A DNA stretch of 43,981 nt from Prolixibacteraceae bacterium (lineage in GTDB: Bacteria; Bacteroidota; Bacteroidia; Bacteroidales; Prolixibacteraceae). A model generated the notes under the pieces. The model was not told the DNA's origin, did no database searches, and saw only the letters and a program-made list of their open reading frames with translations. Positions 1 through 43,981 of this stretch are shown here, in pieces. Location of the stretch: contig JAQICD010000233.1 of assembly GCA_027858715.1 (NCBI GenBank), forward strand, positions 1 to 43,981, in the 5' to 3' direction. Position numbers and translations under genes: made by a program. Position 1 is the stretch's first letter. The number at the start of each line of letters is the position of its first letter.

Positions 1-480
1 GTTGATGGAGGAAAGGATGGGTATCCAATCCACTTTGTAGTTGTTCGATTGTATCAGCGCTTTAGGCACTTCGTCGAAGCCGCTTTTCCAAATACCGATG
101 CGTTTGCCATCGAGTTGGTTAAGTTTTTCGATGCCACTGTTTTTATGGGTGACAAACATGAGAGCGGAATGTTGCGAAAGTTGACAAATATTCACCATTT
201 TGAAATCATCGTTGCGTGCTTTCATGGCAGTGACCATAAAAAGCGAAATCACATCAGCAGTGTTGTTTCTCAGCATTTCGGTTGCATTTACTGATGCTGA
301 CGGGTGCTTGATTTTAACTGTTAGGCCTTCGTTTGCATAAAATCCTTTTTCCTGTGCCATATAATAACCGGCAAACTGTGCCTGTGGAAGCCAATGAGGG
401 GTAAAAGTAAGTGATTGACTTTTTACAGGCGAAGTAATTAATAATAGGAGCGGGAAAAAGAAAATGAGCCATTTATTCAT
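1..480 (-). CDS. NMT1/THI5-like substrate-binding protein, N-terminal part (runs off left edge)
   Basis: An open frame read leftward from an ATG at 480 stays open for 160 codons to the window edge. It starts with a hydrophobic signal peptide (MNKWLIFFFPLLLLITS). The mature part opens with the pattern PHWLPQAQFAGYYMAQEKGF, typical of the NMT1/THI5/SsuA-like periplasmic binding fold, in which the segment after the first strand describes a ligand-scanning lobe. Residues near 115-135 (LNQLDGKRIGIWKSGF) match the second conserved block of that family. In Bacteroidota this fold is either a free ABC-transporter binding protein or the sensor domain of a larger histidine kinase or cyclase. The C-terminal half is outside the window, so I cannot separate these. 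A terminator lies between it and the next minus-strand gene, so it is probably its own transcription unit. Confidence 0.8.
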   Translation of the reverse strand, partial: MNKWLIFFFPLLLLITSPVKSQSLTFTPHWLPQAQFAGYYMAQEKGFYANEGLTVKIKHPSASVNATEMLRNNTADVISLFMVTAMKARNDDFKMVNICQLSQHSALMFVTHKNSGIEKLNQLDGKRIGIWKSGFDEVPKALIQSNNYKVDWIPILSSIN

Positions 481-531
481 AGTAGTAGAATTCAGATTTA
501 TGTTAAAGTTATAAAACAATTTCAAAAAATA

Positions 532-566
532 ACAAAAAAAGGAGCTGTCATTAAACAACTCCTTAT
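532..566 (-). terminator. Rho-independent terminator of the XylF-like gene
   Basis: On the minus strand, AAGGAG (564-559) pairs with CTCCTT (544-539), extended by TGT/ACA after one mismatch. A run of T follows (540-534). It lies 30 bp past the stop of the sugar-binding lipoprotein gene. Confidence 0.8.
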
Positions 567-595
567 AATATTTTTTTCTGATATGAGTTAAGTGG

Positions 596-1603
596 CTAAT
601 TGCCAAAAACCTGTTCCTCTGTATAATATCCATCAGCGATAACTGTAGAGCGAATAGAGGATTTATCTACAGCCTGTGGTTGTAACATTATTGTCGGAAC
701 TTCTTTTCTGCCGTTGTTAATGGTGGCTTTCGATTCTGTAATATTTTCATTATTAACCAGTTTAACGGCAAGATCCATTGCTGAACTGGCTAGGGTTTTT
801 ATTGATTTGTAAACCGTCAGGCTAAGCTCGTCGTTTAATAGTGCTTTTAACGCTTCTATTTCGGCGTCTTGTCCGGTTAGTACTTTTATGTCGTGTTCGG
901 GATGCTCTTTAATTGCCCGAAGTGCACCTATTGCCAGACCATCGTAGCTTGTAAGCACAACATCTATCTTTTGATCGGTCATACTTAGTACTCGCGACAT
1001 AATATGATATGCGTTATCGGCAGCCCAATTATCAACAAAACTTTTGTAAACAACATTAACTGCTCCACTATTAATGTGCGGTTGCAGGAATTCATTCTGA
1101 GCATTCATAATAGAAATGGCATTAACATCGCCCGGGTCTCCCCATAACATCACATAATTTCCCCGAGGTACTTTCGCTATTGCGTGGTCAACCATTAGTT
1201 TAGCAATTTGTGCTCCTTCGAAAGTGATGTAATAGTCTAAATCTGAATTTTTAATCAGGCGGTCGTATGCTATAACAGGAACATTATAGCTGTGTGCTTC
1301 GCGAACAATTGCTGCTGCTGTATTTGCATTTACTGACACAACAATGAGTATATCAACACCAGTTTCAAGTAATTCAGAAGCATGTTTAATTTGTTGATTC
1401 TCGTCGTTGTCCGCATTTTTAGAAATCACTGTTGCATTGTGCCTGCCTGCAGCATCCTGAAGGTATTGCAAATCAGTAGGCCAGCGCGAACCTTCACCAT
1501 CGGGCATTAAAAATCCAATAGTTAAATCAGTACTTCCAGTATTACATCCCCAAAAAAACAGTATGCAAATAGTAGGAATTATTAAAGAAGAAATGAATTT
1601 CAT
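596..1603 (-). CDS. XylF-like sugar-binding lipoprotein (periplasmic binding protein type 1)
   Basis: 335 residues. A lipoprotein signal peptide ends at Cys20 (ILFFWGC). The rest is a full-length type I periplasmic binding fold of the XylF/RbsB group: IGFLMPDGEGSRWPTD at the start of lobe 1, then SVNANTAAAIVREAHSYNVPVIAYDR, the hinge VMLWGDPGDVNA, and lobe 2 with VLTSYDGLAIGALRAIKE and VLTGQDAE. The family binds xylose or related monosaccharides and normally feeds an ABC importer. Here no permease or ATPase gene is adjacent. The divergent neighbour is a chemoreceptor, so a sensory role is possible: binding a sugar and presenting it to a membrane receptor. That role is inferred from context only. 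The gene is flanked by its own promoter (1647-1654) and terminator. Confidence 0.85.
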   Translation of the reverse strand: MKFISSLIIPTICILFFWGCNTGSTDLTIGFLMPDGEGSRWPTDLQYLQDAAGRHNATVISKNADNDENQQIKHASELLETGVDILIVVSVNANTAAAIVREAHSYNVPVIAYDRLIKNSDLDYYITFEGAQIAKLMVDHAIAKVPRGNYVMLWGDPGDVNAISIMNAQNEFLQPHINSGAVNVVYKSFVDNWAADNAYHIMSRVLSMTDQKIDVVLTSYDGLAIGALRAIKEHPEHDIKVLTGQDAEIEALKALLNDELSLTVYKSIKTLASSAMDLAVKLVNNENITESKATINNGRKEVPTIMLQPQAVDKSSIRSTVIADGYYTEEQVFGN

Positions 1604-1646
1604 GTCTGTTAGTTTTCGTATTGTTAGTTAACTGACTAATTTTATA

Positions 1647-1678
1647 CAAAAATATATTTTTATAAAAATATTTTGCAA
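1647..1678 (-). promoter_or_regulatory. Promoter of the XylF-like gene
   Basis: On the minus strand a Bacteroidota-type -7 box TATTTTTG (1654-1647) is preceded at 21 bp by TTG (1678-1676). Between promoter and start codon lies a near-palindrome, TTAGTTAACTGACTAA (1624-1639), which could be an operator. No regulator is known. Confidence 0.5.
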
Positions 1679-1811
1679 TTAAAGCAAATTTTATTTTCAT
1701 TTTAAGCAATAATGATAAGTTCTAATAATTTTTAAAATAAAATTTTTACTTTCGTAAAGTGAGGAGTTTTTTACTATTAAACAAAATCATAACTAAACTG
1801 ATAAATATAGT

Positions 1812-3626
1812 ATGAGCAAAAGAGAGAATGGTAGCAAATCGGGGCGAGGATTCGGTTTGCCTAAATGGAATGATTTAAAAATAGGTGCTAAGATTGGTAC
1901 AGGCTTTGGGTTATTGATTTTACTTGCTGCAATAATCGGTGTTATTTCTTTATTTAATATGAAAGAGATTCAGAATGAAACCGAGAAACTGGCGACGGAG
2001 TCGTTACCTTCGGTAAATGAATCGGTAAGAGCAGATAAACAGTGGCGTGAGGTTTTGTTATACATACAAGCTTACGATCATTTAAGAAATCCCTATTATC
2101 TTTCGAGGGCAAAAGAAAATATTGAGCGGTTTACACATTCATTAAATGCGTTGATTAATTTAGCTGAACAATCGGAAGAATCGACATTAAATGCTGTCAA
2201 GCTTAAAGATATTAAATCATCTTTGGTCGAATACCAGTCTCTTGTAGCTCATTATGAGGTACTTGTGTTAGAGAATGAAAAGAATATTGATAATTTTTCA
2301 TCTAAACTGGCTAAATTACAAAAAACTTCAGGTGGTTCAATGGTGGTTAATCAACTTAATGCAGCATCTTTTCATTTACTTAGTGCTATAAATAACCGCA
2401 AACCACATGACATTGGTTTGGCTTCAACATATATCGAAAGGGCAAAAGCCAACGCTTATACGCTTGGCGGTAATGCAGCAGTAGCAGCACGTTCTGCTGT
2501 TAATTCTGCTGAGAACCTGATTGATGGTTACATGAAAGCTCGTGTTGTTGAGTTAAAGCGCAATGAGGTTGAAGATTTACTAAAAGTAGATGTAATGGCG
2601 TTAGCCGACGTTGGGGTTGATCAAATTACAGAAATGACCGAAAATACCAATAGCATTATTATTGAATCGAGGATATTTCTGGTTGTGATATTGGTTGTTT
2701 TACTTCTTATTGGCTTGGTGTTGGGGTATTTTATTTCTTCTTCTATAACCCGATCTATCAAGATGGGACTTCAGATTGCACAAAATATATCGAACGGTGT
2801 ATTGCATCGTCAGCGCGAAGTGTCTCGTAAAGATGAGATTGGAGAGTTGATGACGGCATTAAACCGAATGAATAACCAACTTAAATTTATTGTAGAAGAT
2901 ATTTCGGGCGGCATTGAAAATATTTTTGTGGCCAGTCAAAAGCTTAATAAAAATGCAACTGAATTGAGTGAGGCAGCTACCGATCAGGCAGCTACTACTG
3001 AAGAAATTTCAAGTTCGATTGAAGAGTTGCACGCCAATTTCCTGCAAAACGCTGAAAATGCAAATGCAACTGAGGAAATCGCATTAGCATCAGTTGATGG
3101 TATTCGCGAAGGTAATGATGCTACAGATTTAGCATCTAAGTCTTTAAATGCAATTATAGAACGCATTGGCTTTATTGGTGATTTGGCTTTCCAAACAAAT
3201 ATCCTTGCACTTAATGCCGCTGTAGAAGCAGCTCGTGCCGGTGAACATGGCCGTGGCTTTGCTGTTGTAGCAGCCGAAGTGAAGCGCTTGGCTGACAGCA
3301 GTAAAGAGGCAGCAGAGGTAATTAATAGAGTATCGCACGATACTGTTATAGCATCTGACGAGGCAAGCATTAAACTGAAAGATATTGCTCCTGAAATTGA
3401 GAAAACAGCCCAGCTGGTGCAAGGTATTAAACTAGCCAGTAGCGAACAGGAAGCAGGTATTAATCAAATCAACAATGCCATTCAGCAGTTGAATAATATT
3501 GCACAGCAAAATGCTTACAGTTCAGAGAATATGGCAAATTCGTCTAGCGATTTATCGACACTTGCCGACAAGCTGAAGAAAACCATTTCTTTCTTTCAGT
3601 CTGGAAGCGAGAGTTCAGATGAATAA
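1812..3626 (+). CDS. Methyl-accepting chemotaxis protein
   Basis: 604 residues. Layout: cytoplasmic N-terminus; TM1 near 31-49; a helical periplasmic domain of about 235 residues of four-helix-bundle type; TM2 near 287-309; HAMP to about 362; then the coiled-coil signalling domain. The hairpin tip is clear at about 456-490 ([19 protein letters not shown], then [11 protein letters not shown]). Compared with my memory of E. coli Tsr, the N-helix from NAEN to the tip and the C-helix from the tip to EQ.AG are each exactly seven residues shorter. This is a symmetrical one-heptad loss, consistent with a 34H rather than 36H class. There is no C-terminal NWETF-type CheR tether. It diverges from the XylF-like lipoprotein, a possible ligand partner. 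No che genes are in the window. Confidence 0.93.
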
Positions 3627-3647
3627 ATTCTAATATTGAAAATATAA

Positions 3648-3688
3648 AAGCTGCATTGAGTTATATCATATCGATGCAGCTTTTTTTG
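3648..3688 (+). terminator. Terminator of the chemoreceptor gene
   Basis: GCTGCAT (3650-3656) pairs with ATGCAGC (3674-3680), followed by seven T (3681-3687). It lies just downstream of the chemoreceptor stop codon. Confidence 0.88.
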
Positions 3689-3699
3689 CATCAAAGGCA

Positions 3700-3748
3700 C
3701 AAAACAAAAGGGCAGATGTGCTTAATTGCATTCTGCCCTTTTGTTGTC
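3700..3748 (-). terminator. Terminator of guaA (strong inverted repeat)
   Basis: ACAAAAGGGCAGA (3704-3716) and TCTGCCCTTTTGT (3732-3744) form a perfect 13 bp inverted repeat. Read on the minus strand it follows the guaA stop by 23 bp and continues into a T-rich stretch. It may also back up the chemoreceptor terminator on the other strand. Confidence 0.85.
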
Positions 3749-3767
3749 TTGTTTCGAGAGTGAGATG

Positions 3768-5297
3768 TTACTCCCATTCAATAGTTGCCGGTGGTTTTGA
3801 ACTGATGTCGTAAACTACGCGGTTGATTCCTCTTACTTTGTTAATTATGTTGTTTGATACTTTAGCCAAAAAATCGTAAGGTAGATGTACCCAGTCGGCT
3901 GTCATGCCATCGGTCGATGCTACAGCACGTAATGCAACTACATTTTCATACGTGCGTTCGTCGCCCATAACACCAACTGCTTGAACAGGCAGCAACATCA
4001 CACCGGCCTGCCATACTTCGTCGTACAGATTCCAACGGTGCAGTTCCTTGATGAAGATATCATCAGCTTCCTGCAAAATGCGAACCTTCTCGGGCGTAAT
4101 ATCGCTTAGAATGCGAATACCCAAGCCTGGTCCAGGGAATGGATGACGCCCCAGCAATTTGGGACTAATGCCAAGTTCGTGACCTACGCGGCGTACTTCG
4201 TCTTTGAACAAAGCTTTAAGCGGTTCAACAACTTTCAGATTCATTTTTTCAGGAAGACCGCCAACATTGTGATGTGATTTAATGGTTGCCGACGGGCCAT
4301 TTACTGATACCGATTCAATAACATCGGGATAAATTGTGCCTTGTGCAAGCCATTTTACAAACTTTATTTTGTGAGCCTCGGCATCGAATACTTCGATAAA
4401 ATCGCGACCAATAACTTTGCGTTTCTGTTCAGGGTCAGTTATTTCTTTCAGGTCGTCCCAGAATTTCTGTTTGGCATCGACACCAATAACATTGAGGCCC
4501 ATGCCCTGATACTGTTCAAGTACATTCTCAAACTCGTCTTTGCGGAGCAGACCGTTATCTACAAAAATACAGGTTAAGTTACTGCCAATAGCCAGGTTTA
4601 GTAAAACTCCGGCTACAGTCGAATCAACTCCACCCGAAAGTCCTAATACAATCTTATCGTTGCCTAGTTTCCTTTTGAGCTCGTCAACAGTTGATTCGAT
4701 AAACGATGCGGGTGTCCACGATTGTTCACATCCGCAAATATTTACTACGTAGTTGTACAATAACTGTTTACCTTCGGTAGTGTGGTAAACTTCTGGGTGA
4801 AATTGTATGGCGTAGGTTTTTTCGCTTTCAATTTTATAAGCGGCATTTTTAACATCCTCGGTGCTTGCAATGATTTTGTAGTTTTCGGGGAGTACTTCAA
4901 TGGTATCTCCATGCGACATCCACACCTGGCTGCCGTTTGAAATACCTTTGAACAAATCGCTGCTATGGTCAATTTCCTGAAGGTTTGCCCTGCCATATTC
5001 GCGGGAATCGGAAGCTGCAACTTTGCCGCCAAAGAAGTGAGCCATATACTGGGCGCCATAACAAACGCCTAAAACCGGCAGCTTTCCTTTCACTCCTTCA
5101 AGTTCGATACGAGGGGCATTTTCATCACGTACCGAAAACGGGCTGCCCGATAAGATTACGCCTTTTACACTTTCGTCGATAGGCGGGAAGTGGTTGAAGG
5201 GGTGAATTTCACAATAGACATTTAGTTCGCGTACCCTGCGTCCGATAAGTTGGGTGTATTGCGAACCGAAATCCAGAATTAAGATTTTTTCCTGCAT
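3768..5297 (-). CDS. guaA: GMP synthase (glutamine-hydrolysing)
   Basis: 509 residues, the usual full length. It converts XMP, ATP and glutamine to GMP, the last step of guanine nucleotide synthesis. The class I amidotransferase domain (1-190) has the nucleophile Cys79 in GVCYGAQ and the His167/Glu169 pair in FHPEV. The ATP pyrophosphatase domain has the P-loop SGGVDS at 221-226. The dimerisation domain ends in the family-typical PPATIEWE. All catalytic residues are present. It has its own promoter (5327-5334) and terminator, so it is independent of the leucine operon just upstream. Confidence 0.98.
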
Positions 5298-5326
5298 GAT
5301 GCTTAATGATAAATATTTGGATGGCG

Positions 5327-5334
5327 CAAAGATA
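5327..5334 (-). promoter_or_regulatory. -7 box of the guaA promoter
   Basis: TATCTTTG on the minus strand fits the Bacteroidota TAnnTTTG box exactly and sits about 30 bp before the guaA ATG. I see no clear -33 TTG. Confidence 0.55.
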
Positions 5335-5364
5335 ATCTGTTAATGCTAAAATGGAAATAAAACA

Positions 5365-5400
5365 GAAAACAAAAGGATGAGGTTGCCCCCATCCTTTACA
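5365..5400 (-). terminator. Terminator of the leucine operon after leuB
   Basis: On the minus strand AAAGGATG (5397-5390) pairs with CATCCTTT (5379-5372), followed by T-rich sequence. It sits 20 bp past the leuB stop and ends the operon before the guaA promoter. Confidence 0.8.
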
Positions 5401-5419
5401 TTGTTTGTTGCGAATATTT

Positions 5420-6490
5420 TTATTTCGAAGAAATATAATTTGTAAGCCAATCGCCCACATCGGAAGTTGAATGGGGGTTTTCACTCGATATATCTTCAGT
5501 AACAATCCCTTTTTCCATAGATTGTGCAACGGCTTCGCGAATAAGTGCACCTTCTTCTTTCATGTCGAAAGCATACTCGAACATCATAGCAGCAGAAAGT
5601 ACCGTTGCTATTGGGTTGGCAATATTTCTACCGGTTGCCTGTGGGTATGAACCGTGTATTGGCTCAAAAACACTAGTGTGCAGCCCTATTGATGCCGATG
5701 GGAGCAGGCCGAGAGAACCTGTAATAACGGAAGCTTCGTCGGTAAGTATGTCGCCAAACATGTTTTCGGTTACCATTACATCGAAGCTTTTTGGCCACTG
5801 AATAATTCGCATAGCGGCATTGTCAACAAACATGAATTCGGTTTCCACTTCAGGATATTTTGGTGACATTTCCTGACCAATCTGACGCCACAGTCGTGAA
5901 GTTTCCAGCACATTTGCCTTATCAACAATGGTGAGTTTTTTATTGCGTTTCATGGCATATTCGAAACCCAGTGTAAGGATGCGTTCAATTTCTTCACGAG
6001 TGTAAACGCAATTATCAAAAGCTGTGTTGCCATTATCTTCGCGGCCTTTTTCACCAAAATAAATACCGCCGGTAAGTTCGCGAATACACATAAAGTTGGC
6101 TCCTTCAACCAAATCCTTCCGAAGAGGCGACTTGTGTAGAAGCGATTCAAAAGTTTCGACCGGACGCAGGTTGGCATACAAACCGAGTTGTTTGCGCATC
6201 CTCAAAAGTCCTTGCTCGGGACGCACTTTTGCTGTTGGATCGTTGTCGTATTTTGGGTCGCCTATGGCGCCAAAAAGTACAGCATCGCTTTCCATGCAAA
6301 GCTGGTGTGTTTCAGCGGGGTAGGGGTCGCCTACCGCATCGATGGCACATGCCCCGGTTAATGCTTTTTTGTACTTTAGTTCGTGACCAAATTTATCGCA
6401 AACTGCTTTGGTTACTTTCAGCGCCTGTTCAATAATTTCAGGCCCGATTCCGTCGCCGGCTAATACGGCAATATTAAGTGTTTTACCCAT
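5420..6490 (-). CDS. leuB: 3-isopropylmalate dehydrogenase
   Basis: 356 residues, normal length. It oxidises and decarboxylates 3-isopropylmalate with NAD+, the third step of leucine synthesis. Visible family blocks are GDGIGPEII (N-terminus), [16 protein letters not shown] (substrate arginines), [23 protein letters not shown] (catalytic Lys), the metal-binding [12 protein letters not shown] and [18 protein letters not shown] (NAD site). It is the last gene of the leucine operon, 15 bp after the methyltransferase gene. If the LeuA-like gene upstream makes citramalate, LeuB would also act on 3-methylmalate for isoleucine. That second role is inferred. Confidence 0.97.
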
Positions 6491-6505
6491 GATATATTTA
6501 GAGTT

Positions 6506-7213
6506 TTATTTTATTCCTCCAAACGCCGCAAAGTTAAAATGCTTGTGCAGCAGTATGGTTTTAGTAAATCCAATTTTCTTCATCAATTCAAGCTGGTACG
6601 ATAATGTACGCGGTGTGTCTTCTGTTTCGTAACGGTTCATATACATTTCAACTTCGGTTTTGCTCACCTGTTTTTTTAAAATGCTGAGCCATCCACTAAG
6701 CATAATTTCATTAATTTCGTTGGTTTCTGAAATTACGATGTCGTTTATCCAGAACGAGCCACCAGGTTTTAGTGCCCGAAATATTTTTTCGAAAACCAGC
6801 TCCCATTCATCGTCTCCGCGCAGGTGGTGCAAAGTCGTTCCGGCAGTAATAATATCGAAGCTGTTTTCGCCAAGCTCAAGGTTACGATAATCGCCCTGCA
6901 TAGTTGTAACCTTGCCGCTGGTTATTTCTTTAACTCGTTTTTGAGCAGTTTGAACCATATTGTCACTGATATCTACGAGAGTAAAATCAATGAGAGGGAA
7001 AAGGGTAGCTACTTTTACAGCATAGTTGCCACCTCCACAACCTAAATCCATGATGCTTTCTGCATTTGGATTGGTCACTTGTGCAGCCTTTGAAACCAAT
7101 TCCATGCATAATGGAGAGTCAATAGCAGTAGTTTGTCCGGTTTCTATATTGGAAAACCGTTCAACTTGCTGATCAAAATTGTGTCGTATTGTATCGATGG
7201 ATGATTTTGTCAT
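6506..7213 (-). CDS. Class I SAM-dependent methyltransferase inside the leucine operon
   Basis: 235 residues. The SAM-binding fold is clear: motif I IMDLGCGGGNYAVKVA (about 54-69), acidic loop LVDISDNMV, motif II near FDIITAGTTLHHL and post-motif LKPGGSFWIND. The C-terminus (HKHFNFAAFGGIK) resembles a family often annotated as generic or CmoA-like methyltransferase. The start ATG overlaps the stop of the upstream LeuA-like gene by four bases (ATGA), so the two are translationally coupled and the methyltransferase is an integral operon member. Its substrate is unknown. One possibility is a carboxylate intermediate such as isopropylmalate, because yeast Tmt1 methylates 3-isopropylmalate. That is inference. 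The alternative is an unrelated tRNA or small-molecule methyltransferase. Confidence 0.88.
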   Translation of the reverse strand: MTKSSIDTIRHNFDQQVERFSNIETGQTTAIDSPLCMELVSKAAQVTNPNAESIMDLGCGGGNYAVKVATLFPLIDFTLVDISDNMVQTAQKRVKEITSGKVTTMQGDYRNLELGENSFDIITAGTTLHHLRGDDEWELVFEKIFRALKPGGSFWINDIVISETNEINEIMLSGWLSILKKQVSKTEVEMYMNRYETEDTPRTLSYQLELMKKIGFTKTILLHKHFNFAAFGGIK

Positions 7214-8823
7214 TTATAACTTAACTCAATAATATTCAACATCTTCATAGTTGCAATAATTGCAGCATTTGTTTGGTCAGGGTCGAGACCACGGGTTCTG
7301 AATTCTTTATCCAACTCCCAGGTGATTAATGTCTCAACCAGTGCATCGGTTTTTCCGCCTGGAGGAATAGTTACTGCATAATCGACAAGTTTCGGGAATG
7401 GCTTTTTCAGTTTTTTGTATATTTTTTTAAGCGCATTCATAAACGCATCATACTGTCCGTCACCAGTGGCTGTTTCTTCGTAATTTTTATCGTGATAGTT
7501 GATTGACAGTGACGAAACAGGTTTTAACCCGTATGCCATCGATACCGTAAAGTTTCGGATGGTGATAACCTGATCGACAGCATGTGTGCGTAGCACGTCT
7601 GAAACAATGTAAGGGAGTTCTTCGGCACTAACATTGGCTTTTTTATCGCCCAACTCAATTATCCGCTGTGTTACTTTTTTGAGTGAATCAGCATCGAGCG
7701 ATATGCCAAGATCTTCAAGGTTTTTCTTGATATTGGCTTTGCCCGAGGTTTTCCCAAGTGCATATTTTCGCTTACGGCCAAAACGTTCAGGCAGAAGTTC
7801 GTTAAAATACAGGTCGTTTTTATTATCTCCATCGGCATGAACACCGCTACATTGAGTAAATACAAACTCACCTATTAGTGGTTTATTGGTTGGGATGCGT
7901 ATCCCCGAAAATGTTTCAACAAGTTTACTGACTGTATTAAGTTTGTTTTCGCGGACGTTGGTTTCGAGTTGCATGTGATCCTTTATTGTCGCTATAACAC
8001 TTGAAAGCGGCGCATTTCCTGCCCGTTCGCCCAGACCGTTAATTGTTGTATGTATGCACCTAATGCCCGCTTTTATTGCATAAAATACGTTTGCAATTGC
8101 CAGATCGTAATCGTTATGAGGGTGGAAGTCGAATTTCAGTTCCGGATAACTTTCAACAATTTCTTTACAGAATGCGTATGTTTCATCAGGACTTAAAATG
8201 CCCAGTGTATCGGGAAGCATGAATCTATCAATAGCGCTCTCTTTTAGTCCGTTAATCATAAAATGCACATAGTCTTTGGAGCTACGCATTCCGTTCGACC
8301 AGTCTTCGAGATATACGTTTACTTTTATTCCTTTTTGTGATGCAAGTTCAATGTTTCTTTTTGCATCTTCAAGGTGTTCTTCGGGTGTTTTCCGAAGTTG
8401 TTCGGTAACATGTTTGTACGAACCTTTCAGCAAAAGATTCATTGTTCGGGCACCTGAGTCAACAATCCAATCGATGGAAATGCCGTTATCAACAAAGCCC
8501 AGTACTTCTATTTTATCGAGATGTCCGTTTTTAGAGGACCAGTTCGTAATTCGCTGAACTCCTTTAAATTCACCTTCCGAAACACGCGCTGAAGCTACTT
8601 CGATGCGGTCAATTTTTAAATCGTTCAGAAAAACCTGGGCCATACTCAATTTTTCCATCTCGTTAAATGAAACGCCTGTTGTTTGTTCACCATCGCGTAG
8701 GGTGGTGTCCATTATTTTGATCAGGTTGCCCCCCCCGCCCCCTGAAAGGGGAGTAAAAGTATCTACTCCTAGATTCCCTGAAGGGAACTTTCTGAGGCCT
8801 GCATTATTGTTATTGTCTTTCAT
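7210..8823 (-). CDS. cimA: LeuA-like acyltransferase, probable (R)-citramalate synthase
   Basis: 537 residues. The HMGL-like TIM barrel starts at [17 protein letters not shown] (about 37-53) and has the HPHNDYDLA metal site and GLGERAGNAPL. A C-terminal LeuA regulatory domain (about 400-537) ends with the allosteric-type block TIPPGGKTDALVETLITWEL. It is clearly distinct from the operon's true LeuA. The N-terminal barrel is most like Bacteroidota enzymes called citramalate synthase or second 2-isopropylmalate synthase. Citramalate synthase condenses pyruvate and acetyl-CoA as a threonine-independent entry to isoleucine; LeuCD and LeuB can then process the product. The assignment between the two activities is uncertain. 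Residues 11-33 (RKFPSGNL.., PLSGGGGGNL) are not family sequence but a translated inverted-repeat element. I kept this start because the next Met (38, at 8712) would remove the first barrel strand. Confidence 0.85.
   Translation of the reverse strand: MKDNNNNAGLRKFPSGNLGVDTFTPLSGGGGGNLIKIMDTTLRDGEQTTGVSFNEMEKLSMAQVFLNDLKIDRIEVASARVSEGEFKGVQRITNWSSKNGHLDKIEVLGFVDNGISIDWIVDSGARTMNLLLKGSYKHVTEQLRKTPEEHLEDAKRNIELASQKGIKVNVYLEDWSNGMRSSKDYVHFMINGLKESAIDRFMLPDTLGILSPDETYAFCKEIVESYPELKFDFHPHNDYDLAIANVFYAIKAGIRCIHTTINGLGERAGNAPLSSVIATIKDHMQLETNVRENKLNTVSKLVETFSGIRIPTNKPLIGEFVFTQCSGVHADGDNKNDLYFNELLPERFGRKRKYALGKTSGKANIKKNLEDLGISLDADSLKKVTQRIIELGDKKANVSAEELPYIVSDVLRTHAVDQVITIRNFTVSMAYGLKPVSSLSINYHDKNYEETATGDGQYDAFMNALKKIYKKLKKPFPKLVDYAVTIPPGGKTDALVETLITWELDKEFRTRGLDPDQTNAAIIATMKMLNIIELSYK
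8721..8792. repeat. GC-rich inverted-repeat element inside the coding sequence of the LeuA-like gene
   Basis: Three nested inverted repeats: CCCCT/AGGGG (8739-8743 with 8747-8751), GGAGTA/TACTCC (8750-8755 with 8764-8769) and the perfect palindrome TTCCCTGAAGGGAA (8774-8787). A run of C (8729-8736) adjoins. Composition is unlike the surrounding AT-rich genes. It resembles the element at 9550-9607 and reads in frame as an N-terminal extension. Confidence 0.75.
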
Positions 8824-8879
8824 ATTCGTCTAAAACTTTTACTTTCAAATGTGACTCATAGCTTGCACCGATTTTTTCG

Positions 8880-8915
8880 AGGTAGCTCGCCCCCTAAAGA
8901 TAAAGGGTAGTCATG
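8880..8915. repeat. Degenerate GC-rich repeat fragment between the LeuA-like gene and leuD
   Basis: A short block with CCCCCTAAAGATAAAGGG (about 8890-8907) looks like a decayed relative of the inverted-repeat elements on either side. It lies in the 124 bp gap downstream of leuD; nothing else is seen there except the shared 16-mer at 8933-8948. Confidence 0.4.
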
Positions 8916-8947
8916 CTTATTTGTATTTCGACCGAATCATGCTCGTT

Positions 8948-9535
8948 TTATTTTTGCTCGTATGCTTCAATTTCATCTTTCATGTTTACCAGGTAGTCGA
9001 TATCATCGTAACCATTTAGCAAACAGGTTTTCTTGTAAGGATTGATTTCGAATTCAATAGAATTACCGGTTGTGTCGTTGGTGAAAGTTTGATTTTCGAG
9101 GGTTACCGTAAATTTTGCCTTGTTATCATTTTCAATCGACTCTAAAATTTCTTCCAGGAATTCGGGCGTTACCTGAACCGGAAGAAGACCGTTATTTAAA
9201 GCATTTCCTTTAAAAATATCGGCAAAAAAGCTTGATACAACAACTTTAAAGCCGCCATCGTAAATTGCCCATGCAGCATGTTCACGACTTGAACCGCTAC
9301 CGAAATTCTTTCCGGCGACAAGAATTGAACCTGAATATTCGGGTTTATTCATTACAAACTCAGGGTTTGGTGTTTCACCATCGAGATAACGCCAGTCGCG
9401 GAATAAATTATCGCCAAAGCCTTTGCGTTCAACGGCCTTTAAAAAACGGGCAGGTATTATCTGGTCGGTATCTACATTTTCTATTGGCAGGGGCACTGCC
9501 GACGATGTTATTTTTATGAATTTATCTATAGCCAT
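8948..9535 (-). CDS. leuD: 3-isopropylmalate dehydratase small subunit
   Basis: 195 residues. It is the small subunit of the aconitase-family enzyme that isomerises 2-isopropylmalate to 3-isopropylmalate. [13 protein letters not shown] near the N-terminus and [17 protein letters not shown] (about 75-91) are the signature swivel-domain blocks that bind the substrate carboxylate. Length fits the bacterial LeuD family. It is separated from leuC by 189 bp containing a large inverted repeat, which is unusual because leuC and leuD are often nearly contiguous. Confidence 0.97.
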
Positions 9536-9549
9536 AATAATAAAGTTAG

Positions 9550-9607
9550 CCTCCCCCTAAGTCCTCCTATGGAGGGATGTTTTCCCGCGATGCGGGAGTT
9601 GGGGAGG
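9550..9607. repeat. Cloverleaf-like inverted-repeat element between leuC and leuD
   Basis: An outer stem CCTCCCC (9550-9556) with GGGGAGG (9601-9607) encloses two hairpins: CCTCC/GGAGG (9563-9567 with 9571-9575) and TCCCGC/GCGGGA (9583-9588 with 9592-9597). GC content is far above the flanks. It looks like a mobile REP/MITE-type intergenic element of Bacteroidota and should fold in the leuCD transcript. Confidence 0.8.
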
Positions 9608-9613
9608 GATTTG

Positions 9614-9712
9614 TTATTTTTTAAAATATTTCAAACTTGCGCTCATTGTTTCTCCCTTTGGTAGAGCATGCTCCGATTGCCGGAGACTATGTGACGCCTT
9701 TATTTCTTCCAT
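9614..9712 (-). CDS. Possible 32-residue small ORF between leuC and leuD
   Basis: An ATG at 9712 opens a 32-codon frame (MEEIKASHSLRQ... ending SLKYFKK, TAA at 9614-9616), starting 12 bp after leuC and ending just before the inverted-repeat element. I do not recognise it. It could be a real small protein, part of the repeat element, or a chance frame. Its sequence is basic and soluble, without a signal peptide. Confidence 0.25.
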   Translation of the reverse strand: MEEIKASHSLRQSEHALPKGETMSASLKYFKK

Positions 9713-9724
9713 TCCACAGGGGCT

Positions 9725-11113
9725 TTAGGGCAGACTTACTTTTCCTTCTAAAGCACATGCTGCTGCTACCAGCGGGCTGGCAAGTAGTGTACGTGATTTT
9801 GGCCCTTGGCGTCCTTCGAAGTTTCGGTTTGTTGTTGAAACTGAATATTTTCCGGCAGGAACTTTATCGGGGTTCATAGCCAAGCATGCTGAACATCCGG
9901 GCTGACGGAGTTCGAAACCTGCGTCCTCAAGTATTTCAACCAATCCTTCTTCGCGAATTTGTTTTTCAACAGCTACCGAACCGGGTACCAACCAAGCCAC
10001 TACATCTTCAGCTTTCTTTTTACCTTTAACATAGTTGGTAAAAGTGCGAAAGTCTTCAATACGTCCGTTGGTGCAGCTTCCAAGGAAAACAAAATCAATC
10101 GGCTTGCCTAAAATCGGTTCTCCTTCGTTAAAGCCCATATATTCAAGTGATTTCTGGAAACTTTTTTTGTCGTTTCCGGTGAGCCCATCACTGGTTGGAA
10201 TGTTTTCCGATATTTTGATTCCCATGCCGGGATTTGTTCCGTAGGTAATCATAGGTTCAATGTCGGCTGCATCGAAGTTATATTCGGTGTCAAAAACAGC
10301 ATCATCGTCGGTTTTTAGCGTTTTCCAATAGGCCAACGCTTTATCCCAGTCTTCGCCATTTGGTGCATACATGCGACCTTTCACATAATCGAAAGTTGTT
10401 TCGTCGGGAGCAATTAAGCCGCCCCGTGCACCACATTCGATACTCATGTTGCAAACAGTCATGCGGCCTTCCATTGTCAGACTACTGATTGCCGAACCGG
10501 CAAATTCAACGAAATGTCCGGTTCCACCGCTGGTTGATATTTTCGAAATAACGTATAATGCCACATCTTTAGCGGTTACACCGGGCTTGAGTTCTCCATC
10601 GACTGTAATACGCATCCTTTTGGGTTTTGGTTGCATAATGCATTGGCTGGCCAATACCATTTCAACTTCGCTGGTTCCAATGCCAAAAGCAACAGCACCA
10701 AAAGCGCCATGTGTCGATGTGTGGCTGTCGCCACATACGATGGTCATGCCAGGTTGGGTGAGCCCTTGTTCGGGCCCGATGATGTGTACTACACCGTGAC
10801 CTTCTGTTCCAAGTCCATGGAATGTAATGCCATGCTCTTCGCAGTTGGTTTTAAGCTTTTCAACCTGGTTGCGCGAAAGCTCATCTACAATTGAAAGATG
10901 CTGATTAGTGGTTGGTACGTTATGGTCGGGAGTTGCTGTTGTTTGGTCGGGACGTGCAACTTTAAGCCCGCGGTTTTTTAGTCCCAGAAAAGCAACGGGG
11001 CTGGTTACTTCGTGAATGAAATGACGGTCGATGTATAAAACACTTGGGCCACCTTCAACTTTTTTCACTACGTGTGCATCCCAAACTTTGTCGAATAATG
11101 TTTTTGCTTCCAT
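9725..11113 (-). CDS. leuC: 3-isopropylmalate dehydratase large subunit
   Basis: 462 residues from the chosen start. The frame is open further upstream (to 11146), but the family N-terminus [16 protein letters not shown] begins at the Met at 11113; the extra 11 residues have no family match. Aconitase-fold blocks are present: [30 protein letters not shown], and the 4Fe-4S cysteines in [11 protein letters not shown] and [12 protein letters not shown]. With LeuD it forms the isopropylmalate isomerase. The same heterodimer could hydrate and dehydrate citramalate if the neighbouring LeuA-like enzyme makes it. It lies 113 bp after leuA, and nothing is recognised in that gap. Confidence 0.97.
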
Positions 11114-11226
11114 AAAAATTAATTTGAGTCGAAAAGCTTTTTGCAATCAGCTTTTTGCGACTATAATTGCTTTTGTTTTATTAATTGTCTTGGTATCGGA
11201 TTGTAACAGTTTCTATACTCAATTGT

Positions 11227-12735
11227 TTATTGATCAACAACTACAATTTTGTTAATAGCATCGAGATAGGCTTCAACCGAAGCTGTAATAATATCGGTAT
11301 GTGCCCCGAACCCGTGGAAATTGCGGGAGAGATGGCTGATCGTCATATGTACTTTACCGATATCGTCACTTCCTTTTGTAATTGCCTGTATCAGGAACTC
11401 CTCAACGGTAACCTGACGGGTGATGATTTGTTTAACTGCGTTAATGGCAGCATCAACCGGACCATTACCACTTGAGGTTGCAGCGAATTTTTCACCGGCA
11501 ATTACCAGGCGTACGCTGGCCATTGGTTCTAGTGACTGACCAGTTAAAACTTGCAGGTAGTCAAGCTTAATGCGGTCGTTATCGTGACGTACCTCACCAA
11601 CCAGCATCAAAAGATCATCTTCTTTGATGTCTTTTTTCTTGTCGGCCAGTTTCAGAAATTCGTGATATACCTCTTCCAGTTTATCTTTTTCGAGTACAAT
11701 GCCCAGGTTATGCAGATTGTGTTTCAAAGCTGCGCGGCCACTGCGTGCTGTAAGCAATATTGATGATTCGTTGATACCAACATCAGCCGGGTCGATAATT
11801 TCGTAATTTTCACGATTCTTCAATACGCCATCCTGATGAATTCCTGATGAGTGGGCAAATGCATTACGACCAACAATTGCTTTGTTGGGCTGAACGGGCA
11901 TATTCATAAGGCTCGAAACCAGTCGGCTAGTTTTATAAATATGCTTAGTGTTGATGTTGGTTGTTATGCCCATTTCCTTTTCACGGCTTTTAAATGTCAT
12001 TACTACTTCTTCCAACGAAGTGTTGCCGGCACGTTCTCCAATGCCGTTCATGGTAACTTCAACCTGACGTGCACCGTTAAGAATACCACTGACAGAGTTT
12101 GCGGTAGCCATTCCCAGATCGTTGTGGCAGTGTGTTGAAATGACTGCATTGTGCACACCTTTTACATTTTCCATTAGGAATTTAATTTTCTCGCCAAATT
12201 CGTGTGGCAAGGTGTAGCCAGTTGTGTCCGGAATATTTACGACTGTGGCACCGGCTTTTATAACGGCTTCAACAACTTTTGCCAGGTAAACATTGTCGGT
12301 GCGGCCTGCATCTTCCGCATAAAATTCTACGTCTTCAACGTACTTTTTTGCATATTTAACAGCGGCAACCGCACGTTCGATTATTTCGTCTTGGTTCGAA
12401 TTGAGTTTGTATTTAATGTGGTATGGCGATGTACCAATGCCGGTATGTATTCTGCCTTTTTTAGCGTGTTTTAGGGCATCGGCAGCTACATCGATATCTT
12501 TTTCAACTGCACGCGTTAAAGCGCAAATGGTTGGCCAGGTAACGGCCTTCGATATTTCGACCACCGAGTTGAAGTCGCCGGGGCTCGATATCGGGAATCC
12601 GGCTTCGATTACGTCAACGCCGAGTTCTTCGAGTGCTTTGGCTACTTCAATTTTTTCAATTGTGTTTAACTGGCACCCGGGAACTTGTTCCCCGTCGCGT
12701 AATGTCGTGTCGAAAATGTACAACCTGTCGCTCAT
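11227..12735 (-). CDS. leuA: 2-isopropylmalate synthase
   Basis: 502 residues. It condenses 2-oxoisovalerate and acetyl-CoA, the committed step of leucine synthesis. [16 protein letters not shown] (9-24) opens the barrel, [15 protein letters not shown] carries the metal-binding His pair, and [18 protein letters not shown] follows. The C-terminal LeuA dimer/regulatory domain (about 370-502) includes [16 protein letters not shown], which binds leucine for feedback inhibition in the family. It is the first structural gene of the operon, 48 bp after an intrinsic terminator that belongs to the leader attenuator, so its expression is probably set by both attenuation and feedback inhibition. Confidence 0.97.
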
Positions 12736-12783
12736 GGTTTTTTGTTTTTATGCCGATACCGGCTTGTTTAACTTTTTAATTAA

Positions 12784-12815
12784 TAAAAAAGCCACTCTCG
12801 TTATCTGAGAATGGC
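12784..12815 (-). terminator. Attenuator terminator (segments 3:4) before leuA
   Basis: On the minus strand GCCATTCTC (12815-12807) pairs with GAGAGTGGC (12799-12791): nine pairs with one U.G wobble and a 7-base loop, followed by seven T's (12790-12784). It lies between the leader peptide and leuA, where a terminator makes sense only if it is conditional. Confidence 0.88.
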
Positions 12816-12907
12816 CTTACAATTTTTTTGTTATTTTTTGCATGTGCATACCACTCTCAGTTCAGCTTTCCTAGAATTAGAATACCGAGTAGGCTAATGA
12901 GTGATAT
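12791..12907 (-). promoter_or_regulatory. Ribosome-mediated transcription attenuator of the leucine operon
   Basis: Four pairing segments are visible on the minus strand. Segment 1, ATATCACTC (12907-12899), is exactly leader codons 7-9. Segment 2, CTGAGAGTGGTAT (12860-12848), overlaps the leader stop codon. Segment 3, CCATTCTCAG (12814-12805), is the 5' arm of the terminator. Segment 4, GAGAGTGGC (12799-12791), is its 3' arm. 1:2 can form nine pairs with one wobble. 2:3 (antiterminator) can form ten with one wobble. 3:4 is the terminator. A ribosome stalled on the Ile/Leu codons covers segment 1 and frees 2 to pair with 3. A ribosome reaching the stop covers 2 and lets 3:4 form. This is the classical trp/leu attenuation layout; the working model is inference from the sequence. 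Confidence 0.82.
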
Positions 12908-12925
12908 GATAATGCTGTTTCTCAT
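12857..12925 (-). CDS. Leucine/isoleucine-rich leader peptide of the leucine operon
   Basis: 22 codons from ATG at 12925-12923 to TGA at 12859-12857: MRNSIIISLISL then LGILILGKLN. Six residues are Ile and six Leu, with no Val. The Leu codons are CTC, CTA, CTC, CTA, CTA and CTG, with none of the TTA or TTG that appear common in the neighbouring genes. One Ile codon is ATA. The peptide is followed by mutually exclusive hairpins and an intrinsic terminator before leuA. The peptide itself probably has no function; its translation would sense charged tRNA-Leu and tRNA-Ile. The alternative is a small membrane peptide, but the RNA structures argue for a leader. Confidence 0.82.
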   Translation of the reverse strand: MRNSIIISLISLLGILILGKLN

Positions 12926-12946
12926 TGTTGATTTACTTATTTGCTG

Positions 12947-12954
12947 CAAATATG
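12947..12954 (-). promoter_or_regulatory. Probable -7 box of the leucine operon promoter
   Basis: CATATTTG on the minus strand differs from TAnnTTTG only at its first base and lies 21 bp before the leader ATG, giving a very short 5' leader. No convincing -33 TTG is present. Confidence 0.45.
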
Positions 12955-13026
12955 AAAATAATTATTTAAAATGAAAATAATTCGGCCTTTTAATTGATGA
13001 TTTCAAAGTAAAATTAAATTTTTTGT

Positions 13027-14487
13027 TTAAAACGGACATTCTCCTTCTTTGAAATAGACTTTAATTTTAATGGTATTTATGCCGTTTTCGTTTTCTGTTA
13101 TATCGTAATCAATATATTCGATTTCGTTGTTTTTGTACGATGCGTTTTCTATTACATCGCTTATATCTTCGGGGTTCGTTGGAAAGTCAAACGACATATC
13201 CTGCCCGGTAATAGTTGCTTCTATGTTGTAGGTTTTATCGGGTTTAAGGTAAAGCGTTGACACTCCTTCTGTGAAACTGAAACGGTTATAAACTCTTTCA
13301 ATACCTTTTTCGGAAAAAGTGCCACTAGCCGATGGGGCTATGCCTAAAAAGTTACCAGGACAATAAAAACTTATGGCCACGTTGAATGGGGTTAGCCCTG
13401 CTTTTGGGCTTACAGATACCGATATGGTTTCCTCGCAAATGTTGTTTGACAATGAATAGCTACTTTTGTTTATGATATATTGTTCGTCGCCAAAAACTTT
13501 TAATGTTAATCCATTATTGTCAGTCGGGTAATAAAAACTACCGGTATTTATATCCTGAGGCATTTGCGAAGCACTTATGAAACCATCTTTTACTATCTCT
13601 TTACCTGATAAAATCTGGTAGTAAAAGGAAGCCGTTCCATTTAGTTTGTTTTCATTACTTATTTCAACGTTTATTCCATTTATGCATTCAATATAATTAT
13701 TGTTGCTTGTGGTCATGTAGGCTTTAAATTGAAGCGCATTATCGGGGAGTTCTGATGCCTGATTGGTTAATTCGATAATTGAGTATTCTTCGTTAGCGTT
13801 AACCAGATAGCCTTCGATTCCCCACGATTCGAATGATTGTTCTGGTTCTGTTAACGATAAGATGCCGGACAATGGGTCGTTAATCCTGTATATTCGATAA
13901 TAGTTTTTGCCGTTTTGTATAACTTTTTTGCTCAGTACATCCCAATCGGGGTTCTCGTCATTGATTATTGTGTTGTTGTAACGTAACTCGAATGGAGCAT
14001 CCGACATTTCGTTGTCGTTTGTATTTATCATTCTTACAATAACATTGTGTTGACCTGTGCCTGTGTAGGTTAATTTTATCGGAAAAGCATCGTAACCGTA
14101 TTCGGTATCATCACAAAATAGTGTGAGTTGTAATGGTGATGATTTTGATGGTTCTCTGTTTGGGTCAATAAAAATTTCGGCTTTACCTGTTTTTGTAAGC
14201 GAATAAACACGGTGTGTGCCTCCGGCATCAACAATGTATTGCGCATCATTACCCGTAAATGCAAAAATAATTTCGTTGCTATCGACATAGGATCCTGTGT
14301 TTTCATCAATAAAATGTAAAATGAGTTTTGTATCGAAAACATATGGGTCGATGAGCAATAATGAAATATCTTCACCAGTATCTTTGTTTTTTATCGGATT
14401 TTCGAACATGTTGTCGCATCCGGAAATTAAAAATATTATTAGTACAGCGAAAATGTTTATATGTATTTTGTGTTTAATTTGTTTCAT
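13027..14487 (-). CDS. Large lipoprotein of unknown function
   Basis: 486 residues from the Met at 14487. This start places a clean lipoprotein signal (MKQIKHKIHINIFAVLIIFL, ISGC with Cys24) at the N-terminus; the 16 upstream residues in frame look non-coding. The mature protein is rich in beta-strand-like sequence with Asn/Asp and Tyr, suggesting repeated Ig-like or beta-sandwich domains, but I recognise no family. It follows the beta-barrel gene by 13 bp, so the two are co-transcribed and may work together at the outer membrane. It is probably anchored in the outer membrane. The 100 bp between it and the leucine promoter hold no clear terminator. Confidence 0.75.
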   Translation of the reverse strand: MKQIKHKIHINIFAVLIIFLISGCDNMFENPIKNKDTGEDISLLLIDPYVFDTKLILHFIDENTGSYVDSNEIIFAFTGNDAQYIVDAGGTHRVYSLTKTGKAEIFIDPNREPSKSSPLQLTLFCDDTEYGYDAFPIKLTYTGTGQHNVIVRMINTNDNEMSDAPFELRYNNTIINDENPDWDVLSKKVIQNGKNYYRIYRINDPLSGILSLTEPEQSFESWGIEGYLVNANEEYSIIELTNQASELPDNALQFKAYMTTSNNNYIECINGINVEISNENKLNGTASFYYQILSGKEIVKDGFISASQMPQDINTGSFYYPTDNNGLTLKVFGDEQYIINKSSYSLSNNICEETISVSVSPKAGLTPFNVAISFYCPGNFLGIAPSASGTFSEKGIERVYNRFSFTEGVSTLYLKPDKTYNIEATITGQDMSFDFPTNPEDISDVIENASYKNNEIEYIDYDITENENGINTIKIKVYFKEGECPF

Positions 14488-14500
14488 TGATATAGTATTA

Positions 14501-15160
14501 TTAGAATTCAATAATTTTGAAAGAAATACTACCACGAATAACAGGGTAAAGAACGTACTGGCTTATTTGCGATTCCATAAGTTTTTCGTGTTCGTGTGCC
14601 GGGTTCGATGTAGGGCCTGTTAACCCTGTCGATGATATTGTAATATCGGGTTTGCCATGATAAAAGGTGCCAATTTCGAAATCGAAACCCAGCAGTTTTG
14701 TGCCAATTGTTTTACCAAAGCCAATACCGATGTAAGGAGATATAGGCAGTCCGGGTTTTACTTCGAATTCGAAATTTCCGATTCTGTCGGCTGGTATTTC
14801 GAGTTCACCCAGAGGGTAGCTACTTGTTGCTTCGCCTTTAAAGGTTATGTTTGTGCGGTTGAATGCGGCTCCTGCTGTAACGTGTATCGACGGTAACAGG
14901 AAAAAGTCGTACAAGGCAGAGAAAGAGCCAAGTCTTATATTGGCATTACCGTCGTATGTAACATCCGATTGCTCAAAAGTAAATAAACGTCCGTAGGCGA
15001 AATAATCAAAACCTACCCGAGCCGACATGCGGTTGTGAAATTTATATACAATATCACTACCTATGCCCATATTTGAGTTTTTCAGCGATATTCCTATAGC
15101 TGATTCCTGCGCAAATGAGTTCAACGATAGTATTAGTAGTATAATTGTTATGAATTTCAT
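14501..15160 (-). CDS. Outer-membrane beta-barrel protein, function unknown
   Basis: 219 residues. A signal peptide (MKFITIILLILSLNSFAQ) is followed by alternating hydrophobic strands with glycine and aromatic residues (RVGFDYFAYGRLFTFEQ, SPYIGIGFGKTIG). The C-terminus ends in an aromatic residue (SISFKIIEF), the usual barrel-assembly signal. Length suggests an 8-stranded barrel of the OmpW/OmpA-like size class. It is first in a two-gene operon with the lipoprotein downstream. Its function cannot be read from the sequence. Confidence 0.75.
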   Translation of the reverse strand: MKFITIILLILSLNSFAQESAIGISLKNSNMGIGSDIVYKFHNRMSARVGFDYFAYGRLFTFEQSDVTYDGNANIRLGSFSALYDFFLLPSIHVTAGAAFNRTNITFKGEATSSYPLGELEIPADRIGNFEFEVKPGLPISPYIGIGFGKTIGTKLLGFDFEIGTFYHGKPDITISSTGLTGPTSNPAHEHEKLMESQISQYVLYPVIRGSISFKIIEF

Positions 15161-15275
15161 TCGTTGTTATTTAATTATTTGATTTCGTCAACTCATGGAA
15201 CTTGCATATAATCATCGGTGGTTGTGGTTCTCGTTCGAATCATGCTCGTTTCATTCGTTAATTTTTTTTACTATT

Positions 15276-15686
15276 TTAGCTGTAAATTGTGGCTACTATT
15301 CTGCGTGAGCCGCCATGGTTTCTGAATTCACATAGATAAATACCCTGCCATGTGCCCAGGTTTAAACGTTGATTTGTAATTGGAATGTTTAAGCTGACCC
15401 CAAATACCGATGATTTGATATGTGCCGGCATATCATCGCTTCCTTCGAGAATGTGTGTGTAAACAGGATCATTTTCAGGTATCAGTTTATTTGTGAAATT
15501 ATCGAGATCTGTTCTTACGTCTGGATCTGCATTTTCGTTTAATGTTAGCGCTGCTGAAGTGTGTTGTAATAATAGATTTACAATGCCGGTCTCAGGCAAG
15601 CTGCCTAACTCACGTAAAATTTCCGCTGTGATAAGATGAAAACCTCTTTTGTATTGTGGTATTTGTATGGTTTTTTGTTGTATCAT
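15276..15686 (-). CDS. YjbQ/UPF0047 family protein
   Basis: 136 residues from the Met at 15686, matching the usual length of about 138; the in-frame upstream Met would overlap the preceding gene. Family blocks: LLQHTSAALTLNENADPDVR, EGSDDMPAHIKSSVFG and LGTWQGIYLCEFRNHG. The family is small, trimeric and metal-binding, and is annotated as secondary thiamine-phosphate synthase from weak complementation in E. coli. Its physiological role is unsettled. It is 10 bp downstream of the gamma-carbonic-anhydrase gene, so the two form an operon. Confidence 0.92.
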   Translation of the reverse strand: MIQQKTIQIPQYKRGFHLITAEILRELGSLPETGIVNLLLQHTSAALTLNENADPDVRTDLDNFTNKLIPENDPVYTHILEGSDDMPAHIKSSVFGVSLNIPITNQRLNLGTWQGIYLCEFRNHGGSRRIVATIYS

Positions 15687-15696
15687 GCTTGTTCTC

Positions 15697-16209
15697 TTAT
15701 TTGTACCAACTGGCATACATGCTGTAGTTATTGGCTATTCGTTCAATATCGTCTTTAAGTAATTCGGGGCTAAGGTCTTTAATTTTTTTTGCAGGTGTTC
15801 CTGCAAAAACCGAGCCCGATTTAACAACTGTACCTTTAGTAACAACTGAACCTGCTGCAATAATGCTATTGCTTTCGATTACGGCATCGTCGAGAATAAC
15901 AGCATTCATTCCTATTAATACGTTGTCGTGTATAGTGCAGCCATGTATTATAGCTCCGTGAGCTACCGATACATTGTTGCCGATGTTGGTTGCTGATTTT
16001 TTGTAAGTGCAATGTACTACGGCATTGTCTTGGATGTTAACATTATCACCCAATTTAATGTAATGTACATCACCTCTAAGTACAGCATTAAACCAGATGC
16101 TGCATCCATCGCCTAGGGTAACATTGCCAATAAGAGTTGCAGTTTCGGCAAGGTAGCAATTCTCTCCAACTTGTGGTTTTATGTTATTAAGTGTTACTAT
16201 TAGAGCCAT
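15697..16209 (-). CDS. Gamma-class carbonic anhydrase-like hexapeptide-repeat protein (YrdA/PaaY family)
   Basis: 170 residues from the Met at 16209; the 31 upstream codons lack family sequence. The left-handed beta-helix is visible as repeated hexapeptides. The three zinc-ligand histidines are in place: His66 (NAVVH), His84 (VAH) and His89 (IIH). RGDVHYIKLGDNVNIQDN is the hallmark block. The family includes true carbonic anhydrases and proteins with no shown activity, so the reaction is uncertain. It is co-transcribed with yjbQ. Confidence 0.92.
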   Translation of the reverse strand: MALIVTLNNIKPQVGENCYLAETATLIGNVTLGDGCSIWFNAVLRGDVHYIKLGDNVNIQDNAVVHCTYKKSATNIGNNVSVAHGAIIHGCTIHDNVLIGMNAVILDDAVIESNSIIAAGSVVTKGTVVKSGSVFAGTPAKKIKDLSPELLKDDIERIANNYSMYASWYK

Positions 16210-16420
16210 AGCTAATTTTTTTCCGTTACTTGTTAACAAAGAAAGAGGATTTTTGCTTAAAGGGATAGTAAATTTCTTCGTATTTATCCAAAAAATAATC
16301 ATTATTAAAAGTAAACACTTGAATCTATGTAATAAATAATTCTTATTTTAAATATAATGAGTAGTGCTCGTTTCTTTAAAGTTAAAAATATGATTGTTTT
16401 CATTTTAGATATGCAATATT

Positions 16421-16451
16421 CTTGAAAATTCGACGATCTTGGTTATTTTTG
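16421..16451 (+). promoter_or_regulatory. Promoter of korAB
   Basis: CTTG (16421-16424) and TATTTTTG (16444-16451) are separated by 19 bp, a close match to the Bacteroidota TTTG/TAnnTTTG promoter. The transcript leader would be about 95 nt. The rest of the gap from 16210 is AT-rich, and I see nothing else in it. Confidence 0.65.
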
Positions 16452-16554
16452 TTTGCGCTAAAATCTAACAAATATCATTTTTTAAAAGTTTTTTGAATGC
16501 TGGTTTGTATTCAGAAAACGTTTCTAATACAACAAAACCAACATTTTATATACC

Positions 16555-18396
16555 ATGACAAAGGATACAAAAGTTATTGAATTAGATCAGGTTGCAATTC
16601 GCTTTTCGGGTGATTCGGGCGACGGAATGCAGCTGACTGGTACCTTGTTTTCTGACGCTACCGCGTTAGTTGGAAATGATATTTCAACATTTCCCGACTA
16701 CCCGTCTGAAATAAGGGCTCCACAGGGTACGGTTGGAGGTGTGTCTGGTTTCCAGGTTCATTTTGGAAATAGAAAGATTAATACACCGGGTGATAAAGCG
16801 CATGTATTGGTAGCAATGAACCCGGCAGCTGTGAAAGCCAATGCGAAATTCCTTGAACCGTCTGCTACTATCATTTATGATGTTGATTCGTTTACTGATA
16901 AAAACTTAAAAAAAGCAAAGTTTACAACTGACGATCCTTTTGCAGAATTAAATCTTGAGGGGTATCAAAAAATTGGAGTGCCAATTACTAGCCTGACAAA
17001 AGAAGCTTTAATTGATTCGAATATGGACAATAAAACGGTTTTGCGCAGCAAAAATATGTTCGCATTAGGGCTTGTTAGCTGGATTTTCAACCGTCCGTTA
17101 GAAATTATTGAAAAAGCTTTGAAGGCTAAGTTTGGTAAAAATCTTCAGATAATAGAATCAAATATTACTGTTTTGCATGCCGGATTCAATTACGGTATGA
17201 ACATGCAGCATACCACACCACAATTCTTAGTACCGGCTGCAAAAATTGAAAAAGGTATCTACCGCAATATTAGCGGTAACCATGCAACTGCATGGGGACT
17301 TATTGCTGCTGCTGAGAAGGCTGACATTGAGTTGTTCCTGGGATCTTATCCTATTACTCCGGCAACCGACATACTGCAAGCTTTATCAGAACGTAAGGAT
17401 TTGGGGGTAAAGACTTTTCAAGCCGAAGATGAAATTGCCGGTGTATGTACTGCCATTGGTGCATCGTATGCAGGTGATTTGGGTGTTACATCAACGTCAG
17501 GACCTGGCCTTGCATTAAAATCTGAAGCAATTAATCTGGCTATAATGGCTGAACTTCCGCTGGTTGTTGTTAACGTACAACGAGGGGGGCCGTCAACCGG
17601 TTTGCCAACCAAAACCGAGCAGTCGGATTTGATGCAGGCACTATGGGGCCGAAATGGTGAAAGCCCAATAGTTATATTGGCTGCAGGAACACCAAGCGAT
17701 TGTTTTGATTATGCATTTGAAGCTGCTCGTATAGCATTGGAACGCATGACTCCGGTAATTTTGCTTACCGATGGATTTCTGGGTAATGGAAGTGAACCAT
17801 GGAAGATTCCTTCGATGAGTGACCTTCCAAAAATTACGACAAGAGTAGCTAAAGATCCTTCGAAATTTAAACCATACAGCAGATTCGACGATACGCTTGC
17901 CCGTGAATGGGCTTTCCCGGGAATGGAAGGATTTGAACATCGTATTGGCGGTCTTGAAAAAGATGAATCGGGAACAGTAAGTCACGATCCGGCGAACCAT
18001 CAGCATATGTGTGAGATTCGTGCTGAAAAAGTTGCAAGGGTTGTTGATATGGTGCCCGATCTTGAACCTTATGGTTGTCCCGAAGGTGATGTACTGATTG
18101 TAGGCTGGGGTGGAACTTACGGACACTTAGTTAGTGCTGCCCGCGAATTATGTGCAGAAGGTAAAAAAGTAGGTTTGGCTCACTTTAATTATATTAATCC
18201 ACTACCGGCAAATACAGCTGAGGTGTTTTCAAATTATAAAAAAATAATTGTTTGCGAACTAAACCTTGGCCAATTTGCAGCTTACTTAAGAGATAAGGTT
18301 CAGCAATATACCTATTACCAGCACAATAAGGTGCAAGGTTTGCCTTTCTTGGTTGAGGAAATTAAAGAAAGTGTTATCAAATTAATGGAGGAATAG
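16555..18396 (+). CDS. korA: 2-oxoacid:ferredoxin oxidoreductase, fused gamma-alpha subunit
   Basis: 613 residues. The N-terminal gamma-type domain has the block RFSGDSGDGMQLTGTLF (about 16-32). It is followed by the pyrimidine-binding alpha domain (GSYPITPATDILQALSE, FQAEDEIAGVCTAIGASYAG, TSTSGPGLALKSEA) and domain II (VLIVGWGGTYGHLVSAA). This is the fused form typical of 2-oxoglutarate:ferredoxin oxidoreductase in Bacteroidota, which interconverts 2-oxoglutarate and succinyl-CoA with ferredoxin. Substrate preference is from family similarity. korB follows after 4 bp. No ferredoxin-domain subunit is adjacent. Confidence 0.93.
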   Translation: MTKDTKVIELDQVAIRFSGDSGDGMQLTGTLFSDATALVGNDISTFPDYPSEIRAPQGTVGGVSGFQVHFGNRKINTPGDKAHVLVAMNPAAVKANAKFLEPSATIIYDVDSFTDKNLKKAKFTTDDPFAELNLEGYQKIGVPITSLTKEALIDSNMDNKTVLRSKNMFALGLVSWIFNRPLEIIEKALKAKFGKNLQIIESNITVLHAGFNYGMNMQHTTPQFLVPAAKIEKGIYRNISGNHATAWGLIAAAEKADIELFLGSYPITPATDILQALSERKDLGVKTFQAEDEIAGVCTAIGASYAGDLGVTSTSGPGLALKSEAINLAIMAELPLVVVNVQRGGPSTGLPTKTEQSDLMQALWGRNGESPIVILAAGTPSDCFDYAFEAARIALERMTPVILLTDGFLGNGSEPWKIPSMSDLPKITTRVAKDPSKFKPYSRFDDTLAREWAFPGMEGFEHRIGGLEKDESGTVSHDPANHQHMCEIRAEKVARVVDMVPDLEPYGCPEGDVLIVGWGGTYGHLVSAARELCAEGKKVGLAHFNYINPLPANTAEVFSNYKKIIVCELNLGQFAAYLRDKVQQYTYYQHNKVQGLPFLVEEIKESVIKLMEE

Positions 18397-18400
18397 CAAA

Positions 18401-19411
18401 ATGATAGAATATACATATACTGCAAAAGATTTTAAAAGTTTAAACGAAGTACTTTGGTGTCCCGGATGTGGTGATCATGCAATTATGAATGCCATTCAAC
18501 GGGTTATGGCTGGATTGGGATTAAATAAGGCTGATTACGCTGTAATATCTGGTATTGGTTGTTCATCACGTTTTCCGTATTACATGAATACATATGGTTT
18601 CCATACCATACATGGTAGGGGAGCAGCTATTGCTTCCGGAGTAAAATCAGCTAACCCTAAATTGCATGTTTGGCAAATAACCGGCGACGGCGATGCAATG
18701 GCAATTGGTGGTAACCACTTTATTCATACTATCCGTCGTAACATCGACATTAATCTCGTATTGTTTAATAATAAAATATATGGTCTGACTAAAGGCCAGT
18801 ATTCTCCGACAACTGATTTTGGTTCAAAAACAAAAACTTCGCCCTACGGTACTATTGAAGAACCTTTTATTCCAGGTCAGTTGGTATTGGGTGCTAAAGG
18901 TACCTATTATGCCCGTACCATTGATGGTAACATGAAAATGAGCCAGGAGATTTTCGACAATGCTGCGCGGTTTAAAGGAACATCGGTAGTTGAAGTGCTT
19001 CAGAATTGTGTGATTTTCAATGTTGGAATACATGAAGAAATAACCAAAGGTGAAAATCGGGAAGACAAGCAAATTTATTTGAAGCATGGTGAAAAAATGA
19101 TTTTCGGAACCAATAAGGATAAAGGTTTAGTGCTCGAAAATGGTAAGCTAAAAGTTATAACAATCGGACAGGATGGTTATACAATTGACGATGTTTTGAT
19201 TCACGATGCCAAGGAAGAGAGTTTGTATATGCATGTTGCTCTGATAAACATGACGATGCCCGAATTTCCGGTTGCGTTTGGTGTAATAAGGGCTGTTGAA
19301 ACCCGCACATACGAAACCGAAATGGAAGTTCAGATTGCTGAAGTTAAAAAGACTTCAAAAATAAAATGTATGGACGATTTATTGCGTAGCGGCAATACAT
19401 GGGAGGTTTAA
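18401..19411 (+). CDS. korB: 2-oxoacid:ferredoxin oxidoreductase, beta subunit
   Basis: 336 residues. The thiamine-pyrophosphate-binding subunit: WCPGCGDHAIMNAIQR with the cluster-binding cysteine pair, GIGCSSRFPYYMNTYGFHTIHGRG, the TPP/Mg motif GDGDAMAIGGNHFIH and LFNNKIYGLTKGQYSPTT. It pairs with the subunit upstream in a two-gene operon closed by a strong terminator. Length and motifs fit KorB rather than pyruvate oxidoreductase, though the distinction is by family resemblance. Confidence 0.93.
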   Translation: MIEYTYTAKDFKSLNEVLWCPGCGDHAIMNAIQRVMAGLGLNKADYAVISGIGCSSRFPYYMNTYGFHTIHGRGAAIASGVKSANPKLHVWQITGDGDAMAIGGNHFIHTIRRNIDINLVLFNNKIYGLTKGQYSPTTDFGSKTKTSPYGTIEEPFIPGQLVLGAKGTYYARTIDGNMKMSQEIFDNAARFKGTSVVEVLQNCVIFNVGIHEEITKGENREDKQIYLKHGEKMIFGTNKDKGLVLENGKLKVITIGQDGYTIDDVLIHDAKEESLYMHVALINMTMPEFPVAFGVIRAVETRTYETEMEVQIAEVKKTSKIKCMDDLLRSGNTWEV

Positions 19412-19427
19412 AACTATACAAATAGAT

Positions 19428-19467
19428 AAAAAAAATGGCTGCCAGATCTGGTAGCCATTTTTTTTGT
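19428..19467. terminator. Bidirectional terminator between korB and pgi
   Basis: ATGGCT (19435-19440) pairs with AGCCAT (19453-19458), with a continued inner CCAG/CTGG stem. It is flanked by A-run and T-run on both sides, so it can end both converging operons. Confidence 0.9.
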
Positions 19468-19478
19468 GTATATGATTG

Positions 19479-20855
19479 TTATACATTCACAACAGGAACT
19501 TTCCAAATACGTCCTTTAAGCATTTTTGTTTCATTTTCGAAACCAGGTTTTTCAAGCAATGCAAACATATTTTTCTTATATGCTTCAACACCCGGTTGAT
19601 CAAACGGATTTACATTGATTAAATATCCGCTGATGCCGCAAGCTTTCTCGAAAAAGTAAATAAGCTGTCCTAAATTATATTCATCGAGACGCTCAATTTC
19701 AATTTTAATATTGGGCACATCGCCATCGACGTGCGCAATTTGTGTGCCCAGTTCGGCCATTTTATTTACGTAGTCAACGTTTTTTCCAGACAGAAAATTA
19801 AGCTTGTCGAGGTTCGCTTTATCTTTAGGAATAATAACTTCACGGTCGGGATTTTCAACCGATACCACAGTTTCGAACATTAAGCGTTCGCCTTCTTGTA
19901 TGTATTGCCCCATTGAATGCAGGTCTGATGAAAAATCAACCGATGCGGGGAACAAACCCTTACTGTCTTTTCCTTCACTTTCGCCGTAAAGTTGCTTCCA
20001 CCATTCAGACATATAATGAAGTTTGGGTTGAAAGTTAACCAGAATTTCAATTTTTTTGCCTTCGGTATAAAGTGCGTGTCTTGCAGCTGCATATTGGCAG
20101 GCAATGTTTTTTTCAAAAGGTACTTTGGCTCCGGTTGCTGCAACCATATCTTTTGCTCCCTTAACAAGAGCTCGGATGTTGAATCCGGCAACGGCAATAG
20201 GAATAAGACCTACTGGTGTTAAAACAGAGTATCGTCCACCCACATTGTCGGGTATAACAAATGTTTTATAGCTTTCTTCGTTAGCGAGTGTCTTTAAGGC
20301 TCCTTTCGATGCATCGGTAACGGCACAAATTCGCAATTGAGCCTCGGTTTTGCCATATTTTTCTTCCAGATCCTGCTTCAAAACTCTGAAAGCCAGGGCG
20401 GGCTCTGTTGTAGTTCCTGATTTCGAAATTACACATGTGGCCCACTCTTTTGTTTTCAATAAATCTCGTAACTCAGCAAGATAATCTTCGCTGATATTCT
20501 GGCCTGCAAATAATATGGCCGGTTTGTCACCTTTCAGATGTGCAAAGTTATTGTTAAGTGCATCGATAACAGCTTTTGCACCCAAATATGAGCCACCAAT
20601 ACCAATAACTACGTAAATGTCGATGTTTTTGTCGCGTATTATTTTGGCTGTATTCTCAACATCTGTTAAAAACTCATCACTTATTTCGTTGGGCAGGTTT
20701 ACCCATCCTACATAGTCGCTGCCGCGACCTGTTTTTTCGTGTAAAGAGTTATTGTGTTCTTCGGTTGACAGTTTGTAAGTGTCAAAGACATCGGGTGATA
20801 TAAATCCGCTTGTTTTTGAAAAAGCCTTACTGAGATCTAACTTAATCTGTTTCAT
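19479..20855 (-). CDS. pgi: Glucose-6-phosphate isomerase
   Basis: 458 residues from the Met at 20855 ([12 protein letters not shown]); 17 in-frame codons upstream have no family match. It interconverts glucose 6-phosphate and fructose 6-phosphate. Blocks: [19 protein letters not shown], the phosphate-binding [16 protein letters not shown], the family signature [21 protein letters not shown] and the C-terminal [15 protein letters not shown] with the catalytic lysine. Length is that of the shorter bacterial PGI type shared with Firmicutes. gpsA lies 75 bp upstream on the same strand. Confidence 0.97.
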
Positions 20856-20930
20856 TCTTAATGAATTTTTATAGCCTTTGCAGTGAATACTTAATGTTAA
20901 GCACACCGCATTGGGCTGTTTTATAAATTG

Positions 20931-21926
20931 TTATCTTAGATTTTCGGTTAATAATCTGATTTCAATTGCCGGTGATATGTTTTCGTAGCAAATGTTGTAA
21001 ACAGCATCGCAAATAGGCATGCTAACGTTATATTCTTCGTTAATTTCTTTAATGCACTTTACGGCATAATATCCTTCGGCAATCATGTGCATTTCGAGTT
21101 GTGCCGACCGAACAGTGTAGCCTTTCCCAACCATGGTTCCAAAAAGGCGGTTGCGGCTAAATTGTGAATAAGCAGTAACCAAAAGGTCGCCAAGGTAAGC
21201 CGAGCCTTTGATGTCGCGCGATATTGGATGCACTTTATCTACAAAACGTTTAATTTCCTGTATGGCATTTGCGATAAGCACCGCCTGAAAGTTATCGCCG
21301 TAATGGAGTCCGTGACAAATGCCAGCAGCTACGGCATATATGTTTTTTAATACAGAAGAATACTCGGTGCCGTATATATCATCTGAAATGTGGGCTTTTA
21401 TAAAAGACGACTCAATTTGCAGAGCAAAAGCCCTGGCCTTTTTTACATCGGGGCAGGCAATTGTGAGGTACGACAGACGTTCGAGGGCTACTTCCTCGGC
21501 ATGGCAGGGGCCGGCAATAATTCCGATGGAATCGAAAGGGACACCATATTCTTTATTGAAAAATTTACCAACGATAAGATTATCGTCGGGGACTATACCT
21601 TTTATAGCCGATATTACAAACTTGTTGCTTATATCAACACTGAGTTTTTTCAGGCCTTCTTTTAAAAATGCCGATGGTATAACAAAAATTAAAATGTCGG
21701 AATGACGGGCAATTTTATTCAGATCGGTGTAAAAATTGATACGCTCGGTGTCGAAATATACATCGCCCAAATAATTTGGGTTATGACTGTATTTTTTTAT
21801 AAAGTCAATGTTGTCGGGATTTCTAAAATACCAGTTAATCGACTGATTATTTGTGAGCAGTATTTTTGCAAGGGCGGTTGCCCAACTCCCGCTTCCGATA
21901 ATAGCTATTTTAGCTTTTGATAACAT
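20931..21926 (-). CDS. gpsA: Glycerol-3-phosphate dehydrogenase (NAD(P)+)
   Basis: 331 residues from the Met at 21926 (MLSKAKIAIIGSG). It reduces dihydroxyacetone phosphate to sn-glycerol 3-phosphate for phospholipid synthesis. The Rossmann motif is GSGSWATALAKIL. The block SAIKGIVPDDN, AGPCHAEEVALERLS and the catalytic-domain segment SVLKNIYAVAAGICHGLHYGDN are all present. A good -7 box (TACTTTTG, 21961-21954) precedes it. Confidence 0.96.
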   Translation of the reverse strand: MLSKAKIAIIGSGSWATALAKILLTNNQSINWYFRNPDNIDFIKKYSHNPNYLGDVYFDTERINFYTDLNKIARHSDILIFVIPSAFLKEGLKKLSVDISNKFVISAIKGIVPDDNLIVGKFFNKEYGVPFDSIGIIAGPCHAEEVALERLSYLTIACPDVKKARAFALQIESSFIKAHISDDIYGTEYSSVLKNIYAVAAGICHGLHYGDNFQAVLIANAIQEIKRFVDKVHPISRDIKGSAYLGDLLVTAYSQFSRNRLFGTMVGKGYTVRSAQLEMHMIAEGYYAVKCIKEINEEYNVSMPICDAVYNICYENISPAIEIRLLTENLR

Positions 21927-21953
21927 GCAGGTATCTATTGCTTTGGTGAACGG

Positions 21954-21961
21954 CAAAAGTA
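21954..21961 (-). promoter_or_regulatory. -7 box of the gpsA promoter
   Basis: TACTTTTG on the minus strand matches TAnnTTTG, 28 bp before the chosen gpsA start. This also supports that start over the longer frame, which would begin upstream of the box. The remaining gap to 22211 is AT-rich; I recognise nothing further in it. Confidence 0.55.
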
Positions 21962-22211
21962 CAAAATTCATTCTTTATATGCATCGTATAAAAGGGAAAA
22001 GGTATGGTTATTTTTCTGCAAAGTGTGTAGGGAACAAAATATCTATGATAGATAAATATTTGTGTCTTATCGAGGTTTTAGGATATTTTCATATAAACAA
22101 AATGAGCATTCGTCAACGCAAAATGTCATTTCATCAAAAGGTACTCAAAATATGCATGTTATGTGAATTTTTTTTGTGTATTTTGTCTAGAAATTTCAAC
22201 AGAACTAAAAC

Positions 22212-22673
22212 ATGAATACTAAATTATTATTTACTACGATTCTCTTGTTGGGAGCATTATTAGGAAAAGCTCAGCCAAACTTACCAGTGAAATTCAGGGT
22301 TGAAAAAAAATCAACTTCTGTACCCCTTTCCTCGTTAGATGAAATGTTTTTTAAAAAGTATTATTACACAAAGCCCGTAAACATCGAATTGTCGGAAAAA
22401 CAATTAAGTATTGTGTATGATAACGGCAAATATTTTACGAAGAAAGAAATTGGAGAAGTTGCACATGTTGAGGATATTTACGATGAAAAGCTGGAATATG
22501 AAACATTTATTTATGTTGATAAATCTGAGCGAGAAGATACCATTACATTTGTTATTGATTATTTGGTTGGTTTTTACCAGGTAACTATTCCTGAAAAAAA
22601 TTCGCATGGTGAAAATATCGGTTATACTTCATATATACATTTTTTAAATGACAATGAATTGGTTGCGAGATAA
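22212..22673 (+). CDS. Small secreted protein of unknown function
   Basis: 153 residues. A signal peptide (MNTKLLFTTILLLGALLGKA) precedes a mature part with many charged residues and alternating beta-strand character (IELSEKQLSIVYDN, DTITFVIDYLVGFYQVTIP). No cysteines, no lipoprotein box and no sorting domain are seen. I recognise no family. It is monocistronic with its own strong terminator. Probably periplasmic. Confidence 0.65.
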   Translation: MNTKLLFTTILLLGALLGKAQPNLPVKFRVEKKSTSVPLSSLDEMFFKKYYYTKPVNIELSEKQLSIVYDNGKYFTKKEIGEVAHVEDIYDEKLEYETFIYVDKSEREDTITFVIDYLVGFYQVTIPEKNSHGENIGYTSYIHFLNDNELVAR

Positions 22674-22704
22674 GTAAAATTTGACAATGATTTTTGTTTG
22701 AAAA

Positions 22705-22747
22705 GTCATATTGTGTGGGAACTACCTATACAATATGACTTTTTTTG
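22705..22747 (+). terminator. Terminator of the small secreted protein gene
   Basis: GTCATATTGT (22705-22714) and ACAATATGAC (22730-22739) form a perfect 10 bp stem followed by eight T-rich bases. Confidence 0.92.
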
Positions 22748-22815
22748 TTCTTACAATGCAGCTAAACATGCTATTGAGAGAGTGAGTTGTTTTCATTGTT
22801 AAAAATAAATAGCAA

Positions 22816-22896
22816 TAAAAACGTTTACATTTGAATTTATCTTTTACATTTGCAATGTGCTGTTATTATTCATACACACACATGAAAACGATATCA
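22816..22896 (+). promoter_or_regulatory. Promoter flanked by two LacI-like operators (module 1)
   Basis: A -7 box TACATTTG (22845-22852) lies between two palindrome-like sites with a central CG: TAAAAACGTTTACA (22816-22829) and TGAAAACGATATCA (22883-22896). The CG centres are 67 bp apart. The geometry nearly equals that of the module at 25701-25782. Sites resemble TGTAAACGATTACA, a LacI-family-like operator. The regulator is unknown. Confidence 0.6.
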
Positions 22897-23085
22897 TTTA
22901 TATTTTGATCTTAATTGCTTTATTTTCAACTATTATTATTGTTATTAAGTTGGATGAAACAGATTTGATCAATCAGCTGGCTGAATAAAACACGGATATG
23001 TTAACTAACGAGTGCGAGTTCCCTCAAAAAAAACGGGGTAGGCTATGGGTTGCCTTAAGAATAATTATGAATAAAAGAAATTTTG

Positions 23086-23113
23086 TGCCTGTTGAAAACA
23101 GGCATATTTTTCC
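23086..23113 (+). terminator. Terminator after promoter module 1
   Basis: TGCCTGTT (23086-23093) pairs with AACAGGCA (23097-23104) around a GAA loop and is followed by a T-rich tract (23106-23111). It closes a short transcription unit with no clear gene. Confidence 0.75.
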
Positions 23114-23121
23114 ATAATAAA

Positions 23122-23212
23122 TGAAAACGATTACATATAGCATAATGTGTAAGTGCTTTTAAAACCTATATATACAGGCAAAAGAGATGTTAAAACGATA
23201 TATATTATCGTT
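23122..23212 (+). promoter_or_regulatory. Third operator pair (module 3), promoter decayed
   Basis: TGAAAACGATTACA (23122-23135) differs from the best site by one base. A second CG-centred site is at about 23190-23203 (TTAAAACGATATAT), inside an inverted repeat AACGATA/TATCGTT (23194-23200 with 23206-23212). CG centres are 68 bp apart. At the position expected for a -7 box (about 23150) only a degenerate TAAGTGCT is seen. It lies directly before the pseudogene. Confidence 0.45.
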
Positions 23213-23232
23213 CGTATAAAAATATTGGTCAT

Positions 23233-24448
23233 GTGTTCAGTGTTGAGTCGCTGATGGGAATATTAAATGCGCATAAGGCTGTATATCCTGCTTCTTCGGT
23301 TGATGCAACTCTTCCTACACATTGCTTGCCGAAGGAGCTGTTAAAGGCCTTGATGAAAATGGGAAATATACCGTTGATCTTGACTATAGTTTTATTTCAG
23401 ACTCTGTTAGTCGCAAAGGTATAATTGAGCTAGCGAAACCCGGTGAGGGGATGGTTGACGATGACTTTATGGTATTTGTTCAGGTTGAACCTAAATCAGC
23501 GCGTAGCTACAGCGGTCGTCTTGAGTTGGATTGTGGTTCAAGAATATGGTATGACGTATTTTTTGAAGGTATTTCAACAGCCAAAAAAGTAGCCTATGTA
23601 ACATTTGATAAAACAATGGAGGAAACGTCGGCTCAACCAGCAAACGATCCCATAATTGAAATGTTAATGGAGGATGAAAATTTCGAAATAGATGTATTGG
23701 TTGTTGCTGCCGATTCGTCGTTAGATTTTAGCGGATACGATGCGGTTGTGGTTCAGGAAGGATTCAGCTCTGGTGCTGCAATTTTTCAACCTGGAAACGC
23801 TCTGGCATTAGCAAATTTGGTGCTATTTGTGCCAATGGAGGTGAAAATATGACCAGCGAAGGTTTAACCTTATGGCGTAATGCCGTGTATGTTGCAACCG
23901 GACTTGAAGTTCCCACAACCCTGTATGATGCAGGTATCGTAAAGTCGTCCGATGCGTCGCTTGCCTCACTAGCCGTTTCGGTTGGTGATTTGTCGCCAGT
24001 TTTTGACAGCAACATAACCACCTATAGTGTTTATGTGCCATCAGGAACTACATCTGTAGATGTAACTGCCACGACAAGTGATGTTTATGCTGAAGTTGAA
24101 GGTGTAGGTACATTTGAGCTTGGTGAAGGCCAATCAACTGCCGAAGTGGTTGTTATTGCTGAAGATGGAACCGAGCGAACTTATACCATCGTATTTAGTT
24201 TTGAGTTGGATATTAACAATTATGATAATGCTTTCAGTATTTATCCAAATCCGGTTGGTAATGTATTAAATATCAATGGTAAGAATTTACTATCGGTACA
24301 AGTGTTTAACCTGACTGGTATGCAGATAGCAATCAATAAGATATCAGATAATCAGTACGATGTTTCAGCTCTTAATTGTGGTGTGTATGTTGTAAAATTA
24401 GTTGGTGAGGACAACGATTCTAAAGTTGTAAAAATTAATAAGAGATAG
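23233..24448 (+). pseudogene. Decayed gene for a large secreted T9SS-sorted protein
   Basis: Three frames together give fragments of one protein. Near 23304-23840 the frame reads from NSSYTLLAEGAVKGLDENG through KVAYVTFDKTMEETSAQ and NDPIIEMLMEDENFEIDVLV to PGNALALANL, a beta-rich stretch resembling a module in some Bacteroidota secreted enzymes. The frame is then lost near 23820. It resumes in another frame (GAICANGGENMTSEGL) and continues to 24448 with a cadherin-like beta-sandwich (ASLASLAVSVGDLSP to DGTERTYTIVFS) and a T9SS type A tail (FSIYPNPVGNVLNINGKN ... VKINKR). No signal peptide or catalytic domain remains upstream. A stop at 23301-23303 blocks extension. The parts between the fragments seem deleted. 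Function was probably polysaccharide-related, from location only. Confidence 0.7.
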
Positions 24449-24486
24449 TAGTAGGTTTTAGATTTATATTGTAGAATTAGTAAATT

Positions 24487-24514
24487 AGGTGGGTTGCTTT
24501 TGCAACCTGCCTTT
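24487..24514 (+). terminator. Weak terminator after the pseudogene
   Basis: GGTTGC/GCAACC around TTTT, extended by AGG/CCT with a small internal loop, followed only by a short T run. It is imperfect, so read-through to the next gene is possible. Confidence 0.5.
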
Positions 24515-24547
24515 ACTGTTATATTTAACACTTAAAAAAATAATTGT

Positions 24548-25570
24548 ATGAAAAAGAGATTTACAAGAAAAAGCGCAGTGGCTATACTGGCATTAGTGGT
24601 TTCAGCAATAACTGTTGTGGCGCAGGATGTTTCAACCGGAACGGGTTGGGGGGAACTTAATCCTGGCGAGTCGTTGGTAATAAATCAGAATTTTCAGGGG
24701 TTTGAGTTTTTTCACTCCGACGATAATCCCGACCAGGGAAACAGTGACCATGCCATGGATGAATTTTCAGGTGAAATAATTTACAACTATAAAGATATGG
24801 ATGTGGAGCTGGATTACGAAGGTTCAAATATTAAATATGGATTGAGTTTTACGCAGTGTGCCTTTGCACCTGAATGGTCAACAGCCTACGCCTATAAAAA
24901 TGAGTCGCAAAACACTGACGACGTTAGTGATGGTTTTGTTGAAATCAGCCGCAATGATGAAATTTATTCGCAAATACCAACAACACGCGGGCACATGCGT
25001 GTTGATCTCACCGGGCTTGAATCAGTAGAAATTATTCAGTATTCTCATTCAAGTACCGGAGGGTCAAAACGAGGAATTATGGTTGAGTTTAGTATCGATA
25101 GCGGTGAAACATGGGACACCCTCAGGTATCAGCCAGGCGAAAACTATACCGGTAGTTTTACACGCGATCCTTTTACCAACGAAACACAGACGAACACCTA
25201 TCGTTGCGATCCCAGTGCATATGGTATGAAGTGGGAAGATGCAATTTACTGGTACGACGGTGGTTTTATGCTTCGTTTTACAGATAGTGCTGGACAGACT
25301 GTCCGTGTACATGATCTTAAAGTTTATGGAACCCTGCCTGAAAATACAGGGGTTGATGCTGTTGCAGATGAATTGCATATTAGGTTAAATGGCAGGAAAC
25401 TTGTAGCTTCAATGATGTCTGATGTTAAAATATATTCAATAACAGGAGCTATGGTGAAACGTGGTGTGAATGAAAAATCATTTGATTTAAGAAATTTAAA
25501 AAATGGTGTTTATATTGTGGAGGCAACGAGTGGACAAAAGATTGCTACTGAAAAAATTGTGTTAAAATAA
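24548..25570 (+). CDS. Secreted T9SS-sorted protein of unknown function, copy A
   Basis: 340 residues. The signal peptide ends at VVAQ (about 26). A unique domain of about 240 residues follows, then a T9SS type A sorting tail (about 275-340: VKIYSITGAMVKRGV, LKNGVYIVEATSGQ, EKIVLK). It is a paralogue of the protein at 31813-32853. Shared blocks include GTGTGW, FEFF, CAFAPEW, DVS.GFVEI, QYSHSSTGG, WDTLRYQ, C.PSA.GM.WED and HDLKVYG.LPE. One conserved cysteine sits in CAFAPEW and one in C.PSA, and they may form a disulfide. I do not recognise a named family. The location in a pectin locus and surface export suggest glycan binding or a new enzyme; that is inference. Confidence 0.85.
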   Translation: MKKRFTRKSAVAILALVVSAITVVAQDVSTGTGWGELNPGESLVINQNFQGFEFFHSDDNPDQGNSDHAMDEFSGEIIYNYKDMDVELDYEGSNIKYGLSFTQCAFAPEWSTAYAYKNESQNTDDVSDGFVEISRNDEIYSQIPTTRGHMRVDLTGLESVEIIQYSHSSTGGSKRGIMVEFSIDSGETWDTLRYQPGENYTGSFTRDPFTNETQTNTYRCDPSAYGMKWEDAIYWYDGGFMLRFTDSAGQTVRVHDLKVYGTLPENTGVDAVADELHIRLNGRKLVASMMSDVKIYSITGAMVKRGVNEKSFDLRNLKNGVYIVEATSGQKIATEKIVLK

Positions 25571-25587
25571 AACCTCATAATGCGATT

Positions 25588-25619
25588 AAAAAAGCTGCCT
25601 TTACAGGTGGCTTTTTTTG
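25588..25619 (+). terminator. Terminator of the copy A gene
   Basis: AAAGCTGCCT (25591-25600) pairs with AGGTGGCTTT (25605-25614) around TTAC, with an internal TG/TG mismatch, followed by a T-tract. Confidence 0.8.
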
Positions 25620-25700
25620 TGATTTTTTCAGTCTTCCCGGATTGATTGTGTGGTTTTGCAGGCTGGCTTTTGTCTCGTGGAGTCACAATGATAAAATATG

Positions 25701-25782
25701 AAATAACGTTTTCATTCTTAAAAATATTTGTATATTTGTAACAATCTAATACATTGAGCGTATTAACATGTAAACGATTACA
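25701..25782 (+). promoter_or_regulatory. Promoter of the acid-sugar operon with two flanking operators (module 2)
   Basis: A -7 box TATATTTG (25731-25738) lies between an upstream site AAATAACGTTTTCA (25701-25714, reverse reading TGAAAACGTTATTT) and the perfect site TGTAAACGATTACA (25769-25782). CG centres are 68 bp apart; the upstream centre is 23.5 bp before and the downstream centre 44.5 bp after the start of the -7 box. Module 1 has 22.5 and 44.5. LacI-family control of the operon downstream is likely. The rest of the 25571-25879 gap holds only the copy A terminator and AT-rich leader. Confidence 0.65.
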
Positions 25783-25879
25783 AAAATACTATGTTTTAAG
25801 TGTGTTTTATAGCCATTTGAAAAAGAATGTATTAGCCTTAGTAAGGTTACAAATTGAATAGAAAAAAAATAACAGGATA

Positions 25880-27025
25880 ATGGAGCAGATTACTTTTTTT
25901 CATCCCGCGAAAATTGTTTTTGGCAAAGGTTGTGTCGATCAATTTATTATGGATATTGAAAAAGAAGGTAAGAAAAACATATACATGCTTGCTGTTGATG
26001 CATTAAAAGATATTACAGCTAATATAAAAAGGAAGCTTGAAACCAAAGGGATTAAAGTATCTGTCAATGAATCTTTGCAAGCGGAGCCTTCGTTCGCCGA
26101 TCTGGAGAAATTAAAGATCGAAGCTGATTCGGTCAATGCAGATGCTATTGTAGGTGTTGGTGGTGGCAGTGTAATGGACACTGCCAAAATGCTAGCAGCG
26201 ATTGTGAATACAGATATTAATGCAAAAGATTATGTGGGTATTGGATTGCTAAAGCAACGAAACACTTATCTGGCTTGTTTACCAACAACTTCTGGTACTG
26301 GTAGTGAGGTTTCGCCCAACGCCATTTTTCTCGATGAAGCAGACATGGATAAGAAGGGCGTAATCAGCCCATTTTTGGTACCCGATGCATCGTATGTAGA
26401 TCCGATGTTAACAGTAGGTGCTCCACCTACTGTTACAGCTTCAACAGGCCTCGATGCATTAACACATTGTATCGAAGCTTTTGTTAATAAATTTGCTCAC
26501 CCAATGACCGATTTATATGCGCTTGAAGGAATCAGACTGATTGGAAAGAGCCTGGTTGACGCATACAACGATGGAAACAATATTGAAGCTCGGGAGAATT
26601 TATCTTTAGGCAGCTTATATGGCGGTTTGTGTCTGGGGCCTGTAAATACCGGGGCAGTACATGCCTTGTCGTACCCCCTGGGAAGTAAATTTAAAATACC
26701 ACATGGCATTGCCAATGCTTTGCTTCTTCCTTATGTAATGCAATTTAATGCAAAATATCAGTCTGAACGCTACGCAAAAGTAGCTGCGGCTTTGGGTGTT
26801 GAAATTTCCGGAAGTAATGAAGATATGGCACAGAAAGGTGTTGATGTTGTGTTTGAAATAATGAAAAAATGCAACGTGCCGTTACGTCTGTCTGAAATTA
26901 ATATTTCGCGTGACGATTTTGAGATGATAGCTACATCCGCATTGAAAGTTCAGCGCCTGCTTAAAAACAATGTTAAAGAAATTTACCGCGGCGATGCCTT
27001 GAAAATTTATGAAAATGCATATTGA
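25880..27025 (+). CDS. Iron-containing alcohol dehydrogenase
   Basis: 381 residues, full length for the family. The NAD site GGGSVMDTAKMLA (94-106) and PTTSGTGSEVSP (135-146) are typical. Metal ligands match those of FucO: Asp192 and His196 (LDALTHCIEAF), His261 (GAVHALSYP) and His275 (IPHGIANALLLPY). Members reduce aldehydes or oxidise alcohols and hydroxy acids; the substrate cannot be read from the sequence. It is first in an operon with a DapA-family lyase, PdxA2-like dehydrogenase, acid-sugar kinase and symporter. Its stop overlaps the next gene by 17 bp. A role in handling an aldehyde or hydroxy-acid intermediate of pectin-derived sugars is inference. Confidence 0.93.
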   Translation: MEQITFFHPAKIVFGKGCVDQFIMDIEKEGKKNIYMLAVDALKDITANIKRKLETKGIKVSVNESLQAEPSFADLEKLKIEADSVNADAIVGVGGGSVMDTAKMLAAIVNTDINAKDYVGIGLLKQRNTYLACLPTTSGTGSEVSPNAIFLDEADMDKKGVISPFLVPDASYVDPMLTVGAPPTVTASTGLDALTHCIEAFVNKFAHPMTDLYALEGIRLIGKSLVDAYNDGNNIEARENLSLGSLYGGLCLGPVNTGAVHALSYPLGSKFKIPHGIANALLLPYVMQFNAKYQSERYAKVAAALGVEISGSNEDMAQKGVDVVFEIMKKCNVPLRLSEINISRDDFEMIATSALKVQRLLKNNVKEIYRGDALKIYENAY

Positions 27026-27947
27026 ACCTGGAAATATAAAAAACGTGGTTTCGGGGGTAGTTGTACCCATGATTTCACCTTTCAATAACGATTATACTAT
27101 TGACACCAGTGCTGTTGAGCGACTGGTTGACCGTTTTGTTGTATCGCAGGTGGCTCCGTTTGTTCTCGGAACTACGGGTGAAGCACCATCGATGACAACA
27201 GCGCAAAAAAAGCAGTTGGTGAAAGCCACAGTTGATGCTGCCAACGGAAAATGCACTGTATATGCCGGAATATCGGGCAACTCTTTACAAACATCAATCG
27301 ACGAAGGTAAAATGTTTGCCGATCTCGGTGCCGATGTTTTGGTTGCAACACCTCCGGGGTATTATCCATCAAATAATGTGCAGTTAGAAAAATATTTTGT
27401 GCAATTGGCCGATGAATTACCGTTGCCATTAGTAATGTACAACATGCCGGCAACAACTCAATGCTCGATAAATGTTGATTTAATTGAAACTTTAAGTCAT
27501 CATTCAAATATTGCAGGGCTAAAAGATTCGGAACGCGACGAGTCACGAATCGGTGAGCTTGTTTCGCTGTTTAAAAAACGTAACGATTTTTCGTTGCTTA
27601 TAGGTTGGGCTGCACAATCGGTAAAAAGTTTGATCGCTGGTTATGATGGCATAGTACCCAGTACAGGCAATATTATCCCCTATGCTTATTATCAATTGTA
27701 TAAAGCTGCAAAAAATGGCAATGCCGACAGGGCATCTGAATTACAGCAATTCACAAACGAGGTTTCCTCGTGGTATCAAAAAGGGCTGATTCTCAGTGAG
27801 TCGATTCCTGCATTAAAGCTTTTATGTTCGGCAAAAGGTTTGTGTGGTCCGGTTGTTTTGCCTCCGATGTATCGACCCGAAAGTCAATCCGAAGAAAAAA
27901 TGTTGGCCGATTTTAAAGTACGAATCGAAAAAATGAAACAAATTTAG
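27009..27947 (+). CDS. DapA-family pyruvate-dependent lyase/aldolase
   Basis: 312 residues. (beta/alpha)8 barrel of the dihydrodipicolinate synthase superfamily. Schiff-base Lys172 is in IAGLKDSERD, the proton-relay Tyr144 in VMYNMPA, and GTTGE (54-58) forms the pyruvate carboxylate loop. True DapA has an arginine in the YNVPxRT block that binds the aspartate semialdehyde carboxylate; here the sequence is YNMPATTQ. This is therefore probably not lysine synthesis but a sugar-acid aldolase or dehydratase of the KDG-aldolase type. The start overlaps the dehydrogenase gene, and the next gene follows after 4 bp. The exact substrate is unknown. Confidence 0.9.
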   Translation: MKMHIEPGNIKNVVSGVVVPMISPFNNDYTIDTSAVERLVDRFVVSQVAPFVLGTTGEAPSMTTAQKKQLVKATVDAANGKCTVYAGISGNSLQTSIDEGKMFADLGADVLVATPPGYYPSNNVQLEKYFVQLADELPLPLVMYNMPATTQCSINVDLIETLSHHSNIAGLKDSERDESRIGELVSLFKKRNDFSLLIGWAAQSVKSLIAGYDGIVPSTGNIIPYAYYQLYKAAKNGNADRASELQQFTNEVSSWYQKGLILSESIPALKLLCSAKGLCGPVVLPPMYRPESQSEEKMLADFKVRIEKMKQI

Positions 27948-27951
27948 ACGA

Positions 27952-29001
27952 ATGATCAATCAAAAAACATATAAGCCGATTTTAGCAATAACCATGGGCG
28001 ATCCATCGGGTATCGGTCCTGAAATATCGGCTAAGGCATTTGCCAACACTCAACTTTATGACCAGAGTCGGCCTTTGCTTATTGGTAACGCCAATGTAAT
28101 TAAAAATGCCATCAATATGTGTGGCTTATCGCTCGATGTGAATATTGTGAACCATGTTGAAGAGGCAAAATTTCAAGCTGGTGTAATCGACATGTTAACT
28201 ATACCAATTGCCAACTCAGAGGATATAACTTATGGTGAAATAAATGCCCGTTCGGGCGATCTGGCCTTTAAATGTGTGCGAAAAGCCATAGAATTGGCCA
28301 TGGAAGGCAAAGTTGACGGCACGGTAACTGGGCCTATAAATAAAGCATCGATTCATGCTGCAGGGCATAAGTTTTCGGGGCATACCGAAATCTATGCACA
28401 CTATACCGGTACTGATAATTATGCGATGTTGCTGGCCGACGAAAAAATGAAAGTGATACATGTTAGCACTCACGTGGCGTTGCGTGAAGCATGCGACCGG
28501 GTTAAAACCAGTCGTGTATTCGATGTTATTGGATTGCTGAATGAAGGATTGAAAAAAATTGGAATTTTAAATCCCCGGATTGGTGTTGCAGGGTTAAACC
28601 CACATGCAAGCGATGAAGGATTATTTGGCTCTGAAGAGAAAATGGAAATACAACCGGCAGTTGAAAAGGCGCGAGCCGGAGGTATCGATGCCAGTGGGCC
28701 ATATCCGCCCGATACATTATTCTCGTTGGCAGCCGGAGGAAAATTCGATGGTTGTGTGGCAATGTATCACGATCAGGGTCACATTCCTTTTAAAATGGTT
28801 GGCTTTGTGTGGGACGAAGAAACCGGAAAAATGAAAAGCGTAAAAGGTGTGAATATCACACTTGGCTTACCAATAATAAGAACTTCGGTCGATCATGGCA
28901 CCGCCTTCGAAATAGCCGGAAAAGGGATTGCAAGTCCCGATGCTTTATTGTACGCAGTTGAATATGCAGTGTTGCTGCACAAAAACAATACAAAAAAATA
29001 A
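27952..29001 (+). CDS. pdxA2: PdxA2-like 4-phospho-tetronate dehydrogenase
   Basis: 349 residues. PdxA fold: AITMGDPSGIGPEI (12-25), TGPINKASIHAAGHKFSGHT, and metal-binding His174 (VSTHVAL), His218 (LNPHASDEG) and His273 (MYHDQGHIPFK). Classical PdxA acts in vitamin B6 synthesis. PdxA2 members next to a DUF1537 kinase instead oxidise and decarboxylate 4-phospho-D-threonate or 4-phospho-D-erythronate to dihydroxyacetone phosphate. The kinase gene begins 3 bp downstream, which favours the PdxA2 role. Which tetronate stereoisomer is used is not visible here. Confidence 0.88.
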   Translation: MINQKTYKPILAITMGDPSGIGPEISAKAFANTQLYDQSRPLLIGNANVIKNAINMCGLSLDVNIVNHVEEAKFQAGVIDMLTIPIANSEDITYGEINARSGDLAFKCVRKAIELAMEGKVDGTVTGPINKASIHAAGHKFSGHTEIYAHYTGTDNYAMLLADEKMKVIHVSTHVALREACDRVKTSRVFDVIGLLNEGLKKIGILNPRIGVAGLNPHASDEGLFGSEEKMEIQPAVEKARAGGIDASGPYPPDTLFSLAAGGKFDGCVAMYHDQGHIPFKMVGFVWDEETGKMKSVKGVNITLGLPIIRTSVDHGTAFEIAGKGIASPDALLYAVEYAVLLHKNNTKK

Positions 29002-29004
29002 TTT

Positions 29005-30162
29005 ATGATTGCTGTTATTGCAGATGACTTTACAGGAGCTGCCGAAATAGGTGGCATTGGCTTACGGAGAGGCTTAAAGGTTGTTATCGAGACAAAAGTT
29101 AACGCCCCCAACGATACCGATTTGCTCATTATTGCCACCGATACCCGCTCGATGCACCCACAAGATGCCATTGATGAGATTGATAAAGTGACAAAAGACA
29201 TTCAAAAACTTAAACCAGAATACACATTCAAAAAACTGGATTCGGTATTGCGTGGAAATGTGGTTGATGAATTAAAAGCCCAAATGAATGGCTCGGGGAA
29301 TAATAAGGTACTGGTTGTGGCTGGCAATCCACATTTTAACCGTATTATAAAAGATGGTATTTACTTTGTAAATGGAGTTCCGCTTTCCGATACATTTTTT
29401 GCCAGCGATCCTCAGTATCCAATTACTACATCGAATGTACTCGAAATACTAAAAGATAAAGATGTAGAAATGGTGTCGGCAAGCGAAGAGCTACCTGAAA
29501 AGGGAATACTGATGGCTAATGTTAACTGTGTTGATGAGTTGATACAGTGGTCAGAAAAAGCTGACGACTCAATGTTGCTGGCCGGAGGCGCCGGATTTTT
29601 TGATATGCTATTGAAAAAAAGATATCCTTTAGTGAAAAAAGCACCGGTAAATCACTATCCATTAGGCGATAAAACCCTGTTCGTATTTGGAAGCACATTT
29701 CCCAAAAGTGAAAATTTTTTGAAGCAGCTTCATACACTTGGCATGAGTGTATGCAACATGCCCGAAGAAATATTTATCCAGAGCGATCCTGTACAGAAAG
29801 TAATGAACAAGTGGGCTTCCGACATAGTTAGTGAATTGGAAGCTGGAAAGAAAGTAGTAGTAACAATTAGTCATACTTCTTCAGGTGGGGTTGAGTTATC
29901 AAATAGAATTAAACAATCAGTAGGAACACTGGTCAAAAAGGTCATTGACCATATTGAGCTGGATGATTTATTAATAGAGGGTGGCGATACAACATCGGCA
30001 ATACTTAAACACATTAATGTAGCCAAGCTCGAGCCTTATTGTGAATTAGGGCACGGGGTGATACAGATGAAAGCAGAAAAATATCCCCGAATGTGCATTA
30101 CAACAAAGCCGGGTAGTTATTTTTGGCCCGACGAAATAATTTTAAATGGAAACCATAATTAA
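29005..30162 (+). CDS. Four-carbon acid-sugar kinase (DUF1537 family)
   Basis: 385 residues. The N-terminal DUF1537 domain begins MIAVIADDFTGAAEIGG and has FKKLDSVLRGNVVDEL. The C-terminal nucleotide-binding domain includes EGGDTTSAILKHI, ELGHGVIQM and TTKPGSYFWPDE. The family phosphorylates C4 acid sugars such as D-threonate or D-erythronate at O4. It is somewhat shorter than the usual 410-430 residues, yet both domains are present. The KPGSYFWP ending differs from the more common KPGGFG. Tight linkage to PdxA2 supports the tetronate-to-DHAP route. Cytoplasmic. Confidence 0.9.
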   Translation: MIAVIADDFTGAAEIGGIGLRRGLKVVIETKVNAPNDTDLLIIATDTRSMHPQDAIDEIDKVTKDIQKLKPEYTFKKLDSVLRGNVVDELKAQMNGSGNNKVLVVAGNPHFNRIIKDGIYFVNGVPLSDTFFASDPQYPITTSNVLEILKDKDVEMVSASEELPEKGILMANVNCVDELIQWSEKADDSMLLAGGAGFFDMLLKKRYPLVKKAPVNHYPLGDKTLFVFGSTFPKSENFLKQLHTLGMSVCNMPEEIFIQSDPVQKVMNKWASDIVSELEAGKKVVVTISHTSSGGVELSNRIKQSVGTLVKKVIDHIELDDLLIEGGDTTSAILKHINVAKLEPYCELGHGVIQMKAEKYPRMCITTKPGSYFWPDEIILNGNHN

Positions 30163-30198
30163 AAAACCAATTAGCAAAAACCTTGAAAAATTTACTTA

Positions 30199-31779
30199 AT
30201 GGAGACACATGTTAACTTGCATATTGTAGATTATTTAATCATTGCTGTGACTTTCATTTTGTCGCTTGGCGTTGGTTTTTGGTTCTCGCGAAAACAAAAG
30301 GACACCAAAAACTATTTCACTGCCAAGGGATCACTTCCATCGTGGGCAATTGGCATCTCGATACTGGCAACATTAATCAGTAGTGTAACTTTTTTAGCAT
30401 ACCCGGGCGAAGGTTTTTCTTCAAACTGGATACGATTGGTACAGGGAATGATGGTTCCTATTGTATTGGTGTTTTTTATTGGTTTTGTAGTGCCTCTTTT
30501 CCGACGAGTTATTGGATTAAGTGCTTACGAGTATTTTGAAAAAAGATTTGGCGTATTAGCACGAATATACAGTTCGCTGGCTTTTGTACTAACACATTTC
30601 TCTAAAATGGGAACGGTTTTTTTTCTGATCTCCCTGGCGCTTTCGAAAATGGTTGGAGTTGATACCACAACAATTATCTGGGTTATCGGAGTTGTTATTA
30701 TTATTTTAACCATGTTGGGTGGTATCGAGGCTGTTATCTGGTTGGATGTCATTCAGGGTTTATTGTTGATAGTTGGCGGAATAATCGCATTACTGATCAT
30801 TCTTTTTACCCCCGAAGGCGGGCCGGTTGCAGTATGGAATGTTGCAATGGAAAGCGGACGTATAGGGTTTGGCCCGTTCGATTGGGATTTTGTAAACCTT
30901 ACTTTCTGGGTTATGGTCATTAATGGAGTTTTTTATGCCATACAAAAATATGGTACCGACCAAACAATTGTTCAACGCTATTTAACCGCACGTTCCGATA
31001 AAGATGCAGTAAAAGCATCGCTTACCGGAGTTCTTTTAAGTGTACCGGTTTGGGCTTTGTTTATGTTTATAGGTACAGCTTTGTTTTCGTACTACAAGCT
31101 AACAGGCAACACACTTCCGCCCGATATCAGGACTGATGCTGTTTTTCCATTGTTTATTATGAATCATTTACCGGTGGGGGTTGTTGGTATAATTATTTCG
31201 GCCTTGATTGCAGCGGCTGTTTCGAGCCTCGACTCAGATCTTAATTGTTTGTCGGCTATTTGTGTTGAAGATTATTATATGCGATTAAAACCTAAAACTA
31301 CCGAGAAAACCAAACTGTTTGTTAGTAAATTGTTTGTTGTTTTAGCCGGTATTGGTGCAATAGGGGTGGCATTATTTTACGTAAAAGTCGGAGGTACAGC
31401 CGGTGTCCTAAGTATTGTGTTCACCTTATATGCAATTTTCTCGGGAGGTATTGCCGGTATGTTTCTTTTGGGAATATTCAGTAAAAGGGCAAACCGCCAG
31501 GGGCTTAATATTGGAATAATTATGAGCGTAATCTTTACTGCCTATGCCGTGCTTACTTCTACCCCTTTTGATATTGGCGGACAGTCAACATTATTAATTG
31601 ACATGGGAGGACTCAATTTCGCGCATCATAAATATATGATTGGCGTTTACAGCCATGTCGTTTTGTTCGTATTTGGTTATGTTGGAAGTTTGTTCTTCAA
31701 AACCGAACAAAGCGAAGATGAGATTAAATCGTTAACTTACTACGGTTATCTTGAGTTAAAAAGAAAGAAAAGAATTTAA
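30199..31779 (+). CDS. Sodium/solute symporter (SSS family)
   Basis: 526 residues with about 13 hydrophobic segments. SSS signature features: the N-terminal helix HIVDYLIIAVTFILSLGVGF, then YFTAKGSLPSWAIGISILAT, SSVTFLAYPGEGF, DQTIVQRYLTARSDKDA and ALIAAAVSSLDSDLNCLSA (sodium-site region). The family includes SGLT-like and sugar-acid transporters of Bacteroidota. Located 36 bp after the kinase in the same operon, it probably imports the acid sugar or uronate handled by the four enzymes. Specificity is inference. Confidence 0.93.
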   Translation: METHVNLHIVDYLIIAVTFILSLGVGFWFSRKQKDTKNYFTAKGSLPSWAIGISILATLISSVTFLAYPGEGFSSNWIRLVQGMMVPIVLVFFIGFVVPLFRRVIGLSAYEYFEKRFGVLARIYSSLAFVLTHFSKMGTVFFLISLALSKMVGVDTTTIIWVIGVVIIILTMLGGIEAVIWLDVIQGLLLIVGGIIALLIILFTPEGGPVAVWNVAMESGRIGFGPFDWDFVNLTFWVMVINGVFYAIQKYGTDQTIVQRYLTARSDKDAVKASLTGVLLSVPVWALFMFIGTALFSYYKLTGNTLPPDIRTDAVFPLFIMNHLPVGVVGIIISALIAAAVSSLDSDLNCLSAICVEDYYMRLKPKTTEKTKLFVSKLFVVLAGIGAIGVALFYVKVGGTAGVLSIVFTLYAIFSGGIAGMFLLGIFSKRANRQGLNIGIIMSVIFTAYAVLTSTPFDIGGQSTLLIDMGGLNFAHHKYMIGVYSHVVLFVFGYVGSLFFKTEQSEDEIKSLTYYGYLELKRKKRI

Positions 31780-31812
31780 TTTTATATTGTCGAACCTTTA
31801 AAAGTAACTACT

Positions 31813-32853
31813 ATGAGAATTAAGAATTTTACACAAAAAGTAACATTAGTTGGTGCTATTTTATTATTTGCCAGTCTGGGACTCTATGCGCAAGATCAGG
31901 GAACAGGAACCGGATGGAATAATAATTATACACCCGGATCTGACCTTGTATTGGATGAAGATTTTTCGCATTTCGAGTTTTTTGGTAATTGGCAACATAC
32001 AGCCAATTCAAACAGTAAACCGTATGTTGATGAAACAACCGGTGAAACCATTCCTGGATTGATGGCAGGAGAGGAATCTATTCAGTTTTTGAATTCTTCT
32101 GCAGAATGTGGTTACACCTGGGATTCATGTGCCTTTGCTCCTGAATGGGGAGTGGCTACATCGGTCGATGGTGATGGAAATGCAGTTGATCCGGATCCCA
32201 CAACGCCTGATGTTTCAAATGGTTTTGTTGAAATTGGCCGCAGAGGGTACAGAACTGGAGCCGGTGAATTTGTTGTTGATTTGCGTGCCTTAGATTATGT
32301 TGAAGGTATTCAGTACTCGCATTCAAGTACAGGTGGAACGCGTCGTGGTTTTATGATTTTTATAAGTCTTGATGATGGTGAGAATTGGGATACATTGCGT
32401 TACCAAATGGGTGATCATTATTCAATGAATTTCACGAAAGACCCATTTGACTGGTCCAAAACGCCCAATGACATCAATTGTACTCCATCGGCAAATGGTA
32501 TGTTGTGGGAAGATATAATTTATACAGAAAATGTAATGTTGAAGTTTTCAGCAACAAATGTAGTTGAACCACAAGCTGTAAGAATTCATGATTTGAAGGT
32601 TTATGGCGACTTGCCTGAAGAAACTAGTGTTGATAATATCGCCGGTTTGAATGAAATTTCCATAAAAATGATTGGAAATAATATTCAGTTATCAGAAGTT
32701 TCTAATGTTGAAGTGTATTCAATTACAGGGAGTCTTGTTAAAACGGCTGCTAATGTCAACCGATTATTTATGAACGATCTAACCAATGGTGTGTATATCG
32801 TAAAAGCACAGGTTGGTAATAAAATGTCAACTAAAAAAGTTGTGAAGCAATAA
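31813..32853 (+). CDS. Secreted T9SS-sorted protein of unknown function, copy B
   Basis: 346 residues. Signal peptide to about 26 (LGLYAQ), unique domain, then a T9SS type A tail (VEVYSITGSLVKTAAN, LTNGVYIVKAQVGN, KKVVKQ). Paralogue of copy A at 24548-25570, with the same order of conserved blocks and the same two conserved cysteines (CAFAPEW, C.PSA). It carries an extra Cys in AECGYTW and an Asp/Pro-rich insert (VDPDPTTPDVSN). It sits between the symporter and SusC, 33 bp after the former. Retention of two copies in one pectin locus suggests a substrate-specific role at the cell surface. No catalytic motif is recognised. Confidence 0.85.
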   Translation: MRIKNFTQKVTLVGAILLFASLGLYAQDQGTGTGWNNNYTPGSDLVLDEDFSHFEFFGNWQHTANSNSKPYVDETTGETIPGLMAGEESIQFLNSSAECGYTWDSCAFAPEWGVATSVDGDGNAVDPDPTTPDVSNGFVEIGRRGYRTGAGEFVVDLRALDYVEGIQYSHSSTGGTRRGFMIFISLDDGENWDTLRYQMGDHYSMNFTKDPFDWSKTPNDINCTPSANGMLWEDIIYTENVMLKFSATNVVEPQAVRIHDLKVYGDLPEETSVDNIAGLNEISIKMIGNNIQLSEVSNVEVYSITGSLVKTAANVNRLFMNDLTNGVYIVKAQVGNKMSTKKVVKQ

Positions 32854-32860
32854 TTTTATC

Positions 32861-32901
32861 AAAAGCCTTTGTCTGATCATGCAATCAGGCAAAGGTTTTT
32901 T
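32861..32901 (+). terminator. Terminator between copy B and SusC
   Basis: CCTTTG/CAAAGG (32866-32871 with 32890-32895) continues into CTGAT/ATCAG around CATGCA, followed by six T. No good TAnnTTTG box is seen between it and the SusC start at 32947, so it may act as partial attenuation in one long operon. Confidence 0.85.
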
Positions 32902-32946
32902 ATAACTATATTAAGTTCAGCCAGATTAATTCTAATACAACAACTA

Positions 32947-35900
32947 ATGAAAATAAAGAAATATACTTTGTCTGTTGCTAAAAATCTTTTGGAGAGACTT
33001 GTTTTTTTTATGCCTATTATGCTGATGGCCGCTTTTAGCCTTTTAATTATTCCCCACGCATCGGCACAGACTAGTTATAACCACACCGTAAGGGGGCATG
33101 TTGCTGATGAACAAAACGACCCTGTGCCCGGCGTTAATGTTATTTTAAAGGGCACAACAAACGGTACAATTACTGATGTTGATGGTAATTATACGATTAA
33201 TGTGAACAGTAATTCAACTTTGCAGTATCGTTTTATTGGCTACGAGCTGCAGGAAATTGATGTTGAAGGACGTTCAACAATAAACGTAACCCTTGAAGCC
33301 GATGTTACCGACCTTGAAGAAGTTGTTGTTGTAGGGTACGGCGAAGTTACACGTGCCAATGTGTTGGGCTCGGTGTCAAGTATGTCATCCCGCGAAATTG
33401 AAGATATTCCCGTTACGAACCTTACTGAATTGTTGGAAGGACGAATGGCTGGTGTGAATGTATCACCAGCGCAGCCAACAGGTAATCCCGGGGCGTCAAC
33501 TCGTGTGACAATTCGAACTGAAACAACTTTTGGTAATTCGGGCGATGGCATTAAAGACCCTACACCATTATATATAGTTGATGGTTTTGAAGTTACGCAG
33601 GATGAGTTTAACATAATGGACCCATCGGAATTTGAAAGTATTTCAGTGTTAAAAGATGCTTCAGCTGCAGTGTATGGAAGTAAAGGAGCCAATGGAGTTA
33701 TCTTGGTTAAAACAAAACGAGGCCGTGAAGGTAAATTGAGAGTGAGTTATTCAGGAAGTGTCGGTATTTCAGATGCAACAAATCAAACCGAGATGCTCAG
33801 CGCATATGATCATGCGCGAATGTTAAATGCAAAGAATGTCAATAATCCGGATTGGCAAATGATAAGTGATCAAGAGTTAGACGAATTGAAAGGTGTTAAT
33901 TATGACTGGCTTGATATGGCCTGGCAAAAATCAATGGTGACACGTCATACTATAAATGTTTCTGGTGGATCCGACCGCGTAAAATATTTTGCAGGTGGGG
34001 CATATAATTATACCGGAGGAAATTTTGAAGATATGGGTGTAGGTAAACAGTCATACAGAATTGGACTTGATGCAAAAATCATTGACGGATTAACCGCGTC
34101 TATTACACTTGCATATGATAGTAAAGATTTTACTCGTCCTTATGCAGGAGCTACTGGTACCAATACTATGCAAAATATTTTTGAAGAATTATTACAAGCT
34201 CCCAAATGGATGCCTTCATATATTGATGGATTACCTGTTGATGTTAGTGGAAATAACATCCTTGCTATGTTTGAAACCGATAGCTACAAAAAAAATGTAA
34301 GTAAGGGAAATACACTTAATGTAAAACTCACCTATGATTTTCCTAAAATAGATGGTTTATCAACCTCATTTTCATATAGTCGCAGAGAAAACAACTCATA
34401 TTCCAAAGAATATCGAATACCTTTCGATTTGTATAGATTTTCTACTAAAACCGATTACAGACTTATTTTAAGCGAGGAATTATATACTGAAGGAGATGGT
34501 CCGTTAAATACTGTGAATAACGGTAATCGAATTAATGAATCGTACTCCTTTGGCCAACGTTATCAGCTTAATGCTAGCGTTAATTATACCCGTAAGTTTG
34601 GTGAGCATAATGTGTCAGGTTTATTGGTTTACGAGCAGGCTGAAAGTACAGGGTATTCATTTGGAGCTACAGCCGAGCAGATTCAGATTCTTGGAATTGA
34701 AACTCAAAATGCATTTAACCGTACGGCGGCTGTGTCTGAAGGCTCAATGAGCGAGGGCGGTGATCTTGGTGCAGTAGCCAGGTTAAATTACGCTTATGGT
34801 GGTAAATACCATTTCGAATCTACTTTACGCTTTGAAAACTCATCAAATTTTGCACCCGGATATCGCTCCGGTTTATTCCCATCTGCCTCAGTGGGGTGGG
34901 TGCCATCCGAAGAGGATTTCTGGAAAGAAAATATCTTTTTTATTAATTATATGAAAACACGCTTCTCGATGGGGTTAACAGGGTATAATTCGGTTGGCGC
35001 TTATGAGTATTTGGTTCAATTTAAACCAACAACATCTGCATATTTATTTGGTGGATCACCACTTGGTGGAATTAACATCTCAGGTAAAACCGGTGATGTT
35101 TTCAGTACTGGCGTAACCTGGGAGAAATCACTCATGCACAATATGGGTATAGATATGAAACTTTTTGACAGCAAGCTAAGCCTGGCAGTCGATGCCTACT
35201 ACACCTATCAATATGACATTTTGGACAAACGTACTGTCGAATTTCCCATAACAGCTGGTATTGAACAAATGCCCGGAGAAAATGTAGGGCGTCTTGAAGC
35301 ATGGGGCTATGACATGGAGTTAGGATATCACGGTCAAGTTGGATACGATTTTAAATGGAATGTTAAAGGAATGTTCGCTTTTGGCACTAACCGAATTCTT
35401 GAACGCCCGACTCAGTATCTACCATCCGATTTTCGTTACCCAATAGGAAAAAGTACCTCTGCCGAAGGACGTGAACAAGGGTATATCTCTAATGGAATTA
35501 TTCGGTCGCAAGAGCAACTTGATGCAATTAATGCTGAGTGGAACGAAAAATGGGGGCACGATTACAATATCGGAGGACGTACCGACTTAGTTGGTTCACT
35601 GTTTTTACAGGATCTTGGCCGTCCAGGTGTTTTTAGCGAGGGTGAACCATCGGTAGTTTACGAACCCGATGGGAAAATTGATGTGGAAAATAACGATTCT
35701 CCTGATAAAACTTATTTGGAACGGGCAAACGACCAATTGGTTTGGAAGAATATGTTACCTACAAGCGTTTCGCTGGGAGCTACATGGAAGAGTTTTCAAA
35801 TGAGTATGCTATGGACAATGTCGTATGGTATTACCAATAAAGTTGTTGATAAACTGGCACGTACAGTGCCTGATTCAGATAAAAATGCACCTGCATTTTG

Positions 35901-36213
35901 GAGCGATTTTTGGACTGAAGATAATCCCAATGCAAAATATCCGAATCCACAATTTGAAGAAGTAAACAAGTTTGTTACCACTTTCTGGATGAAAGATGTT
36001 TACCAGTTGCGCTTAAGAAATTTGAATATATCTTACAATTTACCTTCCGATCTTTCCCAAAAATGGAATATCCCGGGATTGCGTGTTTATTTCACAGGAG
36101 CAAACCTTTGGACACCAATTTCTACCTTTGATTATAAAGAAGATGCCATCTCAAGGTTTAATACATATCCATTGATGCGCACATTCAGTTTTGGTGTAAA
36201 CTTAAAATTCTAA
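32947..36213 (+). CDS. SusC/RagA-family TonB-linked outer-membrane transporter
   Basis: 1088 residues from the Met at 32947; the frame opens earlier, but the upstream part overlaps the terminator. A signal peptide ends near HASAQ. A carboxypeptidase-regulatory-like domain follows (VRGHVADEQNDPVPGVNVIL to INVTLEADV), then the TonB box region (EEVVVVGYGEV), the plug (GSVSSMSSREIEDIP, LEGRMAGVNV, PLYIVDGFEV, VLKDASAAVYGSKGANGVI) and a large beta-barrel ending in a C-terminal Phe (FGVNLKF). It imports oligosaccharides bound by the SusD partner 5 bp downstream. Pectic oligosaccharide as substrate is inferred from the lyases and esterase that follow. Confidence 0.96.
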   Translation: MKIKKYTLSVAKNLLERLVFFMPIMLMAAFSLLIIPHASAQTSYNHTVRGHVADEQNDPVPGVNVILKGTTNGTITDVDGNYTINVNSNSTLQYRFIGYELQEIDVEGRSTINVTLEADVTDLEEVVVVGYGEVTRANVLGSVSSMSSREIEDIPVTNLTELLEGRMAGVNVSPAQPTGNPGASTRVTIRTETTFGNSGDGIKDPTPLYIVDGFEVTQDEFNIMDPSEFESISVLKDASAAVYGSKGANGVILVKTKRGREGKLRVSYSGSVGISDATNQTEMLSAYDHARMLNAKNVNNPDWQMISDQELDELKGVNYDWLDMAWQKSMVTRHTINVSGGSDRVKYFAGGAYNYTGGNFEDMGVGKQSYRIGLDAKIIDGLTASITLAYDSKDFTRPYAGATGTNTMQNIFEELLQAPKWMPSYIDGLPVDVSGNNILAMFETDSYKKNVSKGNTLNVKLTYDFPKIDGLSTSFSYSRRENNSYSKEYRIPFDLYRFSTKTDYRLILSEELYTEGDGPLNTVNNGNRINESYSFGQRYQLNASVNYTRKFGEHNVSGLLVYEQAESTGYSFGATAEQIQILGIETQNAFNRTAAVSEGSMSEGGDLGAVARLNYAYGGKYHFESTLRFENSSNFAPGYRSGLFPSASVGWVPSEEDFWKENIFFINYMKTRFSMGLTGYNSVGAYEYLVQFKPTTSAYLFGGSPLGGINISGKTGDVFSTGVTWEKSLMHNMGIDMKLFDSKLSLAVDAYYTYQYDILDKRTVEFPITAGIEQMPGENVGRLEAWGYDMELGYHGQVGYDFKWNVKGMFAFGTNRILERPTQYLPSDFRYPIGKSTSAEGREQGYISNGIIRSQEQLDAINAEWNEKWGHDYNIGGRTDLVGSLFLQDLGRPGVFSEGEPSVVYEPDGKIDVENNDSPDKTYLERANDQLVWKNMLPTSVSLGATWKSFQMSMLWTMSYGITNKVVDKLARTVPDSDKNAPAFWSDFWTEDNPNAKYPNPQFEEVNKFVTTFWMKDVYQLRLRNLNISYNLPSDLSQKWNIPGLRVYFTGANLWTPISTFDYKEDAISRFNTYPLMRTFSFGVNLKF

Positions 36214-36218
36214 TTCTT

Positions 36219-38051
36219 ATGAAAATTAAAAGATTCTCAATATTGTTATTCTTTACTGTATTCTTTATGGGTTGTGCCGATGTTCTGGATAAGCGCGATT
36301 TGAATGCGGTGAATGATATTGTTTGGGATAATGCCGAACAAGCAATGCTTTATGTAAATAACTTGTATGTAGATAATATGCCGGATATGTCGTTGGGTGA
36401 GAATAGTGCATTTAGCGACGAAATATACTCACCAGCACAAGATTATGTTGACATATTGTATGGTCTAAAAAGCAGCAACGATATCGACGCTGTGAAAGAA
36501 TTTTTCCACCGTGAAAAATACCAGTTAATACGTGGAATAAACTTTTGTGTAAAGGGGTTGAAAGAATCATCGCTTGAAGATAGTATAAAAGGCACCGCTT
36601 TAGGACAAGCATTGTTCTTTAGAGCATGGCGTTACTGGGAAATTGTTCGCCTTCATGGAGGTGTACCTATGATTTTGGAACCACAAGATCCGTATTCTGA
36701 TGAAATGGATGTGCCCAGAAGCTCTACGGCTGAATCTGTAGCTCAAATAGTAAAAGATTTGGATGATGCTATAGATATGTTGCCGGTTGAATGGCCGCTG
36801 GCAGAGGATTACGGACGTATAACAAGCGGAGCTGCTGCGGCTTTTAAAGGACGGATTTTACTGGCCTGGGCCAGTCCATTGTTCAATAGGAATAATGATG
36901 CTGATCGGTGGCAGCAGGCTTATGATGCAAATAAGCAAGCCAATGAGTTGCTTCAACAGATGTCAACACCACGAGCATTACATCCTGATTTTAGTGCCAT
37001 TTTTACGAGCAATGTTTTAACTAATACTGAAGCAATTATTTTTAGGCGTTACGATTTAGGTGCTGGTTCTACTTATACCAACGAATGGGAAAGTAATGTG
37101 CGTCCACGTTCAATGGGGGGTAGTTTTGGATTCAACCCAACCTGGGAACTGGTTAAAGCATTTCCAATGTCGAATGGTAAGCTAATAAATGAATCTGGTT
37201 CGGGCTACGATTCAACTTATTTCTGGCAGAATCGTGATCCCCGGTTTTATGCAACAATAGCCTATAATGGTTGCGAATGGGAAATGGTTGGACGTACAAA
37301 TACCACCCAGTGGAGTTACAATAGAAATCGTTTTGAAGCCAATACACGATCATCTACCAGTTTTTATAATCGAAAAGCAACCAATCCTAGTGTGACAGTT
37401 GAAAATATTAGTCAGGTAAATACAACATGGCACGAACTACGTTATGCTGAGGTGCTACTTAATTTGGCCGAATGTGCTAACGAAATTGGAAATACACAGG
37501 AAGCTTTAACCAATGTTAGAGCCGTTCGCGAACGTGCCGGAATTGAGGCGAATGGTGGAATCTTTGGTATAGAAAATGGTGTTTCTAAAGATAAGCTTCG
37601 TCAAATCATTATGATTGAACGTCAGGTGGAATTTGCTTTTGAAAATAAAAGGTACTGGGATTTACGCCGTAGATTGGTTTTTAGAAACGACTTAGGTGAT
37701 TTTGTTAAGAAACTCAACGGACGTAAAAGACATGGCTTTGAATTGTCTCCAAAATCACCTTGGAGTGGGCGGATAACTGATCGGAACTCTGAATATTATG
37801 GATATAACCGCATCGATACTGCTGCTTACTTTGGTTATATTGATGTTAATGATGCCGAGAATTATAATAGCTATTTTGATATCGAATATGTAGAGAAGGA
37901 AACCACATTGAATGGCGAGGTACAATCTTTTAATTATTTAGAGTTGTATGATTTCTTTGCAGTGCCTAGCAATGTAATCAATAAAAGCCCGGCGGTTGAA
38001 CAAACCATAGGTTGGGGTACTGATGGAACTTTTGATCCGTTAGAGGAATAG
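36219..38051 (+). CDS. SusD/RagB-family glycan-binding lipoprotein
   Basis: 610 residues. Lipoprotein signal with Cys19 (FFTVFFMGC). TPR-rich SusD fold: QYLIRGINFCVKGLKES-type N-terminal helices, ALGQALFFRAWRYWEIVRLHGGVPM, RITSGAAAAFKGRILLAWASPLF and, in the C-terminal part, ELRYAEVLLNLAECANEIG, RERAGIE and ERQVEFAFENKRYWDLRRR. These are all hallmark blocks. It forms the lid of the SusCD importer at the cell surface. Adjacent to SusC with no room for a separate promoter. Confidence 0.96.
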   Translation: MKIKRFSILLFFTVFFMGCADVLDKRDLNAVNDIVWDNAEQAMLYVNNLYVDNMPDMSLGENSAFSDEIYSPAQDYVDILYGLKSSNDIDAVKEFFHREKYQLIRGINFCVKGLKESSLEDSIKGTALGQALFFRAWRYWEIVRLHGGVPMILEPQDPYSDEMDVPRSSTAESVAQIVKDLDDAIDMLPVEWPLAEDYGRITSGAAAAFKGRILLAWASPLFNRNNDADRWQQAYDANKQANELLQQMSTPRALHPDFSAIFTSNVLTNTEAIIFRRYDLGAGSTYTNEWESNVRPRSMGGSFGFNPTWELVKAFPMSNGKLINESGSGYDSTYFWQNRDPRFYATIAYNGCEWEMVGRTNTTQWSYNRNRFEANTRSSTSFYNRKATNPSVTVENISQVNTTWHELRYAEVLLNLAECANEIGNTQEALTNVRAVRERAGIEANGGIFGIENGVSKDKLRQIIMIERQVEFAFENKRYWDLRRRLVFRNDLGDFVKKLNGRKRHGFELSPKSPWSGRITDRNSEYYGYNRIDTAAYFGYIDVNDAENYNSYFDIEYVEKETTLNGEVQSFNYLELYDFFAVPSNVINKSPAVEQTIGWGTDGTFDPLEE

Positions 38052-38075
38052 GATTTTTAAAAATATAAGAACATT

Positions 38076-39896
38076 ATGTTAAAATTTAAAACAATAATTC
38101 ATTCATTTTTAGTACTGTTGCTTTTTGTTGTGCCATGTGAACTCATGGCACAGCAAAAGGCATTTCCTACCGCCCAGGGTTACGGGAAGTATGCTTCGGG
38201 CGGAAGAGGTGATAACATGTTTCTCGACCCACAGGTGGTTGCCGTTACGAACCTTGAAGATAATGCTTCGGGCGAAGCACTCATCGAAGGTAGTTTCCGT
38301 TGGGCTCTGGCACAGCAGGATACATTATATAATAGCATTACTCTCCAAAAGCCTACCATTATTATATTTAAGGTGGGGGGTGTTATAACTTTAAAGCATC
38401 AGTTGAAACACAAGGGACGTAACCTCACCATCGCCGGGCAAACGGCACCGGGTGGAGGTATTTGTTTTGCCGGCGAGACCCTTAACTTCTCGGGCTCAAC
38501 AAACCTTATTGTTCGTTACATCCGTTCGCGTCCGGGCGATATTATGGACGACGAAGTATCGGCGTTTCGTATCGAAAACGGTGGAAACTTTATTCTCGAC
38601 CACTGCTCGTTTAGTTGGTCAATTGAAGAAACAACACATTTTTCAAGTAACGAGAACACTACCGTTCAATGGTGTATAATCAGTGAAGCGTTATACAATT
38701 CAATACACAAAAAAGGGCCACGTGGCTATGCTACACAATGGGGTGGTTCATATGCTTCGTATCATCATAATTTGTTGGCACATAATAATTCCCGCATGCC
38801 CCGTATCAATGGTTCTAATAAGAATGATATAGAAGCCTTAGTCGATTATCGCAATAATGTAAATTACAATTGGGGTAGCCGAGGCGCTTTTTACGGTGGC
38901 GAATGGGAAGGCACAAGCGGAAATGGTTTTTGTCATACTAACGTGGTGAACAACTACTTTAAAACCGGCCCGGCCACCTCGGGCGAAGTTTTTGCCGTAC
39001 CTTCATATAATCGTAGCGGTGTTCAGGTTGATGGCTATGCTAAATGGTATTTCAACGGAAATGTAATGGAGGGCAATGAAGCACTTACCACGAATAATTG
39101 GATGGGGGTTGATGCATCAGACGTTGGCGGTATGGATAATATTAAATCTGACGAAGAACTTGTGAAAGAAAACGGCAATATCGAACAATACGAAGCCTAT
39201 ACTCAAATAGCTGAAGTTGCTTTTGAAGATGTATTGGCAAATGCCGGTGCTTCTCTTCCTAATCGTGATGCACATGACGAACGTTTGGTAAAAGAAATTA
39301 AAGGTGAAATCGACATAGTAAGATTTGAATATACAACCGACGATGGTCAGGAAACTCCAATTAAAGGAACTGGTTCGGGTTTAATTGACACGCAGGTCAA
39401 CCTGGTTTCTCCCGAAGATCGCGAGGCAGGTATTACAGCATGGTCTGTTTACGAAGAGGTTGGAGTTGATCAATACCCAACCGATACAGACAATGATGGA
39501 ATACCAGATGAGTGGGAAGAAAAGTATGGTTTAGACTCGGAAGATCCTAGCGATTTTAAAACAGTCACACCCAGTGGATACTTATTTATTGAAGTGTACC
39601 TTAATGAAGTGGTTGGCGAAGTAATCGACTATACTGAACCGGTGAGTAGTAAAAAAGTAGAATTTAAACAACGGGCTTTTAATGTTTATCCTAACCCGGC
39701 CAAAAGCAAAGTGTTTGTACATACCGATGCTCAAATATCACAAATCGATATATACAATTTGTCTGGCAGTAAAGTAATGACAGTTAATAATGATGTTGAT
39801 ACCTTTTCGGTTGATAGCCTGAAAAATGGTTTTTATCTACTGAAAGCTTCAACTGATAGAGGAGAAATATTACAAACGAAAATTCTAAAAAGGTAA
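38076..39896 (+). CDS. Pectate lyase (PL1 type) with T9SS sorting tail
   Basis: 606 residues. Signal peptide to about 25 (CELMAQ). The catalytic right-handed beta-helix opens with AFPTAQGYGKYASGGRGD and contains LTIAGQTAPGGGICFAGE, IVRYIRSRPGD, ILDHCSFSWSIEETT and the basic block NNSRMPRINGS, as in PL1 lyases of Bacteroidota. A calcium-type loop DTDNDGIPDEWEEKYGLD follows (about 470-487). The C-terminal T9SS type A tail (FNVYPNPAKSKVFVHTDA ... TKILKR) predicts surface export. It cleaves polygalacturonate by beta-elimination. It is the first enzyme gene after SusCD, 24 bp away. Confidence 0.9.
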   Translation: MLKFKTIIHSFLVLLLFVVPCELMAQQKAFPTAQGYGKYASGGRGDNMFLDPQVVAVTNLEDNASGEALIEGSFRWALAQQDTLYNSITLQKPTIIIFKVGGVITLKHQLKHKGRNLTIAGQTAPGGGICFAGETLNFSGSTNLIVRYIRSRPGDIMDDEVSAFRIENGGNFILDHCSFSWSIEETTHFSSNENTTVQWCIISEALYNSIHKKGPRGYATQWGGSYASYHHNLLAHNNSRMPRINGSNKNDIEALVDYRNNVNYNWGSRGAFYGGEWEGTSGNGFCHTNVVNNYFKTGPATSGEVFAVPSYNRSGVQVDGYAKWYFNGNVMEGNEALTTNNWMGVDASDVGGMDNIKSDEELVKENGNIEQYEAYTQIAEVAFEDVLANAGASLPNRDAHDERLVKEIKGEIDIVRFEYTTDDGQETPIKGTGSGLIDTQVNLVSPEDREAGITAWSVYEEVGVDQYPTDTDNDGIPDEWEEKYGLDSEDPSDFKTVTPSGYLFIEVYLNEVVGEVIDYTEPVSSKKVEFKQRAFNVYPNPAKSKVFVHTDAQISQIDIYNLSGSKVMTVNNDVDTFSVDSLKNGFYLLKASTDRGEILQTKILKR

Positions 39897-39906
39897 AGTT
39901 GAAGTT

Positions 39907-41364
39907 ATGCGAATTATACAAATAACCATATTTTTAATATTTGCAACTTCAATGTCGCTGTTTGCCGACGTGTTCGACATGGTTGTCGATGCGTCGGGAA
40001 ATGGCAACTATACTACCATTCAGGCTGCTTTTAACGCAGTGCCCGATAATAGTGATGAACGTACATTAATTTTCGTTCGTGCCGGGACTTATACCGAAAA
40101 AGTAGTGCTGGGTGCAAACAAAAATAACGTAAGTCTAATTGGCGAAGATGTTGATACCGTAGTGCTTTCATGGAACGACCATGCCGGAAGTGCAACGGGT
40201 TTATCGAGTGCAAATACCTATACATTTATGGTCGAAGGCAGCGATTTTTATATGCAAAATGTAACTGTTCAAAATACAGCAGGCAATATTGGACAGGCTC
40301 TGGCAATTCGCACAGTGGGCGACCGTGGAGTTTACAATAATTGCAAATTTCTGGGTTTCCAGGATACTTATTATGCACATAAAAACCGTCAGTATAATTA
40401 CAATTGCTATGTCGAAGGTGCAACTGATTTCATATATGGCGATGCAACGGCTGTTTTTGACAATTGTACTGTTAATTGTATGAAAGGCGGCCAATACATT
40501 ACCGCACCCAGTGATACTAAGTTGTTTACTCAATTTACTTCGGGCAACGTATTTTATCACGGTCTGATGATTATAAACAGTGATGTAACGGCCGACGATG
40601 ATGTTCCGGCTAATAGTTATTATCTGGGACGTCCCTGGCAACCCCGTGCCTCATCTGTTTACATTTATTGCCGGCTTGGCAATCATGTTAAACCCCAGGG
40701 CTGGTCAACATGGAACGACGATAACCACCTGTCAGGTTTTTATGGCGAGTACCAGAATACCGATTTTGAAGGCAATCCGATCGATTTTTCACAACGCGTA
40801 GAGTGGAGCAGTCAGATTACCGATGCTCGCATTCAGAATTTCTACAAATATTCTTTTTTCTTTAAAAAAAATGGCGAAGAGTGGGATTCCGAAAAAGTTA
40901 CAAAAGCATTGTTAACGCCCGAAAATATTCATGCTGACGGAAGTAAAATATTGTGGAATGCAGTAGAAAATGCCTTGGGCTACGTAGTTTACATTAATGG
41001 CAGTCTTTTTGCAATAACAAGCCAGTCTTATGCAGATGCTCCGGGTGTTGATGCTGCTGAGGTTTCTGTGAAATCGGTTCGTGATAATGGGGTTATGAGC
41101 AACGAAGAAAATTCAAATTTGTTAACTTTTGTAAACGATTACAATAGCTATAATGGCTTTGCTATAAGCATTGCAGGTAATATCATTTCTGCACACGAAG
41201 CATTTACATTATCCGTTTTCGATACAGGTGGACATCTGGTTTATTACGCTCCGTTATCGAAAGAACATAAGGTCGAAGATTTAAATAGTTCTACTTATAT
41301 ACTAAAAGCTGAGAATACAAAAGGTGAAATTTCAATACATAAATGTATGTTTAAAATATATTAA
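39907..41364 (+). CDS. Pectin methylesterase (CE8)
   Basis: 485 residues. Signal peptide MRIIQITIFLIFATSMSLFA. The CE8 beta-helix has all active-site residues: Gln130 (GQALAIR), Gln152/Asp153 (GFQDTYYAH), Asp174 (GATDFIYG) and Arg242 (LGRPWQPR). It removes methyl esters from galacturonan, releasing methanol and giving the lyases free carboxylates. After about residue 335 come a fibronectin-III-like domain (ILWNAVENALGYVVYINGS) and a weak T9SS-like tail (FTLSVFDTGGHLVYY, NSSTYILKAENTKGE). The gene begins 10 bp after the lyase. A perfect copy of the operator sequence lies within it at 41130-41143. Confidence 0.95.
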   Translation: MRIIQITIFLIFATSMSLFADVFDMVVDASGNGNYTTIQAAFNAVPDNSDERTLIFVRAGTYTEKVVLGANKNNVSLIGEDVDTVVLSWNDHAGSATGLSSANTYTFMVEGSDFYMQNVTVQNTAGNIGQALAIRTVGDRGVYNNCKFLGFQDTYYAHKNRQYNYNCYVEGATDFIYGDATAVFDNCTVNCMKGGQYITAPSDTKLFTQFTSGNVFYHGLMIINSDVTADDDVPANSYYLGRPWQPRASSVYIYCRLGNHVKPQGWSTWNDDNHLSGFYGEYQNTDFEGNPIDFSQRVEWSSQITDARIQNFYKYSFFFKKNGEEWDSEKVTKALLTPENIHADGSKILWNAVENALGYVVYINGSLFAITSQSYADAPGVDAAEVSVKSVRDNGVMSNEENSNLLTFVNDYNSYNGFAISIAGNIISAHEAFTLSVFDTGGHLVYYAPLSKEHKVEDLNSSTYILKAENTKGEISIHKCMFKIY

Positions 41365-41388
41365 CACAACAACATTAAAATCAATTTT

Positions 41389-43125
41389 ATGATTAAGGAT
41401 AGTTTAAAAATATTACTGGTATTAACGTTACTTATGGTTTTTGGATATTCAGCAAAGTCGCAATATCCAAGCATTCCGGATGAAGTAAAGCGTGAAAGCG
41501 CAGAGATGATGAAGAATGCAAAAAAGCATTCTGATGAAGCATGGAGTAAAGCCTGGCCAACGATACAGGAAGAAGCAGCGCAAGGTAAACCATATATACA
41601 GTGGGCACATCGTCCGTCTGATTTACCACAGGCAAAAATTCCGGCATTTCCGGGAGCCGAAGGTGGTGGTATGTATAGTTATGGTGGTCGTGGTGGAAAA
41701 GTTATTACGGTAACCAGCCTTGCCGATCATGGTCCGGGAACGCTTCGCGAGGCTTGCGAAACTGGTGGTGCACGCATCATCGTTTTTAATGTTTCGGGTA
41801 TTATCAAACTGGAATCGCCTTTAATTGTAAGGGCGCCTTATGTTACCATTGCAGGTCAAACTGCTCCGGGCGACGGTATTTGTATAGCCGGAGAAAGTTT
41901 CTGGATCAATACACACGACGTGGTAATCCGCCACGTACGTTTCCGTAGGGGAGAAACCTATGTTGGTCGCAGAGACGATGCCATTGGTGGAAATGCCATA
42001 GGTAATGTAATGCTCGACCACATATCAGCCAGCTGGGGGCTCGACGAGAACATGTCGATTTATCGCCATATGTACAATGATAGTACGGGTAAAAAAGAGC
42101 AAAAGTATCCAACAGTGAATATCACTATTCAAAATTCAATTTTTTCTGAAGCGCTTGATACGTGGAATCATGCATTTGGTAGCACTCTGGGTGGCGAAAA
42201 CTGTTCATTTATGCGAAACCTTTGGGCTAATAATGCAGGTCGTAACCCTTCAATCGGATGGAATGGCGTATTCAACTTTACCAATAACGTACTCTTTAAC
42301 TGGGTGCATCGTTCAGTTGATGGAGGTGATTATACGGCTAAGTTCAATATTATCAATAACTACTTTAAGCCCGGCCCTGCAACTCCGCTTGATAAACCTG
42401 TTGGTCAGAGAATTTTAAAACCCGAGTCGGGAAGAAGCACACTTGACCGCCGAGTATTTGGACGCGCATTTGTAAATGGAAACATTATGGAAGGCAACGA
42501 AAAAGTTACCAAAGACAACTGGGATGGTGGCGTTCAGTTCGAAGATGTTCCAAATCCTGAAAATCCCTATACTGAAGTTCTTTTGGTTGATGATATCAGC
42601 AAGTACAAAGATGAGGTTAAGATAAATGAACCCATTGCGTTCCCATATATGAGAATTATGAGTGCTAAAGATGCATACGATTATGTATTGAAAAATGCAG
42701 GTGCAACGATGCCGCGACGCGATCCGGTTGATGAGCGTATTGCCCGTGTTGTGAGTACCGGCGAAATCGAATATGCTGATAATATTAGCTTGGAAGATGT
42801 ACCAAAATTCAAACATCGTCGTTTACCCGAAGATTCATACAAAATTGGTATCATCACCGACATATCACAAGTTGGTGGTTATCCCGAGTACAAAGGTGTG
42901 CCTTACGTCGATACCGATAAAGATGGCATGCCCGATGCATGGGAAATAAAATACGGTCTAGATCCGAATGATCCGAATGATGCTAATGGCGATTTAAATG
43001 GAGATGGTTATACTAACATCGAAAAATATATCAACGGAATTGATCCAACTGTAAAAATCGATTGGACCGACCTTCGTTTTAATTACGATACATTAGCCGA
43101 AAAAGGTAGTGTAATGTGTGAATAG
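41389..43125 (+). CDS. Second pectate lyase (PL1 type), no T9SS tail
   Basis: 578 residues. Signal peptide to about 25 (GYSAKSQ). A charged helical stretch (DEVKRESAEMMKNAKKHSDE) leads into the PL1 beta-helix: AFPGAEGGGMYSYGGRGG, VTSLADHGPGTLREACETGG, TIAGQTAPGDGICIAGE, IRHVRFRRGE and LDHISASWGLDENMS. Near the C-terminus an EF-hand/dockerin-like segment (DTDKDGMPDAWEIKYGLDPN, then NGDLNGDGYTNIEKYING) probably binds calcium. The protein ends KGSVMCE without a sorting domain, so it is likely periplasmic, acting on oligomers imported by SusCD. It starts 24 bp after the esterase. Confidence 0.92.
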   Translation: MIKDSLKILLVLTLLMVFGYSAKSQYPSIPDEVKRESAEMMKNAKKHSDEAWSKAWPTIQEEAAQGKPYIQWAHRPSDLPQAKIPAFPGAEGGGMYSYGGRGGKVITVTSLADHGPGTLREACETGGARIIVFNVSGIIKLESPLIVRAPYVTIAGQTAPGDGICIAGESFWINTHDVVIRHVRFRRGETYVGRRDDAIGGNAIGNVMLDHISASWGLDENMSIYRHMYNDSTGKKEQKYPTVNITIQNSIFSEALDTWNHAFGSTLGGENCSFMRNLWANNAGRNPSIGWNGVFNFTNNVLFNWVHRSVDGGDYTAKFNIINNYFKPGPATPLDKPVGQRILKPESGRSTLDRRVFGRAFVNGNIMEGNEKVTKDNWDGGVQFEDVPNPENPYTEVLLVDDISKYKDEVKINEPIAFPYMRIMSAKDAYDYVLKNAGATMPRRDPVDERIARVVSTGEIEYADNISLEDVPKFKHRRLPEDSYKIGIITDISQVGGYPEYKGVPYVDTDKDGMPDAWEIKYGLDPNDPNDANGDLNGDGYTNIEKYINGIDPTVKIDWTDLRFNYDTLAEKGSVMCE

Positions 43126-43137
43126 TGTTCTTATGTA

Positions 43138-43187
43138 ATGGATGCAAAAAGCTTTATACCCAGCTGATTGCATCCATTTTTTTTTTG
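43138..43187 (+). terminator. Terminator after the second pectate lyase
   Basis: ATGGATGCAA (43138-43147) and TTGCATCCAT (43168-43177) form a perfect 10 bp stem with an inner AGCT/AGCT helix, followed by nine T. Confidence 0.92.
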
Positions 43188-43204
43188 TTTAATAATATGA
43201 ATTT

Positions 43205-43879
43205 ATGATGAAGAAATTATTTTTAATAGTAACCATACTGCTGACTGTTATTTCAGTACAAAGCTTTGCACAACTAGAAGGCGAAACCCCCGAAGAGGCC
43301 TATACCAGGGTAATTACCGGGAGAGCCGATAAAATTGTCGATGAAATGAGCTTCGAAAATGAGGCAATGAAAATCAGGGTGCGTGATATTATTGTTGAAC
43401 ATTATCGTTTTTTAAATGATGCTGATGAAAACCGGAATGCTGATGTGGCCAAAATCCGCGAAGAGTATGCTGATAACAAGCCTTTTAGAAATGCAAAGAT
43501 TGATTTACGAAAAGCCGAACAGGAAATTGCTATTCGCGATCATCACTTCGCTTTTGTTTCTGAATTGAAAATTATCATTTCCGAAGAGCAAATTGACCAA
43601 GTAAAGAATGGACTTACTTATGGCGTTCTGCCAAATACATACAACGGCTTTTTGGATATGATTCCGAATCTTAAGGAAGAGGAAAAGGAACAAATATTGA
43701 TTTGGCTTACTGAAGCCCGTGAACATGCTATCGATGGCGGATCGTCACGCGAAAAGCATGGCTGGTTTGGTAAATACAAAGGCAAAATTAACAACTACCT
43801 TTCAGACAGAGGTTACAACCTTAACAAACTTAGTAAAGAATGGCAAGAACGCCTTAAAAAACAAGGTGTTGAATTATAA
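43205..43879 (+). CDS. DUF3826 protein, secreted
   Basis: 224 residues. Signal peptide MKKLFLIVTILLTVISVQSFA. The mature part is largely helical and has the family blocks VRDIIVEHYRFLNDADE, YGVLPNTYNGFLDMIPNLKE, LTEAREHAIDGGSSREKHGW and FGKYKGKINNYLSDRGYNL, which I recognise as DUF3826. The family recurs in pectin and related polysaccharide loci of Bacteroidota, but no activity is established as far as I know. No lipoprotein box, so probably periplasmic. A strong terminator separates it from the lyase upstream. I see no good TAnnTTTG box in the short gap. Confidence 0.85.
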   Translation: MMKKLFLIVTILLTVISVQSFAQLEGETPEEAYTRVITGRADKIVDEMSFENEAMKIRVRDIIVEHYRFLNDADENRNADVAKIREEYADNKPFRNAKIDLRKAEQEIAIRDHHFAFVSELKIIISEEQIDQVKNGLTYGVLPNTYNGFLDMIPNLKEEEKEQILIWLTEAREHAIDGGSSREKHGWFGKYKGKINNYLSDRGYNLNKLSKEWQERLKKQGVEL

Positions 43880-43918
43880 AAAAAACGCTGTTTTTAATGC
43901 ACAATAAGAAGAATAAGG

Positions 43919-43981
43919 ATGAAACGTTTTATTTCAAGATTTCAGATTAGTAATGGAGTTGTATATACAATTCTAGTCCTG
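43919..43981 (+). CDS. Start of a further gene (runs off right edge)
   Basis: An ATG at 43919, preceded by AATAAGG, opens a frame of 21 codons to the window end (MKRFISRFQISNGVVYTILV...). The basic start and hydrophobic stretch suggest a signal peptide. It is 39 bp after the DUF3826 gene, so probably the next locus member. Too short to identify. Confidence 0.5.
   Translation, partial: MKRFISRFQISNGVVYTILVL

Follow-up and report, generated by a model that had tools for sequence, protein, structure and literature searches.

A probable leader-peptide attenuator of the leu operon in a Prolixibacteraceae bacterium, and similar leaders before other amino acid operons of Bacteroidota

The 142 nt that lie ahead of leuA on the minus strand (12925-12784) of a Prolixibacteraceae contig very probably control the leu operon by ribosome-mediated transcription attenuation. 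We computed the anatomy, conservation, codon specificity and folding logic of this element, together with the covariation of its pairings 2:3 and 3:4, in the window (the whole stretch of 43,981 nt that was analysed) and in other genomes. The source assembly comprises 3.56 Mb in 279 contigs and is 82% complete, and its closest named relatives, judged by LeuA, are two Prolixibacteraceae assemblies with 89 and 90% identity. The order on the minus strand is leader ORF, terminator, leuA, leuC, leuD, a cimA-like gene, a methyltransferase-like gene, leuB and guaA. The methyltransferase-like gene (6506-7213) sits between the cimA-like gene and leuB, and guaA (3768-5297) follows leuB in the same orientation; both are candidate members of the operon.

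Table 1. Features of the leuA leader element and its operon in the window (A1 and A2 are the two alignments described in the text)
Feature	Position	Strand	Remarks
Candidate Bacteroidota-type -7 promoter box CATATTTG	12947..12954	-	5/6 fixed positions of TAnnTTTG
Leader peptide ORF MRNSIIISLISLLGILILGKLN, 22 codons + TGA	12857..12925	-	6 Leu, 6 Ile, 0 Val; conserved in A1
Segment 1 (codons 7-9, AUA UCA CUC)	12899..12907	-	Pairs with 12856-12848
Segment 2, contains leader stop codon	12848..12860	-	12860-12851 for 2:3; 12856-12848 for 1:2
Segment 3, common to antiterminator (2:3) and terminator (3:4)	12805..12814	-	Pairing, covariation, folds
Intrinsic terminator hairpin 3:4	12788..12818	-	12 pairs, then T-rich; 52 nt before leuA; covaries in A1 and A2
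Segment 4, 3' arm of terminator, then U-rich tail	12788..12799	-	Terminator call and covariation
leuA, 2-isopropylmalate synthase	11227..12735	-	NF002086, 736 bits vs cut-off 532
leuC, isopropylmalate dehydratase large subunit	9725..11146	-	TIGR00170, 654.5 bits vs 560
leuD, isopropylmalate dehydratase small subunit	8948..9535	-	TIGR00171, 210 bits vs 116
cimA-like gene	7210..8823	-	Best match NF042433 CimA, 664 bits, cut-off 950
leuB, isopropylmalate dehydrogenase	5420..6490	-	TIGR00169, 447 bits vs 353

An earlier note on this DNA had described a 22-codon leader frame, an intrinsic terminator ahead of leuA, a segment 1 that is identical with leader codons 7-9 and a segment 2 that overlaps the leader stop codon, and all four are present at the positions given in Table 1, with the stop codon inside the 2:3 portion of segment 2. 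Its counts of nine pairs for 1:2 and ten for 2:3 (one of them G-U) are likewise correct, but the nine pairs that it gave for 3:4 have to be raised to 12.

We infer that a promoter upstream of the leader is used and that ribosome stalling couples the operon to the supply of Leu and Ile. The transcript would begin with a short 5' UTR that has no Shine-Dalgarno-like (SD-like) site and continue into the leader. With ample charged Leu- and Ile-tRNA, the ribosome would reach the stop codon and cover segment 2, the 3:4 terminator would form, and transcription would stop about 50 nt before leuA. If Leu or Ile ran short, the ribosome would stall within codons 5-13 and cover segment 1; 2:3 would then pair before segment 4 is made, no terminator would arise, and the operon would be transcribed. 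In a leader that is not translated, 1:2 would form and leave 3:4 free. That Ile is sensed as well is plausible, given that LeuCD and LeuB double as enzymes of the citramalate route and that the operon holds the cimA-like gene. This gene is perhaps an (R)-citramalate synthase gene, a tentative call since its best match falls under its own cut-off; with such a product, the operon would serve isoleucine as well.

A terminator-like site by itself is ordinary, as one was found in a 901-base region in which 1.1 are expected. It is therefore conceivable that the hairpin is simply the unregulated terminator of the upstream gene (the ORF ending at 13027) and that the leader-like ORF arose by chance, given that chance terminator-like sites occur about once per 901 bases here. 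What is unusual, however, is the joint occurrence of an Ile/Leu/Val-rich leader and a terminator, which is met in 36 of 78 named leuA upstream regions and in none of 390 dinucleotide shuffles. A plain terminator also has no need of the conserved and covarying pairing 2:3. We regard this explanation as most improbable and retain the attenuator.

Conservation was followed in two sets of genomes. The set of relatives consists of 61 genomes, own included, 49 of which have LeuA at E<=1e-100. The 49 leuA loci and a cimA paralogue (L002) formed the starting set, from which the paralogue and a locus at a contig end (L011) were dropped, so that 48 loci, own included, were usable. An Ile/Leu-rich leader with a terminator precedes leuA in 32 of them. 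These were hand-picked as the 32 rows of alignment A1 from the output of a script, which had left the terminator of one locus (L034) unflagged. The element is absent from the other 16 upstream regions. Nine of these element-less loci have a match to model R1 on the same contig 4-6 kb upstream, and in five of the nine (in genomes G013, G014, G018, G019 and G023) ilvD directly follows the match. The E-values of R1 are circular for rows that were used to build the model.

The second set comprises 80 leuA loci from species named in GTDB, 78 with sufficient upstream DNA. To the 36 elements detected by the mechanical scan, inspection by eye added 12: of 16 loci with a terminator and no leader call, 13 were inspected and 12 accepted, the three with unlike hairpins (L273, L279, L282) being omitted. 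The resulting 48 loci, which constitute alignment A2, include records of Prolixibacteraceae, Dysgonamonadaceae, Tannerellaceae, Prevotellaceae, Muribaculaceae, Parabacteroides, Phocaeicola and Bacteroides; the remaining 30 of the 78 showed no element. Two cultivated relatives, Maribellus sediminis (L226) and Parabacteroides bouchesdurhonensis (L276), were found to have a leuA leader. The earlier note had made its reading depend on conservation of the peptide, and the peptide is kept in the 32 upstream regions of relatives as well as in the 48 named ones. A scan of the phylum with R1 retrieved the element from 30 of 395 genomes, own included, which is probably a lower bound because the training set of R1 consists of near relatives and filtering was stringent.

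Compensatory change supports two of the three pairings. In A1, 95.8% of the cells of 3:4 are paired, a share that is partly circular since rows were selected for having the hairpin, and 12 cells show a double change, compared to 1.9 in shuffles. The pairing 2:3 played no part in the selection of rows; here 91.7% of cells are paired, with 11 double-change cells compared to 4.2. For both helices the double-change cells exceed those in all 500 shuffles, and five pairs of 3:4 and three of 2:3 have changed on both sides. A2 yields 96.9% paired cells and 39 double-change cells for 3:4 (shuffles 10.3 +/- 2.2), and 83.0% and 23 for 2:3 (7.3 +/- 2.3), values reached by none of 500 shuffles, although these covariation figures are not probabilities because shuffling leaves the relatedness of the loci in place. 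The number of 2:3 pairs in A2 with a double change (five) is not unusual, being matched in 111 of 500 shuffles. A second register of 2:3 in A2 has 79.3% of cells paired and 22 double-change cells compared to 7.9, and slid registers score well under the true one in both alignments. Two sequence types occur, GCCATTCTCA with TGAGAATGG and GCCTTTCTCACTTC with GAAGTGAG, and across them one and the same segment 3 retains its pairing to both segment 2 and segment 4. The two alignments are not independent, as some loci are the same or close (e.g. L210/L006, L211/L007, L247/L039).

The covariation that the earlier note had proposed to look for in segments 1-4 is thus found for 2:3 and 3:4 and not for 1:2, which in the window's register shows no excess in A1 (75.5% paired, shuffles 74.8%). 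For this reason a synonymous-codon test was applied to 1:2, with segment 2 placed either by the stop codon or by the alignment; the latter version is preferred because the leader frame overruns segment 2 in a few relatives. With placement by alignment, 20 of 32 leaders have a real 1:2 that is stronger than in their synonymous redraws at p<0.05 (Fisher p 3e-18), as do 16 of 25 genus-level representatives, which are still related to each other (Fisher p 1e-15). Redraws that use the leaders' own codon preferences leave 16/32 and 11/25, with p 6e-11 for the 25. Placement by the stop codon gives Fisher p 1e-15 for the 32 leaders, or 5e-8 if codon composition is kept. For the window alone, p is 0.018 with the stop codon and a borderline 0.054 with the alignment. 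The pairing 1:2 is therefore the weakest leg of the attenuator, supported by the choice of synonymous codons and not by covariation.

Predicted folds behave as the earlier note had supposed when it read the layout as one that lets ribosome position choose between terminator and antiterminator. The whole leader folds at -42.7 kcal/mol, compared to -23.8 +/- 3.3 in 200 dinucleotide shuffles (z -5.71), none of which is as good, and the alternative helices are recovered from truncated forms of the window's RNA: the intact leader gives 1:2 and 3:4, removal of RNA through codon 9 (to mimic a ribosome on segment 1) favours 2:3, and removal through segment 2 restores 3:4.

The 32 rows of A1 were also folded as transcripts that end before segment 4, either masking the leader or leaving it free, and without a shuffle control. 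Masking brings 2:3 to 7 or more expected pairs, for at least one mask length, in all 32 rows. With the leader free, 1:2 exceeds 2:3 in 24 of 32 (in the window 16.8 vs 0.1 expected pairs). Both behaviours together, i.e. fewer than 3 expected pairs of 2:3 when free and at least 7 when masked, are seen in 20 of 32 rows, again without a shuffle control. At equilibrium with segment 4 present, however, only 12 of the 32 elements have a terminator probability that falls to 0.3 or less under some mask (shuffled-leader controls 0/128), and the other 20 would need kinetic switching, governed by the order of RNA synthesis as the classical model has it. The window's element passes from 0.92 when free to a minimum of 0.01, but masks of 12 and 20 codons bring it back to 0.82 and 0.83.

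The codons of the leaders follow the operon: Leu and Ile for leuA, with Val added for ilvD, and His for hisG. The 32 leuA leaders hold 175 Leu, 175 Ile and 13 Val codons, so that Val makes up 13 of 363 Leu, Ile and Val codons, compared to 127 of 354 in 31 ilvD leaders (Mann-Whitney p 1.3e-11). Scans without a shuffle control detected an Ile/Leu/Val-rich leader with a terminator ahead of ilvD in 27 of 30 loci, and His-rich leaders in 21 of 22 usable hisG upstream regions, own genome included. Among ilv-type elements, 2:3 is better than 95% of shuffles in 38 of 44. The Leu codon CUA accounts for 35% in leaders and 3.6% in leuA genes, UUG for 2% and 26%; some of the leaders' CUC share may serve pairing instead. 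In the own genome, contig C161 carries an ilv-type element (MTQIINISILSLLVVEVISMK), 98 nt from the contig end, and contig C183 a His leader. At hisG (loci L160-L181), the 21 His-rich leaders come with terminators and have up to six consecutive His.

Such specificity bears on the nature of the ORF, which might instead encode a functional small hydrophobic membrane protein, the terminator merely separating it from leuA. The peptide is indeed rich in Leu and Ile and its middle part is conserved within the family. A membrane protein, though, would hardly acquire Val before ilvD and His before hisG in step with the operon, nor would it account for synonymous codons that favour 1:2 pairing or for the overlap between stop codon and segment 2, seen in 26 of the 32 rows of A1 (the stop lies outside in the other six). 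We consider this very unlikely, if marginally less so than the two other alternatives discussed here. The codon specificity of the ilvD and hisG leaders is equally unexplained if the terminator answers to a T-box or ligand-binding riboswitch and the ORF is incidental. In other phyla, elements of this kind are among the regulators of amino acid operons, but across the window the gathering score of no Rfam family is reached. Positions 12700-13030 yield nine weak matches at E up to 10, all far under their cut-offs, such as Thr_leader (15.8 bits vs 55) and the trpB motif (18.2 vs 59), and no T-box or named riboswitch class is among them. Control by such an RNA is highly improbable, and an attenuator read by the ribosome is preferred.

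Some further leaders were met outside these three groups. Among 23 thrA loci scanned (four partial or second-copy loci were excluded) there is one weak case with a TTG start. At L125 (G391:C1:209345-209477), a leader rich in Thr and Ile, read by eye (MNFIITTTTISTTTTISSC...), and a terminator precede a gene for a bifunctional aspartokinase/homoserine dehydrogenase. An R1 match at L126 (G021:C22:45458-45598) has a Cys/Met-rich leader, also read by eye (MTTCSTNMMMCMCCGSFLQKERS), and a terminator before cysJ-cysI; this leader would sense sulfur amino acids. Attenuator-like elements at L127 and L128 (G027:C4 and G036:C1) have full leaders rich in Ala, Ile and Val, and an attenuator-like partial match in the own genome (G000:C114:7644-7709) shares their gene context. 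The gene that follows these three elements matches a MocR-like PdxR model below its cut-off and is perhaps an aminotransferase gene.

The least expected result is that two or three complete attenuators stand in series before some ilv operons. With R1, two elements in a row were retrieved from 7 of 61 relatives (E<=0.01) and from 4 of 395 genomes of the phylum (E<=0.001), the paired matches being separated by 0-56 nt; a separate scan found two elements in 4 of 30 ilvD upstream regions of relatives. Three elements precede ilvE-ilvD at L122 (G317:C29, about 22088-22480, minus strand), the first with a TTG start and a weak 2:3 (-5.4 kcal/mol), the last two with near-identical leaders that probably reflect a recent duplication. 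Two in series are present at L112, L113, L114, L115, L116, L117, L118, L120, L121 and L123, the second unit of L118 being without a good 2:3. Wherever the downstream gene was identified it is ilvD or ilvE; two ORFs downstream of L123 match no NCBIfam family at E<=1e-30. In the wider class, ilvD was found in 20 of 99 genomes at the cut-off used, and the separate scan placed two elements before none of 21 ilvD loci, an argument against a general occurrence of tandem arrays; one match within 1500 nt was obtained at 10 of the 21, several of doubtful quality.

The candidate -7 box lies 29 to 22 nt upstream of the leader start codon. All 32 aligned leaders have, 45-20 nt ahead of the start, a box that departs in no more than one position from TAnnTTTG, which we take to be the -7 consensus of Bacteroidota. 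This evidence is only suggestive, since 530 of 1600 mononucleotide shuffles contain so short a pattern too. Bacteroidota mostly begin translation without Shine-Dalgarno pairing, and an SD-like tetramer precedes 3 of the 32 aligned leaders, the window's leader not being one of them.

The enterobacterial leu attenuator (RF00512) likewise combines a Leu-rich leader ORF, alternating segments and a terminator before leuA. The window's element, which matches Rfam Leu_leader neither at the gathering score nor up to E 10, is not a member of that family. It differs in the six Ile codons beside Leu and in the cimA-like gene of its operon, and the aligned leaders differ in the scarcity of SD-like sites (3/32) and in the candidate -7-type box. 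The preference for CUA is shared: enterobacterial leu leaders favour it as control codon (PMC1183508).

A comparative study of 2004 by Vitreschak and co-workers reportedly included Bacteroidetes/Chlorobi in its listing of attenuation. The earlier note was right that attenuators are best known in Proteobacteria; leaders in Bacteroidota are nevertheless not unheard of. Strong clues to leader-peptide attenuation upstream of amino acid biosynthesis operons were presented for Flavobacterium psychrophilum (PMC9723704, 2021), which agrees with our case in phylum and type of operon, although the available main text names no leu operon element. In Bacteroides thetaiotaomicron, a member of the same order, 5' UTRs contain short ORFs reminiscent of attenuation leaders (PMC7366714); the example in the accessible text, BT_4401, is not an amino acid operon, and a leu element is not named there. 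Leader peptides before amino acid biosynthesis genes are also described for attenuators of branched-chain amino acid (BCAA) operons in Actinobacteria and Staphylococcus (the latter peptide leucine-rich), which belong to other phyla and are likened here by their description (PMC1262725, PMC5794164). The tandem attenuators of Salmonella mgtCBR have two short ORFs in one leader, comparable to the ilv leaders of the relatives, but respond to ATP and proline (PMC3641672), in contrast to the two or three BCAA-type elements of Bacteroidota arrays, which lie in other genomes and not at the window's leuA. Titles and abstract openings yielded no description of leu or tandem ilv attenuators in Bacteroidota, a weak result, since the coverage did not extend to most subscription journals or to a comparative study of 2010 that PMC4833913 cites.

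On balance we lean, if only slightly, towards a wider interpretation, in which the leuA element would be one node of a Bacteroidota-wide set of leader attenuators (leuA, ilvD/ilvE and hisG, with single thrA-type and cysJI cases). Their leaders would mostly lack SD-like sites, and some ilv operons would stack two or three of them, to be transcribed only once several ribosomes had each read BCAA shortage. The single element adds to a known kind; its spread and the arrangement in series are the part for specialists to follow. Attenuation needs a leading ribosome that paces RNA polymerase, and widespread switches that are codon-specific and covary would therefore be indirect evidence of transcription-translation coupling. 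The leu, ilv and his leaders are ready reporters for testing such coupling in Bacteroidota, and the series arrangement offers a natural design for multi-step gating. If the wider interpretation is true, the upkeep of such a set would imply that ribosome and RNA polymerase are tightly coupled in Bacteroidota.
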